From assembly GCA_030612725.1 (NCBI GenBank), contig JAUWNJ010000001.1:62001-126000 (forward strand): 64,000 bases of DNA, in the 5' to 3' direction. The stretch is from Planctomycetales bacterium. GTDB taxonomy: Bacteria; Planctomycetota; Phycisphaerae; SM23-33. The notes beneath the pieces were generated by a model. The model had not been told where the DNA came from. It did not search any database and saw only the letters and a program-made list of their open reading frames with translations. The translations under genes were made by a program, and so were the position numbers. Each line of letters opens with the position of its first letter. Within the stretch, counting starts at the first letter, position 1. Below are positions 1 through 64,000 of this stretch, piece by piece.

Positions 1-2
1 TT

Positions 3-1124
3 CTTCTAATCACAGGCTCGAAAAAACCGAATTTCTCCGATGAGGCGCTCGGGAAACTCCGCAAATTCACCTACCAGGGCGGGATGATCCTTTCAGTGGC
101 GGAGTATTCAGACAAAAATTCCGCCTTCGACGAAGGAATGAGGGAGTATTATTCGAAAATCTTCCCCCGTTACAAAATGGTGAAACTACCGCCGGACCAC
201 CCCATCCACAACGCCCATTTCAAACCCAAACAGAAGGTGGAACTGGAAGGCATCTCAAACGGCGTCCGCCTCCTGGCGGTGCACACTACCGAAGACCTGC
301 ACCTTCCATGGCAGAAGAACGAATACGCCGATGAAAATAAAATATACGCATTCCAGGCCGCTGCAAATCTATTCTTCTTCGCCACCGACCACGGCTCGCT
401 GCGCAATCGCGGAACAACCCATTGGCCTAAAGAAACCCCCTTCAAATCAATGCGGACAATCAACGTCGCGCGAATTAAATACAACGGGAACTGGGACCCC
501 GAACCATTGGCATGGGAGCGGTTCAGGCTACTGATGGGCGGAAAATGGCACATGAAACTTACAGTCAGGACCGTAACGCCCGAACAACTCCAGGCCTCTG
601 AATATCCGGTCGCCGTTATGACCGGTACGACGGAGATAATGTTCACCGATGTTCAGAAGCGGGCGTTGAAGGCGTACATTGCCGCCGGCGGGACGGTGAT
701 TATGGATGCTGCGGGCGGGTCGAAAATCTTTGCCGGAAGCGCCACCGACCTGGCCTCCGAACTGACCGGCGAATTATCCGGCGGAGACGGAAGGCTCTGT
801 CGTCTGCCGATGTTCTCTCCGGTGTATCAGATAAAAGGACTGAAGATAACGTCTGTGCGTTACCGACGGGCAGCCAAATCGAGAATTTCCTCACTCACAC
901 ATCCCCGCATCCAGGTGGCAATCATAAAGGGTAGGCCTGCGGTATTCGTCAGCGCCGACGATCTGACAGCAGGACTCGTGGGCGTTCCGTGCTTCACGTG
1001 CATTGGATATACGCCGAGGACATCGGTGGAACTGATGCGAAACATGGTCCTCTACGCCGCCGGTCTAAGGAAATACCCCGCGCCGGCCCCAATTTCCCGA
1101 CCAACAACGCAACCAGCGTCGTAA
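3..1124 (+). CDS. DUF4159-family protein, 5'-truncated by window edge
   Basis: The reading frame is open from the first bases of the window, so the real start lies upstream; an internal ATG at 84 is unlikely to be the start because the frame before it (LLITGSKKPNFSDEALGKL) reads as protein. The visible part matches the DUF4159 pattern: a GG-x-L segment, a conserved DHPI-x-x-x-HF stretch, then a G-x-x-LLAVHTTEDL strand and a tryptophan. DUF4159 domains resemble glutamine-amidotransferase folds and in planctomycetes usually sit with MoxR, DUF58 and BatA genes as envelope-associated proteins of unknown role. The C-terminus ends in a Thr-Pro rich tail (RPTTQPAS) shared with several secreted proteins in this window. 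Family call fairly sure, function unknown. Confidence 0.75.
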   Translation, partial: LLITGSKKPNFSDEALGKLRKFTYQGGMILSVAEYSDKNSAFDEGMREYYSKIFPRYKMVKLPPDHPIHNAHFKPKQKVELEGISNGVRLLAVHTTEDLHLPWQKNEYADENKIYAFQAAANLFFFATDHGSLRNRGTTHWPKETPFKSMRTINVARIKYNGNWDPEPLAWERFRLLMGGKWHMKLTVRTVTPEQLQASEYPVAVMTGTTEIMFTDVQKRALKAYIAAGGTVIMDAAGGSKIFAGSATDLASELTGELSGGDGRLCRLPMFSPVYQIKGLKITSVRYRRAAKSRISSLTHPRIQVAIIKGRPAVFVSADDLTAGLVGVPCFTCIGYTPRTSVELMRNMVLYAAGLRKYPAPAPISRPTTQPAS

Positions 1125-1224
1125 CCAAAGCCGACGGATAGCAATCCGTCGGTATATTTCCCCATATTTCCAGAAACCGACGGATAGCTACCTGCCTGCC
1201 GGTAGGCAAGTCCGTCGGCTTTGG
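1125..1224. repeat. Nested hairpins built from four CCGACGGA/TCCGTCGG words
   Basis: Immediately after the DUF4159 stop, a perfect 14-bp inverted repeat (CCAAAGCCGACGGA at 1125-1138, its complement at 1211-1224) encloses two further copies of the 8-bp core at 1145-1152 and 1177-1184. The four cores can pair as one long stem or as two short hairpins (1131-1152 and 1177-1218). There is no U-run after it, so it is not a clear intrinsic terminator; it may protect the mRNA 3' end. Confidence 0.6.
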
Positions 1225-1241
1225 ATTATGCCTTGATCGCG

Positions 1242-1388
1242 CTGTGTTCGCATCTGCGCGCGCAAAGACGAACGTAAAAATCAGGGGAACGAAAAATTCC
1301 AAAAAAACTTTTCCCAAGGCCGCCAAGGACTTATGGAGTCGCTATCCGTTTTGTGTTCGCGTTTGCGCGCGCAAACACGAACGCAAAA
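1242..1388. repeat. Two copies of a near-palindrome centred on TGCGCGCGCA
   Basis: The second copy (1349-1388) is a 40-base near-palindrome centred on TTTGCGCGCGCAAA. The first (about 1242-1280) is a diverged version of the same sequence. The central alternating GC could act as a protein site or a very stable hairpin. No coding sequence overlaps it. Confidence 0.6.
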
Positions 1389-1413
1389 GTTAATACGGAG
1401 AGAATAGAGACCA

Positions 1414-1548
1414 GGGACTAGGGACTAGGGACTTGGGACTAGGGAAAAAGAAACAGATGAACCAATCAACCAGTCAACCAGTCAACGGATTAACCGAAAG
1501 ACCGGAATACCGAGGAATCCGCAATCCACAATTCTCAATCCGCAATGG
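1414..1548. repeat. Short tandem arrays, 7- and 8-base periods
   Basis: Three arrays follow each other: about four units of GGGACTA (1414-1441), about three units of AACCAGTC with an 8-base period (about 1459-1487), and five units of a GCAATCC-like heptamer (1514-1548). An open frame that runs through them is an artefact of the repeats. Confidence 0.7.
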
Positions 1549-1660
1549 TGCTCTGGGCCGTTTAGGCAAGATAGGCAATGGTGGATTTTTTAAAATGAGC
1601 GAAAAAACGACTCCGAAAATCGTAACTGCCTGCACGCCAAGGATTTGTGAATTTTGGAAA

Positions 1661-1768
1661 CTTTCCCAATTGTTCCCAATCGTTCCCAATCGTTCCCAAT
1701 TGTTCCCAATCGTTCCCAATCGTTCCCAATCGTTCCGAATTGTTCCGAATTGTTCCGTTTCGTTCCCC
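1661..1768. repeat. Decamer tandem array, consensus CGTTCCCAAT
   Basis: Eleven consecutive 10-base blocks (1661-1670, 1671-1680 and so on) follow CGTTCCCAAT or TGTTCCCAAT, drifting to TTCCGAAT and TTCCGTTT in the last ones. The 10-base period is close to one DNA helical turn. The array lies in a 0.9-kb stretch without genes between the DUF4159 gene and the flavodoxin gene. Confidence 0.85.
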
Positions 1769-1889
1769 AGGGAGGTCTTACGGGCCACTTCGGGCTCCCG
1801 AGGTATATCGGGATTCGTAGGGTGGTCGTCAGAATTCCATCGGAAGGACAACGGGCTTCTTTATCTTGACTGCCGGGTTGGCGCCTTAC

Positions 1890-1946
1890 GAGCTGCGACC
1901 GTAAGGGAGCGGTCGGACCAATGCGAAAATCTTAATGACCGCTCCC
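1890..1946. repeat. Hairpin with GGGAGCGGTC / GACCGCTCCC arms
   Basis: A 10-bp perfect inverted repeat (1905-1914 and 1937-1946) is preceded by GCGACCGTAAGGGAGCGG, which resembles the larger inverted repeat at 6839-6932. It lies downstream of the flavodoxin gene on the minus strand. No U-run follows, so it is a dispersed hairpin rather than a clear terminator. The rest of 1770-2016 shows nothing recognisable. Confidence 0.5.
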
Positions 1947-2016
1947 CCCCACGGGGCAGGTTTGCAGTCGTGGCCCGTTTATCTCGCACTGGTGCATTAA
2001 CTTATCGTATGCGGTA

Positions 2017-2496
2017 TTACTCGCACGCTTCCCGGATTTCGTCGGCCCACTGGCGGAGTTGTTCGTCCAAGACGGGGTCGTCGGGTTTTGGCTTTTTCAT
2101 CGCGAGCGTAGCAGCCAGCCCGTCGGGGACGATTTTCGCCGTCTTTGCGAACAAACCCTTACCCCCGCCGCCGTCGTGCGTGCAAAACGCGCAGACCTTC
2201 TTGCCGGCAAGGTCATATCTGGACAGGAACGCCCTGACCGCCGGCGGGGGACGGTTCGCCCAGACCGGCATACCGATAATCACCGCTTTTCGCGGTTCGA
2301 CGGAGTGCTCGCTGGTAAGTTCGGCGGGTTTGGCTATCAGGCTGTCCTTGCCGGCGATAAGCCAACCCATTCGTCCCGATCGGTCCTTGGCTTCGCGGAT
2401 TTCCTCGATGTCGGCGTCCAGAATGGCGGCAAGTTTTTGGCCTACCATTCGCGTCTTGCCCGTTCGGGAATAATACACGATGAGAATGTCGCTCAT
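2017..2496 (-). CDS. Flavodoxin-like protein
   Basis: A 159-residue single-domain flavodoxin. The FMN phosphate-binding loop is YYSRTGKT at residues 8-15, right after the first strand, in the standard S/T-x-T-G-x-T form. A later GMPVWANRPPPAVRAFL segment matches the loop contacting the isoalloxazine ring. The start is supported by an AAAGGAG site about 7 bases upstream. It would be a cytoplasmic one- or two-electron carrier, or an NAD(P)H-quinone type reductase partner; no redox partner is adjacent. It stands alone, divergent from the glycosyltransferase gene across a repeat region. Flavodoxin fold is sure, specific role is not. Confidence 0.85.
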   Translation of the reverse strand: MSDILIVYYSRTGKTRMVGQKLAAILDADIEEIREAKDRSGRMGWLIAGKDSLIAKPAELTSEHSVEPRKAVIIGMPVWANRPPPAVRAFLSRYDLAGKKVCAFCTHDGGGGKGLFAKTAKIVPDGLAATLAMKKPKPDDPVLDEQLRQWADEIREACE

Positions 2497-2532
2497 GATC
2501 AGTCTCCTTTGCGTGATTAGCCAATCTATTTT

Positions 2533-2663
2533 ACCACAGAGGACACAGAGGTATCAGAGATTTTAGAAGAAGAAACAAAATTTACCGCAGAGAACACAGA
2601 GGCCGCAGAGAAAAAAGATCTTTTGTTTTTTCACCTCTGCGATCTTTGCGTTCTCTGCGGTTT
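2533..2663. repeat. 9-base-period CAGAG array forming an inverted repeat
   Basis: Units of the type CGCAGAGAA / CACAGAGGC repeat every 9 bases on the left (from 2533, and 2585-2611), and complementary units (CTCTGCGAT, CTTTGCGTT, CTCTGCGG) follow at about 2634-2660. Together they make an imperfect stem between the divergent flavodoxin and glycosyltransferase genes. A half copy is at 14551-14579. Confidence 0.7.
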
Positions 2664-2685
2664 AAAATGTTGCGAGGAAATTTTC

Positions 2686-2715
2686 TTGACCTTCCTTGCC
2701 GTTAGCCTCTAGAAT
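2686..2715 (+). promoter_or_regulatory. Sigma-70-type promoter for the GT2 gene
   Basis: TTGACC at 2686-2691 and TAGAAT at 2710-2715 are separated by 18 bases, giving a predicted start about 25 bases before the ATG at 2746. It lies just beyond the 9-base-period inverted repeat. Confidence 0.6.
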
Positions 2716-2745
2716 AGGAGTAAATCACGGGGATAAAGGTCTATT

Positions 2746-4302
2746 ATGAACTGGGCAGAACTGGGACAGAAAATTCTCATAGCGGTCTATACCTTTGCAT
2801 TGGTGATGGTGTGCATCTACGGTTTCCACCGCTACGTGTTGGTGTACCTGTACTATCGCCACCGCCGAAAGGCCCCTCGCGCGCCGGGCAAGTTCGAGGA
2901 ACTCCCGCGAATTACCGTCCAACTGCCGATGTACAACGAGCAATACGTAGCCGAACGCATCATTGAGCAAACCTGCCGGATAGATTACCCGCGCGATAAG
3001 TTCCAGATACAGGTTCTCGACGACAGCACGGACGATACGGTCGAAATTGCCGCTGCTGCTGTGGAGCGGGCACGGGCACAGGGATTCGATATTGAATTCA
3101 TCCACCGCGACAATCGCGTCGGATACAAGGCTGGGGCTTTGGAGAACGGCCTGAAGACCGCGACGGGCGAATTCGTCGCCATTTTCGACGCCGATTTTGT
3201 TCCGGGCGCTCACATTATCAAGGACGCCATCCAGTATTTCACCGACGAGAAGGTTTGTGCGGTCCAGACCCGCTGGGAGCACATCAATCGCACCGATTCG
3301 CTTCTGACGCAATCCCAGGCGATATATCTCGACGGGCACTTCGTTATCGAGCACGTCGCCCGCAACCGAAGCGGCAGATTCATGTGCTTCAACGGAACGG
3401 CTGGGATGTGGCGGAAAATCGCCATCGCCGATTCGGGCGGCTGGCAGCACGATACGCTTACCGAAGATATGGACCTGTCGTACCGCGCCCAACTCAAAGG
3501 GTGGAAATTCGTGTTCCTTCCCGAACTGACCACGCCGGCGGAACTTCCGCCGGAGATGAACGCCTTCAAGGCCCAGCAATTCCGCTGGACCAAGGGCGGT
3601 GCGCAGACGGCAATGAAGATGCTGCCTAAGGTCCTGCTGTCTAAGGCTCCGCTGAAGGCGAAGGTCGAGGCGTTCTTCCAGTTGACCTGTTTTTCGGTGC
3701 ATTTTTACGTGCTGATTTTGGTAACGCTGCTGTTCCCAGCCATGTGCATCCGGGCGCTTCCGATGGAAGAGGGTTCGACGACGCGGGCGATTTTCGACCT
3801 GGCGGTTTTCACACTGGCGACGGTATCGGCCAGCGTGTTTTACATTTCCAGCCAATATGAATTGTTCCGCGACTGGCGGAGCGTGCTGAAATTTCTACCG
3901 TTCCTTATGGCATTGGGGATTGGGATTTGCCTGTCGAACACCAAGGCGCTTCTGGAGGCCATCTTCGGAAAGCAGAGCGAATTTGTCCGCACGCCCAAGT
4001 ACGGCGCGGGAACGGACAAGTACCATATGCACAAAGAGGCCGCCGAATCCGCCAGGAAAACCAAGCACCATATCCTGCCATACGTGGAGATGGGATACGG
4101 TATCTACATGTCGGTCTGTGCAGCCATTAGTCTGATGAGCATTCGCTCGGCAATGGCGGCCCCGTTTATGATACTCTTCGCCGTCGGGTTCTTTTACGTT
4201 TCGATCCTGAGTTTGCAGGGACATCGGGCAAAAGCGCCCCAACTTACCCCTGTGGTGGAAATGCGAAATCCGAAATGCGAAATCCGAAACAAATTCGAAT
4301 AA
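2746..4302 (+). CDS. Membrane GT2 glycosyltransferase (cellulose synthase/CslA-like)
   Basis: A 518-residue processive-type family 2 glycosyltransferase. One N-terminal membrane helix (residues about 8-36) precedes the GT-A domain with the full D,D,D,QxxRW set: LDDS near 92, DAD at 148-150, TED at 239-241 and QQFRW at 277-281. Four or five membrane helices follow (about 310-480). It should build a beta-linked polysaccharide at the inner membrane from a nucleotide sugar and may extrude it; the CslA/glucomannan synthase branch is the closest I recall, but the product cannot be told. No PilZ domain or partner subunit is visible. The last 13 or so codons (MRNPKCEIRNKFE) are translated from the repeat element at 4258-4408, so the natural C-terminus has been replaced or extended. 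Confidence 0.88.
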   Translation: MNWAELGQKILIAVYTFALVMVCIYGFHRYVLVYLYYRHRRKAPRAPGKFEELPRITVQLPMYNEQYVAERIIEQTCRIDYPRDKFQIQVLDDSTDDTVEIAAAAVERARAQGFDIEFIHRDNRVGYKAGALENGLKTATGEFVAIFDADFVPGAHIIKDAIQYFTDEKVCAVQTRWEHINRTDSLLTQSQAIYLDGHFVIEHVARNRSGRFMCFNGTAGMWRKIAIADSGGWQHDTLTEDMDLSYRAQLKGWKFVFLPELTTPAELPPEMNAFKAQQFRWTKGGAQTAMKMLPKVLLSKAPLKAKVEAFFQLTCFSVHFYVLILVTLLFPAMCIRALPMEEGSTTRAIFDLAVFTLATVSASVFYISSQYELFRDWRSVLKFLPFLMALGIGICLSNTKALLEAIFGKQSEFVRTPKYGAGTDKYHMHKEAAESARKTKHHILPYVEMGYGIYMSVCAAISLMSIRSAMAAPFMILFAVGFFYVSILSLQGHRAKAPQLTPVVEMRNPKCEIRNKFE

Positions 4303-4408
4303 CCGAAATCCGAAATCCGAAACAAATTCGGTTCTGTTGCTTCGTTTTGGTCATTTGAAAATTCGGGTTTAGGATTTGTTTCGTATTTCGAGATTCGTAT
4401 TTTGGATT
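4258..4408. repeat. MITE-like heptamer inverted-repeat element, copy 1
   Basis: The left arm is a run of GAAATCC/GAAATGC heptamers followed by GAAACAAATTCG. After a spacer containing GGTCATTT, the right arm carries the complement (TTTCGTATTTCGAGATTCG, ending in GGATTT). The element fills the space between two convergent genes: its left arm encodes the C-terminus of the glycosyltransferase and its right arm ends at the stop of the WD40 gene. Copies 2 and 3 are at 24459-24617 and 62630-62776. Confidence 0.8.
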
Positions 4409-6772
4409 TTACTTCTTGAACCTCTCGACATGATATTCCCATCCTGCCGGCGGGCGGGGGAGGGTAAATATCTTTTTGTCGAAACTCTTCGGCGTTTTGG
4501 TGTCCTTGAAGATTACGGTCGTTTGGTTTTCCGAGCGGTCTTCTGCGACGATCTTCACCGGCAGCGACGTCTTGCGGCTGATCCACATCTCAAGCCAGAC
4601 GACCGAGAAATCCTTGCGATACCGCCGGCGGGTGGTGAGTTTTATGTAATCGGTGTCCTTCGGGGCCGTTTTCTTTGCTGGCCGCGTTGTAGCGCGAAAA
4701 TGCTTGATAACGGTGTCAGCCTTCTGTCCGAATGGCACGGGGAACGGGCCTTTGCCTAGTTGCAGCGGGTTGACCTTTTCTCCGGGCCTGGCGACCTGGT
4801 ATCGGCTCATCTGCTTTATCCGTTCCTTGCGAACGGTCAGCCAGGCCCCGTCGAATGCGTAATCCACCACATCCTTGATTCTCGGGCCTGTGCCCTGGCG
4901 GAGCGTGTCGAAATGGATGCGAAACTTCGCCGGCGCCTTTTCCCCCGGCCCCTGGTAATAAACCTTTCCGGCGCGTTCTTCGGAGTCGCCGGTCTGGAGC
5001 ATATCGACCTTGAAGTCGATATCGGCTGTGATATTGGGATATTTCTCCCCGGCGGCCTCAAGCCGCTTAAGTATCGCCATCACAGCCGGGTCAACGGCAG
5101 GGGCCGAAGTTGTTGTCGGCTGTGTGGTGGGTTGGGTTGTGCGGTTTTTGACTTTATTGCTCTTCAGTATCTTCAGGACGGCTTGTTCAACCTTTCGACA
5201 CTCTGTCTCGTCTGCCTTGTCGTAAAAGGCGTACCACTGCATGGGTAAATACAGGAACATGCTGCACTTATCGTTCAGGATGTCGGGAATGGGGTGCAGG
5301 GCATCAGTGAGCTCGGCAGGAGGAGCGAGCGGTTTCCTGGGGCCCTTGCTCGCGGGTACCGGATGCTTACGGTAGTACTTTTCCGACGTTTTTTTATTCT
5401 CCAGTACGAGCCTTGCTACTTCGGCCTTGCTCATCGGGGGAGCAAAGCGAATTTTGATGGAATAGACCCTCGAACTGACAAACCCCTTTGCCTTAAGGTG
5501 GGCTTTTTCTTCAGCCTTGTTCATCGGGCGAAGACCATCCCGAAAGTCGTGGAGCATACAAGGTTCTGCGCGATGGTCTATCTCTACGGGTTTCTTTCGG
5601 CTGACCATAACGGTGTCTTTTTCAGTCTCGACGGACCACCCCTTCGGCAAAGCCATCTTGATACGTCGGACATATTCCTGAACGACCGGCTTCGTGGTGG
5701 GTTTGGTTGTCGTCTCGGCGGGGAGGCGCCAAAGGCGTACCGTCCCGTCCCAGCTTCCAGACAGGGCGTACCGGCCATCCGGACTAAAGGCTACGCTCAT
5801 GACCCAGCCGTTATGTCCTTCAAACCGGTGCAATTCTTTGTCCGTTGCGACGTTCCAAAGCCGAACGGTCTTGTCGTAACTGCCGGACAGGGCGCGTCGG
5901 CCGTCCGGCGAAAAGGCAACGCCTGAGACGCGTGCCGTATGTCCCTCAAAGCGTCGCAGTTCCTTGCCCGTCGAGACGTCCCACAGGCGTAGTGTCTTAT
6001 CCCAACTGCCGGACAGGGCCTGACGACCATCCGGCGAAAAGGCTACACTCGTGACTTTATCAGTGTGCCCTCTGAACTGGCGTAGTTCCTTGCCCGTCTT
6101 GATATCCCACAGTCGAACCGTTTGATCGCCACTCCCCGAAAGGATACGGCGCCCGTCGGCGGAAAACGCGACGCTGGAAATGTCTGATGTATGTCCATCG
6201 AAACGGCGCAACTCCTTGCCGGTCTTCACCTCCCACAAACGTATCTTTTTCCCAACGTTTCCTCTACCGCTGCTCCCAGAGCCTACGTAACGACCGTCTG
6301 GGGAGAAAGCCACACACGAGACGTTGAACTCATGTCCCTTGAAACGCCGCAACTCCCGTCCCGTCTCCAGGTTCCACAGCTTCACGGTATCGTTGCCGTT
6401 ACCGACGTTGACTTGGCAAGAAGCTACGAGGCGCCCGTTGGGGGAAACGGCAATCCTCAGTTCATGCTCGCCGAAACGCCTGACTTCCTTGCCCGTCTTT
6501 ATGTCCCACAAATAGATGTACTTCCCGCTCCCCGCTATCGCCCGGTCGCCCCCCGGCAGGAAAGCGACAGTGTAGAACCCCTCCCCGGCAAAGCGACGAA
6601 CCTCGCCAACCTTCTCCGTTGCGGGTTCCCCACCGGAAACGACGGGTGCGTTAGATGCTTCGGAGGGTTGTTGCCCCTTTGCCGCCTGCGTGGCGGGTTG
6701 GGTTGTTGGTTCTGCCCGGAGGCAGGAGGTCATAAGCAGCGACAGTGCGATTATTGGGATGCGATGTTTCAT
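4409..6772 (-). CDS. Lipoprotein with 7-blade WD40 propeller fused to a LolA-like domain
   Basis: A 787-residue exported protein. The N-terminus is a lipoprotein-type signal (MTSC, Cys17) followed by a TTQPATQ linker. Seven WD40 repeats follow (about residues 55-345), each with a GH-x-x-x-V-x-x-VAFSPDG core and an LWD-type end, enough for one closed propeller; the first two blades are the most degenerate. After a TTTKPTTKP linker comes a poorly characterised middle region (about 350-560), then a second Thr-Pro linker, then about 210 residues that look like the LolA/LppX fold (KRLEAAGEKYPNITADIDF at the start, KTSLPVKIVAED near the end). Likely sits on an outer or cytoplasmic membrane and binds a protein or lipid. 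The combination is unusual. Propeller is certain, the LolA-like call moderate. Confidence 0.82.
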   Translation of the reverse strand: MKHRIPIIALSLLMTSCLRAEPTTQPATQAAKGQQPSEASNAPVVSGGEPATEKVGEVRRFAGEGFYTVAFLPGGDRAIAGSGKYIYLWDIKTGKEVRRFGEHELRIAVSPNGRLVASCQVNVGNGNDTVKLWNLETGRELRRFKGHEFNVSCVAFSPDGRYVGSGSSGRGNVGKKIRLWEVKTGKELRRFDGHTSDISSVAFSADGRRILSGSGDQTVRLWDIKTGKELRQFRGHTDKVTSVAFSPDGRQALSGSWDKTLRLWDVSTGKELRRFEGHTARVSGVAFSPDGRRALSGSYDKTVRLWNVATDKELHRFEGHNGWVMSVAFSPDGRYALSGSWDGTVRLWRLPAETTTKPTTKPVVQEYVRRIKMALPKGWSVETEKDTVMVSRKKPVEIDHRAEPCMLHDFRDGLRPMNKAEEKAHLKAKGFVSSRVYSIKIRFAPPMSKAEVARLVLENKKTSEKYYRKHPVPASKGPRKPLAPPAELTDALHPIPDILNDKCSMFLYLPMQWYAFYDKADETECRKVEQAVLKILKSNKVKNRTTQPTTQPTTTSAPAVDPAVMAILKRLEAAGEKYPNITADIDFKVDMLQTGDSEERAGKVYYQGPGEKAPAKFRIHFDTLRQGTGPRIKDVVDYAFDGAWLTVRKERIKQMSRYQVARPGEKVNPLQLGKGPFPVPFGQKADTVIKHFRATTRPAKKTAPKDTDYIKLTTRRRYRKDFSVVWLEMWISRKTSLPVKIVAEDRSENQTTVIFKDTKTPKSFDKKIFTLPRPPAGWEYHVERFKK

Positions 6773-6838
6773 TTGGAAAGCCTTTCTGATTATGTGTTAC
6801 CGCATGGTGTCAATAGTACAACAGAACCGAACGGCTCG

Positions 6839-6932
6839 CTAGCCGCGACCGGTAGGGAGCGGGGTTTTTTCAGGGAGCGGGTTTCTTTACCGACGGGCGT
6901 TAAAAAGCCCGCTCCCTACCGGTCGCGGCTAG
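6839..6932. repeat. 25-bp perfect inverted repeat (GCGACCGGTAGGGAGCGGG type)
   Basis: The arms at 6839-6863 and 6908-6932 are perfect complements, enclosing 44 bases that contain a further GGGAGCGGG word and its CCCGCTCCC partner. It is in the upstream region of the WD40 gene and downstream of the VTT gene, both on the minus strand. The arms share the GGGAGCGG core with the hairpin at 1890-1946, so this is a dispersed family. Confidence 0.8.
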
Positions 6933-6972
6933 TTTATCTCCCGTAAGCGCATTAGATTTTTGCTCCGACGTA

Positions 6973-7716
6973 TTAGACGCCTCTGCGGGTGAAAAGTTTC
7001 CCGCCAACCTTGACTCCCGCAAGGATTATCGCTACGGCTAACAACGCTACGGCGATTAACCAGCCCTGATCGCCCATAACGAACGTAACGGCCGCGATTA
7101 CGGCGTAGCGGATCCATCGCCCGATGAAATTGGCGGCAGCGAACGGGCGGAGCGGATAACGGTAAGTCGCTGCCAGCATACGAATTACGTCAATCGGAAT
7201 CGGCAGGATGTTGAATATCACCAGCAGGGCGAAAGGCCTTCGGCTGAACCATTGTGCGGCGCGGTCGTAGAATTTCGTCCCACGAACTCGCGCGACGTGC
7301 TTGTGGCGTAAAACCAGCGTAAAGAGGTGGAAATCGTGCAGGTTGGCGGCGGTCGAGGCGACCGCCCCTACGCTCGCCACAAGCAGCGTCGTGATAATCA
7401 GGCTGTCGGAGAGTCCCACCTGTCGCGTGGCGAGGATCGAGACGATCCAGCCTGTCGGCAGGGGGAAGAAGGTGCAGGCAAGCGAGATGTAGATTGCGAA
7501 GATGAGCAGTTTCAGCGCCGGCCCCGCTGCTGACGTTGTACCGCGCGGGTCGGCGAAGAATTCCCGCCAGGAGACGCCGAGCCTGTCCAGCATTACCGAT
7601 GCAGGGATAACCAGCGCCAGCAGCCAGGCGATATACACAGCCAGCCAACGCTTCACACTCAGCCCGTCGCCGTTATCGACTGGCGGTTCAGGGATTTTCG
7701 TTGGTGATTTTTCCAT
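6973..7716 (-). CDS. VTT/DedA-type membrane protein
   Basis: A 247-residue protein with about five membrane helices. The conserved VTT (SNARE-associated/TVP38-DedA) core is recognisable: a re-entrant FFPLPTGWIVS segment in the first half and a FNILPIPIDVIRMLAA loop followed by a G-R-W-x-R-Y motif in the second half. VTT proteins are lipid scramblases or transporters; undecaprenyl phosphate or phospholipid flipping is possible. The start overlaps the end of the upstream ABC ATPase gene by 29 bases on the same strand, which suggests co-translation with the exporter pair. Family call good, substrate unknown. Confidence 0.75.
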   Translation of the reverse strand: MEKSPTKIPEPPVDNGDGLSVKRWLAVYIAWLLALVIPASVMLDRLGVSWREFFADPRGTTSAAGPALKLLIFAIYISLACTFFPLPTGWIVSILATRQVGLSDSLIITTLLVASVGAVASTAANLHDFHLFTLVLRHKHVARVRGTKFYDRAAQWFSRRPFALLVIFNILPIPIDVIRMLAATYRYPLRPFAAANFIGRWIRYAVIAAVTFVMGDQGWLIAVALLAVAIILAGVKVGGKLFTRRGV

Positions 7717-8368
7717 CTTTCATATGCACCACTCGCCCGGCGGCCTCTGTTACGGCGTCCGAGTGCGTTATCATAACAATTGTCTGTCCGTCCTGTCGAT
7801 TCGCCCGCGTCAGTAGTTCGAGCAAGGCTTCGGCGTTTTCGGAGTCGAGACTTCCGGTCGGTTCGTCGGCAAGGAGAATATCCGGTTTATGCGCAATCGC
7901 CCGCGCCACAGCCAGTCGCTGCTGCTGGCCTATGGACATCTGTGACGGTTTTTTATGGGCTACTGCTTTTACGCCCATCGCTTCGAGCAGTTCGCCTGTC
8001 CGGCTGGTGTCCATCCCGCGAATCCGAAGCGACAGTGCGATATTGTCGTATCCGTTCAGGACGCTGATAAGGTTGAATCGCTGGAAGACGAAACCGATTT
8101 TCCGCCTGCGCAGTTCTGCCCGCCCCGTCTCGCCCAGGCCTGTCGTGTTGAGTCCGTCGATAACGATGGTTCCTTCGTCAGTCCCGGACATCAGACCGAG
8201 AAGATGCAGAAGCGTACTCTTTCCGCACCCGCTGGGGCCCATCACAGCCAGGAATTCGCCGCGACGAATACGCAGGTCCAACCCGCGCAGGACATGCTCA
8301 GCCACTTGCCCCGAACCAAAGGACTTATGCAAACCGTCGGCTTCCAGGATGTATTCACTATCGCCCAT
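7688..8368 (-). CDS. ABC transporter ATP-binding protein (LolD/MacB type)
   Basis: About 226 residues. Walker A is GPSGCGKST (about 44-52), Walker B is ILLADEPTGSLD, the Q-loop is FVFQRF and the switch histidine is in ITHS. The signature helix reads MSIGQQQR instead of the usual LSGGQQQR, an unusual change in the ATP sandwich. The FQRFNLI and LTRANRQDGQTIVMITH segments are typical of the LolD/MacB/FtsE group, which powers extrusion or lipoprotein release. I chose ATG 8368 because the domain begins there; an ATG at 8389 is the alternative, and longer frames run into the hairpin at 8393-8607. Pairs with the FtsX-type permease upstream. Confidence 0.9.
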   Translation of the reverse strand: MGDSEYILEADGLHKSFGSGQVAEHVLRGLDLRIRRGEFLAVMGPSGCGKSTLLHLLGLMSGTDEGTIVIDGLNTTGLGETGRAELRRRKIGFVFQRFNLISVLNGYDNIALSLRIRGMDTSRTGELLEAMGVKAVAHKKPSQMSIGQQQRLAVARAIAHKPDILLADEPTGSLDSENAEALLELLTRANRQDGQTIVMITHSDAVTEAAGRVVHMKDGKITNENP

Positions 8369-8392
8369 ATAATCTCGATACTGCTCCATCTT

Positions 8393-8607
8393 GTAGGCTG
8401 GGACGAAGCCCCACCTTTTTTTGAATAATGAATATTGAACAAGGAATGTCGAATTTTGAAGTAAAAGAAACAAACCCACCTTTGAGGGATGTTTTTTTCA
8501 CTTCGTCATTCAAAATTCTTTGTTCACTATTCAATATTCTCTTTATCCGGATAAGGTGGGACTACGCTTCCCGTAGGGACACTACGTGTCGCTTCGTCCC
8601 AGCCTAC
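8393..8607. repeat. Composite hairpin: outer GTAGGCTGGGACG arms around a heptamer stem
   Basis: The outer arms are 8393-8417 and 8553-8607 (GTAGGCTGGGACGAAGC paired with its exact complement, plus CCCACCTT with AAGGTGGG). The right side carries an extra CCCGTAGGGACACTACGTG hairpin. Inside lie two heptamer arrays of the GAATATT type (8423-8464) and its complement (8501-8542). The whole structure separates the ABC permease gene from its ATPase gene in one operon and overlaps the last codons of the permease. The right-hand module recurs at 38717-38771. Confidence 0.8.
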
Positions 8608-9812
8608 TCCAGGCTTAGCGTTTCTGCTACATCGACGTTCATTGCCTGCCATGCCGGGTATATTGCTGCGAGCGAGCCGCCGATGACAGCGGCTGCGGCG
8701 GCTATCAATATCCATTGCGTGGTAATCTGCACTGTCAGTAGTGGTTTGACGGCTTCGATGCCTGCTCCGGCGGCGGGGGCCAGCGCTATTCCGATAGCCG
8801 CTCCGCATATCGTAAGAATCAGCGACTCGCCCATCACTTCTTTGAGTATGAGCATTCGCGGCGCGCCCATTGAGCGTAGGATAGCGATCTCCCGCCGCCG
8901 CTGGATGACCATCGTGTACAGCGTTACCATGATGAACAGCATAGCCACGATAAGCGTGATGGTGTTGACCGTATCGACGTAGATGTACATGACGCCGAAT
9001 CTGTCTTCGAGCATTGCGCGATATTCGCCGACGGCGATGACTTTGAGATGCTTTTGGCGTCGGATCGCCTCGGTGGCAGCGCCGATGCTCACGCCTTCGC
9101 GGAGTTTGACCATCAGAAGCGTGTACCGCCCCATGCCGCCGTAAAACAGGTGCTCCGCCGTCGCCAACGGGATAAAAACGCGAACCATCGCCCCAGCCGG
9201 AACGATACCGACGATAGTGAAATTGCGGGCGGCAGAATAAACCTCATCGCCCACCTTCAGACCCGAAGCCCTCGCCAGTCGCGAGTCGATAATCATCTCC
9301 AGCCCGCCGTGGTCGGCGAGTTCGGCTTCGGAAATATCGACAATTTTCTCGCTGGGCGTGGAGAATTTCTCTTTCAACCAGTTCGCGCATGCGTTTTTCG
9401 GGTCGAAGACGCGTCCTTCGGTGATTCGACCCTCGCCCAGCAGGTATCGCAGGTCTTCAGGCCTGACGCCGACGACATTGTGCTCGATGCCGACGATGCT
9501 GATACGCTGGAGGTATATCGGTACGACATATTCGGCTGCGGTGTTGTCGCCGATTGCGAGATTCTTTATCTTTTCGGCGTCTTTATCGGACATTCCGCCG
9601 CCGCTGATGGTGGTGATGTTGTCGGACCAGTTGGACGGATAGATAATCAGGTCGGCATCGACTGCTTCCCACCTGTCTGCCACTTCGCCCAGCGACCCGC
9701 GCGCCAGGCCTGAAAGCGTAATCATCATACACACGCCGATTGCCACGCCCAATGCGCTCAGGGCGCTGGGAACCTTGTGGTGCAATATGTTCGCCAGTGG
9801 AAGAGGGATCAT
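8604..9812 (-). CDS. ABC transporter permease, FtsX/MacB type
   Basis: About 402 residues with MacB/LolC topology: one N-terminal membrane helix (SALSALGVAIGVCMMITLSG), a periplasmic MacB_PCD-like domain of about 200 residues, then three membrane helices with the FtsX REIAILRSMGAPRMLILKE coupling loop. It would work with the LolD-type ATPase encoded just downstream, in lipoprotein release, peptide export or cell-wall control. The start is placed at ATG 9812 (MIPLPLANILHHKVPSALSA) because the frame upstream of it is made of the CAATTG heptamer array. No Shine-Dalgarno is visible. A composite hairpin sits between this gene and the ATPase gene. Confidence 0.87.
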   Translation of the reverse strand: MIPLPLANILHHKVPSALSALGVAIGVCMMITLSGLARGSLGEVADRWEAVDADLIIYPSNWSDNITTISGGGMSDKDAEKIKNLAIGDNTAAEYVVPIYLQRISIVGIEHNVVGVRPEDLRYLLGEGRITEGRVFDPKNACANWLKEKFSTPSEKIVDISEAELADHGGLEMIIDSRLARASGLKVGDEVYSAARNFTIVGIVPAGAMVRVFIPLATAEHLFYGGMGRYTLLMVKLREGVSIGAATEAIRRQKHLKVIAVGEYRAMLEDRFGVMYIYVDTVNTITLIVAMLFIMVTLYTMVIQRRREIAILRSMGAPRMLILKEVMGESLILTICGAAIGIALAPAAGAGIEAVKPLLTVQITTQWILIAAAAAVIGGSLAAIYPAWQAMNVDVAETLSLE

Positions 9813-9813
9813 T

Positions 9814-9841
9814 CGATTGCCAATTTCCAATTGCCAATTGA
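9814..9841. repeat. Heptamer array, CAATTGC type, before the ABC permease start
   Basis: Four units (CGATTGC, CAATTTC, CAATTGC, CAATTGA). The array begins 2 bases upstream of the permease ATG on the minus strand and occupies the place where a ribosome binding site would be. Confidence 0.8.
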
Positions 9842-9925
9842 AAAAAAAGGTCAGGAACTTTTTCTTTGCCGCGATTGTAGGCGGCGGCGGAGCGATTGTC
9901 GAGTCCGACGCCAACTTGAAAAACA

Positions 9926-9992
9926 GGCCTGCAGACGGTAGAGTCGCAGACCTGATTGGCTGGTTCATATCGGGTGGGCGCGCCCCACCCGG
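9926..9992. repeat. Two hairpins in the divergent region before 10020
   Basis: A CAGGCCTGC / GCAGACCTG stem (about 9926-9955) is followed by the palindrome CGGGTGGGCGCGCCCCACCC (9971-9990). They lie between the divergent permease and secreted-protein genes. Regulatory role or terminator function cannot be decided. Confidence 0.45.
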
Positions 9993-10019
9993 GGATTAAC
10001 AGGATTAAGGGGTTACATT

Positions 10020-11312
10020 ATGATCGGATCGCGAGCGGCAAACGGAAACAAACATCGGCTTGGCTTTTTGCTTTTAGCGGTTTTGGTCCTGTTGGGATGC
10101 GCCGTTATTGTTACGGCAGAAGCGAAAAAACCGGCAACAACTATCCAGGCCGGAGAGAAAAAGCAGGTCGAATCGGGATTTGAAAAAGGCAAATTTCAGG
10201 ACCTTACCGTCCGTATCAATGGTTTACTTAAACTGACATGGAAAGGCAGTGCGCTGCGATTGGACCGCAAGCACTGGGAAAAAGATTTTGAGGGTAAAAC
10301 CAAGGATGAAGCCCTGAAGATGCTGAAGGCCGAGAGGAGGGGGCGGCGTAATATGTGGGGCGGGGGAGATTGGTCGGTGAGGGAAGCCCGGGAAATGCTG
10401 GATATGAATCCGGTTGAAAGGGCTTTTAAGAGGCTTCAGTCGGCCTGCGGTAGCAACTCCAGCGGTAGCGGCAGCGGCGGTAATCACAAATATGAGTACT
10501 TTAGAGGAGGAGATTTGAATGGCAGAATTGATATTATCGGCAAGTCGGTTGCGGTAACGCTGGAGGAGATTAATTCGCCCGGCAGGAAGATAGCGGTTCG
10601 CGACGATGGTTGGGGGTTGTTAAGGATAATGGTTTCCGACGCAAAAGGCGACTTACTATTGGTCGCCGGGCAGAGCAGCAAGGGGCGTTTCAGCGTCGCT
10701 CACGTCTCGGGCGATACTGTTTTCGCTGCGACAGGCGAATCCTTCAAGGACTTCTACGCCAAACACCAGCGTTATGTGGATGAGCGTTTCTTTCCAGTCC
10801 TTAAACACATGGGAATTATTGTTCCATGGGGTCAATATAACCCGAAGGTAAAACAGACGGTCCTGGCAAAAATCGTCGGACCCCTGACGCCTGATCAGGC
10901 TGCGCGCGGAAAAACGCTGATTGAGCAATTAAACGACAACTCATTCAAGAAGCGTCGGGAGGCCACGGGAATTCTATCGGCGCAATTTGCCCGTTATCGC
11001 GAACTTATCGAGCAGGCGGCGAAGAAAAAATCCAATCCGCCCGAAACGGCGTCGCGACTGAAAAAAATCGTCAAGGAAAACACCGAGCAGGGCGACATTG
11101 AGAAATTCGTAACAGGAAGGAAACTCACCACGGACGTCGGTTACCTTATCTGGCTGATTGGCGATGCGCCGGCGGACGACCGGGCTGCTGTTGCCGCGAC
11201 GTTGCAGCGATTGACGAACCAGAAATTAGGGCCCGACCCCGTAGCCTGGAAGAAATGGTGGTCGCAGAAGCAGGCCGACGAATCCATCGGAAAAACCGAA
11301 AAATCGAAATGA
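10020..11312 (+). CDS. Exported protein of unknown function, tandem paralogue 1
   Basis: A 430-residue protein with an N-terminal hydrophobic segment ending in LLGC, compatible with a lipoprotein signal, after a basic start. Start supported by AAGGGG about 9 bases upstream. It is clearly paralogous over its whole length to the next gene: both share FEKG-x-F, LLKL-WKG, the DFEGKTK core, FYAKHQ-x-YV, a LIEQLN segment and a C-terminal LQRLTNQK-G-D-W-KKWW end. That last motif is common at the end of HEAT-repeat-like planctomycete proteins. A Ser/Gly-rich spacer lies near residue 145. No catalytic motif is visible. Confidence 0.7.
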   Translation: MIGSRAANGNKHRLGFLLLAVLVLLGCAVIVTAEAKKPATTIQAGEKKQVESGFEKGKFQDLTVRINGLLKLTWKGSALRLDRKHWEKDFEGKTKDEALKMLKAERRGRRNMWGGGDWSVREAREMLDMNPVERAFKRLQSACGSNSSGSGSGGNHKYEYFRGGDLNGRIDIIGKSVAVTLEEINSPGRKIAVRDDGWGLLRIMVSDAKGDLLLVAGQSSKGRFSVAHVSGDTVFAATGESFKDFYAKHQRYVDERFFPVLKHMGIIVPWGQYNPKVKQTVLAKIVGPLTPDQAARGKTLIEQLNDNSFKKRREATGILSAQFARYRELIEQAAKKKSNPPETASRLKKIVKENTEQGDIEKFVTGRKLTTDVGYLIWLIGDAPADDRAAVAATLQRLTNQKLGPDPVAWKKWWSQKQADESIGKTEKSK

Positions 11313-11342
11313 TCCGCCGAGACTGTCTTTTTTTACTCGAAG

Positions 11343-12638
11343 ATGAAGGTATTGACAGAAATGCAGGTAAAAAATAAATATATCTCAAAGTTGCCCGTCT
11401 CTGTAGCACTGGCCTTTTCGATATGTCTCGTTATGCCTGCCGGCGCGGAGAAAAAGCAGACCGCTGCACCCACGACCGCACAGGCAAAGACAAGACCTGC
11501 TGAACCGGGATTTGAAAAAGGCGCGTTCGACGCGCTCACAGTTCCGATTGGCAGATTGTTGAAACTGTCCTGGAAAGGCAAGACCCTGCAGGTCGATCAC
11601 GAAAACTGGACGAAGGATTTCGAAGGCAAGACCAAGTCCGAGGCCCTCAAGGTCCTCGAGGCCGAAGCGGAAAAACGCTATCCCGGGTCGGGCGGATGGG
11701 TGAAGTCGATGGCCGAGAGGATATTTCACGCCACCGCCCCCGAACAGGCTTTTATGAGATTGCAGTTGGCTGCCGGAAAGTTGAAAAGATCCCGCTCCGG
11801 CAGCACCGCCGGTACCAGGCGCAGCAGCTTCACAACGAGCAAACTGGAAGGAAAAGTTGAATTTACCAGACTCGGCTCGTTCCAGGCCGTGCTCGAGGAG
11901 AGGGAGTCGCCGGAGAGGATAATAAAGTTCCACGACGACGGGCAGGGCGCCCTGATGATTGGGCTTTCCGACAAGAGCGGCAGACTGTCGCTGGCGCTCA
12001 AGCAGAGCAGGGACGGGAACGTGAGCGTCAGGCACGCCGCCGGTGATGACGTTTTCGCCGGCGGCGCGGGGTCTTTCGCGGCTTTTTACGCCAAACATCA
12101 GCAATACGTGGAAGACCGGCTGTTTCCACTGCTCAAGCACGTGGGGATAGGCGCGCCGCTGACGCCCTACAACGCCGGGGTGAAGAAGGCGACTCTGGAG
12201 AGACTTCGAAGCCTCCCGACGCCGGAAAAAATCGCACAAGGACAAAGACTCATCGAGCAACTGAATAGCAACTTGTACAAGAAGCGGCAGGAAGCCAGCA
12301 AGGCCCTGGCTGCGGATTTCGATAGTTATCGCAATCTGATCGCCCGAACGATAAGAAAGCCTTCCACGCCGCCCGAGACAGTCTCGCGCCTGAAAATGAT
12401 CGTCAAGGCAAGACCAAAACAGAAACCGACAGATGAATTCGTAACCGCCCAGGGACTGACCGCAAATGTCGGTTATCTTGTCAACCTGCTTGGCGAGACC
12501 AAGCCGGCCGACCGTGCGATTGTCGCCAGAACGTTGCAGCGCCTGACGAAGCAGAAGTTCGGGTCCGACCATGCAGCCTGGAAGAAATGGTGGTCGCAGA
12601 AGAATACTACCGCGCCAACCACAACCAGACCAAAGTGA
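11343..12638 (+). CDS. Exported protein of unknown function, tandem paralogue 2
   Basis: A 431-residue paralogue of the preceding gene, 30 bases downstream on the same strand, so the pair arose by tandem duplication and is probably co-transcribed. It has a cleavable-type signal (hydrophobic stretch then MPAGA) rather than the lipobox of its neighbour, so the two products may end in different compartments. The Ser/Gly spacer of the first copy is replaced by a KRSRSGSTAGTRRSS stretch. The C-terminus is a Thr-Pro tail. The start could be ATG 11343 or 11361. Function unknown. Confidence 0.7.
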   Translation: MKVLTEMQVKNKYISKLPVSVALAFSICLVMPAGAEKKQTAAPTTAQAKTRPAEPGFEKGAFDALTVPIGRLLKLSWKGKTLQVDHENWTKDFEGKTKSEALKVLEAEAEKRYPGSGGWVKSMAERIFHATAPEQAFMRLQLAAGKLKRSRSGSTAGTRRSSFTTSKLEGKVEFTRLGSFQAVLEERESPERIIKFHDDGQGALMIGLSDKSGRLSLALKQSRDGNVSVRHAAGDDVFAGGAGSFAAFYAKHQQYVEDRLFPLLKHVGIGAPLTPYNAGVKKATLERLRSLPTPEKIAQGQRLIEQLNSNLYKKRQEASKALAADFDSYRNLIARTIRKPSTPPETVSRLKMIVKARPKQKPTDEFVTAQGLTANVGYLVNLLGETKPADRAIVARTLQRLTKQKFGSDHAAWKKWWSQKNTTAPTTTRPK

Positions 12639-12681
12639 ATCGCTGCGAGGCGAAGTGCTTCCGTATCCCAGGAGATATTTC

Positions 12682-14550
12682 ATGCGAAGCGATATTGTTA
12701 AAAAGGGTATCCAACGTAGTCCACACAGGTCGCTGCTCAAGGCCGCCGGTCTGACCGACGCCGACATACGCAGACCTTTCATTGCTGTCTGCAACTCATA
12801 CACCGACGTCGTTCCCGGACACGCGCATCTCGACGCGGTGGCCGAGTTCGTCAAGGCTAAAGTCCGCGCCGCCGGCGGGACGCCGTTAATCTTCAACACC
12901 ATCGGTATCTGCGACGGGATAGCGATGGGGCATACCGGTATGAAGTATTCCCTCGCCAGCAGGGAACTCATCGCCGATTGCGTCGAGAGCATGTGCCGGG
13001 CGCACGCCTTCGACGCGATGATCTGCATTCCCAATTGCGACAAAATTATCCCCGGAATGTTCATGGGCGCGCTGCGAGTGAACATCCCGACGATATTTGT
13101 CTCCGGCGGGCCTATGGAAGCAGGTAGAATCGCCGGGCGCGACGTTGACCTGATAGACCAGTTCTATGCCGTCGCACAGCAAAAGATCGGAAAAATGTCC
13201 ACCCGACAGGTCAAGTCCTACGAAGACAACACCTGCCCGACCTGCGGCTCATGCAGCGGAATGTTCACCGCGAACAGTATGAACTGCCTTTCCGAAGCCG
13301 TCGGTATGGCGCTTCCGGGTAACGGTACGACCCTGGCGACCAGCCCAGCCAGAATTGCCCTCTACGCCACCGCCGCCGAGCGGATCGTGCAAATGGCCAA
13401 GGGTTGGATACGCTCCGGGTGCAAGGATTCATTCCCGATGCTGCCACGGAAGATTATGGACCGCAACGCCTTTTCCAACGCGATGACGCTGGACATGGCG
13501 ATGGGCGGCTCGACCAATACGGTCCTGCACCTGCTGGCGATGGCCAACGAAGCGGGCGTGAAATTCACGCTCGACGACATCGAACGGATATCCAGACGCA
13601 CGCCCAATATCTGCCGCGTCGCACCATCTGCTACGCCTGAAGGGAAAATCTATCACATGCAGGACGTCCACCACGCCGGAGGGATTTATACCATTCTCGG
13701 ACAGATCGCCGACGACAAACCAGCCCTGCTCAAAAGCGGCTGCATGACTGTTACGGGAAAGACGATGGGGCAGAACATCTCCGCATGGTCGCTGCGAAGT
13801 AAGCGGCTTTGTCAGGCCGGTAAGAAACTTTACCGCGAAGGCTGGCAGGCGACCGGGCGGAGCGTCGAGTCCGTCAAGGCCATGCTTCGGGGCGAGAAGC
13901 CGAAGAAGTTGCCGACGAAAAATACCGGCCGATTCGACGCGACCGACCTGATCCGTCCGGTGGAGCGGGCGTTCACGAAAAAGGGCGGACTTGTCGTGCT
14001 TTATGGAAACATCGCCCGCAAGGGCAGCATCGTTAAACTCGCCGGCGTTGACCCGAAGATGTACCGCCATAGCGGTCCTGCCAGGATATACGAGAGCCAG
14101 GAAGACGCCTGCGAAGGGATTCTGGCTGGCAAGGTCAAACCCGGTGACGTGGTCGTCATTCGCAACGAGGGTCCTCGCGGCGGGCCTGGAATGCAGGAAA
14201 TGCTCGCCCCGACGAGTTACATCACGGGGATGGGCCTGGGCGACAAATGCGCCTTGATTACCGATGGGCGTTTCAGCGGCGGAACCGCCGGGGCGTGCAT
14301 CGGACACGTCAGCCCCGAAGCCGCTTCCGGCGGCGAGATCGGACTACTGGAAAACGGCGATATTATCGAAATAGACATCCCCGGCGGGAAAATCAACGCG
14401 AAAGTAACCAAGGCCGAGTTCGACAAACGTCGAAAACGCTATAAACCCCGACCACCGCAAATTACCTACGGCGCCTTGGGCCGATACGCCGTACACGCAA
14501 CCAGCGCCGACACAGGCGCAGTGCTCGACTGGCCTGGAAAAGATAAATAG
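12682..14550 (+). CDS. ilvD: Dihydroxy-acid dehydratase
   Basis: About 622 residues, full length. It dehydrates 2,3-dihydroxy-3-methylbutanoate and its pentanoate homologue in valine, leucine and isoleucine synthesis. Key segments: PNCDKI, CPTCGSCSGMFTANSMNCL, GGSTNTVLHL, EGPRGGPGMQEML and GRFSGGT...GHVSPEAA. The N-terminal loop reads NSYTDVVPGHAHL; it has PGH where the [2Fe-2S] plant/mycobacterial class has a cysteine, as in the E. coli enzyme, so the oxygen-sensitive [4Fe-4S] class is expected. Start at ATG 12682 with AGGAGA 7-8 bases upstream. No other ilv genes are in the window. Confidence 0.96.
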   Translation: MRSDIVKKGIQRSPHRSLLKAAGLTDADIRRPFIAVCNSYTDVVPGHAHLDAVAEFVKAKVRAAGGTPLIFNTIGICDGIAMGHTGMKYSLASRELIADCVESMCRAHAFDAMICIPNCDKIIPGMFMGALRVNIPTIFVSGGPMEAGRIAGRDVDLIDQFYAVAQQKIGKMSTRQVKSYEDNTCPTCGSCSGMFTANSMNCLSEAVGMALPGNGTTLATSPARIALYATAAERIVQMAKGWIRSGCKDSFPMLPRKIMDRNAFSNAMTLDMAMGGSTNTVLHLLAMANEAGVKFTLDDIERISRRTPNICRVAPSATPEGKIYHMQDVHHAGGIYTILGQIADDKPALLKSGCMTVTGKTMGQNISAWSLRSKRLCQAGKKLYREGWQATGRSVESVKAMLRGEKPKKLPTKNTGRFDATDLIRPVERAFTKKGGLVVLYGNIARKGSIVKLAGVDPKMYRHSGPARIYESQEDACEGILAGKVKPGDVVVIRNEGPRGGPGMQEMLAPTSYITGMGLGDKCALITDGRFSGGTAGACIGHVSPEAASGGEIGLLENGDIIEIDIPGGKINAKVTKAEFDKRRKRYKPRPPQITYGALGRYAVHATSADTGAVLDWPGKDK

Positions 14551-14640
14551 GCCACAGAGGCGCAGAGAGCGCAGAGAAAAATGTAGTTCACGTTTAGCCG
14601 TCGCCGGTACGGCGACGATGTATCCCGGATAAACTACTTC
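14551..14640. repeat. Half copy of the CAGAG array and a CGTCGCC hairpin
   Basis: Right after the ilvD stop are three 9-base units (CCACAGAGG, CGCAGAGAG, CGCAGAGAA; 14552-14578) without a complementary arm, followed by the hairpin CGTCGCCGGTACGGCGACG near 14598. A dispersed repeat remnant; the hairpin could help end the ilvD transcript. Confidence 0.5.
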
Positions 14641-14650
14641 AGGGGGTGTT

Positions 14651-14707
14651 ATGCGCCGACGATATAAGAGCAAGAGGTATCGAAACACTTTCAGAAAGGA
14701 ACCGTAA
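14651..14707 (+). CDS. Candidate small upstream ORF, basic 18-residue peptide
   Basis: ATG at 14651 follows AGGGGG by 4 bases and encodes MRRRYKSKRYRNTFRKEP, then a stop that ends 2 bases before the start of the pseudopilin-like gene. Nine of 18 residues are Arg or Lys. The spacing suggests translational coupling or a regulatory leader peptide. The alternative is chance: the last codons contain the AAAGGA ribosome site of the next gene. Unproven. Confidence 0.35.
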   Translation: MRRRYKSKRYRNTFRKEP

Positions 14708-14709
14708 CC

Positions 14710-15273
14710 ATGAAAAGCAACGTCATTTTGTTCGTGGCCGGAGTTGTAGTAGGAATCGGAGCGCTGCTTGGGGCATTGGCGCTGGTGCCGAATATCATGC
14801 CTGCCGCCCAACCGCAGAAGATTACCCTCTATTCGCCGCAGATGGAAAAGGCGATGATTCGCTTTTTCGAGAAGATGACCATGATGACAGAGGAGGTAGT
14901 TACCACATCATCAAGCGAAGCACGGGAAGCGGCGTTGATGAGCGACCTCCAGACCATCCGCAGCCAGTTGGAGTTGTACAAGGTCCAGCACTGGGAAAAG
15001 GCTCCGCACTTGGACGAGAACGGTAAATTAGACACCGCCAACTTCGTCGCACGCATACTCAGTCAAACCGACATCAACGGGAAAATCAGTCCGTCCGGTG
15101 AATATGGGCCATATCTTTCAATGTTTCCGAACAACCCGTTCATCGAGGAAAACGGTGATCGCGTGGCCTTCGGGGCGCAGAACCCGCCGCCCGGCGACGG
15201 TAAGACGGGCTGGTACTTCAATACAAACACCTTGATGTTCTCGGCCAACGATACGGATCACGTCGGTTTGTAG
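14710..15273 (+). CDS. Membrane-anchored pseudopilin-like protein
   Basis: A 187-residue protein with one N-terminal membrane helix (about residues 5-30). The second half (LQTIRSQLELYKVQHWEKAP, then NPFIE and a GWYFNTNT end) resembles the C-terminal domain of type II secretion major pseudopilins (GspG-like). A standard prepilin peptidase site (G-F-T-L-x-E) is absent, so it is not a canonical pseudopilin. AAAGGAACC is 6-8 bases before the ATG. It lies alone between ilvD and cysS (convergent with cysS). Probably an envelope protein; role unknown. Confidence 0.65.
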   Translation: MKSNVILFVAGVVVGIGALLGALALVPNIMPAAQPQKITLYSPQMEKAMIRFFEKMTMMTEEVVTTSSSEAREAALMSDLQTIRSQLELYKVQHWEKAPHLDENGKLDTANFVARILSQTDINGKISPSGEYGPYLSMFPNNPFIEENGDRVAFGAQNPPPGDGKTGWYFNTNTLMFSANDTDHVGL

Positions 15274-15289
15274 AAGATTTGTGCGATAC

Positions 15290-15343
15290 CTACGCCTTCC
15301 GCCAGATGGTTCCGCCGGGGGTGTCTTCGATGGTGATTCCCAT
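15290..15343 (-). pseudogene. Orphan second copy of the cysS 3' end
   Basis: Two bases after the cysS stop on the minus strand lies an 18-codon stretch reading MGITIEDTPGGTIWRKA and a stop. This is the canonical C-terminus of cysteinyl-tRNA synthetases (compare GIVLEDGPQGTTWRRK in E. coli). The real gene ends MEIEISDVQDHTIWRKK. The two tails are a 55-base tandem duplication, about 31 of 54 positions identical by hand count, shifted by one base so the second is out of frame with the first. The downstream copy looks like the ancestral tail. Confidence 0.7.
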
Positions 15344-15344
15344 T

Positions 15345-16835
15345 TCACTTCTTCCGCCAGATGGTGTGATCCTGCACATCCGAGATTTCGATCTCCATGT
15401 TACTAAGTTGGTTTCGGATTTCGTCTGCGCGGGCGAAGTTCTTGTCCTTTCGGGCGGCGTTGCGCTCGTCGATGAGTGATTCAATCTGCGATTCGTCGGC
15501 CTTGGTTATCTTCGCTTGCGGTTTCGCCATGAACAATCCCAGGATTTGACCGGTATTAACCAGCGTTACACCCGCTCCGGCGGCGAGTGTTTTGGCGGCC
15601 TCGTTGTCACGGGTTTCAAGTTGCGTTTGCTCGATGTATCGGTTAATCGCACCGGCCATTTCGTGCAGCGACGCTATCGCCCCGGCGGTGTTGAAGTCAT
15701 CGTCCATCACCTCGCCGAATCGAAGCCGATGTTGCAGAATTTCCTCGACAAAGGCTGCATCGGTGTCGCCGTCGGTCTGATCGGAGAGTTTTTCAATCGG
15801 TTTTCCGTCGCCATAGACATCCGCGCCGGTGGCGCGTTCGATGCGGTCGAAGAGGCGATAGAACGTCTCCAGGCTCTTGGCCGTCGCAGATAATTGCTCG
15901 TCGGAGAATTCCAGAGGGCGGCGGTAGTGCGTCGAGAGTACGAAGGCCCGGATGGTTTCGGGGGAAAAATCTTCCAGGAGTTCGGAAATCGTGCGGATGT
16001 TTCCGAGACTCTTGGACATTTTTTCCGAGCCGCCGGCAGCCTTGGTCTTTACCCGCGTCAGGCCGTTGTGCAACCAGTATTTAGCGAATGTTTTTCCGGT
16101 AGCGGATTCTGATTGTGCGATTTCGTTTTCGTGGTGCGGGAAAATCAGGTCCATCCCGCCGCCGTGGATGTCGAACGTCTCGCCGAGCAAATCCATGCTC
16201 ATCGCCGAGCACTCGATGTGCCAGCCGGGCCGGCCTCGACCCCAGGGCGAATCCCATCCCGGTTCGCCCTCTTTTGCGGACTTCCAGACGGCGAAGTCGG
16301 CGGGGTGGCGTTTGTTTTCACCGGAAAGGTTCCTCGATCCGTGCATTGCGTCCTCGACCCGTCGCCCGGAAAGTTTTCCGTAATCGGGCGAGGCCGTGTA
16401 ATCGAAATACACATCGCCGCCCACCACGTAGGCTGCACCGTTGTCTATCAGTTTCTGCACAAGTGCGATGATCTTGTCGATATTTTCCGTCGCTCGCGGG
16501 AAATGGTCCACACTGGTTACGCCGAGCGTTTCGAGGCATTTGAGGTAATCGGCCTCGACTTCGGCGGCGATTTCGGACATTTCTCTGCCTTGTTCGGCGG
16601 CTTCGGCGATAATCTTGTCGTCAACGTCGGTGATGTTGATTACGAGGGTAACCTTGTAGTCCTTGTAGGCGAGGTATCGTTTAATCGCGTCGAAGATGAT
16701 GGGGCCTACGGCGTGTCCGATGTGCGAGGGTTTATAGACCGTCGGCCCGCAGAGGTAGATTCCGACCTTGCCCGGTTTGACCGGCTCGAACAGTTCTTTG
16801 GTCCTCGTCAGCGTGTTATAGACTCTTAACGTCAT
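15345..16835 (-). CDS. cysS: Cysteine--tRNA ligase
   Basis: About 496 residues, normal family length. It charges tRNA-Cys with cysteine. The class I signature is PSHIGHA, preceded by the zinc-ligand CGP-T-VY; further zinc ligands lie in WHIECSAM and HGGGMDLIFPHHENE. The KMSKS loop is present verbatim. The start is ATG 16835 (MTLRVYNTLTRTKELF), directly adjacent to a heptamer array that fills the whole gap to ispF. The last 17 residues differ from the family consensus and a better match lies just downstream out of frame, so the C-terminal tail has been exchanged by tandem duplication. Likely in an operon with ispF. Confidence 0.96.
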   Translation of the reverse strand: MTLRVYNTLTRTKELFEPVKPGKVGIYLCGPTVYKPSHIGHAVGPIIFDAIKRYLAYKDYKVTLVINITDVDDKIIAEAAEQGREMSEIAAEVEADYLKCLETLGVTSVDHFPRATENIDKIIALVQKLIDNGAAYVVGGDVYFDYTASPDYGKLSGRRVEDAMHGSRNLSGENKRHPADFAVWKSAKEGEPGWDSPWGRGRPGWHIECSAMSMDLLGETFDIHGGGMDLIFPHHENEIAQSESATGKTFAKYWLHNGLTRVKTKAAGGSEKMSKSLGNIRTISELLEDFSPETIRAFVLSTHYRRPLEFSDEQLSATAKSLETFYRLFDRIERATGADVYGDGKPIEKLSDQTDGDTDAAFVEEILQHRLRFGEVMDDDFNTAGAIASLHEMAGAINRYIEQTQLETRDNEAAKTLAAGAGVTLVNTGQILGLFMAKPQAKITKADESQIESLIDERNAARKDKNFARADEIRNQLSNMEIEISDVQDHTIWRKK

Positions 16836-16837
16836 TT

Positions 16838-16872
16838 CAATTTCCAATTGTCAATTGTCAATTTCCAATTGT
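16838..16872. repeat. Heptamer array, CAATTGT type, between ispF and cysS
   Basis: Five units (CAATTTC, CAATTGT, CAATTGT, CAATTTC, CAATTGT) make up essentially the entire intergenic region, touching the ispF stop codon and ending 2 bases before the cysS start. The cysS ribosome site must therefore lie in the array or be absent. Confidence 0.85.
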
Positions 16873-17348
16873 TATATTTCTTCGAGCAGGACTACTGCGA
16901 AAGCGGCCAGTCCTTCGCCTGCGCCGATGAGGCCCATTCCCTCGGCGGTTTTGGCTTTGACGGAGACGACCGAAATATCCAGCCCCAGCAGGTCTGCGAT
17001 TCGCTCTCGCATGGGCATTTTATACTTGGTCAGTTTCGGCGCTTCGGCCACGATTGTTACGTCGCAGTTGACCACTTCCATGCCCATCTGCGCGATTTCG
17101 CCGAGGACATCGACGAGCATCACTCCGCTATCGGCGTTTTTGTTTTTCTTGGCGGTATCGGGGAAGAACTCTCCGATGTCGCCCAGCCCGGCGGCTCCGA
17201 GCATCGCGTCGATAACGGCGTGCAGTGCGGCGTCGGCGTCGCTGTGCCCAGCCAGGCCCCGATCGTGTTCTATGCGGACCCCACCCAGCATCAGCGGTTT
17301 GCCTTCGACGAAACGATGTGAATCAAATCCAAATCCTATTCTGTTCAT
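16872..17348 (-). CDS. ispF: 2-C-methyl-D-erythritol 2,4-cyclodiphosphate synthase
   Basis: About 158 residues, normal length. It forms the cyclodiphosphate in the non-mevalonate isoprenoid pathway. The metal site is GFGFDSHRF (Asp and His two apart; most homologues have D-V-H), with the third ligand in GHSDADAALHAVIDAMLGA. GDIGEFFPD and KAKTAEGMG match the substrate loops. The start is ATG 17348 because the family begins at MNRIGFGFDSH. It lies between the O-antigen ligase-like gene and cysS on the same strand; the isoprenoid product also feeds undecaprenyl carriers used by the upstream WecA-like enzyme, though that link is only inferred. Confidence 0.95.
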   Translation of the reverse strand: MNRIGFGFDSHRFVEGKPLMLGGVRIEHDRGLAGHSDADAALHAVIDAMLGAAGLGDIGEFFPDTAKKNKNADSGVMLVDVLGEIAQMGMEVVNCDVTIVAEAPKLTKYKMPMRERIADLLGLDISVVSVKAKTAEGMGLIGAGEGLAAFAVVLLEEI

Positions 17349-17410
17349 GTCAGGGAAGATAATACAAACAACGCCGAGCGGCAAGTGGATGTTAGGGTCG
17401 GCTTGTGAAT

Positions 17411-19705
17411 TTAACCGTCGTCGCTGCGACGACGGTTAATCCGCTTTTCCATCACGTCGAGTTTTTTTAGTTCCTCACTGGTCAGTCTCAGGTCGCTGAT
17501 GGTTGGGCGGGCGTGGTGGATTCGGCGGATTTCGTGTATCTGTTGCAGCACTTCGTCGCTCTTACCTGCCGACAGGAGCATCTCGGCGTACTCAAGGCGG
17601 AACCACATATTCATCGGGTCCAGTTTGACGGCTTTTGTCGCCATTTCCAAAGCCTCATCCCGATGGTCCGGTATGCCGCGCAGCGCCCGCACGAGGAGTC
17701 TGGCGTTTGAGAATGTCGGCGACCGGGACCAGGCTTCTTCGGCGCAGGCAACCGCCTTTGCGGGTCTTCCGCCGGCTGCGTATAGTTTGGCAAGGCCGGC
17801 CGGGGCGAAGGCGTCGAGCGGGTCGGCTTCGGCGGCGAGTTTCATATTCTCTATGGCTGACGCGATGCGCCCGTGAGAAATCGCTTCCTGTGCGGCGTGG
17901 ACATGTAGCGTTCTGACCTGCACAGGTCTCCACAACCATACTCCCGCTGCGACAAGCCCCGCTATCGCCAGAATTGCAACAGGTATTCGCATTTTACCGG
18001 CTGTAGCCTTGGCGAGGGCGGGGCTGACCATTGCGCCGGTGGTAATCCAGAAGACCGTGGCCGTTGCCGGCATCCAGAGTGTGTAGGTAACAAGGTTGTG
18101 CAGGATGAATCCTGCCAGTCCACAGACGACGGCTACGCGAAAGTACCCGTCGCTGATGAAATCCGCGCCCAGCGCCGACCCTGTCCACATCGCCGCCAGA
18201 AGACACACGGCAAAGATGCCGGCCGGTATCACGGCCTCAAGCATCAGCACATTCGGGTCCGTCGAGTCCATCCACGCCGCACGGACGGCAAAGACGACAA
18301 GGGACAGGAAAATACACCATCGTATCGCCTGTCGATTGGTTCCGATTGACGAGTCGGGTGGCACGGTCAAGCGGAACGAAGTGGAGCTTGTCCGTGTCGA
18401 AAACCCACCACGGCCAAGTTTCCGCTCCGCTTCAACTTGACCGTGCCACCCGGTTACGGCAACAAACATCCACACCAGTATCGCCAGATAGACCGCCGCA
18501 CCGATCGGGCCGTACTGGCAAGCAGCGTCCATGATGAGATTGTGCGGGCTTTTGGTGCTCTCGGCGGCTTCGGGCAGGCGGTGGCGGAGATACGCCTCGC
18601 CGAACCCTCCCGGACCCGTACCGAAAACGGGCTTTTCCTTGATGACGCCGGCTGACCCGACCCAGTATTCCCATCTAATCTGCATACTCAATCCGGGCAG
18701 GCTGCCGCGAAGGATACCCCATCCCGCTACCGTGCAGATTCCCGTCAGCATGACGGCAGCACAGGCTGCTAGAAGTTTCCGGCGGTGCCGTGCGAAGAAA
18801 TCCGACTTGTACATAATCATCATCGCCACAGCGACAGCGACAACGCCTGCTGCGATGCCGCCCTTGCTCCGCGTCAGGAACAATGCAACCAGGGACAGAA
18901 CGAACAGCCCGCCGGAGATTACTGCTGCCAGCGTCGGCAGATGTATCTCGCCCTTGCCCGGCGGAGCGTCCTTTCGGCTGCGCCTCGCCGACGCGAATTT
19001 TTCAATTGTCAACCCCGCCGCCGCCGACACCAGCAAAATCAGAAGCGACGCGAACACATTAGACAGGCCGAAATATCCCAGAGACGCCCTGTCGTCGATG
19101 CGTCTTTCAAACATCTTCGCCTGGGCCGTTCCGGGCGTGATTCCTACCTGGGCGAGTTGCTTTTCGGGATTTTCCCGAAAGGATTCAATCCGCTGCGGTA
19201 TTTCCCAGACCACTTCGGCGCAGGCCTTGGTTGCTATTGCGCCCGCCAGCGCGACGAGGACCACGACAACCATCCTCGCCCGCCCCGGCCTGCGGGCGAC
19301 AAGATACGCCATCGCCATCGCAGCCAGGAGAATGCCCGTCTGCTCAAACCATCCAATCAACGCGCCGCGGACATCCACAGCCCTTATCGCACCGATGAAC
19401 GTCCATACCGAGAAAACGAGAATCAACACGATAGGTATCAGTCCGCCAGAAAGGTATTTCCGCCGGATCGCCTGCGAGATTGTGCAAAGCACAACGCCCG
19501 CCAGCAGTATCATCGCGAATGTAACCCGCAGAAGTTCGTCCGGCGATTTATGGGGAACCTGTCCGTTGTCGGCAACGGCGAAGACAAGTTGCGAGGTGCG
19601 GAAAGGCATCTCGGCTACGAAAGGTCTGGCTGCCAGCACCGCCAGGATACAAATCATCGCAGCGCCTTCGAGGAGACGGGCGACGCGGTTTTCGTCGCCG
19701 GTCAT
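17411..19705 (-). CDS. O-antigen ligase/polymerase-like membrane protein with TPR tail
   Basis: A 764-residue protein with ten or more membrane helices in the Wzy/WaaL pattern and a large loop with GTGPGGFGEAYLRHR...SPHN, the conserved periplasmic segment of the family. About 150 C-terminal residues look like TPR helices (ASAIENMKLAAEADPLDAFA, KAVACAEEAW). The start overlaps the WecA-like gene by 4 bases (ATGA). About residue 420 a 32-residue segment is encoded by a 96-base inverted-repeat element (18357-18452) inserted in frame. A CGTCGTCG...CGACGACG hairpin (17412-17436) overlaps the stop codon. Probably ligates or polymerises lipid-linked glycans outside the inner membrane. Confidence 0.85.
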   Translation of the reverse strand: MTGDENRVARLLEGAAMICILAVLAARPFVAEMPFRTSQLVFAVADNGQVPHKSPDELLRVTFAMILLAGVVLCTISQAIRRKYLSGGLIPIVLILVFSVWTFIGAIRAVDVRGALIGWFEQTGILLAAMAMAYLVARRPGRARMVVVVLVALAGAIATKACAEVVWEIPQRIESFRENPEKQLAQVGITPGTAQAKMFERRIDDRASLGYFGLSNVFASLLILLVSAAAGLTIEKFASARRSRKDAPPGKGEIHLPTLAAVISGGLFVLSLVALFLTRSKGGIAAGVVAVAVAMMIMYKSDFFARHRRKLLAACAAVMLTGICTVAGWGILRGSLPGLSMQIRWEYWVGSAGVIKEKPVFGTGPGGFGEAYLRHRLPEAAESTKSPHNLIMDAACQYGPIGAAVYLAILVWMFVAVTGWHGQVEAERKLGRGGFSTRTSSTSFRLTVPPDSSIGTNRQAIRWCIFLSLVVFAVRAAWMDSTDPNVLMLEAVIPAGIFAVCLLAAMWTGSALGADFISDGYFRVAVVCGLAGFILHNLVTYTLWMPATATVFWITTGAMVSPALAKATAGKMRIPVAILAIAGLVAAGVWLWRPVQVRTLHVHAAQEAISHGRIASAIENMKLAAEADPLDAFAPAGLAKLYAAGGRPAKAVACAEEAWSRSPTFSNARLLVRALRGIPDHRDEALEMATKAVKLDPMNMWFRLEYAEMLLSAGKSDEVLQQIHEIRRIHHARPTISDLRLTSEELKKLDVMEKRINRRRSDDG
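17412..17436. terminator. Hairpin overlapping the O-antigen ligase stop codon
   Basis: An 11-bp perfect stem with a 3-base loop (AACCGTCGTCG...CGACGACGGTT). On the minus strand it forms at the very end of the coding sequence and includes the stop codon. No U-run follows, so it may slow termination or protect the message rather than end transcription. Confidence 0.4.
18357..18452. repeat. 96-bp inverted-repeat element inserted in frame in a coding gene
   Basis: Perfect 16-bp arms GGGTGGCACGGTCAAG (18357-18372) and complement (18437-18452), with additional pairing of AAGCGGA and TTCCGCT words inside. The length is exactly 32 codons, so the host reading frame (O-antigen ligase-like) is kept and the element is translated as a basic Ser/Thr-rich stretch in a loop between membrane helices. 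Confidence 0.75.
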
Positions 19706-20796
19706 GGTTTGCCCCTGCCATCGGCGGATTCGAGCAAGGCGATAATCGACACGATACCGACCGTCTGGGCGAAAACCAGTATCGCGCCGGTTTGGTTGAC
19801 GTGAGGGAGCAGCGACGCGCCGGCGGCCGTCGCAGCCGTGGCTAGATAGATCGTCATAACCGCCTTGCGCTGACTCATCCCGCGCCCCAGCAGACGATGC
19901 GAAAAATGCCGCTGGTCGCCGATCATCGGATTGCGACGATTGCGAATACGAATCAGCACCACGCTGAGAGTGTCGTACAACGGAACCGCCAGGAGCACCA
20001 CCGGAACGAAGACGCTGTAATACACGCCACTAGGCCCGCCGTGATAGTACGTCGTCAGTATACTCAGCACGCCCAGCATGAAACCGAGCACCAGCGAACC
20101 GGAATCGCCCATGAAAATCTTCGCCGGCGGGAAATTGAATACCAGAAACCCCAGCGACGCGCCCAACAGCAGGCAAAGCCAACCGGCGACGAACCATTGC
20201 CCCGATGCCGCCGCCGCGGTAAGCAATGCCGCAGAACATATCGCCGCCACACCGGCAGAAAGCCCGTCGATATTGTCCAGAAAATTGAATGCGTTGGTAA
20301 TCAGCACCAGCCACAATATGCTGGCGATACTGCTGAAAGGTTCACCGACCATCTCCAGCAAACGGAGACCGCCTATGAATACGACCGCACAGGCTACGAT
20401 AATCTGGGCGGCGAGTTTCAGCCACGGACCAAGTCGCTTGCGATCGTCTATCAGTCCGACGACGTGCAGAAGCACGCATCCAGCCAGGATTACCATCGCA
20501 AGCGGTGTTTTTGCGACAGCGCCGGCGATATGGACAGACAATTCTTTCGGAAGCCAGTCCGGTGCGCCCGCAACCGACCAGACCCGCGCAAGGACCATCG
20601 CCAGAATGCTCGGAATAAGTATCGCCGCGGTAATGGCCACACCGCCCAGAAGCGGCGTCGGCTTGCGATGCAGGCGGTCCCGTCCGGGCTGGTCGATAAA
20701 ACCCAGCGACAGGGCGAGTTTCCGCATCATTACCGTCCCGATAAGAGACAGGACAAAGGCCAGGCCCACGGCGGCTGCTGCGGAAAGTTCTATCAT
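19702..20796 (-). CDS. Undecaprenyl-phosphate sugar-1-phosphate transferase (WecA-like)
   Basis: A 364-residue polytopic protein of the MraY/WecA family. Conserved cytoplasmic loops are visible: D-D-R in LIDDRKRLGPW, NAFNFLDNIDGLSAG (catalytic Asp and nucleophile region), FMGDSGSL, and QRHFSHRLL (the HIHH-type loop). It should transfer GlcNAc-1-P or another HexNAc-1-P from a UDP-sugar to undecaprenyl phosphate to start a surface glycan; the absence of MraY-specific features and the O-antigen ligase neighbour favour the WecA branch. Overlaps its neighbours by 4 bases on both sides, a tight operon. Confidence 0.92.
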   Translation of the reverse strand: MIELSAAAAVGLAFVLSLIGTVMMRKLALSLGFIDQPGRDRLHRKPTPLLGGVAITAAILIPSILAMVLARVWSVAGAPDWLPKELSVHIAGAVAKTPLAMVILAGCVLLHVVGLIDDRKRLGPWLKLAAQIIVACAVVFIGGLRLLEMVGEPFSSIASILWLVLITNAFNFLDNIDGLSAGVAAICSAALLTAAAASGQWFVAGWLCLLLGASLGFLVFNFPPAKIFMGDSGSLVLGFMLGVLSILTTYYHGGPSGVYYSVFVPVVLLAVPLYDTLSVVLIRIRNRRNPMIGDQRHFSHRLLGRGMSQRKAVMTIYLATAATAAGASLLPHVNQTGAILVFAQTVGIVSIIALLESADGRGKP

Positions 20797-21332
20797 TTAG
20801 TATGTCCTTTTCGTCCCAACTTCGCCCGGAGTGCGTTCCGCGCCTTCGTCAGGAAATTATCATAACGCCCCGATGCGTAATCGGGGAATGTATAAGGCTG
20901 CGAAACCCACCGGCCCCGAACGTACATCAGCGTTACCTCGGCGTATATACCGTCCGAAAGATATATACGATGGGAAAAATCCTTTGTGCTGGCGAGAATG
21001 AGTTTGCTTTCGGTGATGTATCCCGGATCGAGATTGACTTTGCGATTCGGTCCTTCGGCGAAGTTGTCTTCAATGTCGTTGGTTATTCTTTTAATAGCGA
21101 CGATTTCTTCCGGGTCGATGAGTTTCTTCAGCGCGACGAACTGCCGAAGCAGACCCGTTCCCATTTCCTCGTCGTAGTAATGCGTGAAGTCGAACTCCAT
21201 CACCTCGCCGACCAGGTCGATCGGCCCGAATTCCCTTTCGAGGCGCCCAGCCGCTTCGGCGAGAATCTCCCTGCTTCCGGAGATCATCCCGGAAATCAGT
21301 TTGACTTCTTCAGGAGTAGTTATCGCGCCCAT
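20793..21332 (-). CDS. DUF4416-family protein
   Basis: About 179 residues. It matches the DUF4416 pattern: the opening P-E-x-VKLISGM, the EFDFTHYY-x-x-EMG motif, FVALKKLIDPEEI, then NRKVNLDPGYI and KLILASTKDF, SHRIYL-x-DGIYAEVTL and the Y-x-FPDYAS end. No function is established for this family. Start taken at ATG 21332 (MGAITTPEE); a longer frame would translate the heptamer array 5' of it. Overlaps the WecA-like gene by 4 bases. Family call strong. Confidence 0.85.
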   Translation of the reverse strand: MGAITTPEEVKLISGMISGSREILAEAAGRLEREFGPIDLVGEVMEFDFTHYYDEEMGTGLLRQFVALKKLIDPEEIVAIKRITNDIEDNFAEGPNRKVNLDPGYITESKLILASTKDFSHRIYLSDGIYAEVTLMYVRGRWVSQPYTFPDYASGRYDNFLTKARNALRAKLGRKGHTK

Positions 21333-21340
21333 GACGAAAG

Positions 21341-21375
21341 CAATTGTCAATTGCCGATTGCCAATTGTCAATTTA
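21341..21375. repeat. Heptamer array, CAATTGT type, between the BatA-like and DUF4416 genes
   Basis: Five units (CAATTGT, CAATTGC, CGATTGC, CAATTGT, CAATTTA). The array covers nearly all of the gap between the stop of the upstream gene and the DUF4416 start, the same arrangement as at ispF/cysS. Confidence 0.85.
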
Positions 21376-21376
21376 G

Positions 21377-23533
21377 TTACGCCGCCAGGGATGGGTTCAG
21401 GTGGGCGGGGGTTGGTTTGTCGCCGCGTCGGAAGCGGTTGGCGACGACGGCTTCGATTACCAGCAGGAGTATTACAACGGCCAGGAGTCGGTCCCAGAGG
21501 TTGTCTCCGGCGGCTGCTTCGGCTGCGGATTTATGAACGTCATCCAGCGTCCCGCCGAAATAGACACCCACCCCGTCATTTTGCGATTTTATCGCTTCGG
21601 CCATAGCCTCAGGTGCGATAGCGGATAAATCGCTTTCGACGCCGGCGGGATTAATGGCGAACGCGCCGGCAGGACCGTTAGCGGCGACCTCCCAACGATA
21701 GATACCGGGCTGATTCGTTTTTGTGAACACCGCCTCCGAACTGTCGCTGATCGTAAGGACCTCGATAGAGCCGTCAGGCGTCGTAACATTCACAGCCGAC
21801 TTACCGGTAACGCCCTCGCCGAAGCGAATCGTAACGGCAGAACCGGCGCTGAAGGTGTTGTCGGCTCCGAGATGTTCAGCCGAGGCGAAGCATATCCGCG
21901 TTACCATCGGAAGCAGCAGGTTTGTAGTGGCGAGGTTATTCCATTCCCGCCCGGCGGTGGTGGTCGCCAGAATGACCCGCCCGGACCCGAAATTCCTGGC
22001 CAAGAGAATCGGATCGCCGGCCGGTGATGAAAGGACGGTTTCATGGTCCCCGATAAGGCGCTCCATGCGGTAGTATCGCTGGATGATGACTTCACGATAA
22101 TCGGCGGGCGTTTCGTACAGCCCTTCCAGATACGGATGGCGAAGGTTTTTGACCGCGCGGAGTCCCTGGGCCTCCATACCGACCTGTCCGATGGCTTGAG
22201 CGATCCGACCGGGAAGCATACCGGCGAAACGTTCGTTGTAATTTGATGTCTTAACGGTCGGACCGAGGAAGAAGACGGCCGAACCCCCGCTCCGCACGAA
22301 CTCGACCACGGCGGCGGCCTGGTCTGCGGTGAATTCCGGAACATCGGCGAAGAAAACCACCTGCGCGCCGGTCAGGGAGTCGGCGTCGAACCGATTGGAC
22401 ATCACCGTCCGTCGTCGAATGGACCAGACATCGACTGAATCCAGCGCCGCTGTAAGGGTATGGGACGACGCAGCCGGGTTATAACCGGCGACTCGACCGC
22501 TTCCGGCGACGAGTAGCGCGCGGATTTCGCCTCCGATACGAAGGCTGAAGCGGCGGACGTTATCAACGGTAAGGTCGTCTGCCTCCCTGATAGCGATCTG
22601 GCCGACGTGGACGCCCGGCTCGCCGAAAGCGTGGACGAATTGCACGTCTGTCCCGGACGGGGTGTCGTTTTTGGCGGCGGGCAGGATTTTTCGCACCGGT
22701 TCACCGACTTCGGCTCCATCGACCTGAAGCCAGACGTGCGCTTCCTTATCCGTGGCGGAGGAATTAATCAATGTAGCGGTGAATTTCATTTCCCGTCCGG
22801 CGATCCGGCTTCCGGTAATCTTCATCTTCTCGATCCCGACGTTGACCGCTTTGACGCCGCCGGAGCAGTCCACCAGCATCAGAGGCACATCGGCGGTATC
22901 ATATTTGACCGGATTTCCAAAACTTATCCGCTGCATGTCGGAGAAGATGTAAATCGCCTTCTGCGGGGCGGTGCTGTTCTTCAGCAGCGCCAGCGCCTCC
23001 CTGACGCATTCAGACATATCGGCCCGGGCCGCCGACAGACTCGCCTGCGAAAGTTTCTGCCGATGGACTTCAAGGTCGCTCCGCAGATTTTCGGGACGGT
23101 CGGATGAGTTGGTCAGTATCAAAGCCGCCGCTGAGGGTCTGTCGGCTCCGCCGAGGAGTTTGGACGCTTCGCGCCGCGCCACATCCAAACGCGACTCGCC
23201 GCCTCGACCGACGCCCATCGAATAGGAGTTATCGACGATAATCACAGCGGCGAAACGCTTGTCCGAGAAGAAACCGGAAGTCGATTTCAGGATGGGTTCA
23301 GCCAGCGCCATCGCCAGTAGCGCCAGTAGCGCCGAGCGTATCAGCAGCAGAAGCCAATGCTCCAGGCGCCGTCGGCGGGCGGTCTTTTCCATACCCATTT
23401 TCAGGAACCGCAGCGTCGGAAAATACTCCTGCGGCGCTCGCACCGACGCGAGAAGGTGCAACACCAGCGGTATCGCCGCAGCCGCCAGACCCAGCAGCAA
23501 CCATCCCGTTACGAATGTAATCGCCAGCGTCAT
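21377..23533 (-). CDS. BatA-like membrane protein with von Willebrand A domain
   Basis: A 718-residue protein. Residues about 1-85 are the BatA N-terminal module: a first helix, HLLASVRAPQEYFPTLRFLKM, then RRRRLEHWLLLLIRSALLALL. A VWA domain follows with the MIDAS start VDNSYSMG and later FSDMQR. The middle carries Ig-like and GATase-like segments (VVFFADVPEFTADQAAAVVEFV), with a final membrane helix near the C-terminus (LLAVVILLLVIEAVVANRF). In planctomycetes such genes sit with MoxR and DUF58 genes, thought to form a chaperone/metal-insertion-like envelope complex. It overlaps the DUF58 gene by 4 bases. Confidence 0.85.
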   Translation of the reverse strand: MTLAITFVTGWLLLGLAAAAIPLVLHLLASVRAPQEYFPTLRFLKMGMEKTARRRRLEHWLLLLIRSALLALLAMALAEPILKSTSGFFSDKRFAAVIIVDNSYSMGVGRGGESRLDVARREASKLLGGADRPSAAALILTNSSDRPENLRSDLEVHRQKLSQASLSAARADMSECVREALALLKNSTAPQKAIYIFSDMQRISFGNPVKYDTADVPLMLVDCSGGVKAVNVGIEKMKITGSRIAGREMKFTATLINSSATDKEAHVWLQVDGAEVGEPVRKILPAAKNDTPSGTDVQFVHAFGEPGVHVGQIAIREADDLTVDNVRRFSLRIGGEIRALLVAGSGRVAGYNPAASSHTLTAALDSVDVWSIRRRTVMSNRFDADSLTGAQVVFFADVPEFTADQAAAVVEFVRSGGSAVFFLGPTVKTSNYNERFAGMLPGRIAQAIGQVGMEAQGLRAVKNLRHPYLEGLYETPADYREVIIQRYYRMERLIGDHETVLSSPAGDPILLARNFGSGRVILATTTAGREWNNLATTNLLLPMVTRICFASAEHLGADNTFSAGSAVTIRFGEGVTGKSAVNVTTPDGSIEVLTISDSSEAVFTKTNQPGIYRWEVAANGPAGAFAINPAGVESDLSAIAPEAMAEAIKSQNDGVGVYFGGTLDDVHKSAAEAAAGDNLWDRLLAVVILLLVIEAVVANRFRRGDKPTPAHLNPSLAA

Positions 23534-24435
23534 CGTCGAATCAATCGCCTCCTCCGCGATAAATAATTCAGCAGCATCAAGTCGTAAGGTTCATCGGTGC
23601 AGGCCTGGACATATTCGATGTTCCGGTCGCTGCACTCCTTGCGGTAGCGTTCGATGAATGAATTGATCTCGTCGCGGTACGAATCGCGCAGCAGGCGTGG
23701 ATCGACCTGCATCTTTTCGCCGGTCTCCATGTCAACGAAGTTGGTCATTTTCCTGAACGGGAAATCCAGTTCCGCGCGGTCGAAAAGGTGAAACAGGATC
23801 AATTGGTGCTTCTTGTAGCAGAAATGCTGAAGCGCACGCATTACCTCGGTCTGGTCGTCGTAGAGGTCGGAAATGACGATTATCAGCCCGCGCTTGGCGA
23901 TTCTCTCTGCCAGTTCGTGAAAAGTACCGGCCACGGCGGTTTGCTTTCCGGGTTTGAGACTCTCCAGGCCTGTGAAGAGGCGGTCAAGGTGCGCCGGCGT
24001 CGATGCCGGTGGAAGGTGCAGGCGAATCTTCCTGTCAAAGGCGACCATTCCGACCGTATCCTGCTGCCGGCACATCAGGTACGCCAGGCACGCCGCCAGG
24101 AAGCAGCCGTATTTGTACTTTGTAACCTCGCCGCTGTGGCGGTAATTCATCGAGCCTGAGATGTCCAGCAGGATGTACGCTCGCAGGTTGGTCTCCTGCT
24201 CGTACTGCTTGATATAGAAGCGGTCGGTCCTTGCCCACGCGACCCAGTCGAGGTGCCGCAGGTCGTCGCCGGGCGAGTATTCCCGCTGACCGGAGAACTC
24301 CACGGAAAAACCCTTGTGCGGACTGCGATGCAGGCCTGAGATGAACCCCTCCACCACCTGGCGGGCCAAAAGATTCAAATTGGCGAACTTCGCCAGTCGG
24401 TCAGGCTCAAAATAAAGGTAGGGAGATTTTGCCAT
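23530..24435 (-). CDS. DUF58-family protein
   Basis: About 301 residues of the DUF58 family. Hallmarks: G-x-H-x-SPHKGFSVEFSGQREYSPGDDLRHLDW near the start, then a VWA-like LDISGSMNY (MIDAS-like), and LIIVISDLYDD. DUF58 proteins are cytoplasmic partners of MoxR AAA ATPases and BatA-type proteins. Start placed at ATG 24435 (MAKSPYLYFEPD). It opens a seven-gene minus-strand run. No MoxR gene is inside the window; the upstream space is occupied by repeat copy 2. Confidence 0.9.
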   Translation of the reverse strand: MAKSPYLYFEPDRLAKFANLNLLARQVVEGFISGLHRSPHKGFSVEFSGQREYSPGDDLRHLDWVAWARTDRFYIKQYEQETNLRAYILLDISGSMNYRHSGEVTKYKYGCFLAACLAYLMCRQQDTVGMVAFDRKIRLHLPPASTPAHLDRLFTGLESLKPGKQTAVAGTFHELAERIAKRGLIIVISDLYDDQTEVMRALQHFCYKKHQLILFHLFDRAELDFPFRKMTNFVDMETGEKMQVDPRLLRDSYRDEINSFIERYRKECSDRNIEYVQACTDEPYDLMLLNYLSRRRRLIRR

Positions 24436-24458
24436 AATTTCACCAGAAATCAATTCAG

Positions 24459-24617
24459 GAAATACGAATATCGAAATACGAAATCCGAAACAAATTCGAA
24501 ATCATAATGACCAAATATCTCAAACATCCCAATCAGCAGAATCTTTTTCTGTTTCGGATTTTGAATTTTGGTCATTTGATATTGTTTCGTATTTCGTATT
24601 TCGACATTCGGATTTTC
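24459..24617. repeat. MITE-like heptamer inverted-repeat element, copy 2
   Basis: Left arm GAAATAC/GAATATC/GAAATAC/GAAATCC then GAAACAAATTC and a TGACC word; right arm GGTCATTTGA then TTTCGTATTTCG repeats ending in CGGATTTTC. The layout and sequence match copies 1 and 3. It lies in the gap of 387 bases (24436-24822) between the divergent DUF58 and glycosidase-like genes; its right end touches the rsmD tail remnant. Confidence 0.8.
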
Positions 24618-24618
24618 T

Positions 24619-24720
24619 CGGTGTTAGAAATATATTCCCATAATCGCGTCTTCGGTGCACGTATAAAGGTTTTAACGCATCGGAAACGGTTATGTTTCGC
24701 CGGCAGACAGAGACAGATGT
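24619..24720 (-). pseudogene. Displaced remnant of an rsmD 3' end
   Basis: Read on the minus strand, this gives CRRNITVSDALKPLYVHRR and RDYGNIFLTP, matching the C-terminus of the intact RsmD encoded at 26264-26839 (CQRNIVLPDTLKPLYLHDR, RDYGQMSLVFLTP). Over 63 aligned bases (24637-24699 against 26303-26365) 48 are identical by hand count. The homology stops at repeat copy 2, so the remnant has no stop codon of its own nearby. Only the tail is present. It is separated from the true rsmD by one gene on the opposite strand. Confidence 0.72.
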
Positions 24721-24822
24721 GTCGTAAAACAGTTCACACTTTTTTCTGAAGATCATTACCGGTGTTTCCGCTATGATCCACGTCCAGAGCGGTGGCTAGA
24801 TTGATTCAGGAGAATGCGACGA

Positions 24823-26220
24823 ATGGACACAAGACTGATACACTGTGCAACGTTGCTTATTGGTGCTGTTGGGGTAGTAATGGCCGTCGCATTGTCGGGC
24901 TGTGGGAAGGAAAAACCGTCCATGTCTAAACAGGAAATCGTTACGGTCCGGTTTAAGCAAACCGACAAGGTTTTTGTCAATCCGGGAAAAGGTTGGATGG
25001 CCTTTTATCGGATGCCCTCCCGTGAGATGCGATTTCCGTATGCGGTTACCTACTTCCGTTTGAACTGGGGCGACGTCGAGCCGTCCGAGGGCGAATACGA
25101 CTGGGCGTTAATCGACGATCCCATTAAGGCATGGTCGAAACAGGGTACGCGCGTCGCTTTCCGAATCATGACCGCCAACGCGCATACCAAGGGATACTAC
25201 TGTTCGCCGAAATGGCTTTTCGATGCCGGATGCAAGTCCTACGAATATGTCCAGGGCGGTCCGGACACCATGGCCGGGGGCAAGCGCATCAAACGCATCG
25301 AACCGGACTACGGCGACCCGATCTACCTGAAAAAGCACAGCGCGTTCATCAAGGCGCTCGCCAAGCGCTACGACGGGCACGCAGGAATCGAGTTTATCGA
25401 CATCGGCTCGTACGGTATCTGGGGCGAATGGCACACGAAGAACGACAAGGACTGGACGGTGAAGAAGCAGATCATCGACATGTACCTGAACGCCTTCGGC
25501 AAGACCCCGTTGTTGTCGATGTCGGACGATGTGCAGGCGCTGGCGTATGCGATTGCCGGTGGCGCTGGTGTGCGCCGTGACGGCGTCGGCTCGCCGTGGC
25601 ATGAAAAGAACTGGGTCGGCTCAAAAAGATATGCCGAAGTCAAAGGCTTTGAGGATCAGTGGAAGCGGGCGCCGGTGGTCTTCGAGTGGTACGGCCCTTA
25701 CGATTTTCTGATGCGCCGCAAGTGGTCATTTGACAGCGCGGTGGAATTCATGTTGAAAAACCATGTTACTTACATCTGTGATAACATCAAAAAGGTCCCC
25801 GCCGAGCAAATGCCGAAACTTCGGAAGTTGGCGAGGCTTTCGGGGTACCGTTTCGTGCTGCGCGAGGTCTCGCACCCCGCCTCGGTATCGCAAGGCCAGG
25901 AACTGAAGGTCAGGATGGAATGGTCGAACGTGGGGGTCGGCAAACTCTACAGGCGGTACCCGCTGGTAATCTATCTACTGGATGCAAAGGGCAAGGTCGT
26001 CTGTAGCGAAAAGCAGACCAAAGTCGATTCGTCCGCCTGGCTTCCCGGCGATTATGATTTGAGCGCAAGGATCAAGGTGTCCACGACACTTCAGGCGGGC
26101 GAGTACACACTGGGCGTCGCGTTGATTGACCCCCAAACGAAAAAACCCGCGATTCGCCTGGGCGTCGAGGTTCCGCATACCGGCCGGATTCACCATGTCA
26201 GTAGCGTAACCGTGAAATAA
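24823..26220 (+). CDS. Glycosidase-like lipoprotein (DUF4874/DUF4832 type)
   Basis: About 465 residues. The signal ends in ALSGC, a good lipobox. The catalytic-looking part is a TIM-barrel-like domain opening with NPGKGWMAF, followed by FRLNWGDVEPSEGEYDW and IEFIDIGSYGIWGEWH, patterns of DUF4874/beta-galactosidase-like proteins; the Glu in WGEWH is a candidate acid/base. The C-terminal 120 residues form a beta-sandwich (LKVRMEWSNVGVGKLYR...LAGEYTLGVAL type), as in DUF4832. AGGAG lies 10 bases before ATG 24823, which is why I prefer it to ATG 24814. The gene sits alone between rsmD and a displaced rsmD tail. Confidence 0.72.
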   Translation: MDTRLIHCATLLIGAVGVVMAVALSGCGKEKPSMSKQEIVTVRFKQTDKVFVNPGKGWMAFYRMPSREMRFPYAVTYFRLNWGDVEPSEGEYDWALIDDPIKAWSKQGTRVAFRIMTANAHTKGYYCSPKWLFDAGCKSYEYVQGGPDTMAGGKRIKRIEPDYGDPIYLKKHSAFIKALAKRYDGHAGIEFIDIGSYGIWGEWHTKNDKDWTVKKQIIDMYLNAFGKTPLLSMSDDVQALAYAIAGGAGVRRDGVGSPWHEKNWVGSKRYAEVKGFEDQWKRAPVVFEWYGPYDFLMRRKWSFDSAVEFMLKNHVTYICDNIKKVPAEQMPKLRKLARLSGYRFVLREVSHPASVSQGQELKVRMEWSNVGVGKLYRRYPLVIYLLDAKGKVVCSEKQTKVDSSAWLPGDYDLSARIKVSTTLQAGEYTLGVALIDPQTKKPAIRLGVEVPHTGRIHHVSSVTVK

Positions 26221-26263
26221 CCGTTTGTCTCCCAGTACAGTCGGGAAGGTATCCACGCGAGTA

Positions 26264-26839
26264 TCATGGCTCCATCGGCGTCAGAAACACCAGCGACATT
26301 TGCCCGTAATCGCGCCTGTCGTGCAGGTATAGAGGTTTTAACGTATCCGGCAGGACAATGTTTCGTTGGCAGCGAAAGATGATGAGTCCGTCGTCGGCGA
26401 GTTTGTCGGCAAGGGGCGTGAACAGATTTTCGCGGGCTTTGTCCCACCGCCATCGTTCCGTAAGCGCATAGGGCGGGTCCACGAAGGCTAAATCAATCGG
26501 TTCGTTCAATTCGGCGAGTCGTCGGCGCAGGTGTCGCATAATATCTCCGGGCCAAATCCGGCAGCGGTCAGTCAGACCCATCACGTCGATATTGCGTCTG
26601 AGGCGGTCCAGGGCATGACGGTCCCGTTCGGCAAAGGAGCAGTATTTCGCTCCCCGGCTGATGGCTTCAAGCCCGATACTCCCCGTTCCGCTGAACAGGT
26701 CCACCACGATCGCGTCATCGACGATCTCGCCGAGGATGTTGAACAGCGCGACCTTGACCCGTGAGGTTATCGGACGTGTGGCCGGACCTTTCGGCGGAAG
26801 GAGACGGCGACCTTTATGTTGACCGGCGATAATACGCAT
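26264..26839 (-). CDS. rsmD: 16S rRNA (guanine(966)-N(2))-methyltransferase
   Basis: About 191 residues, normal length. It methylates G966 of 16S rRNA using S-adenosylmethionine. Landmarks: MRIIAGQHKGRRL at the start, RPITSRVKVALFNIL, the SAM motif VVDLFSGTGSIGLEAISRGA, and the catalytic FVDPPY. Start at ATG 26839; an upstream in-frame ATG at 26884 lies inside a direct repeat and is unlikely. A diverged copy of its 3' end occurs 1.5 kb downstream. Confidence 0.93.
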   Translation of the reverse strand: MRIIAGQHKGRRLLPPKGPATRPITSRVKVALFNILGEIVDDAIVVDLFSGTGSIGLEAISRGAKYCSFAERDRHALDRLRRNIDVMGLTDRCRIWPGDIMRHLRRRLAELNEPIDLAFVDPPYALTERWRWDKARENLFTPLADKLADDGLIIFRCQRNIVLPDTLKPLYLHDRRDYGQMSLVFLTPMEP

Positions 26840-26845
26840 TTTAAA

Positions 26846-26929
26846 AGCAATCAGTGTTCCGCGTAGCGGTGCTACGCACAGCAATCAGTGTTCCGCGTAG
26901 CACCGCTACGCTGAACGCTGACCGCTTTG
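26846..26929. repeat. Direct repeat with GCGTAGC hairpins and a CGCTGAA heptamer array
   Basis: AGCAATCAGTGTTCCGCGTAGC occurs twice head to tail (26846 and 26880); each copy continues into a GCGTAGC...GCTACGC hairpin. Three heptamers CGCTGAA, CGCTGAC, CGCTTTG follow (26909-26929). It lies just upstream of rsmD. A related array is at 35333-35353. Confidence 0.65.
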
Positions 26930-26988
26930 CTCAGTATCGCGTTGCCGGAGTGATATTTCTACTGGTATATTTCTGGTGGGAGGATTAT

Positions 26989-27066
26989 TATTAAAAAAGT
27001 ACGCCCCGACCAAGGAGCGAAGGCCGGGGCGTGGGGCATTGGTGCCGGGCCGGTGAGACCCGGCTT
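26989..27066 (-). terminator. Intrinsic-terminator-like double hairpin on the minus strand
   Basis: Read on the minus strand: a GCCGGG/CCCGGC stem (27044-27064), then a strong ACGCCCCG/CGGGGCGT stem (27001-27008 with 27025-27032), then AC and TTTTTT (26993-26998). This is a textbook intrinsic terminator, but no minus-strand gene ends here: rsmD starts downstream at 26839 and the gene to the right is on the plus strand. It could end a small antisense or non-coding transcript. Confidence 0.5.
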
Positions 27067-27160
27067 GCGGCTGCGTCGGTTGCCACATGAAACGTAAGAT
27101 ATACCGGCGCGCCATGCCAAAATTAATAGCGAAAATTTCCGAAAATCAGGTAGTGAGACC

Positions 27161-27745
27161 ATGAATTCGTTGCAAATTGCCATATTATCAATCGTAGCGG
27201 TTCTTTGTGCAGGCTGCATTCCTACCGGCGCTCCCGTTTCCAGCCCGCCGGAGGTCGCGGATGAGGATTTCAACGTCATCTGGGACGCCACTAATGAAGT
27301 GTTGCGTAAATATCGTTTTTTTATCGACCGCGCCGATCGGCGTGAGGGTGTTATTACGACTTTCCCAATGATCGCCCGGCACTGGTTCGAGTTCTGGCGT
27401 AAAGACGCAGCCACACAGCGGGATGTCGCCGAAGGGACTCTCCAGACCCTCTATCGTCGCGTTACGATCAGTATCCGCCGACAGGACGACAATAAAAGAT
27501 ACCTCGTAGATGTCCGAGTGTTTGTAAGTCGGTCCGACTTACTTGCCCCGCAGATAACCAGCACCTCTGAAGCGTACGACCTTTTCATTAACCCGGACAT
27601 GCCTCGCATCGCGTCGCTGACCGGACTGGGAGGTCCGAAAGGCAGCAGAGACGTCTCCCTCGGACGAGACGAAAATCTCGAACAAGTCCTCCAGCGGGAA
27701 ATCTATTTCCTCATGGCGAAGAAACAGACGATATATCCGAAGTAA
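27161..27745 (+). CDS. Lipoprotein of unknown function
   Basis: A 194-residue protein with a lipobox (LCAGC, Cys near residue 18) followed by a PVSSPPEVADEDF linker. The rest is alpha/beta with FNVIWDATNEVLRKYRF and REGVITTFPMIARHWFEFWR, then a YRRVTISIRRQDD strand and VDVRVFV. That resembles the general style of DUF4136/LptE-like outer membrane lipoproteins, but I cannot place it. The product would be anchored in the envelope. It converges on the coiled-coil lipoprotein gene with 15 bases between. Confidence 0.65.
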   Translation: MNSLQIAILSIVAVLCAGCIPTGAPVSSPPEVADEDFNVIWDATNEVLRKYRFFIDRADRREGVITTFPMIARHWFEFWRKDAATQRDVAEGTLQTLYRRVTISIRRQDDNKRYLVDVRVFVSRSDLLAPQITSTSEAYDLFINPDMPRIASLTGLGGPKGSRDVSLGRDENLEQVLQREIYFLMAKKQTIYPK

Positions 27746-27760
27746 GCCCGAACCTTACGT

Positions 27761-28156
27761 CTAATCGGGTCTGGTGGTCGGTTTGGAGGTTGCTTGGGCA
27801 AGTTGCCTGATTTGACTTTTCAGGCGATCGATTTCCAATTGCTTTTCGGCGACCTGCTGCTTGAATTCATCGCGCCGGCGGGGCGCGTCGCCGACGGCTT
27901 TGAGTTGCTTTTCCAACTGGTCGTTCAAAAACTTCAGGTTTTTAATCTGTCTGGCGAGTTGACCGGCTCGGGTGCGGAGTTCTTCAATCTGCTTGCCCCG
28001 AATGTCCAGTTCATCTTCAAGTTGTGTAATCCGTTCATTTCCGGCCGATCGGGCGGACGAACTCCGTGGCTGCGAATTGGTGTTGTCTTTCCCGAAGTTG
28101 CACCCGCCGACCCCGAGCGTAAGGACTATCAGCAGGATGTTCAGGATGCGACTCAT
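27761..28156 (-). CDS. Coiled-coil lipoprotein of unknown function
   Basis: A 131-residue protein with a lipobox (GVGGC) and a long heptad-type coiled coil (about residues 40-120; ITQLEDELDIRGKQIEELR and similar). It ends in a TTRPD Thr-Pro tail. The start codon overlaps the stop of the upstream thioredoxin-like gene (TAATG), so translation is probably coupled and the two products may act together at the envelope. No enzymatic motif. Confidence 0.65.
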   Translation of the reverse strand: MSRILNILLIVLTLGVGGCNFGKDNTNSQPRSSSARSAGNERITQLEDELDIRGKQIEELRTRAGQLARQIKNLKFLNDQLEKQLKAVGDAPRRRDEFKQQVAEKQLEIDRLKSQIRQLAQATSKPTTRPD

Positions 28157-29328
28157 TATTTATCCGTTTTCCGCGCCGGTCTGGTTGTCGGCGCCGGCCT
28201 GGTCGTCGGCATCGGTTTGGTAATCGTGGTCGACAGTGCCTTTTCGATTGTTTCCGCCAGTTTCCCCCGTGCGTTGTCGGAGACAACCTTCCCGTCTTTT
28301 CCGATTACCCAGACACTGGGAATACCTCGGATATCGTATTTTCGTGCGGTGGGGTCCTCCCATCCCTTGCCGCTGTACGTGATAATCCAACCCAATTTAT
28401 TGGTCGCGACAAACGACTTGAGTTGTCGGGAGTCTTTGTCGAGGCTGATTCCGACGATTTCCACACCGCGTGGTTTGTACTTGGCGTACAGCGATTTGAG
28501 GTGTGGGAGTGTTCTGACGCAAGGCACGCACCATATTGCCCAGAAGTCGATTACGACCACTTTGCCCAACAGGTCCTTCGGCAGGTTCAGTTTCGTACCG
28601 TCGAGTTTTGTCAGTGTCGCGGTGAACGGTTTCCCGATGTCGGGGTTTTTACCCATTTGACGGAGTATTGGCTTTACACGAGGATCATCTGAATAATCCT
28701 TCGCCAATTGTTGCAGCAGTTTATCGAAAGTTTTCTGATCATCTACGATTTTGGCTATTTGCATTCCAATCGTAACCGCATCGACTGCCTCGTCGGTTTT
28801 GGCGTAGCGTTTGGTGAATTGCAGTATGATTTTCGTAGTGTCCACCTTTGCCGGTTGTGTCGCCGGTGAGGTTGTGGCGGCCAGGACCGGCTTGATATTC
28901 AGAAGCACCAGATGCGCATCGGCGCGGAGTTTGAGCGGACCGGGAGCGTCAGAAGCGAGTATCTTACCGACAATCTGCCCCGCGCGTTCAGACATAGAGG
29001 GGTCTTCGTTGATGCGTGCCAATTGAACGGCGGCGATAGCGCCCATCAATCGGGCTTCGTGAAGTTCCTTGGCCTTGGGATACTTCTGCTCCATTTCCGC
29101 CAAGACCGACAGTGCCTTCGGAAGTCGCTGTTTCATTATCGGAACGGGATCGGCATTGCGAGGCATACCACGAGGCCTGTCCATCAGCGATTTCATCTTC
29201 GTCAGCGCAGACGCAGCGCCACTTGGTTGACTGGCGGGAGCGGCAGGACGGGCCGGGGGCTTCTGCCCGAAACAAAAAGCCGCAAAAACCAACCCAGCGA
29301 AAACCAGAACGCAAATACTTCGTTTCAT
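28156..29328 (-). CDS. TlpA-like thiol-disulfide oxidoreductase
   Basis: About 390 residues. An N-terminal signal sequence (LVFAGLVFAAFCFGQ) is followed by a Thr-Pro/Ala-rich linker, a helical region of about 180 residues that looks TPR-like, and a thioredoxin-fold domain of the TlpA/ResA group. The active site is FWAIWCVPC and the cis-proline is in GIPSVWV. It acts outside the cytoplasmic membrane, reducing or exchanging disulfides, perhaps in cytochrome maturation. The start is ATG 29328 with AAAGGAAAT 5-7 bases upstream; a longer frame reaches back through the divergent promoter region and is not credible. Ends with a PTTRPAPTTRPA tail. Confidence 0.88.
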   Translation of the reverse strand: MKRSICVLVFAGLVFAAFCFGQKPPARPAAPASQPSGAASALTKMKSLMDRPRGMPRNADPVPIMKQRLPKALSVLAEMEQKYPKAKELHEARLMGAIAAVQLARINEDPSMSERAGQIVGKILASDAPGPLKLRADAHLVLLNIKPVLAATTSPATQPAKVDTTKIILQFTKRYAKTDEAVDAVTIGMQIAKIVDDQKTFDKLLQQLAKDYSDDPRVKPILRQMGKNPDIGKPFTATLTKLDGTKLNLPKDLLGKVVVIDFWAIWCVPCVRTLPHLKSLYAKYKPRGVEIVGISLDKDSRQLKSFVATNKLGWIITYSGKGWEDPTARKYDIRGIPSVWVIGKDGKVVSDNARGKLAETIEKALSTTITKPMPTTRPAPTTRPARKTDK

Positions 29329-29404
29329 AGTTATTTCCTTTCGAGAACCGGTAAGTATAAACAATACCCGTTGCGAATACCAACAGCAGATTATCTCGGA
29401 GTCG

Positions 29405-29431
29405 TTGTCAAACCTCAATCGGCGGTATATT
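29405..29431 (+). promoter_or_regulatory. Candidate promoter of the GT-C-like gene
   Basis: TTGTCA (29405-29410) and TATATT (29426-29431) are 15 bases apart, shorter than usual. The predicted transcript would start very near GTG 29442, giving a nearly leaderless message. The region is shared with the divergent thioredoxin-like gene. Confidence 0.35.
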
Positions 29432-29441
29432 GTGTACTCTC

Positions 29442-31433
29442 GTGAACACGGAATGCGAAAAAATCGGGAAAGTTCCAGCGTGGGCCCTGGCTGTGGTGCT
29501 ACCGGTTGCGACGATGGTAACGCTTGGTTTGGCGCTCGGTTCGGTGGCGGATTTCGCCAATGCGATGGTAATAGTCCTGACCGACGGAGCCATGGCGATG
29601 CTGGTGCTTGCATCGGCAGGCGGATATGGATGGGCGGTTCTGCGCTTTTTCAGGACTGAGCAATCGCCGAGGTTGCTTTGCCTGGCAACGGCGGTGGGGA
29701 TGGGATTCTGGATGCTTTCGACTGCGGTGCTTCTCGTCGGTTCGCTCGCGGACGGACTTTTGACGATGTATCTGTGGTGGCCTGTGATTGGCGTCGGTGT
29801 GGTTTTAGCGGCGGTGCAGTCCCGGCGAACGCTCCAAACGCTGAAGCCGCCGGGAAAATCCACTCTCGCAAGTATTCTGTGGGTGCTGCCGGCGATAGCG
29901 GTGGGTCTTTGGTTGGCAGCGGCGATCATGCCGCCGGGATGGTTTGGAAACCTGACCATGGACTCCTACGACGTGCTGGAATACCACCTCCAGTTGCCAC
30001 GCGAGTATTATAACGCCGGGTCCATAACCACACTGAACCACAATGTTTACAGCCACTATCCGCTCGGCACTGAGATGCTGTTTCTTCTGGGGATGTGCCT
30101 TCGCGGTGGCTCATACGAGGGGATGTACCTTGCCAAACTGATGGTCGGTATGTTCGGCCTGGTGATGATGGTCGGCGTTCTTGGTAGCACAGATTTGAAA
30201 CCTGTGCCACGACGGGCGTCGGTGGTGCTGCTGGCGACTGCGCCGTGGGCGATTTACTTATCGGGTCTGGCGATGGTCGAACCGGCGCAGTTCTGCTACC
30301 TGGCTTTGGGGTTGTTATGGCTTCGGCGGTGGTTAACCAAACCGGTGGTGAAGTCGGCGGTTATTATCGGTGCGATGCTCGGAGCGGCTTGCGCGGTGAA
30401 GTATTTGAGTGTCGCCCTGGTTGCCGGACCGGTGCTCGCGGTGATGCTTATTGCTTCGATGGTGCGTTGGCGTCGAATTGCTCATGTCGCGTTGTCCGGT
30501 GGTGTAGCGATCATGTTGTTTTCGCCCTGGCTGATTCGCAACACCATCGCTACGGGTAATCCGGTCTTTCCGTTGGCTATGGGTTTGTTCGGGCAGGGGC
30601 ATTTTTCCGACGAATCCGCTGCTCGTTGGAATAATGGGCACGCGCCGAGTTACCATCCGCCTGTTCCTGAACCGGCGGACTATATTCCCCCTGAACGACA
30701 GCCTTCTCGCTCGGAGAGATTTCTCGCCTTCGTATCCGGCCAAAAATTTTACGAGACCCAGCCGGCAACGGGATCGCTCATTCTGCTTACGTGCCTGGCG
30801 ATTATTTTGATGCTTGTCAGGCTGCGGGAGACGGGAGCATGGTACTGGGCGGTACTGGGTGTTCTGGTGATTCAATTGTTTGTGTGGATGTTCTTTACGC
30901 GCGACATGCCGGCGCGGTTCATCGCGCTGGCGATTGTGCCGCTTTCACTACTTGCTTCCGGCGGACTGGGACAATTAACCGTCAAAAATCCTCTCTGCAA
31001 AACGATCGCCACATTACTGCTCGTCTCGGCTGGGGCATGGGGACTGATGTCGTCATGGAATTATTTTCACGATCCTGCTCAACAAGACCCTCGAATGCGA
31101 GTTGTTTTACCGGGTCCGACAATGCTTATCGGCGAGTCGCGGGCGTTCTATCTGCCGGCAGGGACTGTTTATGCGACCGTCTTCGACGAGCATCCGCTTG
31201 CGGGAATTCTCCGGCGGAGCGACTCGCCCGACGAAGTGGCTAACGAGGTTCGCCGGATGGGCATAACGCACGTGTTCGTGTCCTGGCTGGAAATAGACCG
31301 CCTGTCGCATTCCTACGGCTGGCCCGCGGAAATGTCGGCCAAGCGTCTGCGGGAAACGTTTGCCGACTGGGAAGTCGTCGAAGAATTATCGAAGGATCGA
31401 CCCATTTTTACATATTATACGCTGAGAAAATAA
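29442..31433 (+). CDS. Polytopic GT-C-like glycosyltransferase-type membrane protein
   Basis: About 663 residues with 11-13 membrane helices. After the first helices comes an extracytoplasmic loop with MDSYDVLEYHLQLPREYY and HYPLGTEML, the kind of acidic/aromatic loop seen in lipid-linked-sugar glycosyltransferases (GT39/ArnT superfamily). A soluble C-terminal part of about 120 residues follows (GPTMLIGESRAFYLP, MGITHVFVSWLEIDR). The donor would be a polyprenyl-linked sugar. I take GTG 29442 as start; TTG 29430 is also in frame. A small imperfect hairpin lies within the gene at 30184-30210. Likely part of surface glycan or protein glycosylation. Confidence 0.7.
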   Translation: MNTECEKIGKVPAWALAVVLPVATMVTLGLALGSVADFANAMVIVLTDGAMAMLVLASAGGYGWAVLRFFRTEQSPRLLCLATAVGMGFWMLSTAVLLVGSLADGLLTMYLWWPVIGVGVVLAAVQSRRTLQTLKPPGKSTLASILWVLPAIAVGLWLAAAIMPPGWFGNLTMDSYDVLEYHLQLPREYYNAGSITTLNHNVYSHYPLGTEMLFLLGMCLRGGSYEGMYLAKLMVGMFGLVMMVGVLGSTDLKPVPRRASVVLLATAPWAIYLSGLAMVEPAQFCYLALGLLWLRRWLTKPVVKSAVIIGAMLGAACAVKYLSVALVAGPVLAVMLIASMVRWRRIAHVALSGGVAIMLFSPWLIRNTIATGNPVFPLAMGLFGQGHFSDESAARWNNGHAPSYHPPVPEPADYIPPERQPSRSERFLAFVSGQKFYETQPATGSLILLTCLAIILMLVRLRETGAWYWAVLGVLVIQLFVWMFFTRDMPARFIALAIVPLSLLASGGLGQLTVKNPLCKTIATLLLVSAGAWGLMSSWNYFHDPAQQDPRMRVVLPGPTMLIGESRAFYLPAGTVYATVFDEHPLAGILRRSDSPDEVANEVRRMGITHVFVSWLEIDRLSHSYGWPAEMSAKRLRETFADWEVVEELSKDRPIFTYYTLRK

Positions 31434-31462
31434 TTGTATCTCTTGCATCCTCTGCATCCGGG

Positions 31463-32224
31463 CTAAACCTTCGCTTTTTTGCACAGGATGCAGATTCTCT
31501 GGGCGTTGCTTGGGCGCGCGTTGAGCAGGAATTTTCGATATGTGCGGTAAATGAGGTTTCGCAGACGTTTGCCGTTCAGAATAAAGAGTTTATTGACCAG
31601 GCACCGCCGCAGAAACTTATCGGCGAAGGAGAGTTTGTTGAGGTAGTAATGTTCGGCTACGACCAGGTGCGGCGAAATGGCCTCGCTGAGCGATTCGAGG
31701 TCGAAATGCTGATAGTGCTTGCGGGTCAGACGGAGGTTGCTGCTGGGGACGGTTATCACAACAGTGCCGGCGTCGGCAAGTCGGCTGGCAATGGCTTCGA
31801 CGAAGACCGGTACGTCCGACGGTTTGATATGTTCGAGCGTCTCGATAAGCGTGATTACATTAAATTTATCGTCCATCACAGCCCGGTCGGTAACGTCGCC
31901 GCAGACGAACCGGACATCGGGGTTGAATGCCCGTGCGAACCCGATTGCCTGTTCGGACATATCAATGCCGACCAGACGCTTGTCGGGAAATCGCGAGTTG
32001 ATTTCGCACAGGAATCTCCCGTCCCCGCACCCGACATCCAGCAGCGAGTCGAAGCCCGCCCCGGCGACCTTCTGGGCCACAAACTCCAGGTAGGCGATAT
32101 ACTGGTATCCCCATCGCATCACCCTCGTCAGCGAGAAATTCCCGTCCTTCAATGACGGGATGTAATGGTATGGAAAGACGTAATCGTCTTCCTGTTCGCG
32201 TTGTTCCGGGCTTAAAGTTGTCAT
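31463..32224 (-). CDS. SAM-dependent class I methyltransferase
   Basis: A 253-residue protein. Motif I is LLDVGCGDGRFL, the acidic end of strand 2 is VGIDMSE, and motif III/IV is ITLIETLEHIKP. This is the Methyltransf_11/25 kind, often with small molecules or sugars as substrate. A basic C-terminal third follows (KLFILNGKRLRNLIYRTYRK). It follows the GT-C-like gene convergently, and lies 35 bases beyond the RDD gene on the same strand. Fold certain, substrate unknown. Confidence 0.88.
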   Translation of the reverse strand: MTTLSPEQREQEDDYVFPYHYIPSLKDGNFSLTRVMRWGYQYIAYLEFVAQKVAGAGFDSLLDVGCGDGRFLCEINSRFPDKRLVGIDMSEQAIGFARAFNPDVRFVCGDVTDRAVMDDKFNVITLIETLEHIKPSDVPVFVEAIASRLADAGTVVITVPSSNLRLTRKHYQHFDLESLSEAISPHLVVAEHYYLNKLSFADKFLRRCLVNKLFILNGKRLRNLIYRTYRKFLLNARPSNAQRICILCKKAKV

Positions 32225-32259
32225 GTCCGTTGCCCCGTAATTCGATGAGGATGGCGAGT

Positions 32260-33909
32260 TTATTTTTTATCCTCATCGTCGGGGCGGTTTTCGGTCTTTT
32301 CTCCGTTTGTCAGGTTTTCTACAGGCCCGACGGCGTCGGCGTTGATAACGGCCGTCCACGCTATTTTATCGCCAAGCCGCTGACGGTATCGCGTCAACAG
32401 CGGGAAAAGCAGCGGAAAGACCATCACCAGTCCGAGGATTTCAATGGCCTTCGATACGTTTCGCAACGCCAGTTCCCGCGCCGAAGGTTTTCGGCCTTTG
32501 TCGGCGACGACCCTGAGACGCAGCATCATCTTTCCGACAGTCGCGCCGAAACGATATTCCATCACGAAACAGTACGCCGGATAAACGACCAGAAATCCCC
32601 AAAAAGCATAAAGGAACCTGGTTGTCGAAGCAGTCTGTCTTGCCTGCTCGAAGAGTTGATCGACGGTTGTGATAGTGGTAGTGTCAAGCCCCTTGGTACC
32701 GACGACCGTTGCGATGAAAAGGAGCGGAAGGGCGTCAACACACGCAGCGGCAAAACGCCGGGTAAGTTTTGCCGGCGATATCGTCGCAGGAAGCGAGAAC
32801 GGCATGGTTCTGAGAGTCTGGCCCGGCCAGAACATCAACACGACTATCATACCGAAAACGACCATGAAAAATATGTTCTGCATCCGTTCGATCTGTTCCT
32901 GCTCATCCGCCCACGTAAAGGCGTTCATCGGACTTTCACCGCCGGCCTGCCCGTCGGATTCGCACGTGGTGAAAAGCCACTTTTCGTCCGCTTTCCACAG
33001 TATGGTTGCTTTACCCGCGAACCTTGCGACGACCGGCGGAGCGTCGGCAGACCAAGTGAGGTTTTTCCCATCCCGTTTGACCGTCTGGGGCGGTTGCCAC
33101 TTACCCGACGCGAACCGGACGAGATTCACCGCGCCGGCCTCGACATCAAACGCCGCCAGCACAAGGGCGTCCTCGATAATCATCATCGCCAGCAGTTTGC
33201 TACCAGCCGGCACATCGGGTAAATCAACTTTTCGCCATTTACCTTCATCGAATACCGCAAGTGCCTCTTTGGGGTGTTCTGCCAGGACGTAGATCGTGTT
33301 TTTATAAACGGCCACACGAGCACGAGTCGCGGATTTTATAAGTTCGTTCGGCACGACGGCGACTTGCCGCCATTTCTGCGAAGTGCATTGCAGAAGGACC
33401 AGTTCGCCGGATTTCGCCGCTTGCGTACTGGTAATCGGTAAGGCTGGTTGCGTTCGCGGACGTCGTCTGATTGGTCGGGCAACCAGCACTATCACGGCGT
33501 TGTTGTCGTCGTCGGCCGGGGCGGAAGCGAGGATTTGAGCGTCTTTTCCGAAAAGGTCGTCGGGCGGTTTTATTCCGGGCTGACCTTGTGAGCGATGCGG
33601 GAAATATCGCATGTTCTCGCCGTCGGAGAAGAAGACCACCAGGCTTGCTCCGTCAGACGCCGCAGCCACGATGCTTCCCGTTCGTTCGGTCCCGACGGGC
33701 TTCCATTTCGCTTTATCGCCTTTGGGCCTCGCCGCCAGTTTGTATTCAGCCCCGTCTTTATCGAAGAGGATCACCCACGCCGTCTCTGCACCGCCGACGA
33801 GCATACAAGACCGGGATGCCTGCTCATCGGCCGACGAGGTTTGCGGCGACGATACAAGTGTCAGCGTCAGAACAATAGCGGTAACGATTTTTTGTGTATG
33901 GGTTCTCAT
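32260..33909 (-). CDS. RDD-family membrane protein with exported N-terminal domain
   Basis: A 549-residue protein. A signal sequence (IVTAIVLTLTLVSSPQTSSADE) leads into about 300 residues of beta-rich sequence with repeated K-W-K/R motifs that could form a propeller. A membrane helix follows (FFMVVFGMIVVLMFW), then an RDD domain: LTRRFAAACVDALPLLFIA holds the first conserved Arg-Asp, and GATVGKMMLRLRVV the second part. RDD proteins are transport-like membrane proteins; some act as Na+/H+ antiporters. It overlaps the upstream lipoprotein gene by 4 bases, so the pair is co-translated. Confidence 0.82.
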   Translation of the reverse strand: MRTHTQKIVTAIVLTLTLVSSPQTSSADEQASRSCMLVGGAETAWVILFDKDGAEYKLAARPKGDKAKWKPVGTERTGSIVAAASDGASLVVFFSDGENMRYFPHRSQGQPGIKPPDDLFGKDAQILASAPADDDNNAVIVLVARPIRRRPRTQPALPITSTQAAKSGELVLLQCTSQKWRQVAVVPNELIKSATRARVAVYKNTIYVLAEHPKEALAVFDEGKWRKVDLPDVPAGSKLLAMMIIEDALVLAAFDVEAGAVNLVRFASGKWQPPQTVKRDGKNLTWSADAPPVVARFAGKATILWKADEKWLFTTCESDGQAGGESPMNAFTWADEQEQIERMQNIFFMVVFGMIVVLMFWPGQTLRTMPFSLPATISPAKLTRRFAAACVDALPLLFIATVVGTKGLDTTTITTVDQLFEQARQTASTTRFLYAFWGFLVVYPAYCFVMEYRFGATVGKMMLRLRVVADKGRKPSARELALRNVSKAIEILGLVMVFPLLFPLLTRYRQRLGDKIAWTAVINADAVGPVENLTNGEKTENRPDDEDKK

Positions 33910-34835
33910 TTATTCTCGCAGTTTGCATCCACCATGACCGGGTTAGCAATACCCGGCGGAAGGTGCGATTGAAAATCAAAGGCCTTATTACTGAATCGCT
34001 TTATCGTGCTCATTTCCGACAGCCTCATGTGCAGCGAACTCGCCGGCTGGACGTTCTTTATCGCGGGGAAAGTTATGCGAATGTCCGTCGGCATTATAGG
34101 TCCCTCGCCATCGGTGTCGGTGGCAACGGGTTTATAGTCGGATACCTCGGCGACAACGCGACATAATCCGTCTGCGTCGTAGAGTTTGATTTGATAAGGC
34201 CTGCGCGGTTCGGTGTCTGACCAGCGGAAATAGACTTCGCGCCAGATTTTCAGGTGTCCACTGATTGGCTGGGGCTTTAAGTATCGAACGACATAAGCAC
34301 AGGGTTTTTGTTGGAGCGTCATAACGACTGCCGGCATTGCCCCTGCCTGAACCTCCGGAAGTTCCGTTACGCCAAGTATTTCCAGAAGTTGCAGCGGGTC
34401 GAGGGGTATGGCCTTCACGCCCGGCGCACCGGCGAATTTCGTCCTTCCGAACCACGCCTTGCCCTGATTACCCAGGTTCACCCAACAGTAATACAACCCG
34501 TTTGCCGAATCGGTCCCCATGCGGAACAACTCCGTTATCTCTTTTCCAACAATGACGAAATCCGTCGGGCTGGACGAACCGGCTCCTTTATCCAGCAGCA
34601 AAATCGCATTGCCCGCCGCCAGAGGCGAGGCCGAACCCCACGAGATGCTGCGTCCCTTCTCGTCGCTGAAGGTAACACGAATCCTCGCCCGTGCCCAAAG
34701 CCGCGGAACCCGCGAAGCGTTGGCGTTATACTCAGCCACCAGCATTTCGGTCGAAACGAATTTTTCCGGACACGGTTGACACCCGCCCAGAAAAACCAAA
34801 CCTGCAATAGACAACAGCGTTATGCGTAGATTCAT
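33906..34835 (-). CDS. Lipoprotein of unknown function
   Basis: A 309-residue protein with lipobox FLGGC. The rest is predominantly beta with a LWARARIRVTFSDEKG opening, KIWREVYFRWSDTEPRRPYQIKLYD in the middle, and a hydrophobic-cored C-terminal part. The architecture recalls LolA/LolB-like or DUF4292 outer membrane lipoproteins, but no diagnostic motif is present. It is the middle gene of an overlapping trio (zinc ribbon, lipoprotein, RDD; 4-base overlaps on each side), which suggests one functional unit at the envelope. Confidence 0.65.
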   Translation of the reverse strand: MNLRITLLSIAGLVFLGGCQPCPEKFVSTEMLVAEYNANASRVPRLWARARIRVTFSDEKGRSISWGSASPLAAGNAILLLDKGAGSSSPTDFVIVGKEITELFRMGTDSANGLYYCWVNLGNQGKAWFGRTKFAGAPGVKAIPLDPLQLLEILGVTELPEVQAGAMPAVVMTLQQKPCAYVVRYLKPQPISGHLKIWREVYFRWSDTEPRRPYQIKLYDADGLCRVVAEVSDYKPVATDTDGEGPIMPTDIRITFPAIKNVQPASSLHMRLSEMSTIKRFSNKAFDFQSHLPPGIANPVMVDANCENK

Positions 34836-35332
34836 GTTTCCACCTCGAATAAGGCTCCCAGTTGCGAGCCGACCTCGGCGATATGTTCTTCATCCAGTTC
34901 CGGGCGGATTACCTTTACCGGCGATTGCTCTTTTCTGAAGTGCATCGTCCAGACTTCGCGGCCTTCTTCTTCGTCGCTGCCGTCGTATATCAGCAGTTTC
35001 TTCCGCATCAGCATCAGCGCGAGGACAAAGCGGAAGTTGATTTTCGCCGGTTCATCGTGTCCGGCGAGTTTCTCGAAGAATCCGACGAGCACGTTATTAT
35101 TGATAACCTGTTTTTTCGGCGCGTCGGGTTTGGGTATCCGGCTTTGCCAGATGGAAAATGCCTGGTCCGCATCATCGGGGCGAGATTCCCAGCAGGATTT
35201 GCAGAAGTCGTCCCGCCGAAACCCTTCAGCCGTGTCGAACAAGGCGACGATGAAGTCTTCTTCGACGGTAAGTTCCCGCTCACAGGCTGAACAAGCGCCC
35301 GATGTTTTCGCTATGTCGTATTCACGAGCCAT
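34832..35332 (-). CDS. Zinc-ribbon protein of unknown function
   Basis: A 166-residue cytoplasmic protein. An N-terminal zinc ribbon has CSACERELTVEEDF and CKSCWESRP, a CxxC pair spaced about 30 residues apart. A helical middle (NNNVLVGFFEKL, FRFVLALMLMRKKLL) and an acidic C-terminal part with LDEEHIAEVGSQLGALF follow. I know this arrangement from uncharacterised planctomycete proteins only. First gene of the overlapping trio with the lipoprotein and RDD genes. Zinc binding is a firm reading, function is not. Confidence 0.7.
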   Translation of the reverse strand: MAREYDIAKTSGACSACERELTVEEDFIVALFDTAEGFRRDDFCKSCWESRPDDADQAFSIWQSRIPKPDAPKKQVINNNVLVGFFEKLAGHDEPAKINFRFVLALMLMRKKLLIYDGSDEEEGREVWTMHFRKEQSPVKVIRPELDEEHIAEVGSQLGALFEVET

Positions 35333-35353
35333 CAGCGTTCAGCAGTCAGCAGA
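35333..35353. repeat. Heptamer array, CAGCGTT type
   Basis: Three units (CAGCGTT, CAGCAGT, CAGCAGA) fill the space between the cyclodeaminase stop and the zinc-ribbon gene start. The words resemble the complement of the array at 26909-26929. Confidence 0.55.
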
Positions 35354-35969
35354 CATGTTCTCCAACGATTTTTTCTACGGTTTCGCACAATTCCGATGCT
35401 CGTTTGCAGTCGCGCGACGATGCTTTTCGCAGGTCATCGGCGGCTGACTTGTCGGCCAGGCCGGCGGCATTGACGCGAACATTATAATCGCTAAGCCGGA
35501 CGACCGCTTCAGCCAAAATCGCCGCAGCCGAAAGGTCAGTCAGCAGGTAGTTGTTGCAATGCCCGCCGAGGGCGATAAGGCTTTCCAGTACCGAAATCGC
35601 CAATGCCGTCATCTGACGCGGAACGTCTATGGCCGCCGCCAGTGCCGTCGCCATTTTAGCGGCTTTGGTTTCGTCTTCGCATTTATTCGCTTCGGTGTAG
35701 AGGGTATAAGCGGCTGCATCGTCAGCGGTGAGGTCGGCGAACATTCCCCTGGCCCGCGCCAGGCGAACGGCCAGGGTTTCGTGGGCGTCGGCGAATTCGG
35801 CGAAGGCCTTCTTTCCTCGCGTGAAGTTCAGCACCATCTCGCCCAGCGCAGTCGCCAAAGCGCCGACAACGCCAGCCACAGTTCCGCCGCCGGGAGTGGG
35901 GCGTTTCTCGGCAGTCGCCGTTGCGAAATCACGAACCGAAAACGACAGATAATCTTCCATGTCAGTCAT
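35346..35969 (-). CDS. Formiminotetrahydrofolate cyclodeaminase-type protein (FTCD_C)
   Basis: A 207-residue helical protein of the FTCD C-terminal domain/FchA family, which converts 5-formimino-THF to 5,10-methenyl-THF and ammonia. Recognised by the opening PTPGGGTVAGVVGALA, the DDAAAYTLY motif with its conserved Asp, VPRQMTALA and the C-terminal NVRVNAAGL segment. Length fits a standalone cyclodeaminase. The start ATG 35969 has AGGAG 6 bases upstream. No other folate gene is adjacent. The domain also occurs in proteins with other functions, so the reaction is likely but not proven. Confidence 0.88.
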   Translation of the reverse strand: MTDMEDYLSFSVRDFATATAEKRPTPGGGTVAGVVGALATALGEMVLNFTRGKKAFAEFADAHETLAVRLARARGMFADLTADDAAAYTLYTEANKCEDETKAAKMATALAAAIDVPRQMTALAISVLESLIALGGHCNNYLLTDLSAAAILAEAVVRLSDYNVRVNAAGLADKSAADDLRKASSRDCKRASELCETVEKIVGEHVC

Positions 35970-35998
35970 TCGCTACTCCTGCGTATTTCCACCCGGCG

Positions 35999-38695
35999 TT
36001 ATTTCTCAAACGCTTCCGGTTTAGGCGTCGTTACGATTACGACGTATCCCTTGCCCAGATATTTTTTCGCTACGCGCTGCACGTCGGCGGGCTTTATCTT
36101 GCGGTACAGTTTCTCTGCCTTCTTTCGGAAGTCGTATCCCATTCCGTAGAGTTCGTCCAGAGCGGCTCCCATTGCCAGGCTCGACATTGACTGAGCGCCG
36201 AGAGCGTCGGCTGTCAGGATGATATTGACGGCACGGTCGATCTCCTTTTGCGTCGGCGTGTAACCGGCTGCACGGTCGAGGTTCTTCTTGATGATCCCGA
36301 CGACTTCCGGGGCCTTTTCAGGTTGACATCCGGCGTAAGTTACAAACGCTCCGGGCAGCAGGCCTGCCCAGTTGTAGGCGTGTACGACATACACCAGGCG
36401 CTTTCCGCGAAGTTCCGTATGCAACCAACCCGAAGGCAGGCGATACCCGCTGATAATCGTATCCAGCACGGTAATCGCGATGCGGTCGGAAATGTCCGCT
36501 ACCTTCATTCCCGGCACAGCCACAATAACACCCGCCTGGACGTTCTTGGTTTTGAGTACGTGCAATTCGCCTTCCGGCGCGACCTTACGTTTGGGGCAAG
36601 CGTAAGCGATGTCCTCTTTTTTGGCTTGGCTTTTGAATAATTGTTCGATTTGCGTCTTGGCGGCGTCGGCGTCGAAATTACCGTAGATGGCTAGAACGCT
36701 GAAACCGGTATTGATGCTGTCGGCGTGGTGAGCGGAAATCTGCTCGACCGTGGCCGATTCCACTACTCCAGATTTGCCGCTGGATAGCATCTGGTACGGC
36801 GAGCCGGTGAAGAATTTCTGACGGAAGAACTTCATCAACTGCGGTGTCCAGTTTTCATCGACCTGCTTGATTGCCGCCTTGTGCATCGGCTTGAGGTTTT
36901 CCAGTTCCTTTTTCGGGAAGGTCGGGTGCTGCACGACATCGGCGAGGATTTCCAAGGCCTTCTCGAAGCGGTCCGACAGGACGGACGCATCCCAGTAGAA
37001 GGAGTTATTCCCGCATTTTCCGGTGATGCCACCACCGGCTTCGTCGAAGAAAGCGTCAATCTCCTCGGCAGAGCGTTTGCCCGCACCGCGCGTGCTCAAC
37101 GCCATCATCAACGATCCCAGACCATTGATCTTTTCGCTTTCGACCAGCAACCCGCCTTTGGTAACGAACGTCATCGAAACCAGACCGACAGCCTTTGTCG
37201 GATGAAGGATTACTCGCAGGCCGTTGAGCAGTTTGAATGTAACGGTCTTCGCCTCGGCGGCCTTTGGGGTCGAGGGCGTTTTGTCTGTTCGGAGCGATTC
37301 GGGAACCATCCGCGTAATCACCATCTTCTCGAAGGTGAAATACTTCTCCGCCATTTCCCGAACCTGGCCGGCTGTTACTTTCTGGATGTTGGCGGTGTAG
37401 TTCCGCGAGAAATCCACATCGCCGGTGGTCATATAGTCCCGCGCCAGTGTTTCGGAGACGGCTTCTGCCTTCTGCTGGGTATAGATCAGGTCGGCTAGTT
37501 TCTGTCGCTTGGCCTTGGCGAGTTCTGCCTCGGTAACGCCGTCGGCGATGACGGCGCGGAGTTGGTGGAGGATTTCGGTCTCTGCGGCGTCGGCCTTGTC
37601 CGGTTCGGCGCGGAAATCGATATTGAAAACACCCTTTCCCCATTCCGGCGTCCATGAACCGGTCCCGATGGACGTAACGAGTCGTTTTTCAAACTGGACC
37701 GACCGGACCATTCGGCTGCTCTTTCCGCGCGAGAGGATATAACTCAACACGTCCAGTGCGTAGAGGTCTTCGTGGATAAGCGGGATTGTCTGGAAACTGA
37801 TGTACTCCATAACATCTTTGACGGACTTGCTGGTTATCGTTTGGCGACGGACGCCGGTAATCGGCGGGACTTCCGGAAGGGACAGGTCGGGCGTCAGGCC
37901 TTTTTTGAAGTGTCCGAATCGCACAGAGGCGCGTTCGAGCACAGCGAGAGTGTCCACGTCGCCGGCGACGACGAAGATGATATTCTGCGGGACGTACATT
38001 CGTTTGACGTAGGTCAGCACGTCGTCGCGTGTGAGTTTGCTCAGCGGCTCGGCGAATCCGATTACAGGTACGGCGGCGGGATGCGTACCGTAAAGGTCGG
38101 CTGAATGTGCGTACCACATCTGGCGCGACGTATTGTCTTTGCCCATTTCCAGTTCACGCTGGACGACGCCGTGCTCGCGATCGAAATCGGCCTGCGTAAT
38201 GTCAGGCCTGGAAACCTGATCGGCAATCAGGTCCACGCATTGCATTGTCTTGCTTGATGAGGCCGCGATGTAGTAGCAGGTGCGTGCCTGACCTGTATTT
38301 GCGTTTGATTGCCCGCCGATTTCGAGGGTTCGAGAGTGTTTCTCGCCCGACGAATGCGAAACACCGCCGGGCATCTCGTGGATGGACTCTTTCGCTACCA
38401 GATGTTCGCATAAGTGGCTCAGGCCCGCTCCGAGCCATTCCTTTTCGTACAGCCCGCCGGCGCGGACGTACGCCTTGACGCAAACGACCGGCGCATTGTG
38501 GTTTTCGGCGACGATGACCGTCAGTCCGTTGGAAAGTTTGGCGACGGTTACGCCCGATTCGGTAGTCGTCCACGCGACAATCTCAGCTGGCGGGCAATAA
38601 CCAACCGGCTCAATGTCTGTCCAAGTCGTCGGCATGTCGTCGCATCCGACGATGAAAAACAAAACCAAAAAGCATCCGAGTGTGATTTTCTTCAA
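35999..38695 (-). CDS. M16 (insulinase/pitrilysin-like) zinc peptidase lipoprotein
   Basis: About 898 residues with two M16 halves. The signal ends in FFIVGC, a lipobox. The first half has the inverted zinc motif HLCEH (HxxEH) and a downstream Glu region (ERELEMGKDN). The second half (from VTFKLLNGLRVILHPTKAVG) lacks the motif, as expected for the inactive partner. It would degrade or process peptides at the envelope. The start is TTG 38695: GGAG at 38703-38706 is 7 bases upstream, whereas the in-frame ATG at 38746 falls inside a dispersed repeat. Follows the orphan receiver gene on the same strand. Confidence 0.9.
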   Translation of the reverse strand: MKKITLGCFLVLFFIVGCDDMPTTWTDIEPVGYCPPAEIVAWTTTESGVTVAKLSNGLTVIVAENHNAPVVCVKAYVRAGGLYEKEWLGAGLSHLCEHLVAKESIHEMPGGVSHSSGEKHSRTLEIGGQSNANTGQARTCYYIAASSSKTMQCVDLIADQVSRPDITQADFDREHGVVQRELEMGKDNTSRQMWYAHSADLYGTHPAAVPVIGFAEPLSKLTRDDVLTYVKRMYVPQNIIFVVAGDVDTLAVLERASVRFGHFKKGLTPDLSLPEVPPITGVRRQTITSKSVKDVMEYISFQTIPLIHEDLYALDVLSYILSRGKSSRMVRSVQFEKRLVTSIGTGSWTPEWGKGVFNIDFRAEPDKADAAETEILHQLRAVIADGVTEAELAKAKRQKLADLIYTQQKAEAVSETLARDYMTTGDVDFSRNYTANIQKVTAGQVREMAEKYFTFEKMVITRMVPESLRTDKTPSTPKAAEAKTVTFKLLNGLRVILHPTKAVGLVSMTFVTKGGLLVESEKINGLGSLMMALSTRGAGKRSAEEIDAFFDEAGGGITGKCGNNSFYWDASVLSDRFEKALEILADVVQHPTFPKKELENLKPMHKAAIKQVDENWTPQLMKFFRQKFFTGSPYQMLSSGKSGVVESATVEQISAHHADSINTGFSVLAIYGNFDADAAKTQIEQLFKSQAKKEDIAYACPKRKVAPEGELHVLKTKNVQAGVIVAVPGMKVADISDRIAITVLDTIISGYRLPSGWLHTELRGKRLVYVVHAYNWAGLLPGAFVTYAGCQPEKAPEVVGIIKKNLDRAAGYTPTQKEIDRAVNIILTADALGAQSMSSLAMGAALDELYGMGYDFRKKAEKLYRKIKPADVQRVAKKYLGKGYVVIVTTPKPEAFEK

Positions 38696-38702
38696 GGTGT
38701 TT

Positions 38703-38706
38703 CTCC
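38703..38706 (-). promoter_or_regulatory. Ribosome site deciding a TTG start for the M16 peptidase
   Basis: On the minus strand GGAG is followed by 7 bases and TTG 38695. This places the lipoprotein signal (KKITLGCFLVLFFIVGC) at the extreme N-terminus, as needed. Confidence 0.6.
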
Positions 38707-38716
38707 AAAAGGAATA

Positions 38717-38771
38717 AAGGTGGGACTCCGCTTCCCGTAGGGACACTACGTGTCGCTACGTCCCAGCCTAC
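38717..38771. repeat. Dispersed 55-bp repeat, second copy of the 8553-8607 module
   Basis: AAGGTGGGACTCCGCTTCCC, a TAGGGACACTACGTGTCGC middle and a CGTCCCAGCCTAC end match 8553-8607 with only a few changes. It lies between the M16 peptidase and receiver genes. Here the partner left arm seen at 8393-8417 is absent. Confidence 0.75.
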
Positions 38772-38774
38772 GGC

Positions 38775-39248
38775 CTACGGGGTCGGGGGTGAAGATTCAA
38801 CGTCGTTCAAATATGTCAGTGTCCGTTCGAGTTCGTCTTTGAGGTGTCGCAGTTTCAGCAGCGACTTTACTCGCGTGATAAGTTCCAGGCGATTGACGGG
38901 TTTCGAGAGGAAGTCGTCCGTTCCCGATTCGACGCCGCGTTCGATGTCGGACAGTTCGTTCAAAGCCGTTACCATAATGATGGGGATGTCGCGTGTGTTC
39001 GGGTCGGATTTGAGTTTCCGGCAGACCTCGAACCCGCTCATTCGGGGCATCATTATGTCCAGCAGAATACGGTCGGGTTCGACCTGCTGAACCATCTCCA
39101 GCGCCTCGATACCATCGACGGCGGTTGAAGTCTCCACGTCGTCGATTGTCTGAAGGTACTCGATCAGCAATTCAAGGTTCTGGGCGTTGTCGTCCACCAC
39201 CAGTATCTTCGATGGTCTCTGATTATTCTCTGTCGCGTCGGTTGTCAT
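38775..39248 (-). CDS. Single-domain response regulator (CheY-like)
   Basis: About 157 residues: one receiver domain and a short C-terminal helix. The phosphorylation site is in ILLDIMMPRM, the acidic pair in ILVVDDN, the switch Thr in MVTAL and the Lys in LSKPV; all are intact. No output domain, so it must act through a partner, possibly a kinase or diguanylate cyclase elsewhere. Start ATG 39248 has AGGAG 9-10 bases upstream; the longer frame to 39302 has no support. No histidine kinase is in the window. Divergent from priA. Confidence 0.9.
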   Translation of the reverse strand: MTTDATENNQRPSKILVVDDNAQNLELLIEYLQTIDDVETSTAVDGIEALEMVQQVEPDRILLDIMMPRMSGFEVCRKLKSDPNTRDIPIIMVTALNELSDIERGVESGTDDFLSKPVNRLELITRVKSLLKLRHLKDELERTLTYLNDVESSPPTP

Positions 39249-39252
39249 ATTT

Positions 39253-39295
39253 TTAGTCTCCTGCTTCCTGCAATTGCTAAAGACTAACTCTTTAG
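39253..39295. promoter_or_regulatory. Overlapping inverted repeats between the receiver gene and priA
   Basis: CTAAAGA (39277-39283) pairs with TCTTTAG (39289-39295), and TTAGTCT (39253-39259) pairs with AGACTAA (39281-39287). Two small dyads sharing one arm in a divergent promoter region could be an operator. No known regulator site is recognised. Confidence 0.25.
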
Positions 39296-39345
39296 AGGTC
39301 AAATCTCAACATCGCTCCTTGGAATCATCGCCGATGGGGCATAAT

Positions 39346-41589
39346 ATGGAACGCGTGAGCAATCTTTTCAAAGACGATTCTGTTTCTTCTCCGCACGTGG
39401 TGGGTGTTGCCGTCGCTGCCGGTGTCTGGCGAACGTTCGATTACCTCTGGCCTGCGGATTTTATCGCCCCTGAAGTGGGTATGCGCGTCCGCGTACCGTT
39501 TGGACGGGGCGACCGGAAGACGCTCGGATTCGTCGCGGAAATCAACCGTCCGCCCGGGCAGCGAAAACTCAAATCCGTAGCCGAACTTATAGACACGACA
39601 AAACCCCAACTCGACGGGAAATTATTGCAACTGGGCGAGTGGATGAGCCGGTATTACCTCGCTCCGCCGGGCATGGTCTTCTCGGCGATGGTACCGGCGG
39701 CTGTGGGAAGGACGGCGCCTCGAACCGAGACAGTCGCGTATCTTCTGGCAGGAAAGGCCGATTGGCCAAAGTCGATTGGTTCTCGCCAGCGGCGTTTTCT
39801 TGATGAACTTTTTGAGGCCCGCGTTCAGGGCGTCGAACCCGTTCCGGTCGAGCAACTACTCGCCCATAGCGGTTCTTCGCGCGACACCGTCCGCCGACTC
39901 CTCCGTCGTGAACTTATTCGCACCGAAACACGCCCGCAAATCCTGAAACAACTCGACGAGCAGATCGCTCCCGACCCGTTCGACCTCAACGACGACCAGC
40001 AGAAGGTCCTTGCCGCTGTGGAAACCAAACTCGCCGGCGGATTCAGCGTAACGCTTCTGCACGGCGTAACGGCTTCGGGAAAGACGGAAGTGTACCTGCG
40101 GGCGATTCGCCGGGTCATCGCCGACGGGAAGCAGGCGATATTGCTGGTGCCGGAAATCGCCCTGGCTACGCAGACGCTTGAGCGACTTACCGCTCGCCTG
40201 CCGAGGGTGGCGGTGCTGCATTCCGGGCTGACGGCGGCACAGAGAGCGTTCTACTACGAGCAGATACGCGACGGGTACGCCACCTGCGTCATAGGTCCTC
40301 GAAGCGCGGTATTCGCCCCTGCCCGGCGGCTTGGACTGATAATCGTCGATGAGGAGCATGAGTCGTCGTACAAGCAGGAAACCGTTCCGCGTTACCACGG
40401 GCGCGATGTAGCCGTCAAACGTGCCGCCATCGAAGGCGTTCCGATTCTGCTGGGTTCGGCTACGCCGTCGCTGGAATCGCTCCACAACGCACAAACCGGA
40501 CGATACGAATTGCTGAAACTTCCGCGACGGATTCACTCCCTGCCTATGCCGGCGCTGCAATTGGTGGAACTGCGAAAGGAAATCACGCCCGGAAAAATCG
40601 AACTCATCGGAAGGACGCTTGAACGGAAACTCGCCCAAACGCTCGACCGATCCGAGCAGACGATCCTCCTGATGAACCGTCGCGGGTACGCCAGTTTCGT
40701 CTTTTGCCCGTCGTGCAAATGGCAACTCCAGTGCGAGCAGTGCAGCCGGGCCATGGTCTTCCACCGCGCCCTGAGCCTGGCGATGTGCCATTACTGCCAA
40801 GCCACCGCTGCGGTTCCGCGAGCGTGCCCCGCCTGCGGTAAGAAACTTATCCTCTTCGGGATGGGTATCCAGCGGATCGAGAGCGAACTCGCCCGCAAGT
40901 TCCCAACCGCCGTCGTGGCGCGGATGGACAGCGACACGATGTCCAGCCCGAAACAATTCCGCGAGGTCTTCGACCGTTTCGCAGCCGGGGACGTGGACAT
41001 TCTGCTGGGTACGCAGATGGTGGCGAAGGGTCTGGATTTCCCGCGTGTAACGCTGGTCGGTATCGTCAGCGCAGATACTGCCCTTGCGATTCCCGATTTT
41101 CGGGCGGCAGAGCGGACGTTCCAGTTGATTGTTCAGGTGGCGGGACGGGCCGGTAGGGCAAAGCGCGGCGGGGAGGTTGTCGTCCAGACGCTCCACCCGT
41201 CGGACCCTGCCATTCGTTTCGCACTGAAGCATGATTACGCCGGTTTTGCAGCCTATGAACTTCCGCAGCGCGAGGCGATGGGTGTTCCGCCGTTCGTGAG
41301 GCTGGTGCGATTTATTGTCCGCCACGAGAAGGTCGCCCGCGCCGAAGCCGGCGCTGATGCGCTGGGAAAATATCTTCGCCGATTGTTCGCTGGTAAAAAC
41401 GACGTGAGAATAGATGGACCGATGAAGGCGGGAGTATTCAAGATTCGCAACCTGTTTCGCTTTGAAATAAACTGTTTCTGCCCAACAGCAGGTGTAATTC
41501 AGAACGCCGTAGTTCAAAGAATGTCGAAACTCCGCGCCGAAGTCGGCGCGGAAATCGTTATCGACGCAGACCCCGCAGGACTGTTATAA
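39346..41589 (+). CDS. priA: Primosomal replication restart helicase PriA
   Basis: About 747 residues. A 3'-to-5' superfamily 2 helicase that reloads the replisome at stalled forks. The N-terminal DNA-binding part begins VGVAVAAGVWRTFDYLWP; Walker A is GVTASGKT (about 240-247), the DEAH-like box is DEEH, and the zinc module has all four CxxC pairs (CPSC, CEQC, CHYC, CPAC). Motifs V/VI are LLGTQMVAKGLDFP and QVAGRAGR. ATG 39346 is used; ATG 39334 is an in-frame alternative. The next gene starts 12 bases after the stop. Confidence 0.96.
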   Translation: MERVSNLFKDDSVSSPHVVGVAVAAGVWRTFDYLWPADFIAPEVGMRVRVPFGRGDRKTLGFVAEINRPPGQRKLKSVAELIDTTKPQLDGKLLQLGEWMSRYYLAPPGMVFSAMVPAAVGRTAPRTETVAYLLAGKADWPKSIGSRQRRFLDELFEARVQGVEPVPVEQLLAHSGSSRDTVRRLLRRELIRTETRPQILKQLDEQIAPDPFDLNDDQQKVLAAVETKLAGGFSVTLLHGVTASGKTEVYLRAIRRVIADGKQAILLVPEIALATQTLERLTARLPRVAVLHSGLTAAQRAFYYEQIRDGYATCVIGPRSAVFAPARRLGLIIVDEEHESSYKQETVPRYHGRDVAVKRAAIEGVPILLGSATPSLESLHNAQTGRYELLKLPRRIHSLPMPALQLVELRKEITPGKIELIGRTLERKLAQTLDRSEQTILLMNRRGYASFVFCPSCKWQLQCEQCSRAMVFHRALSLAMCHYCQATAAVPRACPACGKKLILFGMGIQRIESELARKFPTAVVARMDSDTMSSPKQFREVFDRFAAGDVDILLGTQMVAKGLDFPRVTLVGIVSADTALAIPDFRAAERTFQLIVQVAGRAGRAKRGGEVVVQTLHPSDPAIRFALKHDYAGFAAYELPQREAMGVPPFVRLVRFIVRHEKVARAEAGADALGKYLRRLFAGKNDVRIDGPMKAGVFKIRNLFRFEINCFCPTAGVIQNAVVQRMSKLRAEVGAEIVIDADPAGLL

Positions 41590-41600
41590 CCTTATCCGAC

Positions 41601-42734
41601 ATGCGAATCGTAGTTACCGGACAAGTTGGTATAGACAAGAAAGCCTTTCTTGAACAGGCCGTTGCCGCAGCCCAACGCGCAGGCGTCCCCGTTGCGCTCT
41701 GCAACGTCGGCGAGCGAATGTACGCCGAGGCCCCGGACGTACCGACTGGAAAAATCCTCGACCTGCCGCTGAGCCGGCTGAACAGCCTCCGCCGGAGCGT
41801 CTTCAAAGACATCCTCGCCCTCGGCGCAACCGAAACCAACATTATCGTCAATACCCACGCCACCTTTCGCTGGCGACACGGGCTGTTCTACGCATTCGAT
41901 TACGACCTGATGGGCGAACTGTCAGCCGACCTGTACATTACACTTGTCGATAACATCGACCGCATACACGCTCGCCTTCTGCGCGACGGGCACACGAACC
42001 ACACACTCAAAGACCTGATGGTCTGGCGGGAAGAGGAAATCCTCGCCACCGAACTGCTCAGCCAGATCGTTCGCGGGCATGGACGTTTTTACATTCTCGC
42101 CCGTGGCCTGGGCGACGAAGCCGAAAACGAACCGGCAGAGATGCTCGCAAGGTTCATCTCGCCGGGGAAATGGAAAAAGGCCTATTTGAGTTTCCCGATG
42201 ACCGGCATCGACGATGTCGAGACAATCGCGCAGATTCAGCAGTTTCGAGCCGAGATGAAGCGACATTTCATCTGCTTCGACCCCGGCGACCTGGAGGAAA
42301 AACACCTTTGCAGCCTGGCGCTGTCAGCGGCAGAAGCTGGCGACCGCTTCGTTACACTGAATGTGGACGGCAAGGAAATTCGCATCGAGACCACCGAACT
42401 GCTGGCGATATTGCCGGACATTGACGGGCAGATTTACGCTCGCGATTTCAAACTCATCGACCAGTCAGATATGATTATCTCGCTGATACCGGCCATTCCC
42501 GCCGGCGACGGGTTGGGCGCACGCCCGGGCATCTCGTCGGGCGTCGAACGCGAACTCCAGCACGCGCACGAAGCCGCCCGCGATGTCTTCGTCATCTGGA
42601 CCGCCCAGGCAGAGCCTTCACCATTCATCACCGAAACCGCCACCCGCCTGTTCCGCTCGACAGGCGAAGCCGTCGAATTCTTCCGGGAAGAAAATTACAT
42701 CCAGGAAACCCACCCCGGACGATTATTTGGCTGA
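41601..42734 (+). CDS. Adenylate kinase-like domain fused to a deoxyribosyltransferase-like domain
   Basis: A 377-residue protein. The first half begins MRIVVTGQVGIDKKAF, positioned like the P-loop of archaeal adenylate kinases but with GQVGIDKK instead of G-x-x-G-x-GK-T, then VALCNVGERMYAEA and IIVNTHATFRWRHG. The second half (from about residue 205) starts KAYLSFPMTGIDDVE and continues with QIYARDFKLIDQSDMIISLIP and SSGVERELQHAHEAARDVFV, which fits the nucleoside 2-deoxyribosyltransferase fold (the D-x-x-D-x-I and S-x-G-x-x-x-E elements). A nucleotide-linked role is plausible. Probably co-transcribed with priA. Confidence 0.6.
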   Translation: MRIVVTGQVGIDKKAFLEQAVAAAQRAGVPVALCNVGERMYAEAPDVPTGKILDLPLSRLNSLRRSVFKDILALGATETNIIVNTHATFRWRHGLFYAFDYDLMGELSADLYITLVDNIDRIHARLLRDGHTNHTLKDLMVWREEEILATELLSQIVRGHGRFYILARGLGDEAENEPAEMLARFISPGKWKKAYLSFPMTGIDDVETIAQIQQFRAEMKRHFICFDPGDLEEKHLCSLALSAAEAGDRFVTLNVDGKEIRIETTELLAILPDIDGQIYARDFKLIDQSDMIISLIPAIPAGDGLGARPGISSGVERELQHAHEAARDVFVIWTAQAEPSPFITETATRLFRSTGEAVEFFREENYIQETHPGRLFG

Positions 42735-42835
42735 ACGACGTTTACCGGGTAAGGCACAAAACAATCTCTTTTTCCGAGGGTACTTCGTGCGTTCATCAGC
42801 GGATATGCCGCCTCTTCAGGGGGGGCACAATTCTT

Positions 42836-44872
42836 TCACCTGTGTTTTTTTGTTCGCGTTGTTCGCCTGCCCCCATGGGGCGGCTTCTTTCGTTTTCGCT
42901 TCGGCGGTTCCTTGCCTTTTAATTCTGTGATTTGGTCGCGGATGGCGGCGGCTTTTTCGAATTCCAGATCCTCTGCCGCTTCGAGCATCTCTGCCTCCAA
43001 CTCGGCGATAACCTGCTCGCGGTCGTATTCGTCCTCGCTCGCCCCGACGGCCTGACGGGCGGTCCGGCGGGCGGAAATCTGGTCAGTCAAAGCCGAACGA
43101 ATGGCCTTGACGATTGTCCGCGGCGTGATGTTGTACTCGGCGTTGTAGGCCAATTGTGCCTCGCGCCGGCGGTTGGTCTCGTCCATCGCCCGCTGCATCG
43201 AGCCGGTAATCTTATCGGCATAAAGAAAGACCTGAGCGTCCACGTTTCGGGCGCATCGGCCTATCGTTTGGACCAGCGAAGTTTCGGATCGCAGGAACCC
43301 TTCCTTGTCGGCGTCGAGTATCGCCACCAACGAGACTTCCGGTAAGTCCAGGCCTTCCCGCAGGAGGTTCACGCCGACCAGCACGTCGAATTTCCCCTCG
43401 CGCAGGTCGCGGAGAATGTCGATCCGATCCAGCGTGTCTATCTCGCTGTGGAGGTACTTGCAGCGGAAGCCTTCTTGTTCGATATAGGCCGATAAGTCTT
43501 CAGACATGCGTTTGGTCAGCGTGGTTACCAGCGTCCGCTGCTTCGCAGCCACTCGCTTGCGGATTTGCACCAGCAGGTCAGCCACCTGGTCGGTTGCGGG
43601 GCGGACCTCGATTGGCGGATCGACCAGTCCTGTTGGGCGGATAATCTGCTCGACGACCTCTCCGCCGGTCAGGTCCAGTTCGTAAGGCCCGGGCGTAGCA
43701 GAGACGAAGACGACCTGCTTGCGGAAGGCTTCGAATTCGTCGAATCTCAGCGGGCGGTTATCCATAGCCGACGGTAGTCGGAAGCCGTGCTCGACGAGGA
43801 CCTCCTTGCGTGAGCGGTCGCCGTTGTACATTGCGCGTAGTTGCGGGACGGTCGCGTGCGATTCGTCGATCATCAGCAGGAAATCGTCGCCGAAATAGTC
43901 CATCAGCGTGTACGGCTTCTCGCCGGGCGCCCGCCCGTCGAGGTGGCGGGAATAATTCTCAATTCCGGGGCAGTAGCCGACCTCCACCATCATCTCGATA
44001 TCGTATCGCGTCCGGGCAGCCAGACGCTGCGATTCGAGCAGTTTTCCGGCATTGCGAAGTTCGATCAGACGCGAGTCGAGTTCAGCCTTGATGCTAACCG
44101 CCGCCCGTTCGAGCGTTTCAGCCGGCGCGACGTAATGAACGGCTGGGAAAATAAACGCCGATTCGACGCTGCTTAGCGACTCGCCGGTGGTCGGGTGAAT
44201 CAGCCGGACAGCCTCAATCGCGTCGCCGAACATCTCGACCCGATAAGCGAACTGCTCGTAGGCAGGATATATCTCGACCGTGTCGCCGCGAACGCGGAAC
44301 GTTCCGCGTCGGAAGTCGATGTCGTTGCGGTCGTATTGCATATCGACGAATTTCCGCAGCAGTTCGTCGCGATCAATGTAATCGCCGACGCGAATCGGCA
44401 CGACCATTTCCTTGTACTTTTCCGGGCTTCCCAGGCCGAAGATGCACGAGACGCTCGATACGACAATCACGTCCCGCCGGCTCATCAGGGAAGTGGTGGC
44501 CGAGAGACGGAGTCGGTCGAGGTCGTCGTTTCGTGCGGCATCTTTTTCGATGTAGATGTCGCGTTGGGGGATGTAGGCCTCTGGCTGGTAGTAATCGTAA
44601 TAACTGACGAAGTATTCGACGGCGTTTTCGCCGAACAGTTCTTTGAATTCCTCGTAGAGTTGGGCGGCGAGTGTCTTGTTGTGCGAAATAACCAGTGTGG
44701 GCTTTCCGATATTGGCGATGACGTTTGCCATTGTGAAGGTCTTGCCGGACCCTGTAACGCCCAGCAGGACGTTATACTTTTCACCCCCGCGAATTTTTCG
44801 CGTCAACTGCTCAATAGCCCCCGGTTGATCCCCGGTCGGCTTCATCTCCGAAATGACTTTCAATTCAGGCAC
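42836..44872 (-). CDS. uvrB: UvrABC excinuclease subunit B
   Basis: About 678 residues. It is the damage-verifying helicase-like subunit of nucleotide excision repair. Walker A is GVTGSGKTF; the beta-hairpin is [21 protein letters not shown]; the DEAD-like box is [14 protein letters not shown] is motif VI; the C-terminal UVR motif is [16 protein letters not shown] basic tail ([15 protein letters not shown]) ends the protein. GTG 44872 is chosen because TTGGAG lies 5 bases upstream and the family begins near [18 protein letters not shown] at 44923 is possible. uvrA is not in the window. Divergent from a DNA glycosylase gene. Confidence 0.96.
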
Positions 44873-44877
44873 GGTAA

Positions 44878-44881
44878 CTCC
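44878..44881 (-). promoter_or_regulatory. Ribosome site supporting the GTG start of uvrB
   Basis: GGAG on the minus strand, 5 bases upstream of GTG 44872. A TATAAT-like word lies further upstream near 44910, within the divergent space to the glycosylase gene. Confidence 0.5.
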
Positions 44882-44925
44882 AACAAATTCGCGTTGATCC
44901 GAATTTGATATTATACTCTCCATCA

Positions 44926-45597
44926 ATGTCGAAAACATCGCAGATATTGATGCAGATGTACGAGGCCGCTCGGGCGCGGTTTGGGCATCGGGAATGGTGG
45001 CCCGGCGAAACGCCGCTGGAAATTTGCGTCGGGGCGATACTGACGCAGAATACCAACTGGACGAATGTCGAAAAAGCGATAGCGAATCTCAACGCCGACG
45101 GGTGCATGAGCGTTTCTGCCCTACACGCTAAATCGCAAGAGGAACTGGCGGCGCTAATCAAACCGGCCGGTTATTTCAACGTCAAAGCGAAGAGAGTGAA
45201 AAACTTCATCGCGCATGTCTATGAAAGTTTCGGCGACGACATTGAAGCGTTTCTGGATCGGTCGGTTGCGACGTTGCATGAGGAGTTGCTTTCGATTAAC
45301 GGCATCGGGCGCGAGACTGCCGATTCGATGATACTCTACGCCGCCGGTAAAACGACCTTCGTAGTCGATACCTACACCTATCGCATCCTTCTTCGACACG
45401 GCCTAATCGACAGCGATTACGATTACGAGATGATCAAGGAACTGCTCGAATCGTCCCTGGCCGACGATGTTGATCTTTACAACGATTTTCACGCCCAGTT
45501 TGTCGCCGTCGGTAAGCATTATTGCAAACCGAAAGCAAAGTGCGCAGGCTGTCCACTGGAACACCTGCCGCACGATCCGTCTGCCGGGTTGGAATAG
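44926..45597 (+). CDS. HhH-GPD DNA glycosylase, MagIII-like
   Basis: About 223 residues of the endonuclease III superfamily. The helix-hairpin-helix is [16 protein letters not shown] and the catalytic aspartate is in [10 protein letters not shown]. At the position of the Nth lysine (G-x-GRKTA) there is Glu (GRETA), so a beta-lyase reaction is unlikely. The C-terminus has C-x5-C-x2-C but no fourth cysteine, so a [4Fe-4S] cluster as in Nth is doubtful. Both features fit the 3-methyladenine glycosylase III group, a monofunctional enzyme removing alkylated purines. Divergent from uvrB, so two repair genes share one promoter region. Confidence 0.85.
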
Positions 45598-45610
45598 GGC
45601 TGAATGGGTT

Positions 45611-45639
45611 TTGACGAAAAGCCGATTATGCGGTATAAT
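45611..45639 (+). promoter_or_regulatory. Consensus-like sigma-70 promoter
   Basis: TTGACG (45611-45616), a 17-base spacer and a perfect TATAAT (45634-45639). It starts just after the glycosylase stop and drives the protease-like gene. Confidence 0.8.
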
Positions 45640-45697
45640 CCGCACTGTCAAGTTTATCAAAATGATCATTTCATACAAACAGGGAAAGGGCAGATTC

Positions 45698-47068
45698 GTG
45701 AAACGGAGCCTGGTTACTGTTGTCGCGGCGGGCGTTTTACTATCTCTTTGGGCTTCGGTCTTTGCCGACACGCTGAAAACCAAGGATGGTCGGGTTTTTG
45801 AAGGCAGAGTTATCGAGCAGGATGACGAGAAGGTTGTCTTTGAGGTTAATCGCTTCGGAGCAACGATGGCGAGGACCTTTCGGCGAAAGGAGGTCGCCGA
45901 CATAACCAAGAGTAAAACGACCAAGCCGGTCAAACCGGTCAAGCCCAAAAAGAAAACCTCGATAGCCGAAATCCCGCCGGAGCCGAAGGCGCCACCGATC
46001 ATTAAGTATGACAAGCCGACGTACTACATCATTCCATTCGACGGAAAGGTGGGCACGGAGGTTTTGGCCGCGTACCTGGAGCGATCCCTCGAAGACGCGC
46101 TGAAGCGCAAGCCTACCGTTGTATTGATTGAGTTCGATTCGCCCGGCGGGCTGGTACAGGAAGTGAGCAAACTCGTTGCGGTGATAAAGAAGTACAACGG
46201 TCGGCTGAGGATAGTCGCTCACGTGCGGAGCGCACTGTCGGCTGCGGCGATAACATCACTGGCGTGTAAGGAGATTTACCTTGAGCCCCAGGCGATTTTA
46301 GGCGCCGCGACCGCTTATAAAATAACCGCCTTCGGCGCGCCCAAGGCGATCTCCGAAAAGTTCCAGTCGGTCTGGCGAGCCCAGGCGCGCATCGCCGCGG
46401 AAATCGGCGGGCATAGCCAACTGGTCGCCGAGGCAATGATCGATGACAGAATGGAACTGACTTTCACCAAGGAAACCGACGGCGATATTATCATCGAGTC
46501 GGGAAGTCGAAACACAGGCCGAAAAAGCAAAGGCCGTGGCGATAGAAAGACACTTACCGTCAAAGGTAAATTACTTACGCTGACAGCGAGCGAGGTCGTT
46601 AACTGTGGCTTGGGTAACGGCGTCGTTGACGGTTACGAGCAACTCGGTAAAAAGATGGGCTTTACCGGTTGGGTCGAGTGCAAAGGTCACGCTGTTGGTT
46701 TGGCTAATCATTGGAAAAAAGCGCTCTCAACCTACATGAAGGGAATTAACGACCTGGGGTTGGAATTCAACCGGAACATGAAAAGGGCGATGGAGAACAA
46801 CCCCAAAACGCCGAGTATTCCCTACAGATACTACAAACGAACCGGACGGTTCGCTTCGGAGTCTCGTCGGCGCTGGAAGAATCGTTCCCGCAAGCAGTCC
46901 ATCTGTTTGCTGAAGGCGGAGAAGAACATCGCCGAAGCAATCAAAATAGCCAAAAAACTCGAACAACTCTCCAGCGTTACGGAAAACCTGGAAGCCCTTT
47001 CCAAACACATCAATAGCACCCGCATGGACGTCATTAGCAACATGAACAGGAAAGGCCCCGACGACTGA
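45698..47068 (+). CDS. ClpP-fold membrane serine protease-like protein (NfeD/SppA related)
   Basis: About 456 residues. A signal sequence (LVTVVAAGVLLSLWASVFA) is followed by DTLKTKDGRVFEGRV, a short beta domain common in planctomycetes, then a Lys/Pro-rich linker and a ClpP/crotonase-fold domain: VLIEFDSPGGLVQEV, then IVAHVRSALSAAAITSLACKEI with the likely nucleophile Ser, and LGAATAY. This is the NfeD-type arrangement, but no C-terminal NfeD membrane region; instead there are about 130 basic helical residues. GTG 45698 sits 6-8 bases after AGGGAAAGGG; ATG 45662 is the alternative. Probably cleaves membrane or exported proteins. Confidence 0.8.
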   Translation: MKRSLVTVVAAGVLLSLWASVFADTLKTKDGRVFEGRVIEQDDEKVVFEVNRFGATMARTFRRKEVADITKSKTTKPVKPVKPKKKTSIAEIPPEPKAPPIIKYDKPTYYIIPFDGKVGTEVLAAYLERSLEDALKRKPTVVLIEFDSPGGLVQEVSKLVAVIKKYNGRLRIVAHVRSALSAAAITSLACKEIYLEPQAILGAATAYKITAFGAPKAISEKFQSVWRAQARIAAEIGGHSQLVAEAMIDDRMELTFTKETDGDIIIESGSRNTGRKSKGRGDRKTLTVKGKLLTLTASEVVNCGLGNGVVDGYEQLGKKMGFTGWVECKGHAVGLANHWKKALSTYMKGINDLGLEFNRNMKRAMENNPKTPSIPYRYYKRTGRFASESRRRWKNRSRKQSICLLKAEKNIAEAIKIAKKLEQLSSVTENLEALSKHINSTRMDVISNMNRKGPDD

Positions 47069-47136
47069 TAAGTCCAGCGGACTCGCCGAACCGAAACACT
47101 CAAAAAGACACAAGCCCAGGCAAGGAAGATACCGTC

Positions 47137-48096
47137 ATGCGGACAACTATTCTAATTCCGGCCGTTGCCATATTGGTTGTTGCGGTTTTATTTGTATTTA
47201 TCGGAAACGGAGCCGATCCGGTTTCGGTTGGCCAGACGTCCACCCGGAGTTCTTCTTGCAGGACGCTCGCCGATGTGAGCAAAATTGCAGGCTGGCGGGG
47301 CGCTGCGGTCAATTCGCCCGACACGTTCCGGTTTGTTATCCTCTCGGACCGCACGGGCAAGCATATCCCGGGCCTGTGGGCCCAAGCCGTCAAGGAGACC
47401 AACCGCCTCAAACCCGATTTCGTCATGTTCATCGGCGACCTGATAGAGGGATACACCAATGACGAGAAGAAGGTCCGTCGCCAGTGGTCCCACATCGACG
47501 CGATAACACAACGGCTCGACGCACCGTTCTTCTACTGCCCCGGAAACCACGACGTAATGCCAGACGCCTGCCGGAAAATTTATACCCGACTTCACGGCGT
47601 CAACGGAAAGGCGTGGTACTCGTTCGACTACCGCGGCTGCCACTTCCTCATCGCCGACAGTTCAGCCATGATCGGAAAGGATAAGAGACTCGCCGAGGAG
47701 CAATGGGCCTGGCTGAAAAAGGACCTCGCCGGCGCTAATAAGGTTTCCGATCACGTCTTTGTCTTCATTCATCACCCGATGTTCTCCGGTAAGAGCAAGC
47801 CGCACTGGAAGCAATTGCGGACGATGCTGGATGCGAAGAAGACGACGGTCTTTTCCGGGCACTGGCACACTCTCAGTTACGACATTCAGGACGGAATTCC
47901 GTATTATGTTCTCTCCGCCACTGCGGGCGGGTCAGGCGGCGCGCCGGCCAAACCGAACCGCAAAGCCGGTGAGTTCCAGTCCTACGCTCACGTGGTGGTC
48001 GATGGGGGCAAAGCGACGATCTCGTTTATCCCGCTCGGCGAGGTACTTCCACACGATTACATCGACCGCAGCGTCAAAACTTCGGCGAGTCCCTGA
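47137..48096 (+). CDS. Exported calcineurin-like phosphoesterase
   Basis: A 319-residue protein with an N-terminal membrane or signal segment (ILIPAVAILVVAVLFVFIG). The metallophosphoesterase motifs are in order: RFVILSDRTG (D, but the usual D-x-H is altered), FIGDLIE, PGNHDVM, FIHHPMF and GHWH. The altered first motif (SDRTG) is, as far as I recall, typical of a planctomycete subgroup. Acts outside the cytoplasm on phosphoesters, substrate unknown. AAGGAAG is 8 bases before the ATG. It lies between the ClpP-fold gene and a lone pyruvate kinase domain, all on one strand. Confidence 0.86.
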   Translation: MRTTILIPAVAILVVAVLFVFIGNGADPVSVGQTSTRSSSCRTLADVSKIAGWRGAAVNSPDTFRFVILSDRTGKHIPGLWAQAVKETNRLKPDFVMFIGDLIEGYTNDEKKVRRQWSHIDAITQRLDAPFFYCPGNHDVMPDACRKIYTRLHGVNGKAWYSFDYRGCHFLIADSSAMIGKDKRLAEEQWAWLKKDLAGANKVSDHVFVFIHHPMFSGKSKPHWKQLRTMLDAKKTTVFSGHWHTLSYDIQDGIPYYVLSATAGGSGGAPAKPNRKAGEFQSYAHVVVDGGKATISFIPLGEVLPHDYIDRSVKTSASP

Positions 48097-48117
48097 CAAA
48101 AGAAGGAGAACTATACT

Positions 48118-48693
48118 ATGACAGGAAACATTATTTATTTTGACAGGCGTGGGCCTGAAAACACCGCAGCGGTTATCCAGGTTGTGAAAGAACGCTGCGA
48201 GGAACTTGGAATCGAGCACGTTGTGGCTGCTTCCGACAGCGGTGCGACGGCGTTGGCACTGGTCGAGGCGCTGGGCGAGTCCGTAACGCTGGTGGCCATA
48301 CCTGAACACGCAGGCTATGTCGGCGGGGATGAACCCTCGCTCAAGCCCGACGCGAGAAAAAAGTTGGAGGACAAAGGCGTCAAGGTACTCATCTGCGCCC
48401 ACGCCCTCAGCGGCGTGTCGCGGTCGATAAGCACCAAGTTCGGCGGTGTCAGCGGCGTCGAGATCATCGCTCACACGTTAAGGCGGTTCGGCGGGGACGG
48501 TATCAAGGTGGCCGTTGAGGTGGCTGTGATGGCGGCAGACGCCGGCCTGGTCCCCACCGACAGGGAGATCATCGCCGTCGGCGGTAGCGGCGGCGGGGCC
48601 GACGTGGCGATCGTACTGAAGGCCGCTCACATGACAAACTTCTTCGACTTGGAAATCCGGGAAATTCTCGCCAAGCCCAGGCAGCGAGGCTGA
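48118..48693 (+). CDS. Standalone pyruvate kinase C-terminal (alpha/beta) domain protein
   Basis: A 191-residue protein matching the pyruvate kinase alpha/beta domain alone: ENTAAVIQVVKERCEELG, VVAASDSGATALALVEAL, GVKVLICAHALSGVSRSI and a GGSGGGADVAIVLKAAH end. No catalytic barrel is attached. Standalone forms occur in archaea and some bacteria; in complete enzymes this domain binds allosteric effectors. A sensory or regulatory role is possible but unknown. AAGGAG is about 8 bases before the ATG, and the gene begins 21 bases after the phosphoesterase. Confidence 0.82.
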   Translation: MTGNIIYFDRRGPENTAAVIQVVKERCEELGIEHVVAASDSGATALALVEALGESVTLVAIPEHAGYVGGDEPSLKPDARKKLEDKGVKVLICAHALSGVSRSISTKFGGVSGVEIIAHTLRRFGGDGIKVAVEVAVMAADAGLVPTDREIIAVGGSGGGADVAIVLKAAHMTNFFDLEIREILAKPRQRG

Positions 48694-48712
48694 CAAAAAA
48701 GACCTTGCCGAC

Positions 48713-50512
48713 TTACACTGCCTTCAAGGAAATGTTGAGGCGATTGGTCTGGAAAATCCCAGTCAGATAAACGGCATTGCGATTGGCCGCCGGTTTATCT
48801 TCTGAAAGAGTCGCATTGGTCGGCGCCCCGGCGGAAACACGATACAGACAATTGCGGTACTTCACTGAGAAGCCGTCATTGGTGATCTCGATTCGAGATT
48901 CTTCAATTCCGTCCGTCTTTATCAAAGGAACCGTAACGAAGAGCGGCAAAGACGAATCGTCAGATGTTACCTCATAGGAGAGGCCGGTTTGTGAAAGATC
49001 GTACTTTTCGGTAATCTTTCGACACTGCCCGAAATCGCCCTGATAGACAATCTCGAAAGCCACTTTTTTTGTCGTTTCCTCAATAACATTGACCGAAACG
49101 TCTTGTATTTCGTCTTCAAAATCGGCAAGACGCCGTTCATTCCCGTTGTCGTCAAGCCAGGCCGGACCTATGGCCAGATTCTTCTGTTCTCTAAACGTTT
49201 GATTAAGTTCATAGTGCGCCGATGGTGAGATGCTCCCGGACAAGGCAGTTTCAGGTCGGATTCCGTTACGGTGAACTCTGCCCAACCCCGTAGCGTCTTC
49301 GTGGTGGTCGGCGCGGGTGTCAATCTCTACGTGATACCCTCCGCACGTGGCAAAGACCTTGTGAAAAGCGGGCCAGAGGTCAAAGACGTATCCCCCAACT
49401 TCAGCGGGAGTGATTACCTCGTCGATCGTTTCATCCGCGAGATGCCAGGCCGTACCGAAAAGCGAAGCCGCCAGGAGACCATAGACGCTGTAGTGCCCGT
49501 AAGGCACGCCATTCCATGAGTCCATTCCATGCATCAGTTTCGGGTCAAAACCCTGCTTGGTATGCCGAAACGGCTCCATGTCCATGATCCACGGCGTTGT
49601 CATTTTCACTGCCCGTCTCGCGGCGCGTTTGAACACCCCTGCCGTCAGCAGATCGCCTTGCTGCTTGTACGCCCTTGCCTGGCTTTCGCATAAGCAGGCA
49701 AACTGCCCCTCGCAGTGATGAAACTGATTGCTCCGTCCGCCGAACGGCATCTGTCCCGTCGTCGATTGATAGAAAAGCGACGTCAATCCGCCCCGTCGGC
49801 AAATCTCCGTTATTCGGTCAAGATTCCGCCCGGAATAGCCGTAACTGCAAATCAAACCCAACTGCTGTTTGACGACTATGTCGTATGTCATCGGATCGTT
49901 CGGATCGCGATACATTCCATACTCCGTGAAGTCCTCACACAGATGGTCTATCGCTTCTTCTATCAGTTCCAAATCGCCGCCGAGGCCTTGTTTGTGTTTG
50001 AGAAATTCCCCCGCCGAGGCGAAGACAAGAAAATTATGGGTCGCTCCCTCCACAATACATCTGTAGCACTGTCGCGGCCTGTGATTACGCCAGGCGAGTT
50101 CCCATTGTTTCCGACGCTGTCGCGGGGCTTTATCTTTCAATGCCTCGTGGGCATACATCAGTTCCTTGGTCCAGAACTCAGGTGCACTGGCGACTTCGTC
50201 AAGTCGAAGCAGGCACGCCTCGTAACTTTTGAGACAGACATCAACCAGGTCCGGACACCTGCCGGCCTTTATCAATTGTCCCAGCGCACCGACGAACCGG
50301 GCTGTGCAGGAAGTGGACTCCGCCCCGGAATAAGGGTCAATTACCGTTCCGCTTTCATCCTGCCAGGGCACGGCGGTCCGTACAATCCGTTCAGCCAGGT
50401 CGAGATAGAATGTCCTGTCGATGCCGGTCGGATCGGGTTTCGGGCTTGTCTTAATTTCGCGGCGGGTCTGCTGCCATTTGCCTTCCAGGGGATATTCACC
50501 TAACCGTTTCAT
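48713..50512 (-). CDS. Predicted alpha/alpha-toroid carbohydrate-active protein
   Basis: A 599-residue protein without a signal sequence. The N-terminal two thirds are helical in the manner of (alpha/alpha)6 toroids, with conserved-looking aromatic/acidic patches (STSCTARFVGALGQLI, FHHCEGQFACLCESQARAY, MHGMDSWNGVPYGHYSVYG). The last third is beta-rich (KKVAFEIVYQGDF, SYEVTSDD). The pattern recalls heparinase- or uronyl-hydrolase-like enzymes, but no diagnostic catalytic motif lets me assign a family. It lies downstream of a UroD-like gene on the same strand and opposite an AraC regulator, which supports carbohydrate metabolism. Confidence 0.55.
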   Translation of the reverse strand: MKRLGEYPLEGKWQQTRREIKTSPKPDPTGIDRTFYLDLAERIVRTAVPWQDESGTVIDPYSGAESTSCTARFVGALGQLIKAGRCPDLVDVCLKSYEACLLRLDEVASAPEFWTKELMYAHEALKDKAPRQRRKQWELAWRNHRPRQCYRCIVEGATHNFLVFASAGEFLKHKQGLGGDLELIEEAIDHLCEDFTEYGMYRDPNDPMTYDIVVKQQLGLICSYGYSGRNLDRITEICRRGGLTSLFYQSTTGQMPFGGRSNQFHHCEGQFACLCESQARAYKQQGDLLTAGVFKRAARRAVKMTTPWIMDMEPFRHTKQGFDPKLMHGMDSWNGVPYGHYSVYGLLAASLFGTAWHLADETIDEVITPAEVGGYVFDLWPAFHKVFATCGGYHVEIDTRADHHEDATGLGRVHRNGIRPETALSGSISPSAHYELNQTFREQKNLAIGPAWLDDNGNERRLADFEDEIQDVSVNVIEETTKKVAFEIVYQGDFGQCRKITEKYDLSQTGLSYEVTSDDSSLPLFVTVPLIKTDGIEESRIEITNDGFSVKYRNCLYRVSAGAPTNATLSEDKPAANRNAVYLTGIFQTNRLNISLKAV

Positions 50513-50584
50513 ACACGCACTCCTCGAAAAATGATTTATCCATAAACAGGGATAATCCTTCCCGCGACAATCTCTGATTGGTTC

Positions 50585-51745
50585 TTATCGGTACAGTTTA
50601 TCAGCCATTATCTTGCCATATTCCTTGGCGGTTCTAAAGAGCGCCCACATATTTTCTTCCGGGGTGTCCTCAGTGATGGAATCTGATGTACCTAAAATGA
50701 ACCTGCCGGTTGGTCCCAGAATTTCCAACAGGTCCCTGACATCCGATTCTATTTCTTCAGGTTTTCCGAAACGCATCTTAACCGTATCGATGCCGCCGTT
50801 GAAACATGCTTTACCACCGTAGTTGTCAGCAAGCCATCTAAAATCGAGATTTCCCGAAGGCGGCGGCGTAAGCGTTTGTATGATATCCGCCCCGGATGCG
50901 ATAACCTGTTCGATGCTGTCGGCCTGTTTACCGTCGTCGTAGAAGAACATCTTTGCCCCGTAACTATGGATGAGATCGGCATGCTTTTTCAGCAGCGGCG
51001 CAACTCTGGTTCTGTAGAACTCCGGCGACCAGCCGACGCTCAGTGAAAAGTTGAACCACGCATCGAAAATAATCTTCCACCCTGCCTCCAGGACAATCTT
51101 CATTATCTCCATGTGCCACTCGTCAACGATCTGCACTATTCTGTCAAACATCCGGGGATTGTCGATTGAGGTAATCAACGCGTTTGCAACCCCCAACGCA
51201 TCGACTACTATATGATCAACGCCCATCATGGGGCGAAAGGCGACCAGACCGGCATCGTCGATCTCGTCTTGAAGCCTGCGGACACTGTCGAATTTGTTCC
51301 GAACGAGGGCGGGGTCAGGCAGCAGGTAAGGCAGCAGTTCGACGTCGTCGGACGTTTTGATAATTGGCTCCAGCCAATGATGGTTTGGATCGATGCCGTA
51401 CTCGCCGCCGGGGTCCGCCTGGACTATAATGTCATTGAGTGTTCCTGCCGGCGTTCTGAACGCTCGGTTTATCACGGTCTTTTCACCTTCTCTCCTGGTG
51501 GTGATGTTGATTTCCACGTCAGGCAGCAGCGGTTTTACCATTTCGCAGTAAGTATCGCCAAGCGGCGTCGGCAAGGATCCCTCTCCGAATATGAACAAAT
51601 CAAAATCAAACTTCCCGGCGAGTTCCAATTTGGAGAGGCCCTTCCACATCGCGTACCGCCATATTCTCGGTGATACGGGTATCGTATCTACCGGTCTGCC
51701 TTCGATCGCCGCCAGCAACCTTTCCCGCGAACTCATCTTTGCCAT
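50585..51745 (-). CDS. Uroporphyrinogen decarboxylase-family protein
   Basis: A 386-residue UroD-superfamily protein: SSRERLLAAIEGRPVDTIPVSPR at the start, GVDHIVVDALGVANALI in the middle, then FYDDGKQADSIEQVIASGADIIQTLTPPP and GTSDSITEDTPEENMWALF at the end. The C-terminal half resembles methyltransferase-associated members (MtaA/CmuC) more than HemE; the HemE substrate motif is absent. Such proteins are common in polysaccharide-use loci of PVC bacteria and may move methyl groups. Forms an apparent two-gene operon with the toroid protein. Family certain, reaction not. Confidence 0.85.
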   Translation of the reverse strand: MAKMSSRERLLAAIEGRPVDTIPVSPRIWRYAMWKGLSKLELAGKFDFDLFIFGEGSLPTPLGDTYCEMVKPLLPDVEINITTRREGEKTVINRAFRTPAGTLNDIIVQADPGGEYGIDPNHHWLEPIIKTSDDVELLPYLLPDPALVRNKFDSVRRLQDEIDDAGLVAFRPMMGVDHIVVDALGVANALITSIDNPRMFDRIVQIVDEWHMEIMKIVLEAGWKIIFDAWFNFSLSVGWSPEFYRTRVAPLLKKHADLIHSYGAKMFFYDDGKQADSIEQVIASGADIIQTLTPPPSGNLDFRWLADNYGGKACFNGGIDTVKMRFGKPEEIESDVRDLLEILGPTGRFILGTSDSITEDTPEENMWALFRTAKEYGKIMADKLYR

Positions 51746-51803
51746 AGCCGTATCCTTTCAAGGGCATTTGCACTTTATCGTGCCAGCATACAACCTTTCC
51801 ATG

Positions 51804-51862
51804 TGATAATCTTTAGCCAAAATGATAATTGCTTGCACAATATTACTATTTTGCGGTATATT
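51804..51862 (+). promoter_or_regulatory. AraC gene promoter with TGATAAT direct repeats
   Basis: TTGCAC (51833-51838) and TATATT (51857-51862) are 18 bases apart, reading toward the regulator gene. Just upstream two TGATAAT words (51804-51810 and 51823-51829) lie 19 bases apart in direct orientation. AraC-family operators are often direct repeats about two helical turns apart, so this is a candidate site in the divergent region of the carbohydrate locus. Confidence 0.45.
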
Positions 51863-51889
51863 TCCATCTTCAATCGGGCAGGTGTCAGG

Positions 51890-52738
51890 ATGAGCAAGGT
51901 TTCCAACCGTTTATGGAGTGAAGGTTTCTACGAGGCTGTCAATCCACGCGTATTGTCGGCGGGGTTCCATCGTGCATCCGGCGGTTGGGAAGCCGGGCCC
52001 GAAAATCTCCTTCAGAAGGATTTTGATCTCTGGTACGTAGCCGCCGGTTCCGGTGCGCTTAAAGTCGATGGGCGGTGGATCGAGTTTCGTCGCGGGGACC
52101 TTATTACTATGAAGCCCGGTCAGAACTACCAGCGCGAACGGGCAGATCGGAACGATCCCTTTGAAATCTATTTCGTTCACGTTCTCATATTCGACCGGTT
52201 GGGACAAGGGTTCGAATCGGCCCTTTCCCGCCGCTGGCCCGCAAGAATCGGGGCTGAGCATCGCCCCAAACTCGGAACCTTGTTCGCTGAATTATTTGAA
52301 TCCTTTACGGCAGCGGGCAGAGGATTTCAGTTGCAGGTGAAATCCATTATGCTCCAGATTCTGGATAATATTTTTGTCGTCCTGCGACACGGAGAAGGGA
52401 CCAACCCGCCTCCATCCTATCATAAATTCCTCAAAGCCCGCGATTACATCGAGGAGCAATATAAGGACATCATCAGCCTGGAAGAGATTGCGGAATATTC
52501 CGACTTGAGCGAGAGTTATCTCTCTGCGATGTTCAGGCGTTATTTATCCTGCTCGCCTGTCCGATACCAGATAGATCGTCGCCTCATGGCCGCCAGGTTG
52601 CTTCTGGCCAAAGGGCACTCGGTTTCTGACGTTGCGGCAGAGGTGGGATTCAACTCCATGCACTACTTCAGCAGGATTTTCAAAAAACACGTCGGACTGC
52701 CACCGTCGGAATTTGCCTTATTGTGTCGGAGCAAATGA
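51890..52738 (+). CDS. AraC-family transcriptional regulator
   Basis: About 282 residues. The N-terminal half is a cupin-type sensor (DFDLWYVAAGSGALKVDGRW, FRRGDLITMKPGQNYQRER). The C-terminal 100 residues carry two helix-turn-helix motifs: SLEEIAEYSDLSESYLSAMF and SVSDVAAEVGFNSMHYFSR, ending FKKHVGLPPSEFALL. It is expected to bind a sugar or related ligand and control the divergent UroD-like/toroid operon. Start at ATG 51890, after a CAGG-type weak ribosome site; the longer frame from 51803 runs through the promoter. Confidence 0.92.
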   Translation: MSKVSNRLWSEGFYEAVNPRVLSAGFHRASGGWEAGPENLLQKDFDLWYVAAGSGALKVDGRWIEFRRGDLITMKPGQNYQRERADRNDPFEIYFVHVLIFDRLGQGFESALSRRWPARIGAEHRPKLGTLFAELFESFTAAGRGFQLQVKSIMLQILDNIFVVLRHGEGTNPPPSYHKFLKARDYIEEQYKDIISLEEIAEYSDLSESYLSAMFRRYLSCSPVRYQIDRRLMAARLLLAKGHSVSDVAAEVGFNSMHYFSRIFKKHVGLPPSEFALLCRSK

Positions 52739-52891
52739 GTTTCCGTTTCCGTGATCCGCCAGGTGTGGACGCCGGAGCAAATCTTCGGCGGTTGAGAGAT
52801 TCCCGGGCGGCCTTGAGTTGCACGGTGCTATCGAATGCCGCTAAAACCGGCCTAAACACAGTCGTAACGTTCCGATAAATCCCGGCTGCTC

Positions 52892-53989
52892 TTATCGCCG
52901 CACATCGGCGGTGAGGACAGGGTCGAATTCGGTTTTGGGGCGGGATGTTTCAAACTGTCGGCGTAGTTGTTGTCGGGTAGGCCAGTCCATCTCGTCCAGC
53001 GACATGAATTGGTCCCGTCCCAGTTGCTTGGCTCGCAGGAGCGTCTGGTCGGCGAGATATACCAGCATGTGCGGGTCGGTAATCTCGGCGTTTTCGGGAT
53101 AACTGGCCGAACCGATCGAAGTGGTAATGTGTATGGTTTTTCCGAAGACGATGAATTTTCGCTCGCTGACGGTTTTGCGAATTCTCTGGGCGAACTGGCG
53201 TGCCTGGTCGGCTCCTGCGTTCGGCAGGATGATGGTGAACTCTTCCCCGCCGGTGCGTGCGACGACGTCCGAATCACGAACGGCACGTTCGAGGATTACG
53301 GCGAATTCCTTCAGGACGTAATCGCCGCTGGGATGTCCGTACATATCGTTGATGACCTTGAAGTGGTCCAGGTCGAACGCCAGCAGCGACAGATTGCGGT
53401 TATACCGTCGGGTAATCCTGAACTCGTTTTCCAGGAAAGAATCGAAGTAACGGACGTTCTGAAGGTGCGTCAACGGATCGGTGTTGCTCATAGTCAGCAG
53501 GTGCGCGTTGTCACGCCGCAGTTGCTTCAGCAACGCCCGCTCGCGGTGCAGCGAAGACGACAACGCTTCTTTCGCCGCGCGTAAATCGTCATGGCGAGCC
53601 TTACCACGCACAAGTGCACGGAGGCGCGCGCACAGTTCAGACGGAGAGATGTCGTCGCCAACTATCTCGTCGGCTCCGGCGTTGAGGTAGCGGCAGCGGG
53701 ATTGCTCGTCCGGTTCGTCGGTGATGGCGATTACCGGCAAATAAGGAACATCGGTTTTGGCCCGCAGACTCGACAGGAGGCTCGGCGCTTCCGTCTTGGC
53801 CGAATCAACACGCAGGATTATTACGTCCACTCCGTTGCGGCGAATCGCATCCGACGCTTCGCTGGACGCCACGACGCTGACAGTATGCCAACCGGACGAT
53901 GTCAGTTGTTCGCACAGCCGGAACGACCTGTCAGGGTCGCAGTCCACGACCAGAACCAAGCCGGAATTTTTACTAAACAAGTTGCTCAC
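52892..53989 (-). CDS. Diguanylate cyclase with degenerate receiver domain
   Basis: About 365 residues. An N-terminal receiver-like domain starts LVLVVDCDPDRS, but the phospho-acceptor strand reads VIILRVDS in place of LLD-x-x-MP, and the usual Lys is replaced (VGDDIS), so phosphorylation is doubtful. A short coiled coil leads to a GGDEF domain: DPLTHLQNVRYFD, FDLDHFKVINDMYGH, and the active-site loop GGEEF. The enzyme should make cyclic di-GMP; no RxxD inhibitory site is obvious five residues upstream of GGEEF (SDVVARTGG). The start is GTG 53989 with a perfect AGGAGG 5 bases upstream. Confidence 0.92.
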   Translation of the reverse strand: MSNLFSKNSGLVLVVDCDPDRSFRLCEQLTSSGWHTVSVVASSEASDAIRRNGVDVIILRVDSAKTEAPSLLSSLRAKTDVPYLPVIAITDEPDEQSRCRYLNAGADEIVGDDISPSELCARLRALVRGKARHDDLRAAKEALSSSLHRERALLKQLRRDNAHLLTMSNTDPLTHLQNVRYFDSFLENEFRITRRYNRNLSLLAFDLDHFKVINDMYGHPSGDYVLKEFAVILERAVRDSDVVARTGGEEFTIILPNAGADQARQFAQRIRKTVSERKFIVFGKTIHITTSIGSASYPENAEITDPHMLVYLADQTLLRAKQLGRDQFMSLDEMDWPTRQQLRRQFETSRPKTEFDPVLTADVRR

Positions 53990-53994
53990 GCCAG

Positions 53995-54001
53995 CCTCCT
54001 C
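53995..54001 (-). promoter_or_regulatory. Strong ribosome site for the diguanylate cyclase GTG start
   Basis: GAGGAGG on the minus strand, 5 bases before GTG 53989. It rules out the longer frame beginning at ATG 54079. Confidence 0.7.
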
Positions 54002-54142
54002 GGGCCAATCAAAAGAACGGTTCCTGGAGCCAGACCCTTGCTTTACACAATGCCGGCCCACAACGAACCGACCCACCAATAACAGTCTAAGATACCTTTA
54101 CCGGTCAAAACCAATTGGGATGAAAAAGAATTGACATGTCCT

Positions 54143-54229
54143 TTTTTATTCGGGGACACCATACTATTTTTTGCCTGTTTTATTTCAAATAAAGCAGGCA
54201 AAAAATAGTATGGTGTCCCCGAATAAAAA
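54143..54229. repeat. 87-bp near-perfect palindrome with GGGGACACCATACT arms
   Basis: Perfect 35-bp arms (54143-54177 and 54195-54229) contain TTCGGGGACACCATACTA, and the 17-base centre (TTTATTTCAAATAAA) is itself nearly palindromic. It ends 5 bases from the stop of the M48 peptidase gene on the minus strand. The GGGGACACCATACT word is one I associate with ends of IS200-like/REP-associated tyrosine transposase elements, so this is probably a non-autonomous REP/MITE; no transposase is present nearby. Confidence 0.85.
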
Positions 54230-54233
54230 GAGG

Positions 54234-55616
54234 TTATATCTGCGAAACAATCGTTACAGCGATACTGATTATCGCCAGGAGCCAAATGGCGATTTTGATT
54301 AGCCGGACACTTCGATCCACCGACGCCCGTCCGGTACCGCTGTGGTAAAGCCTGTCAAGATATGCCAACCGGTGAGCAATTGAGCCGTGACGGAAATTCC
54401 GTTGCGACGGGCTGATTCCGTTCATTAAGGCCACTTTCATCAGGGCGCCGCTGAAGAGCGAGACACCTTCAGCCGACAGTTCCGCGCCAATCTCACCCGT
54501 GGCAGCGGCGGCTGCGAACACATCCGCCTGACGCTCGAATCGTCGGCTTAACATTCCGAAAAGCCACAACCACAACGTGCCCATAAACGTGCCCATAACG
54601 AGTACTGCGAGCAGTTCGATAATCGGCATTGCGATGTCAAGCCGGGCGGCGAAGAATTCGACTATCCAACTCATCAGCAATATCAACGCCACCGAAAAGA
54701 TGACCATATATGGAATATGGCGATGCACAACGTGCCCAGCCTCGTGGGCGAAGACGGCTACGACGTCGTCGGCGTCAAAATGCTCCAGCATCGCGTCGCT
54801 CATCAGTACATATCGCACGGGACGCACCATGCCAAGCACAGCGGCATTGACTATTACTGATCCGGTGTCCCAGATGAGGATATTGCGATATGCGAAGCCG
54901 GCCCGCTTGCTCATCTGTTCCAGTCGGCTTCGGAGCGGGCCGGCAGGTAGCGGACGGGTTTTCCAGATTCGCACGATAATCGCCGGCGCTGATAGAAAAA
55001 TCCCACCGATTGCCAACAGGGCGGCTGACGCTGCTATGTCGGAGCCAATCGCGGGTTCCGCCAGGAACAGCAAATCCAGCACCAGGATAATCAGCCCGAC
55101 CGGGACGGCTATGAAAAGCAGATTGCATCTGATGTTGAATATCAGGAATTGTCGGCGTGTCCACATTGGGCTGACCGGATTGCCGGACATCGCCGTTGAT
55201 TGAATGTTCTGCTGCCTCATTGCCCGGTTCAGCGGATATGTCGCCCACCAGAACGCCAGAAGCGCCGCGATAAAGGGCGCAACGGCCAAGGCCTTATCGA
55301 CCAGCGGGACAGTTCCAACCGGCAGCATCTGCTCAATCAAATCCGCCCACCCGATAAGCATCAGCGCGCCCAGGCCGACGATCATATACGCCTGCGTTAT
55401 CGCCATCAGCCTGGCCGGTAATCGCCCCGGTCCACCATTACCTCGCATCAGTCGCCGCAGGCCAATAGACGCGCTGACCCGAGCAGCGGCATACACCGAC
55501 CCGACATAGCCGACAATGCAGGCCAATACCACCGGCCAAGGCAACGCCACACGAAGGTCCGACGGACCCATAAGCGACATCGCCACAATAAATCCTGCTA
55601 TAACTATTATCTGCAT
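54234..55616 (-). CDS. M48-family membrane zinc metallopeptidase
   Basis: A 460-residue protein with about ten hydrophobic segments. The zinc motif is VFAHEAGHVVHRH (HExxH), preceded by SDAMLEHFDADDVVAV as in HtpX/Ste24 proteins; the third ligand Glu is probably in RRFERQADVFAA. The N-terminal 170 residues are an additional membrane region of unknown function. Likely a membrane-protein quality-control protease. It is followed by the 87-bp palindrome, and lies 9 bases beyond queC on the same strand, so the two may be co-transcribed. Confidence 0.88.
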   Translation of the reverse strand: MQIIVIAGFIVAMSLMGPSDLRVALPWPVVLACIVGYVGSVYAAARVSASIGLRRLMRGNGGPGRLPARLMAITQAYMIVGLGALMLIGWADLIEQMLPVGTVPLVDKALAVAPFIAALLAFWWATYPLNRAMRQQNIQSTAMSGNPVSPMWTRRQFLIFNIRCNLLFIAVPVGLIILVLDLLFLAEPAIGSDIAASAALLAIGGIFLSAPAIIVRIWKTRPLPAGPLRSRLEQMSKRAGFAYRNILIWDTGSVIVNAAVLGMVRPVRYVLMSDAMLEHFDADDVVAVFAHEAGHVVHRHIPYMVIFSVALILLMSWIVEFFAARLDIAMPIIELLAVLVMGTFMGTLWLWLFGMLSRRFERQADVFAAAAATGEIGAELSAEGVSLFSGALMKVALMNGISPSQRNFRHGSIAHRLAYLDRLYHSGTGRASVDRSVRLIKIAIWLLAIISIAVTIVSQI

Positions 55617-55625
55617 GAGGTTTCT

Positions 55626-56366
55626 TTATATCGAATGTTCTTCGTTCTGATATTTCACGGGGTCTTTCGCTCCGGCTTCGGCGAAACCGGCGAGGCGGAT
55701 TCGGCAGGCGTCGCATAGGCCGCAGGCAGAGCCGTCGTCGGCAGGGTCGTAGCAACTGTGCGTCAGCGAATAATCCACGCCCAACGCCAGGCCGGTGCGG
55801 ATTATCTGACCTTTGCTCATCTCCAGCAGCGGCGTGCGGATGCGAAACTCGCCTTTGCCTTCGACGGCGGCGGCAGTGGCGAGATTCGCCATCGTCTCAA
55901 ATGCCCGGATAAACTCGCCGCGACAATCAGGATAGCCGCTGTAATCGACCGCGTTGACGCCGATAAAAATGTCGAACGCCCCGATAACCTCGGCATAACC
56001 AAGCGCGACTGAAAGGAAAATCGTATTCCGCGCCGGAACATAAGTGATGGGGATTTTTGATTGCGGATTTTTGATTGCGGATTGCGGATTCCAGTCCTTC
56101 GGAACCTCAATTTTATCCGTCAGGGCGCTTTTACCGAAACCGGCTTCGGCGGACAGGTCGAGTTTCACGATTCGATGCTTGACGGCTCCGAGCGCTTCGG
56201 CGATTTTCCCAGCCGATGCCAGTTCAAACCAATGCCGCTGACCGTAATCAAACGAAAGCGCATGACAGGCAAATCCCTCCCGTCGGGCCAGTGCCAACGT
56301 CGTGGCCGAGTCCAATCCGCCCGAAAGCAGCACCACCGCCGATTTTTCATCCACGTTCGACATCAT
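55626..56366 (-). CDS. queC: 7-cyano-7-deazaguanine synthase
   Basis: A 246-residue ATP-dependent enzyme that converts 7-carboxy-7-deazaguanine to preQ0 in queuosine synthesis. PP-loop SGGLDSAT near the start; [29 protein letters not shown]; and four zinc cysteines in CYDP...CGLCDAC. Between DW and the IPITYVPAR strand, about 12 residues ([12 protein letters not shown]) come from a 42-base heptamer array (56052-56093) not expected in the family. The insertion is in frame. ATG 56366 or 56363 could be the start. queF is divergent from it. Confidence 0.95.
56052..56093. repeat. Heptamer array, GATTGCG type, inside queC
   Basis: Six units (GATTTTT, GATTGCG, GATTTTT, GATTGCG, GATTGCG, GATTCCA) make exactly 42 bases, so the queC frame is maintained. 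Gain or loss of one or two units would shift the frame before the active-site strand. Confidence 0.85.
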
Positions 56367-56376
56367 TTCGCCGTAT

Positions 56377-56476
56377 CATGGCCGTCTCGGCCATGTCTGT
56401 TCCATTCACGGGCGAGACGCCCGTGTTACGTTTCTACACGTTACACGCCTTTGCTTTTCTGTGCAATCAGTGTAAC
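56377..56476. repeat. Hairpins in the queC-queF divergent region
   Basis: CATGGCCGTCTCGGCCATG (56377-56395) and CACGGGCGAGACGCCCGTG (56407-56425) are two 7-8-bp stems with the same style of loop. A weaker GTTACAC/GTGTAAC stem (56440-56446 with 56470-56476) lies in the queF leader. I looked for a preQ1 riboswitch here and saw no convincing pseudoknot. Confidence 0.5.
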
Positions 56477-56488
56477 CTGTATCGCACT

Positions 56489-56830
56489 ATGCCTGACATT
56501 GAAACATTCGACAATCCGCATCCGCAGCGCGATTACGTTATCAAGCACGTCGCGCCGGAATTCACGAGCGTTTGTCCCAAGACTCGCCAACCGGACTTCG
56601 GCACAATCGAGGTCGAATACGTAGCCGATAAACTCTGCATCGAGTTGAAAAGTCTGAAGTTTTACTTCCAGGGCTACCGCGACGTGGGCGTCTTCTATGA
56701 GGACGTAATCAATCGCATCCTGGACGACCTGGCTGCGGCCTGCAAGCCACGATGGATGAAGGTAACGGGCAAGTTCACTCCTCGCGGCGGTATTCACAGC
56801 ATTATCTCGGCAGAATATAAAGAGCGGTGA
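56489..56830 (+). CDS. queF: NADPH-dependent 7-cyano-7-deazaguanine reductase
   Basis: 113 residues, the short type I (YkvM-like) form. It reduces the nitrile of preQ0 to preQ1. The catalytic Cys is in [13 protein letters not shown] with the following Asp; the E-x-KSLKFY motif is [14 protein letters not shown]; the NADPH-binding segment follows. The start is ATG 56489 since the family begins near here; longer frames run through the queC antisense strand. Divergent from queC, 122 bases apart, so the two queuosine genes share a control region. queD and queE are not in the window. Confidence 0.95.
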
Positions 56831-56836
56831 ATTGAA

Positions 56837-58069
56837 ATGAATGAGGAATGGAAAATAGACGTCTCGCCTCGCCTGCGGCGTTTGCCGCCGTATCTTTTTG
56901 GTCGGCTTAATGCGTTGCGGCATGCCAAGCGGGTCGCCGGCGTGGACATTATCGACCTTGGAATGGGTAATCCCTCCGACCCTCCGCCGCCGCAGGTTAT
57001 TGAGAAACTCTGCGAATCGGCCAGCAACCTGCGTAATCATGGTTACAGCGCCTCGAGCGGTATTCCCAACCTACGCCGCGAGGTTGCCCGTCTCTACGAG
57101 CGTCTTTATAACGTTACGCTCGACCCCGACAACGAGGTAATCGCCGTCATCGGATCGAAGGAAGGTTTTTCGCACATGTGCCTGGCTCTGATGGGTCCGG
57201 GGGACACAGCCATTGTGGGCGACCCGTACTTTCCCATTCACGTTTATTCCGTCGCACTGGCTGAAGCAAATGTAATCAACGTCCCGCTCGGCAACGACGA
57301 GGTCTTCCTCCAGCGTGTCGCCGATGTCGTCGAGCACCTCTATCCGCGTCCTAAGTGCCTGATCCTGAATTACCCGCATAACCCAACGGCAATGACCGTC
57401 GATGGTGTGGAGTTTTTCGAGGCAGTGGTGGATTTGGCGAAGCGGAGCGGAATTATGGTAATCCACGATTTCGCCTACGGGCGGACCTGCTTCGACGGGT
57501 ACACTGCTCCGTCCTTCCTCCAGGCCGGCGGAGCCAAAGACGTCGGCGTGGAGTTTATCACGATGTCCAAGCCCTACAATATGGCCGGTTGGCGGATGGG
57601 TTTCTGCGTCGGAAACGCCGAGATGATCCGCGCCCTCGCCACTATCAAAGGCTACTATGATTACGGTATTTTCACGCCGATCCAGGTTGCCGGTATCCTG
57701 GCGTTGCAGACCGGCGAGGAGGCAGCCGCCGGGCAGGCGCAGACTTATCAGCAGCGGCGCGACGTGGTGGTGGCGGGGCTGCGACGGGTCGGGTGGGAGG
57801 TCGAAAGCCCCCGCGCCGGAATGTTCGTCTGGGCCCGCGTTCCGGAGAAGCACCTGAACGGGCAAGGCACGATAGATTTCGCCATGAGGCTGATGACGGA
57901 CGCCGAGGTGGCCGTCGCGCCCGGACGGGCATTCGGCGAAAACGGAGAAGGGTATGTCCGCATCGCGCTGGTCGAGAACGAACTCCGCCTCAAGCAGGCA
58001 ATCCGCCAGATCGACCGCGCGCTCAACAAGGGTGTCAAAGCCCCATCTGCGACTAAACGCGACAGTTAA
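56837..58069 (+). CDS. AlaC-like PLP aminotransferase
   Basis: A 410-residue class I/II aminotransferase closest in motifs to AlaC (glutamate-pyruvate transaminase) and related LL-diaminopimelate-type enzymes. Landmarks: [59 protein letters not shown] and the PLP lysine in [14 protein letters not shown]; the substrate Arg is near [10 protein letters not shown]. It starts 6 bases after queF and ends 7 bases before apbE, so a three-gene operon is likely although the functions are unrelated. Confidence 0.9.
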
Positions 58070-58076
58070 ACCGAAA

Positions 58077-59162
58077 ATGAAAAGGTCTTTCAAAACTCCA
58101 CCCAATCTTTTTGTTCTTTTTTTTGCCGGGACAGCGATAGTGGCGCTCGCTATCAGCATTTGGTCTGCCTATCGCGATTCCAGTGTGCCGGCGCGTCGTT
58201 CCAGTCGGCCGGCCGGTGTGATGGGTACGGAGTGCGAGTTGGCGGTGGTCGCTTCTAAGGTTCGGGCATCGTGGGCGCTGACCAGGGCTGAAGACGCTTT
58301 GCGTAATGTCGAATCGCTTATGAGCGTGCATATCAAGGCCTCGGAACTGTCCCGCTTTAATGCAGGAGACAAAGGCGAGTACCGGTTTTCGCCGGAGTTG
58401 ATGAAGGTTCTCCACGCCGCTGGGCGATTCCACGAGCAGACCGATGGGGCATTTGACGTTACCTGTTATCCGCTGATTCAACTCTGGAAAAGGTGCAAAG
58501 CCGATGGCCGATTACCGAGCGAAGCCGAAATTGCCGAAGCCAGAAAGTTAGTCGGGATGAAACACCTGCGAATCGGCTCCGACGGTGTAACGAAACTTAC
58601 CGATGGGGTGATGGTCGATCTGGGCGGTATCGCCAAGGGATACGCCATCGACCGGGCCATCGAAGCGATGATTGAAGCCGGGGCAGAGGGTGGGCTGGTC
58701 AATGTCGGCGGCGATTTGCGATGCTTCGGAACTGACGAGGATGGAAAGCCCTGGCCTGTGAAGATTCGCCACCCGTTCGATAAGTCCCACATCTGCGCGA
58801 CGCTCTCGGTAACGGAAGCCTCCGTCGCCACCAGCGGGGACTACCACCGATATTTCGAGATTTCCGGCAAACGGTACAGCCACATCGTCGATCCCCGCAC
58901 AGGCCAGACTTTGCCGCAAGGCCACGCCCCGTCCGTAACGGTCATCTCGCTGCCGGTGGCCGATACCCCGCCCAGCGCCGCTGCCGCCGACGCATGGGCG
59001 ACGGCCATCAGCGTTCTCGGCCTAGCGGGAATCAAACTCATCGACAAGCATCCGGGTCTGGAGGCAATGATCATCACAGGCACGCCGGACAAGCACGAGA
59101 TCCACATGAGCAAAGGATTCAAATCGCTGCTGGAACCGGGCGGGCGAATCAATCTGAATTAA
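58077..59162 (+). CDS. apbE: FAD:protein FMN transferase
   Basis: About 361 residues. It attaches FMN covalently to a Thr or Ser of target flavoproteins such as Nqr/Rnf subunits. A signal anchor lies at residues about 10-30 (LFVLFFAGTAIVALAISIW). Family motifs: VMGTECELAV, ESLMSVH, DLGGIAKGYAID, GLVNVGGDLRCFG and YSHIVDPRTGQ, with the metal-binding Asp/Thr in AATAISVLG-like DAWATAISVLG. Start is ATG 58077. No Nqr or Rnf genes in the window, so the target is elsewhere. Confidence 0.94.
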   Translation: MKRSFKTPPNLFVLFFAGTAIVALAISIWSAYRDSSVPARRSSRPAGVMGTECELAVVASKVRASWALTRAEDALRNVESLMSVHIKASELSRFNAGDKGEYRFSPELMKVLHAAGRFHEQTDGAFDVTCYPLIQLWKRCKADGRLPSEAEIAEARKLVGMKHLRIGSDGVTKLTDGVMVDLGGIAKGYAIDRAIEAMIEAGAEGGLVNVGGDLRCFGTDEDGKPWPVKIRHPFDKSHICATLSVTEASVATSGDYHRYFEISGKRYSHIVDPRTGQTLPQGHAPSVTVISLPVADTPPSAAAADAWATAISVLGLAGIKLIDKHPGLEAMIITGTPDKHEIHMSKGFKSLLEPGGRINLN

Positions 59163-59253
59163 GGCAAGCCTGTTGACCGGCTGGTAATCGGCTTGAAGTT
59201 CTCTTCTTCCCGTTGCCCTATGACTCACGGCCTGTCTTTTCAGAGAATTATCC

Positions 59254-59281
59254 TTGCTGAATCGGAGGTTTGGCATATACT
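59254..59281 (+). promoter_or_regulatory. Candidate promoter of the EF-G-like gene
   Basis: TTGCTG (59254-59259) and TATACT (59276-59281) are 16 bases apart, about 80 bases before the ATG at 59364. The leader contains a short CGGGCTGTGAGTGTCCCG hairpin. Upstream, 59163-59253 shows nothing recognisable. Confidence 0.45.
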
Positions 59282-59363
59282 GGGCGGTCTTGTTTGGTGA
59301 GTATCAGACGGGCTGTGAGTGTCCCGTCGGAATGGGGATAAGTGTTCCCACGGAGATTTTTAA

Positions 59364-61406
59364 ATGCCAGCGAAGAAACCACAGGACATTCGTAATATCG
59401 CACTTCTAGGACACGGCGGGGCGGGAAAGACCATTCTCGTCGAAGCAATGCTTCACGCAGCCGGTGCTACCAACCGCTTCGGAACCGTCGAAGACGGTAC
59501 GACCGTGATGGACCACACCGACCTGGAAAAAGAAACCACCCACTCGGTCGATCCGGCGATGGCGCATTTCGACCATGCCGGCAAGACGATAAACATTATC
59601 GACGCGCCGGGGTATCCTGACTTTATCGGCGGGGCGATTTCCGCGCTCGGCGGCGTCGATACCGGCGTTATCGTCGTTTCGGCTTCGTCGGGTATCGAGG
59701 TCAGCACCCGCAAACTCTTCACCGCCGCCGGTCAGGCCGCCCTTGCGCGAGCCATCGTGGTCAACAAAATCGACGCCGAGAACGCGGACTTACCGGCACT
59801 GCTGAAAGCGATAACCGAGACCTTCGGTCAGGCGGTCAAGTGCATGAACCTTCCTTCCGACGGTGGTAAAAAGGTCGTCGATTGCTTCAGTAACGATTCG
59901 GGTTCATCCGATTTCGGCGACGTCGCCGAAACGCACACGCAACTGGTCGAATCGGTCATCGAGGCCGACGAGGAGATGATGGAGGCCTATCTTGGCGGCG
60001 AGGAGATTCTCGCCGACAAACTCGGCAGCGCGTTCGCCGGCGCGATGACCTCCGGGACGGTGATACCGCTTTTCTTCACTGCCGGTCGGGAGCAGGTGGG
60101 CGTAGCGGAACTGACCGACGCGATAGCAAGTTATTTTCCGTCACCGGCAGACGTTACGCACGGGCAGATTCTCAACGGTGAGGGCGAGGACGCCGAAGCC
60201 GTCGAAATCGCAGCCGACGCCGATAAACCGCTGGTTGCCCAGGCGTTCCGAATTGCCGCCGACCCGTTCGTCGGGAAACTTTCGTGGATACGAATACTCC
60301 AGGGAAAACTTTCCGGCGACAGCACGTTCACGATCCGCGACGAGCGAAAGAGCCTCAAGGTCGGTCACGTTCTGAAGATTCAAGGCGCTGATACGGTTGA
60401 AATATCCACTGCCGTTGCCGGCGACATTGTAGCATTGGCGAAGATAGAGGAAATTCGCGCCGGCGACATTCTCCACGCCGATAGCGGCGCTATGTTCGGT
60501 TCGATACCACCGGCGCCGACGCCGATGTACTCACTGGCGGTAACGCCGAAAAGTCGAGGCGATGAAGGGAAGATTTCCGAAGCCCTCTCGCGCCTGGCCG
60601 AAGAAGACGCCACCTTCGTCGCCCACCGCGACAACCAGACCAACGAAACGGTGATCTCCGGTATCGGCGACCTGCACTTGAGGATGATGCTCAAGAAGAT
60701 GGCAGGCCGATTCAATCTGGAAGTCGAGACCAAGACGCCGAAAATTCCCTACCGCGAGTCGATTACAACCAAGGCTGACGGGCATTACCGTCACAAGAAG
60801 CAGACCGGGGGATCGGGTCAGTTCGGAGAGGTTTATCTTCGCGTCGAACCGCTCGAACAGGGAAGCGGGTTTGTCTTCGAGCAGGAACTCTTCGGCGAGT
60901 CCATTCCGCGCCAGTATCTGCCGGCCATTGAAAAGGGCGTCCGCGACGTGGTTGCTTCCGGGGTGATCGCGGGATACCCGATGCAGGACCTGAAGACTGT
61001 CATTACCGACGGGAAACACCACCCAGTCGATTCCAAGGAAATCGCCTTCCGCACCGCCGGTAAGTTCGCCTTCATCGACGCGGTCCAAAAGGCAAAGGCC
61101 GTTCTGCTCGAACCGATCGTTACCATGGAGATCACGGTTCCAAGCGAGTATATGGGCGACATTGCCGGGGACCTTTCGGGTCGGCGCGGGCGAATCCTCG
61201 GACAGGACATGCTCCCGGGCGGTATCGTCTCCATCAGCGCCCAGGCCCCGCTGTCCGAAGTCGTACAGTACAACAGCCAGTTGCGGTCAGTAACCGGCGG
61301 GCAGGGTTCGTACACGATGGAACTGAGCCACTACGACCCGGTCCCCGGAAACGTCCAGCAACAGATAATCGCAAACGCGCAAAAAGCGAAAGAACAGGAG
61401 AAGTAG
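59364..61406 (+). CDS. EF-G paralogue (FusA2/EF-G-like GTPase)
   Basis: A 680-residue translation-factor GTPase. G1 is GHGGAGKT (about 16-23) rather than AHIDAGKT, G3 is DAPGYPDF, G4 is NKID. Domains II, III, IV and V follow in order: RIAADPFVGKLSWIRI, ISGIGDLHLRMMLKKM, HKKQTGGSGQFGEVYLRVEP and PSEYMGDIAGDLSGRRG. The sequence belongs to the EF-G-like group whose role (stress, ribosome recycling, or regulation) is not settled, and is not the housekeeping fusA. GGAG lies 8 bases before the ATG. It is followed by the DegT gene after 3 bases. Confidence 0.92.
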   Translation: MPAKKPQDIRNIALLGHGGAGKTILVEAMLHAAGATNRFGTVEDGTTVMDHTDLEKETTHSVDPAMAHFDHAGKTINIIDAPGYPDFIGGAISALGGVDTGVIVVSASSGIEVSTRKLFTAAGQAALARAIVVNKIDAENADLPALLKAITETFGQAVKCMNLPSDGGKKVVDCFSNDSGSSDFGDVAETHTQLVESVIEADEEMMEAYLGGEEILADKLGSAFAGAMTSGTVIPLFFTAGREQVGVAELTDAIASYFPSPADVTHGQILNGEGEDAEAVEIAADADKPLVAQAFRIAADPFVGKLSWIRILQGKLSGDSTFTIRDERKSLKVGHVLKIQGADTVEISTAVAGDIVALAKIEEIRAGDILHADSGAMFGSIPPAPTPMYSLAVTPKSRGDEGKISEALSRLAEEDATFVAHRDNQTNETVISGIGDLHLRMMLKKMAGRFNLEVETKTPKIPYRESITTKADGHYRHKKQTGGSGQFGEVYLRVEPLEQGSGFVFEQELFGESIPRQYLPAIEKGVRDVVASGVIAGYPMQDLKTVITDGKHHPVDSKEIAFRTAGKFAFIDAVQKAKAVLLEPIVTMEITVPSEYMGDIAGDLSGRRGRILGQDMLPGGIVSISAQAPLSEVVQYNSQLRSVTGGQGSYTMELSHYDPVPGNVQQQIIANAQKAKEQEK

Positions 61407-61409
61407 AAA

Positions 61410-62627
61410 ATGGGAAAACTAGCGATAACAGGCGGAACGCCCGTGCGGGCGACGCCACAGGAACAACTGGTTTGGCCTCAACATGACCAGGCGGAGTGTG
61501 ATGCCCTCGCTCGCGTCGCCGACAGCGGGCAATGGCAGCAGGGTCCGGAAGTGGCCGAGTTCGAGGAGATGTTCGCTGCCTACCAGCACGCCCAACACGC
61601 CATCTGCGCCAGTAACGGTACGGTAACGATGGAGATCGCCCTGCGCGCGTTCGGTGTGGGCGCCGGCGACGAGGTTATCATCCCGCCGCTGACGTTCTGC
61701 GCGACGGGTCTGTGCGTGCTGATGGTCGGGGCCGTGCCGGTCTTCGCAGACGTCGAACGTCACAACAGCAACCTCTGCCCGAAGGCGTTCGAAGCGGCCA
61801 TTACCGACCGTACGCGCGCGGTCATCCCCGTCCACATCGGCGGCACGCCGGCCGACATGGACGGTATCATGGAGGTGGCCCGCAAGCATGACATCAAGGT
61901 CATCGAGGACGCCGCCCACGCCCACGGCTGCGAGTGGAAGGGTACGCGGGTGGGCGCAATCGGCGACATCGGCTCGTTCAGTTTCCAGTCCGAGAAGATG
62001 ATGGTCTCCGGCGACGGCGGCATCATGACGACCAACGACGATGATTACGCCGCACTGTGCAAAAGCCTGCGGACATTCGGATACAAGTCCCCCAAGCCGC
62101 TGATGACCAGCAACTGGCGGATGGGTGAGTTCCAGGCCGCTGTCCTGAAGGTGCAGTTCTCGCGCCTGGACGACCAGATCGCCCACAAAATGGACAATCT
62201 TGACCGCTTCCTGGATCGGCTGAAAGAAATTGACGGCATCACCTACGAGATGGACGAGCGGGTAACGCGCCTGAACGGATACACCGTATCGCTTATCTAC
62301 GAAGCCGAGAAGTTCAAGGGTCTGCACAGGGACAAGTTCCTCGAGGCCCTAAAGGCCGAAGGGTACACAATGACGGCTAGTTACACCAACCCACTTTACA
62401 AAGGCCGGTTGTACCAGGAAAAGGCATTCGGTGCGTCCTGGGTCGTCGAGAAACTGGGTCAGAAGGTGGACTACTCAAACGTCTGCTGCCCCGTCGCCGA
62501 GAAACTCGCCGCCGAAGAACGGATCACCGTCGGCCACCACTATAATTTAATGGGCGACAAAAAGGACATCGACGGCCTGGTCGATGCTATTATCAAGGTA
62601 CAGCAGAACGTCGAGGAAATAGTATAA
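61410..62627 (+). CDS. DegT/DnrJ/EryC1/StrS-family aminotransferase
   Basis: A 405-residue PLP enzyme that normally aminates or dehydrates nucleotide-linked or free sugars. Landmarks: GGTPVR at the start, FEEMFAAYQHAQHAICASNGT, EVIIPPLTFCATG, VIEDAAHAHGCEWKG and the PLP lysine in SFSFQSEKMMVSGDGG. It starts 3 bases after the EF-G-like stop. Nearby surface-glycan genes are far upstream, so the substrate cannot be inferred from context. The gene ends just before repeat copy 3. Confidence 0.9.
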   Translation: MGKLAITGGTPVRATPQEQLVWPQHDQAECDALARVADSGQWQQGPEVAEFEEMFAAYQHAQHAICASNGTVTMEIALRAFGVGAGDEVIIPPLTFCATGLCVLMVGAVPVFADVERHNSNLCPKAFEAAITDRTRAVIPVHIGGTPADMDGIMEVARKHDIKVIEDAAHAHGCEWKGTRVGAIGDIGSFSFQSEKMMVSGDGGIMTTNDDDYAALCKSLRTFGYKSPKPLMTSNWRMGEFQAAVLKVQFSRLDDQIAHKMDNLDRFLDRLKEIDGITYEMDERVTRLNGYTVSLIYEAEKFKGLHRDKFLEALKAEGYTMTASYTNPLYKGRLYQEKAFGASWVVEKLGQKVDYSNVCCPVAEKLAAEERITVGHHYNLMGDKKDIDGLVDAIIKVQQNVEEIV

Positions 62628-62629
62628 GT

Positions 62630-62776
62630 AAATCCGAATATCGAAATACGAAATACGAAACAAATTCAAATGACCGAAATCATAAATTCAAAACAATGAC
62701 GTTTTTTGTTGTTTGGGACATTTGGAAATTTGAATTTCGTATTTGTTTCGAGTTTCGAGATTCGTATTTCGGATTT
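62630..62776. repeat. MITE-like heptamer inverted-repeat element, copy 3
   Basis: Left arm AAATCCGAATATCGAAATAC continuing into GAAACAAATTC and AAATGACC; right arm with GGACATTT, TTTCGTATTTG and TTTCGAGATTCG ending in CGGATTT. The same plan as copies 1 and 2. It fills the gap between the DegT aminotransferase and cysE, ending 2 bases before the cysE ribosome site. Confidence 0.8.
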
Positions 62777-62777
62777 T

Positions 62778-62782
62778 AGGAG
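62778..62782 (+). promoter_or_regulatory. Ribosome site deciding a TTG start for cysE
   Basis: AGGAG followed by 5 bases and TTG 62788. The ATG at 62743, in frame, lies inside repeat copy 3 and would translate it. Confidence 0.6.
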
Positions 62783-62787
62783 TTGTG

Positions 62788-63699
62788 TTGGATGGCGAAC
62801 TGGACAAACTGACCGGCGCGATACTGACGAGTTATCGCTCCGACAAGCGGGCCGAGCGGATCGGTTCGGCGTTTCTGCCAAGCCGGGACGCAATCGTCGA
62901 GATTCTCGTCGAACTGCGGCAACTGCTGTTCCCCGGATACTTCGGGCAACTGGCGCTGACGAAGCAGAACGTTCCCTACCACGTCGGCGGCCTGCTGGTC
63001 AGGCTGGAAAAACAACTGGCAGAGCAGATTTATCACTGCCTCCGTCACGCCGAGCGCAAAAACGCCTCCGCCGAACGCGCCGACAGGAAAAAGGCGTCCG
63101 ACCTGGCCGATAAATTTCTCCGGCGGATACCGGCCATTCGCAAGATGCTCGCCCTCGACGCACAGGCCGGTTACGACGGCGACCCCGCCGCCAAAAACAT
63201 CGAAGAAGTCATCTACTGCTATCCCGGTTTTCGCGCGATTGCGATCTATCGTCTCGCGCACGAACTATATTGCCTGAAGGTTCCGCTGATGCCGAGGATA
63301 ATGACCGAATACGCCCACAGCGCAACCGGCGTCGATATCCATCCCGGCGCGACCGTCGGTAAAAGTTTCTTCATCGACCACGCCACCGGCGTGGTAATCG
63401 GCGAGACGACGCGCATCGGAAACAACGTCAAGATTTACCAGGGCGTTACGCTCGGGGCTTTGTCGTTCCCGAAGGACGAGCGCGGGCGGGTGATTCGCGG
63501 GATCGGCCGGCATCCGATTATCGGCGACGGCGTTACCATTTACGCAAACGCCACGATCCTCGGAAAGACGACCATCGGCAAAGGCAGCACGATCGGCGGA
63601 AACACTTTCATAACCGAATCAGTCGCTCCGAACACCGTCGTAGGCCAGAAGCCGCCCGAACTGCACGTCCGCCCCAAATGCCGGGCAAGGCGCAAATGA
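62788..63699 (+). CDS. cysE: Serine O-acetyltransferase (EpsC-type)
   Basis: About 303 residues. It makes O-acetylserine from serine and acetyl-CoA, the first step of cysteine synthesis. The C-terminal left-handed beta-helix is clear: PRIMTEYAHSATGVDIHPGA, FFIDHATGVVIGET, GNNVKIYQGVTLGA and hexapeptide repeats through GGNTFITESVAPNTVV. The catalytic His-Asp pair is in FIDHATG and the preceding region. The long helical N-terminus marks the EpsC type. TTG 62788 is chosen from the ribosome site. Its stop overlaps the next start (ATGA). Confidence 0.93.
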   Translation: MDGELDKLTGAILTSYRSDKRAERIGSAFLPSRDAIVEILVELRQLLFPGYFGQLALTKQNVPYHVGGLLVRLEKQLAEQIYHCLRHAERKNASAERADRKKASDLADKFLRRIPAIRKMLALDAQAGYDGDPAAKNIEEVIYCYPGFRAIAIYRLAHELYCLKVPLMPRIMTEYAHSATGVDIHPGATVGKSFFIDHATGVVIGETTRIGNNVKIYQGVTLGALSFPKDERGRVIRGIGRHPIIGDGVTIYANATILGKTTIGKGSTIGGNTFITESVAPNTVVGQKPPELHVRPKCRARRK

Positions 63700-64000
63700 C
63701 AACCACCTGTTTCATCCGTCCTTACCATCCCGCCGACCGCCCGGCGATACGGCGAATCTGCATTGCCACTTCCTGGATGGGCCGACCCGACGATAAACAC
63801 ATCCCCGACGACTGGCTGTGGGCGGAGTACTGGACGCGATATTTCACCGACCGCGAGCCGCAACATACATGGATCGTCCAACGATGTAACGACAACGAAA
63901 TTGTCGGCTACCTGACCGGCATAGCCGATGTGAGGCGTTTCGGGCGTTTCGTCCCTTTCCTGCTGCCGGGGATAATCCTTCGCGTCATCCGCAAGCGACT
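63696..64000 (+). CDS. GNAT-like acetyltransferase, 3'-truncated by window edge
   Basis: ATG 63696 overlaps the cysE stop by 4 bases. The frame is open for 101 codons to the window end. MTTTCFIRPYHPADRPAIRR at the start is the typical R-x-Y-x-x-x-D-x-x-A-I opening of GNAT domains, followed by TWIVQRCNDNEIVGYLTG, which fits strands 2-4. The acetyl-CoA loop would lie beyond the edge. It is probably co-translated with cysE. Confidence 0.7.
   Translation, partial: MTTTCFIRPYHPADRPAIRRICIATSWMGRPDDKHIPDDWLWAEYWTRYFTDREPQHTWIVQRCNDNEIVGYLTGIADVRRFGRFVPFLLPGIILRVIRKR

Follow-up and report, generated by a model that had tools for sequence, protein, structure and literature searches.

In the genome of an uncultured planctomycete, the 3′ end of rsmD harbors a segment of about 1.58 kb with a single gene, and comparison with related genomes indicates that about 95 bp of rsmD is doubled around it. 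By the same comparison, rsmD is whole since the insert appears to supply its last eight codons, and the old tail of the gene is found on the far side of the insert, beside the native neighbor, a DUF58 gene. The insertion is real and well preserved, and as a clear fossil of an acquired gene it belongs to a kind already known. The stretch of DNA analyzed (the window, 64,000 nucleotides) is part of contig C31 of a 3.16-Mb metagenome assembly, here designated G000, and 60 related genomes were used for comparison. Features of the locus are listed in Table 1.

Table 1. Features of the rsmD locus in the window, in the order in which they are met along the forward strand.
Feature	Position	Strand	Remarks
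DUF58 gene	23530-24438	-	ancestral next gene after rsmD; PF01882, E 7e-46
Palindromic dispersed repeat	24457-24618		inverted repeat with 44-bp arms; abuts the remnant, in place of the native flank
Displaced native tail of rsmD (remnant; codons ~156-186)	24619-24708	-	now outside any gene
Leader between remnant and cargo start	24709-24813		87% (G001) and 68% (G025) identical; not rsmD-like
Cargo gene, secreted/lipoprotein	24814-26220	+	468 aa; convergent to rsmD; sole gene between the two tails
End of intact rsmD (final eight codons plus stop), probably insert-borne	26264-26290	-	affinity switch after codon 183
rsmD stretch present twice (codons ~156-186)	26282-26374	-	blastn and tblastn against the remnant; multiple alignment
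Intact rsmD (16S rRNA m2G966 methyltransferase family)	26264-26839	-	191 aa; PF03602, E 3.2e-41

An initial annotation of this DNA had described a second rsmD 3′ end, in the same orientation as the gene, at 24619-24720. The copy is real and begins where it was placed, about 1.6 kb downstream in the reading direction of rsmD, although position 24720 overshoots the end of detectable homology (24708) by a few bases. With blastn in the 64-kb window, 53 of 70 bases were identical (24637-24706 against 26303-26372, E 2e-8); tblastn gave E 1.5e-8, the remnant reading CRRNITVSDALKPLYVHRRRDYGN..IFLTP against CQRNIVLPDTLKPLYLHDRRDYGQMSLVFLTP. When the whole 3.16-Mb genome was searched with rsmD, the remnant was the second-best place (E 8.6e-7), and its local score of 55 was never approached by 1000 dinucleotide shuffles of the intergenic region, which reached a maximum of 27. 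Similarity between remnant and gene covers about 95 bp, from near codon 156 to near codon 186. Farther upstream in the remnant region, no rsmD similarity above that of shuffles was found in G000 or in the two other genomes that carry a remnant (G001 and G025, below), and thus the remnant is a 3′ fragment as opposed to a decayed full copy of rsmD.

The layout of tail, cargo gene and tail was found only in G000, in G001, which belongs to the same genus, and in G025, which represents another genus of the same family. In G001, DUF58, remnant, cargo gene, rsmD and the genes that follow all lie on one contig. In G025 the layout is spread over two contigs (L066 and L065) that overlap in the cargo gene and are 96% identical over 756 bp, and they therefore represent two strain variants of the locus. 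The initial annotation had proposed comparing the synteny of relatives with and without the cargo gene, and this comparison was informative: G002 and G003, of the same genus as G000, carry neither cargo gene nor remnant, and DUF58 directly follows rsmD. Identities of rsmD to the G000 copy are 92, 87, 81 and 74% in G001, G002, G003 and G025, respectively. Most genomes of the family likewise have DUF58 directly after rsmD, with a gap within about 350 bp. Because of this direct adjacency in G002, G003 and most other family genomes, the empty arrangement is the ancestral one.

Two outcomes had been named as refuting the insertion, namely both tails without the cargo gene and a second rsmD paralogue, and neither came to light among the relatives examined; within the family, no genome with two rsmD copies was found. 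In the other family loci examined there was no credible second tail behind rsmD, and insertion at the end of this gene did not recur in the family sample. One candidate second tail (L011/L071, E 5e-4) was rejected, as the match falls inside the DUF58 gene.

The flanking sequences identify the native tail. In G001 and G025, the remnant continues into a native 3′ flank, AGCAGGGATRCARGGGATRCA, and alignment places the same flank behind the sole rsmD of G002 and G003. The intact rsmD genes of G000, G001 and G025 are without this flank and have divergent ends (TPMEP, APMGP and SRAARS, respectively). Since the flank follows the remnant and not the intact gene, the far copy is the native tail in its native place, as had been suggested at the outset, and it is the intact rsmD that acquired a new end. 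In G000 the native flank has since been replaced by the palindromic repeat listed in Table 1.

The extent of the exchange can be read from the end of the gene. Over codons 171-180, G000 is identical to G003 at 29 of 30 positions and to G025 at 20 of 30; over codons 181-190 the corresponding values are 18 and 21 of 30, with G002 and G003 identical to each other at 29 of 30. The rsmD genes of G000 and G001 are like those of G002 and G003 through codon 183 and closer to that of G025 from codon 184, a switch that was placed by eye. Because the sequence changes from genus-type to G025-like after codon 183, the last eight codons appear to have arrived with the insert, in agreement with the earlier proposal that the host gene received a fresh tail. 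The sharp switch at codon 183/184 inside an otherwise continuous rsmD marks a crossover in the history of G000 and G001, possibly the one by which the block discussed below was later transferred.

Palindromic repeats are found at several places around the locus. The repeat next to the remnant in G000 has no counterpart at the same place in G001 or G025; related copies are present in the window at 4257-4403 and 62627-62777. Dispersed palindromes of the TTCGTATTTCG type and of at least one other family (also near 8422-8610) are present in numerous copies in the four relatives that were searched, and appear to form a REP/MITE-like family. The gap between rsmD and DUF58 seems to collect such repeats, as it holds the TTCGTATTTCG type in G000, another repeat in G025, and a different palindrome, AGCAGGGATGCAGGGGATGCA ... 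TGTATCCCCTGTATCCCTGCT, in G002 and G003 (L063 and L064). Immediately upstream of rsmD, at 26855-26920, a short motif, CAATCAGTGTTCCGCGTAGC, which is repeated and also inverted, makes up another small palindromic unit.

The one gene between the tails, on the opposite strand, had been described as encoding a glycosidase-like lipoprotein, and domain searches bear this out. Its product has a GH42-like N-terminal part (PF02449, E 1.6e-7) and a DUF4832 C-terminal part (PF16116, E 6.7e-18), both matches being above Pfam cut-offs, and a lipobox, LSGC, can be read in the sequence. The product is probably a secreted glycoside-hydrolase-like protein, with an activity predicted from domain labels only; no solved structural relative was found, the best PDB match being a GH42 beta-galactosidase at E 0.054, and nothing suggests an interaction with rsmD. 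The gene fills most of the insert, leaving margins of 43 and 105 bp at its two sides. A dN/dS of about 0.19 in two comparisons argues that it has been kept under purifying selection. An internal TAG in the G025 cargo gene was considered as a sign of a broken gene; this was rejected, as the TAG precedes the ATG and the two G025 contigs are strain variants, so that the gene is intact. Neither promoters nor terminators scored above shuffles when the surroundings of the cargo gene were scanned. The GC content of the cargo body is similar to that of the flanks, and AT-rich sequence is found at the junction only.

Outside these three genomes, the nearest relatives of the cargo gene are about 60% identical and belong to distant planctomycetes (a Pirellulaceae genome and a Phycisphaerales genome). 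Five of 397 genomes of the class have a match at E≤1e-80; three are G000, G001 and G025, and the other two matches are 61% and 54% identical. In the two distant loci compared (Pirellulaceae and Phycisphaerales, with G182 and G076 outside the comparison), neither rsmD nor any other gene of the neighborhood lies beside the cargo relative. Searches for a vehicle gave no phage match and, among plasmids, only distant DUF4832 proteins on 13 plasmids (<60% identity; 27-29% among the best matches). The immediate donor may be absent from the collections. Relatives of the cargo family are common in some planctomycetes, for example G017, a member of the same family as G000, in which 12 matches to the DUF4832/GH42-like family (L038, L046, L052 and L054-L061) suggest an expansion.

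The three remnants lie in register and share derived changes. All read GCG for ACG at codon 166, which is not seen in G002 or G003, and those of G001 and G025, in which the flank is undisturbed, have an end that is one base shorter, with ATCAGC where G002 and G003 read ATTAGC. These common changes argue that the remnants descend from a single insertion. Synonymous distances give the order ((G000,G001),G002),G003, then G025. Between G000 and G025, the cargo gene has a dS of 0.448, the smallest value among eleven genes (0.75-1.14 in the ten neighbors); the distance for remnant plus leader is 0.41, about equal to the dS of ∼0.42 between G000 and G002. Because cargo, remnant and leader distances are about half those of the flanks, movement of the finished unit between the genera after their split is favored. 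The argument from dS is only moderate, since the cargo gene is also slow between G000 and G001 (0.16 vs. 0.15-0.36 in neighbors) and its far/near ratio of 2.8 lies inside the neighbor range of about 2.2-5.5. Taken together, the sequences give moderate support to a transfer in which the entire unit moved between the G025 lineage and the G000/G001 ancestor in one block.

The full account toward which we lean is a one-sided homologous insertion at the end of rsmD, followed by this moderately supported block transfer between genera. Incoming DNA would have carried an rsmD 3′ end and then the convergent cargo gene. Its rsmD end would have paired with the resident rsmD near the end of the gene to give a homologous joint, its other end would have been joined without homology to the resident rsmD slightly upstream, and the rsmD stretch between the two joints would thereby have been duplicated. 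Later, the last codons, the cargo gene and the old tail would have passed between the G025 lineage and the G000/G001 ancestor by recombination in the homologous flanks, with G002 and G003 retaining the empty ancestral site; such a transfer would itself require only ordinary homologous recombination. We infer that the original event was homology-facilitated illegitimate recombination, in which one end is joined by homology and the other illegitimately (PMC3240628). At the presumed non-homologous joint, homology ends near codon 156 and nothing rsmD-like lies beyond; the event is old, and in G000, G001 and G025 this upstream joint has been blurred by decay. The searches revealed no donor in which a single-tailed rsmD adjoins the cargo gene, so the one-sided step is something we only infer. 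The imperfect direct repeat of ∼95 bp is no less compatible with an integrase att core, or with the single-crossover integration of a circle.

The main rival to homology-facilitated illegitimate recombination is a decayed site-specific element that once targeted the rsmD 3′ end, in line with one of the two options named in the initial annotation. It would be a CIME that retained attL and attR and lost its integrase and transfer genes, with the repeats as remains of att cores and the terminal eight codons as a gene end carried by the element. The native end on the remnant, the fresh end on the intact gene, and direct repeats (codons ~156-186) at both ends, one of which completes rsmD, are all as such an origin would have them. 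Integrative and mobilizable elements and CIMEs do occupy the 3′ ends of protein-coding genes, with a usual core of 8-60 bp (PMC5704250), which the repeat observed here exceeds; a repeat of this length can be explained by homologous recombination. The insert contains neither an integrase nor a transfer gene, and the one gene that it holds has only the short margins given above. No tyrosine integrase was detected on contig C31 by a profile search for this type of integrase alone, and in G000, G001 and G025 none lies near the locus, the matches in the G000 genome being on other contigs. Nor did the family loci examined reveal any second insertion with a credible tail copy at the rsmD end. The only literature match for rsmD as an integration site was a Pseudomonas CsrA-family paper, which its title and abstract indicate to be unrelated. 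The proposal of an integrative element is thus not supported, and we consider it unlikely, though it retains real weight. Comparable doubt attaches to a vertical history, in which the insert was inherited from the ancestor of G000-G003 and G025 and then precisely lost from G002 and G003 by recombination between the tails. Recombination between direct repeats would recreate exactly the layout of G002 and G003, and distances for rsmD, DUF58 and BatA follow the species order; given that order, however, two independent losses are required. In addition, G002 and G003 have a tail end in common (29/30) that differs from the intact ends and the remnant ends of G000 and G001 alike, as well as from the derived end common to the remnants, and the halved cargo and remnant distances to G025 are at odds with vertical descent.

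Other readings fare less well. A cassette of one gene bracketed by tail repeats might cross genera as a unit by homologous recombination, with the rsmD 3′ end, its tail borne by the insert, as a recombinase-free docking point. If so, the cassette could be cleanly gained as well as lost, although we regard this as improbable. If rsmD had been duplicated in tandem, its downstream copy had then decayed, and the cargo gene had been inserted or captured independently, an rsmD fragment in the orientation of the gene would be accounted for, but this history is very hard to reconcile with the lack of rsmD similarity upstream of codon ~156 in all three remnants, the failure to find a two-copy relative in the family, and the location of the novel end on the intact copy rather than on the remnant. 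Chance similarity or an assembly artefact has no point in its favor and is refuted by the E-value of 2e-8, by the outcome of the shuffles (0/1000), and by the same layout in the separate assemblies of G001 (on one contig) and G025 (across two).

The locus provides an unusually readable case of gene addition that spared the host gene, since relatives display the unoccupied sites, the two tails and the end that was exchanged. Displaced gene ends have been described mostly from toxin loci, and their occurrence at a housekeeping gene suggests that further acquisitions of single genes could be uncovered through "second tails". A "new kind of cargo insertion", which had been offered as an alternative to a decayed element, need not be invoked, since homology-facilitated illegitimate recombination has already been proposed for displaced 3′ ends in the T6SS of Vibrio cholerae and in Rhs loci (PMC5361080). 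As in those loci, DNA would have been anchored by homology in a conserved part of a gene and joined illegitimately at its other end, so that the resident gene received a new 3′ end and its old 3′ part was shoved downstream. Unlike those loci, the anchor is a housekeeping methyltransferase gene in which only eight codons were exchanged, and the cargo is a single convergent gene, seen once, with no toxin/immunity logic. The cargo product resembles DUF4832/GH42-like secreted proteins in having both domains, a likeness of domain label alone. The arrangement is also like that of CIMEs, in that the insert lies between direct repeats of the target gene end, the target is restored, and the old end is on the far side; it differs from them in having one gene, no recombinase or transfer gene, a degenerate repeat of ∼95 bp, and no recurrence among the loci compared.
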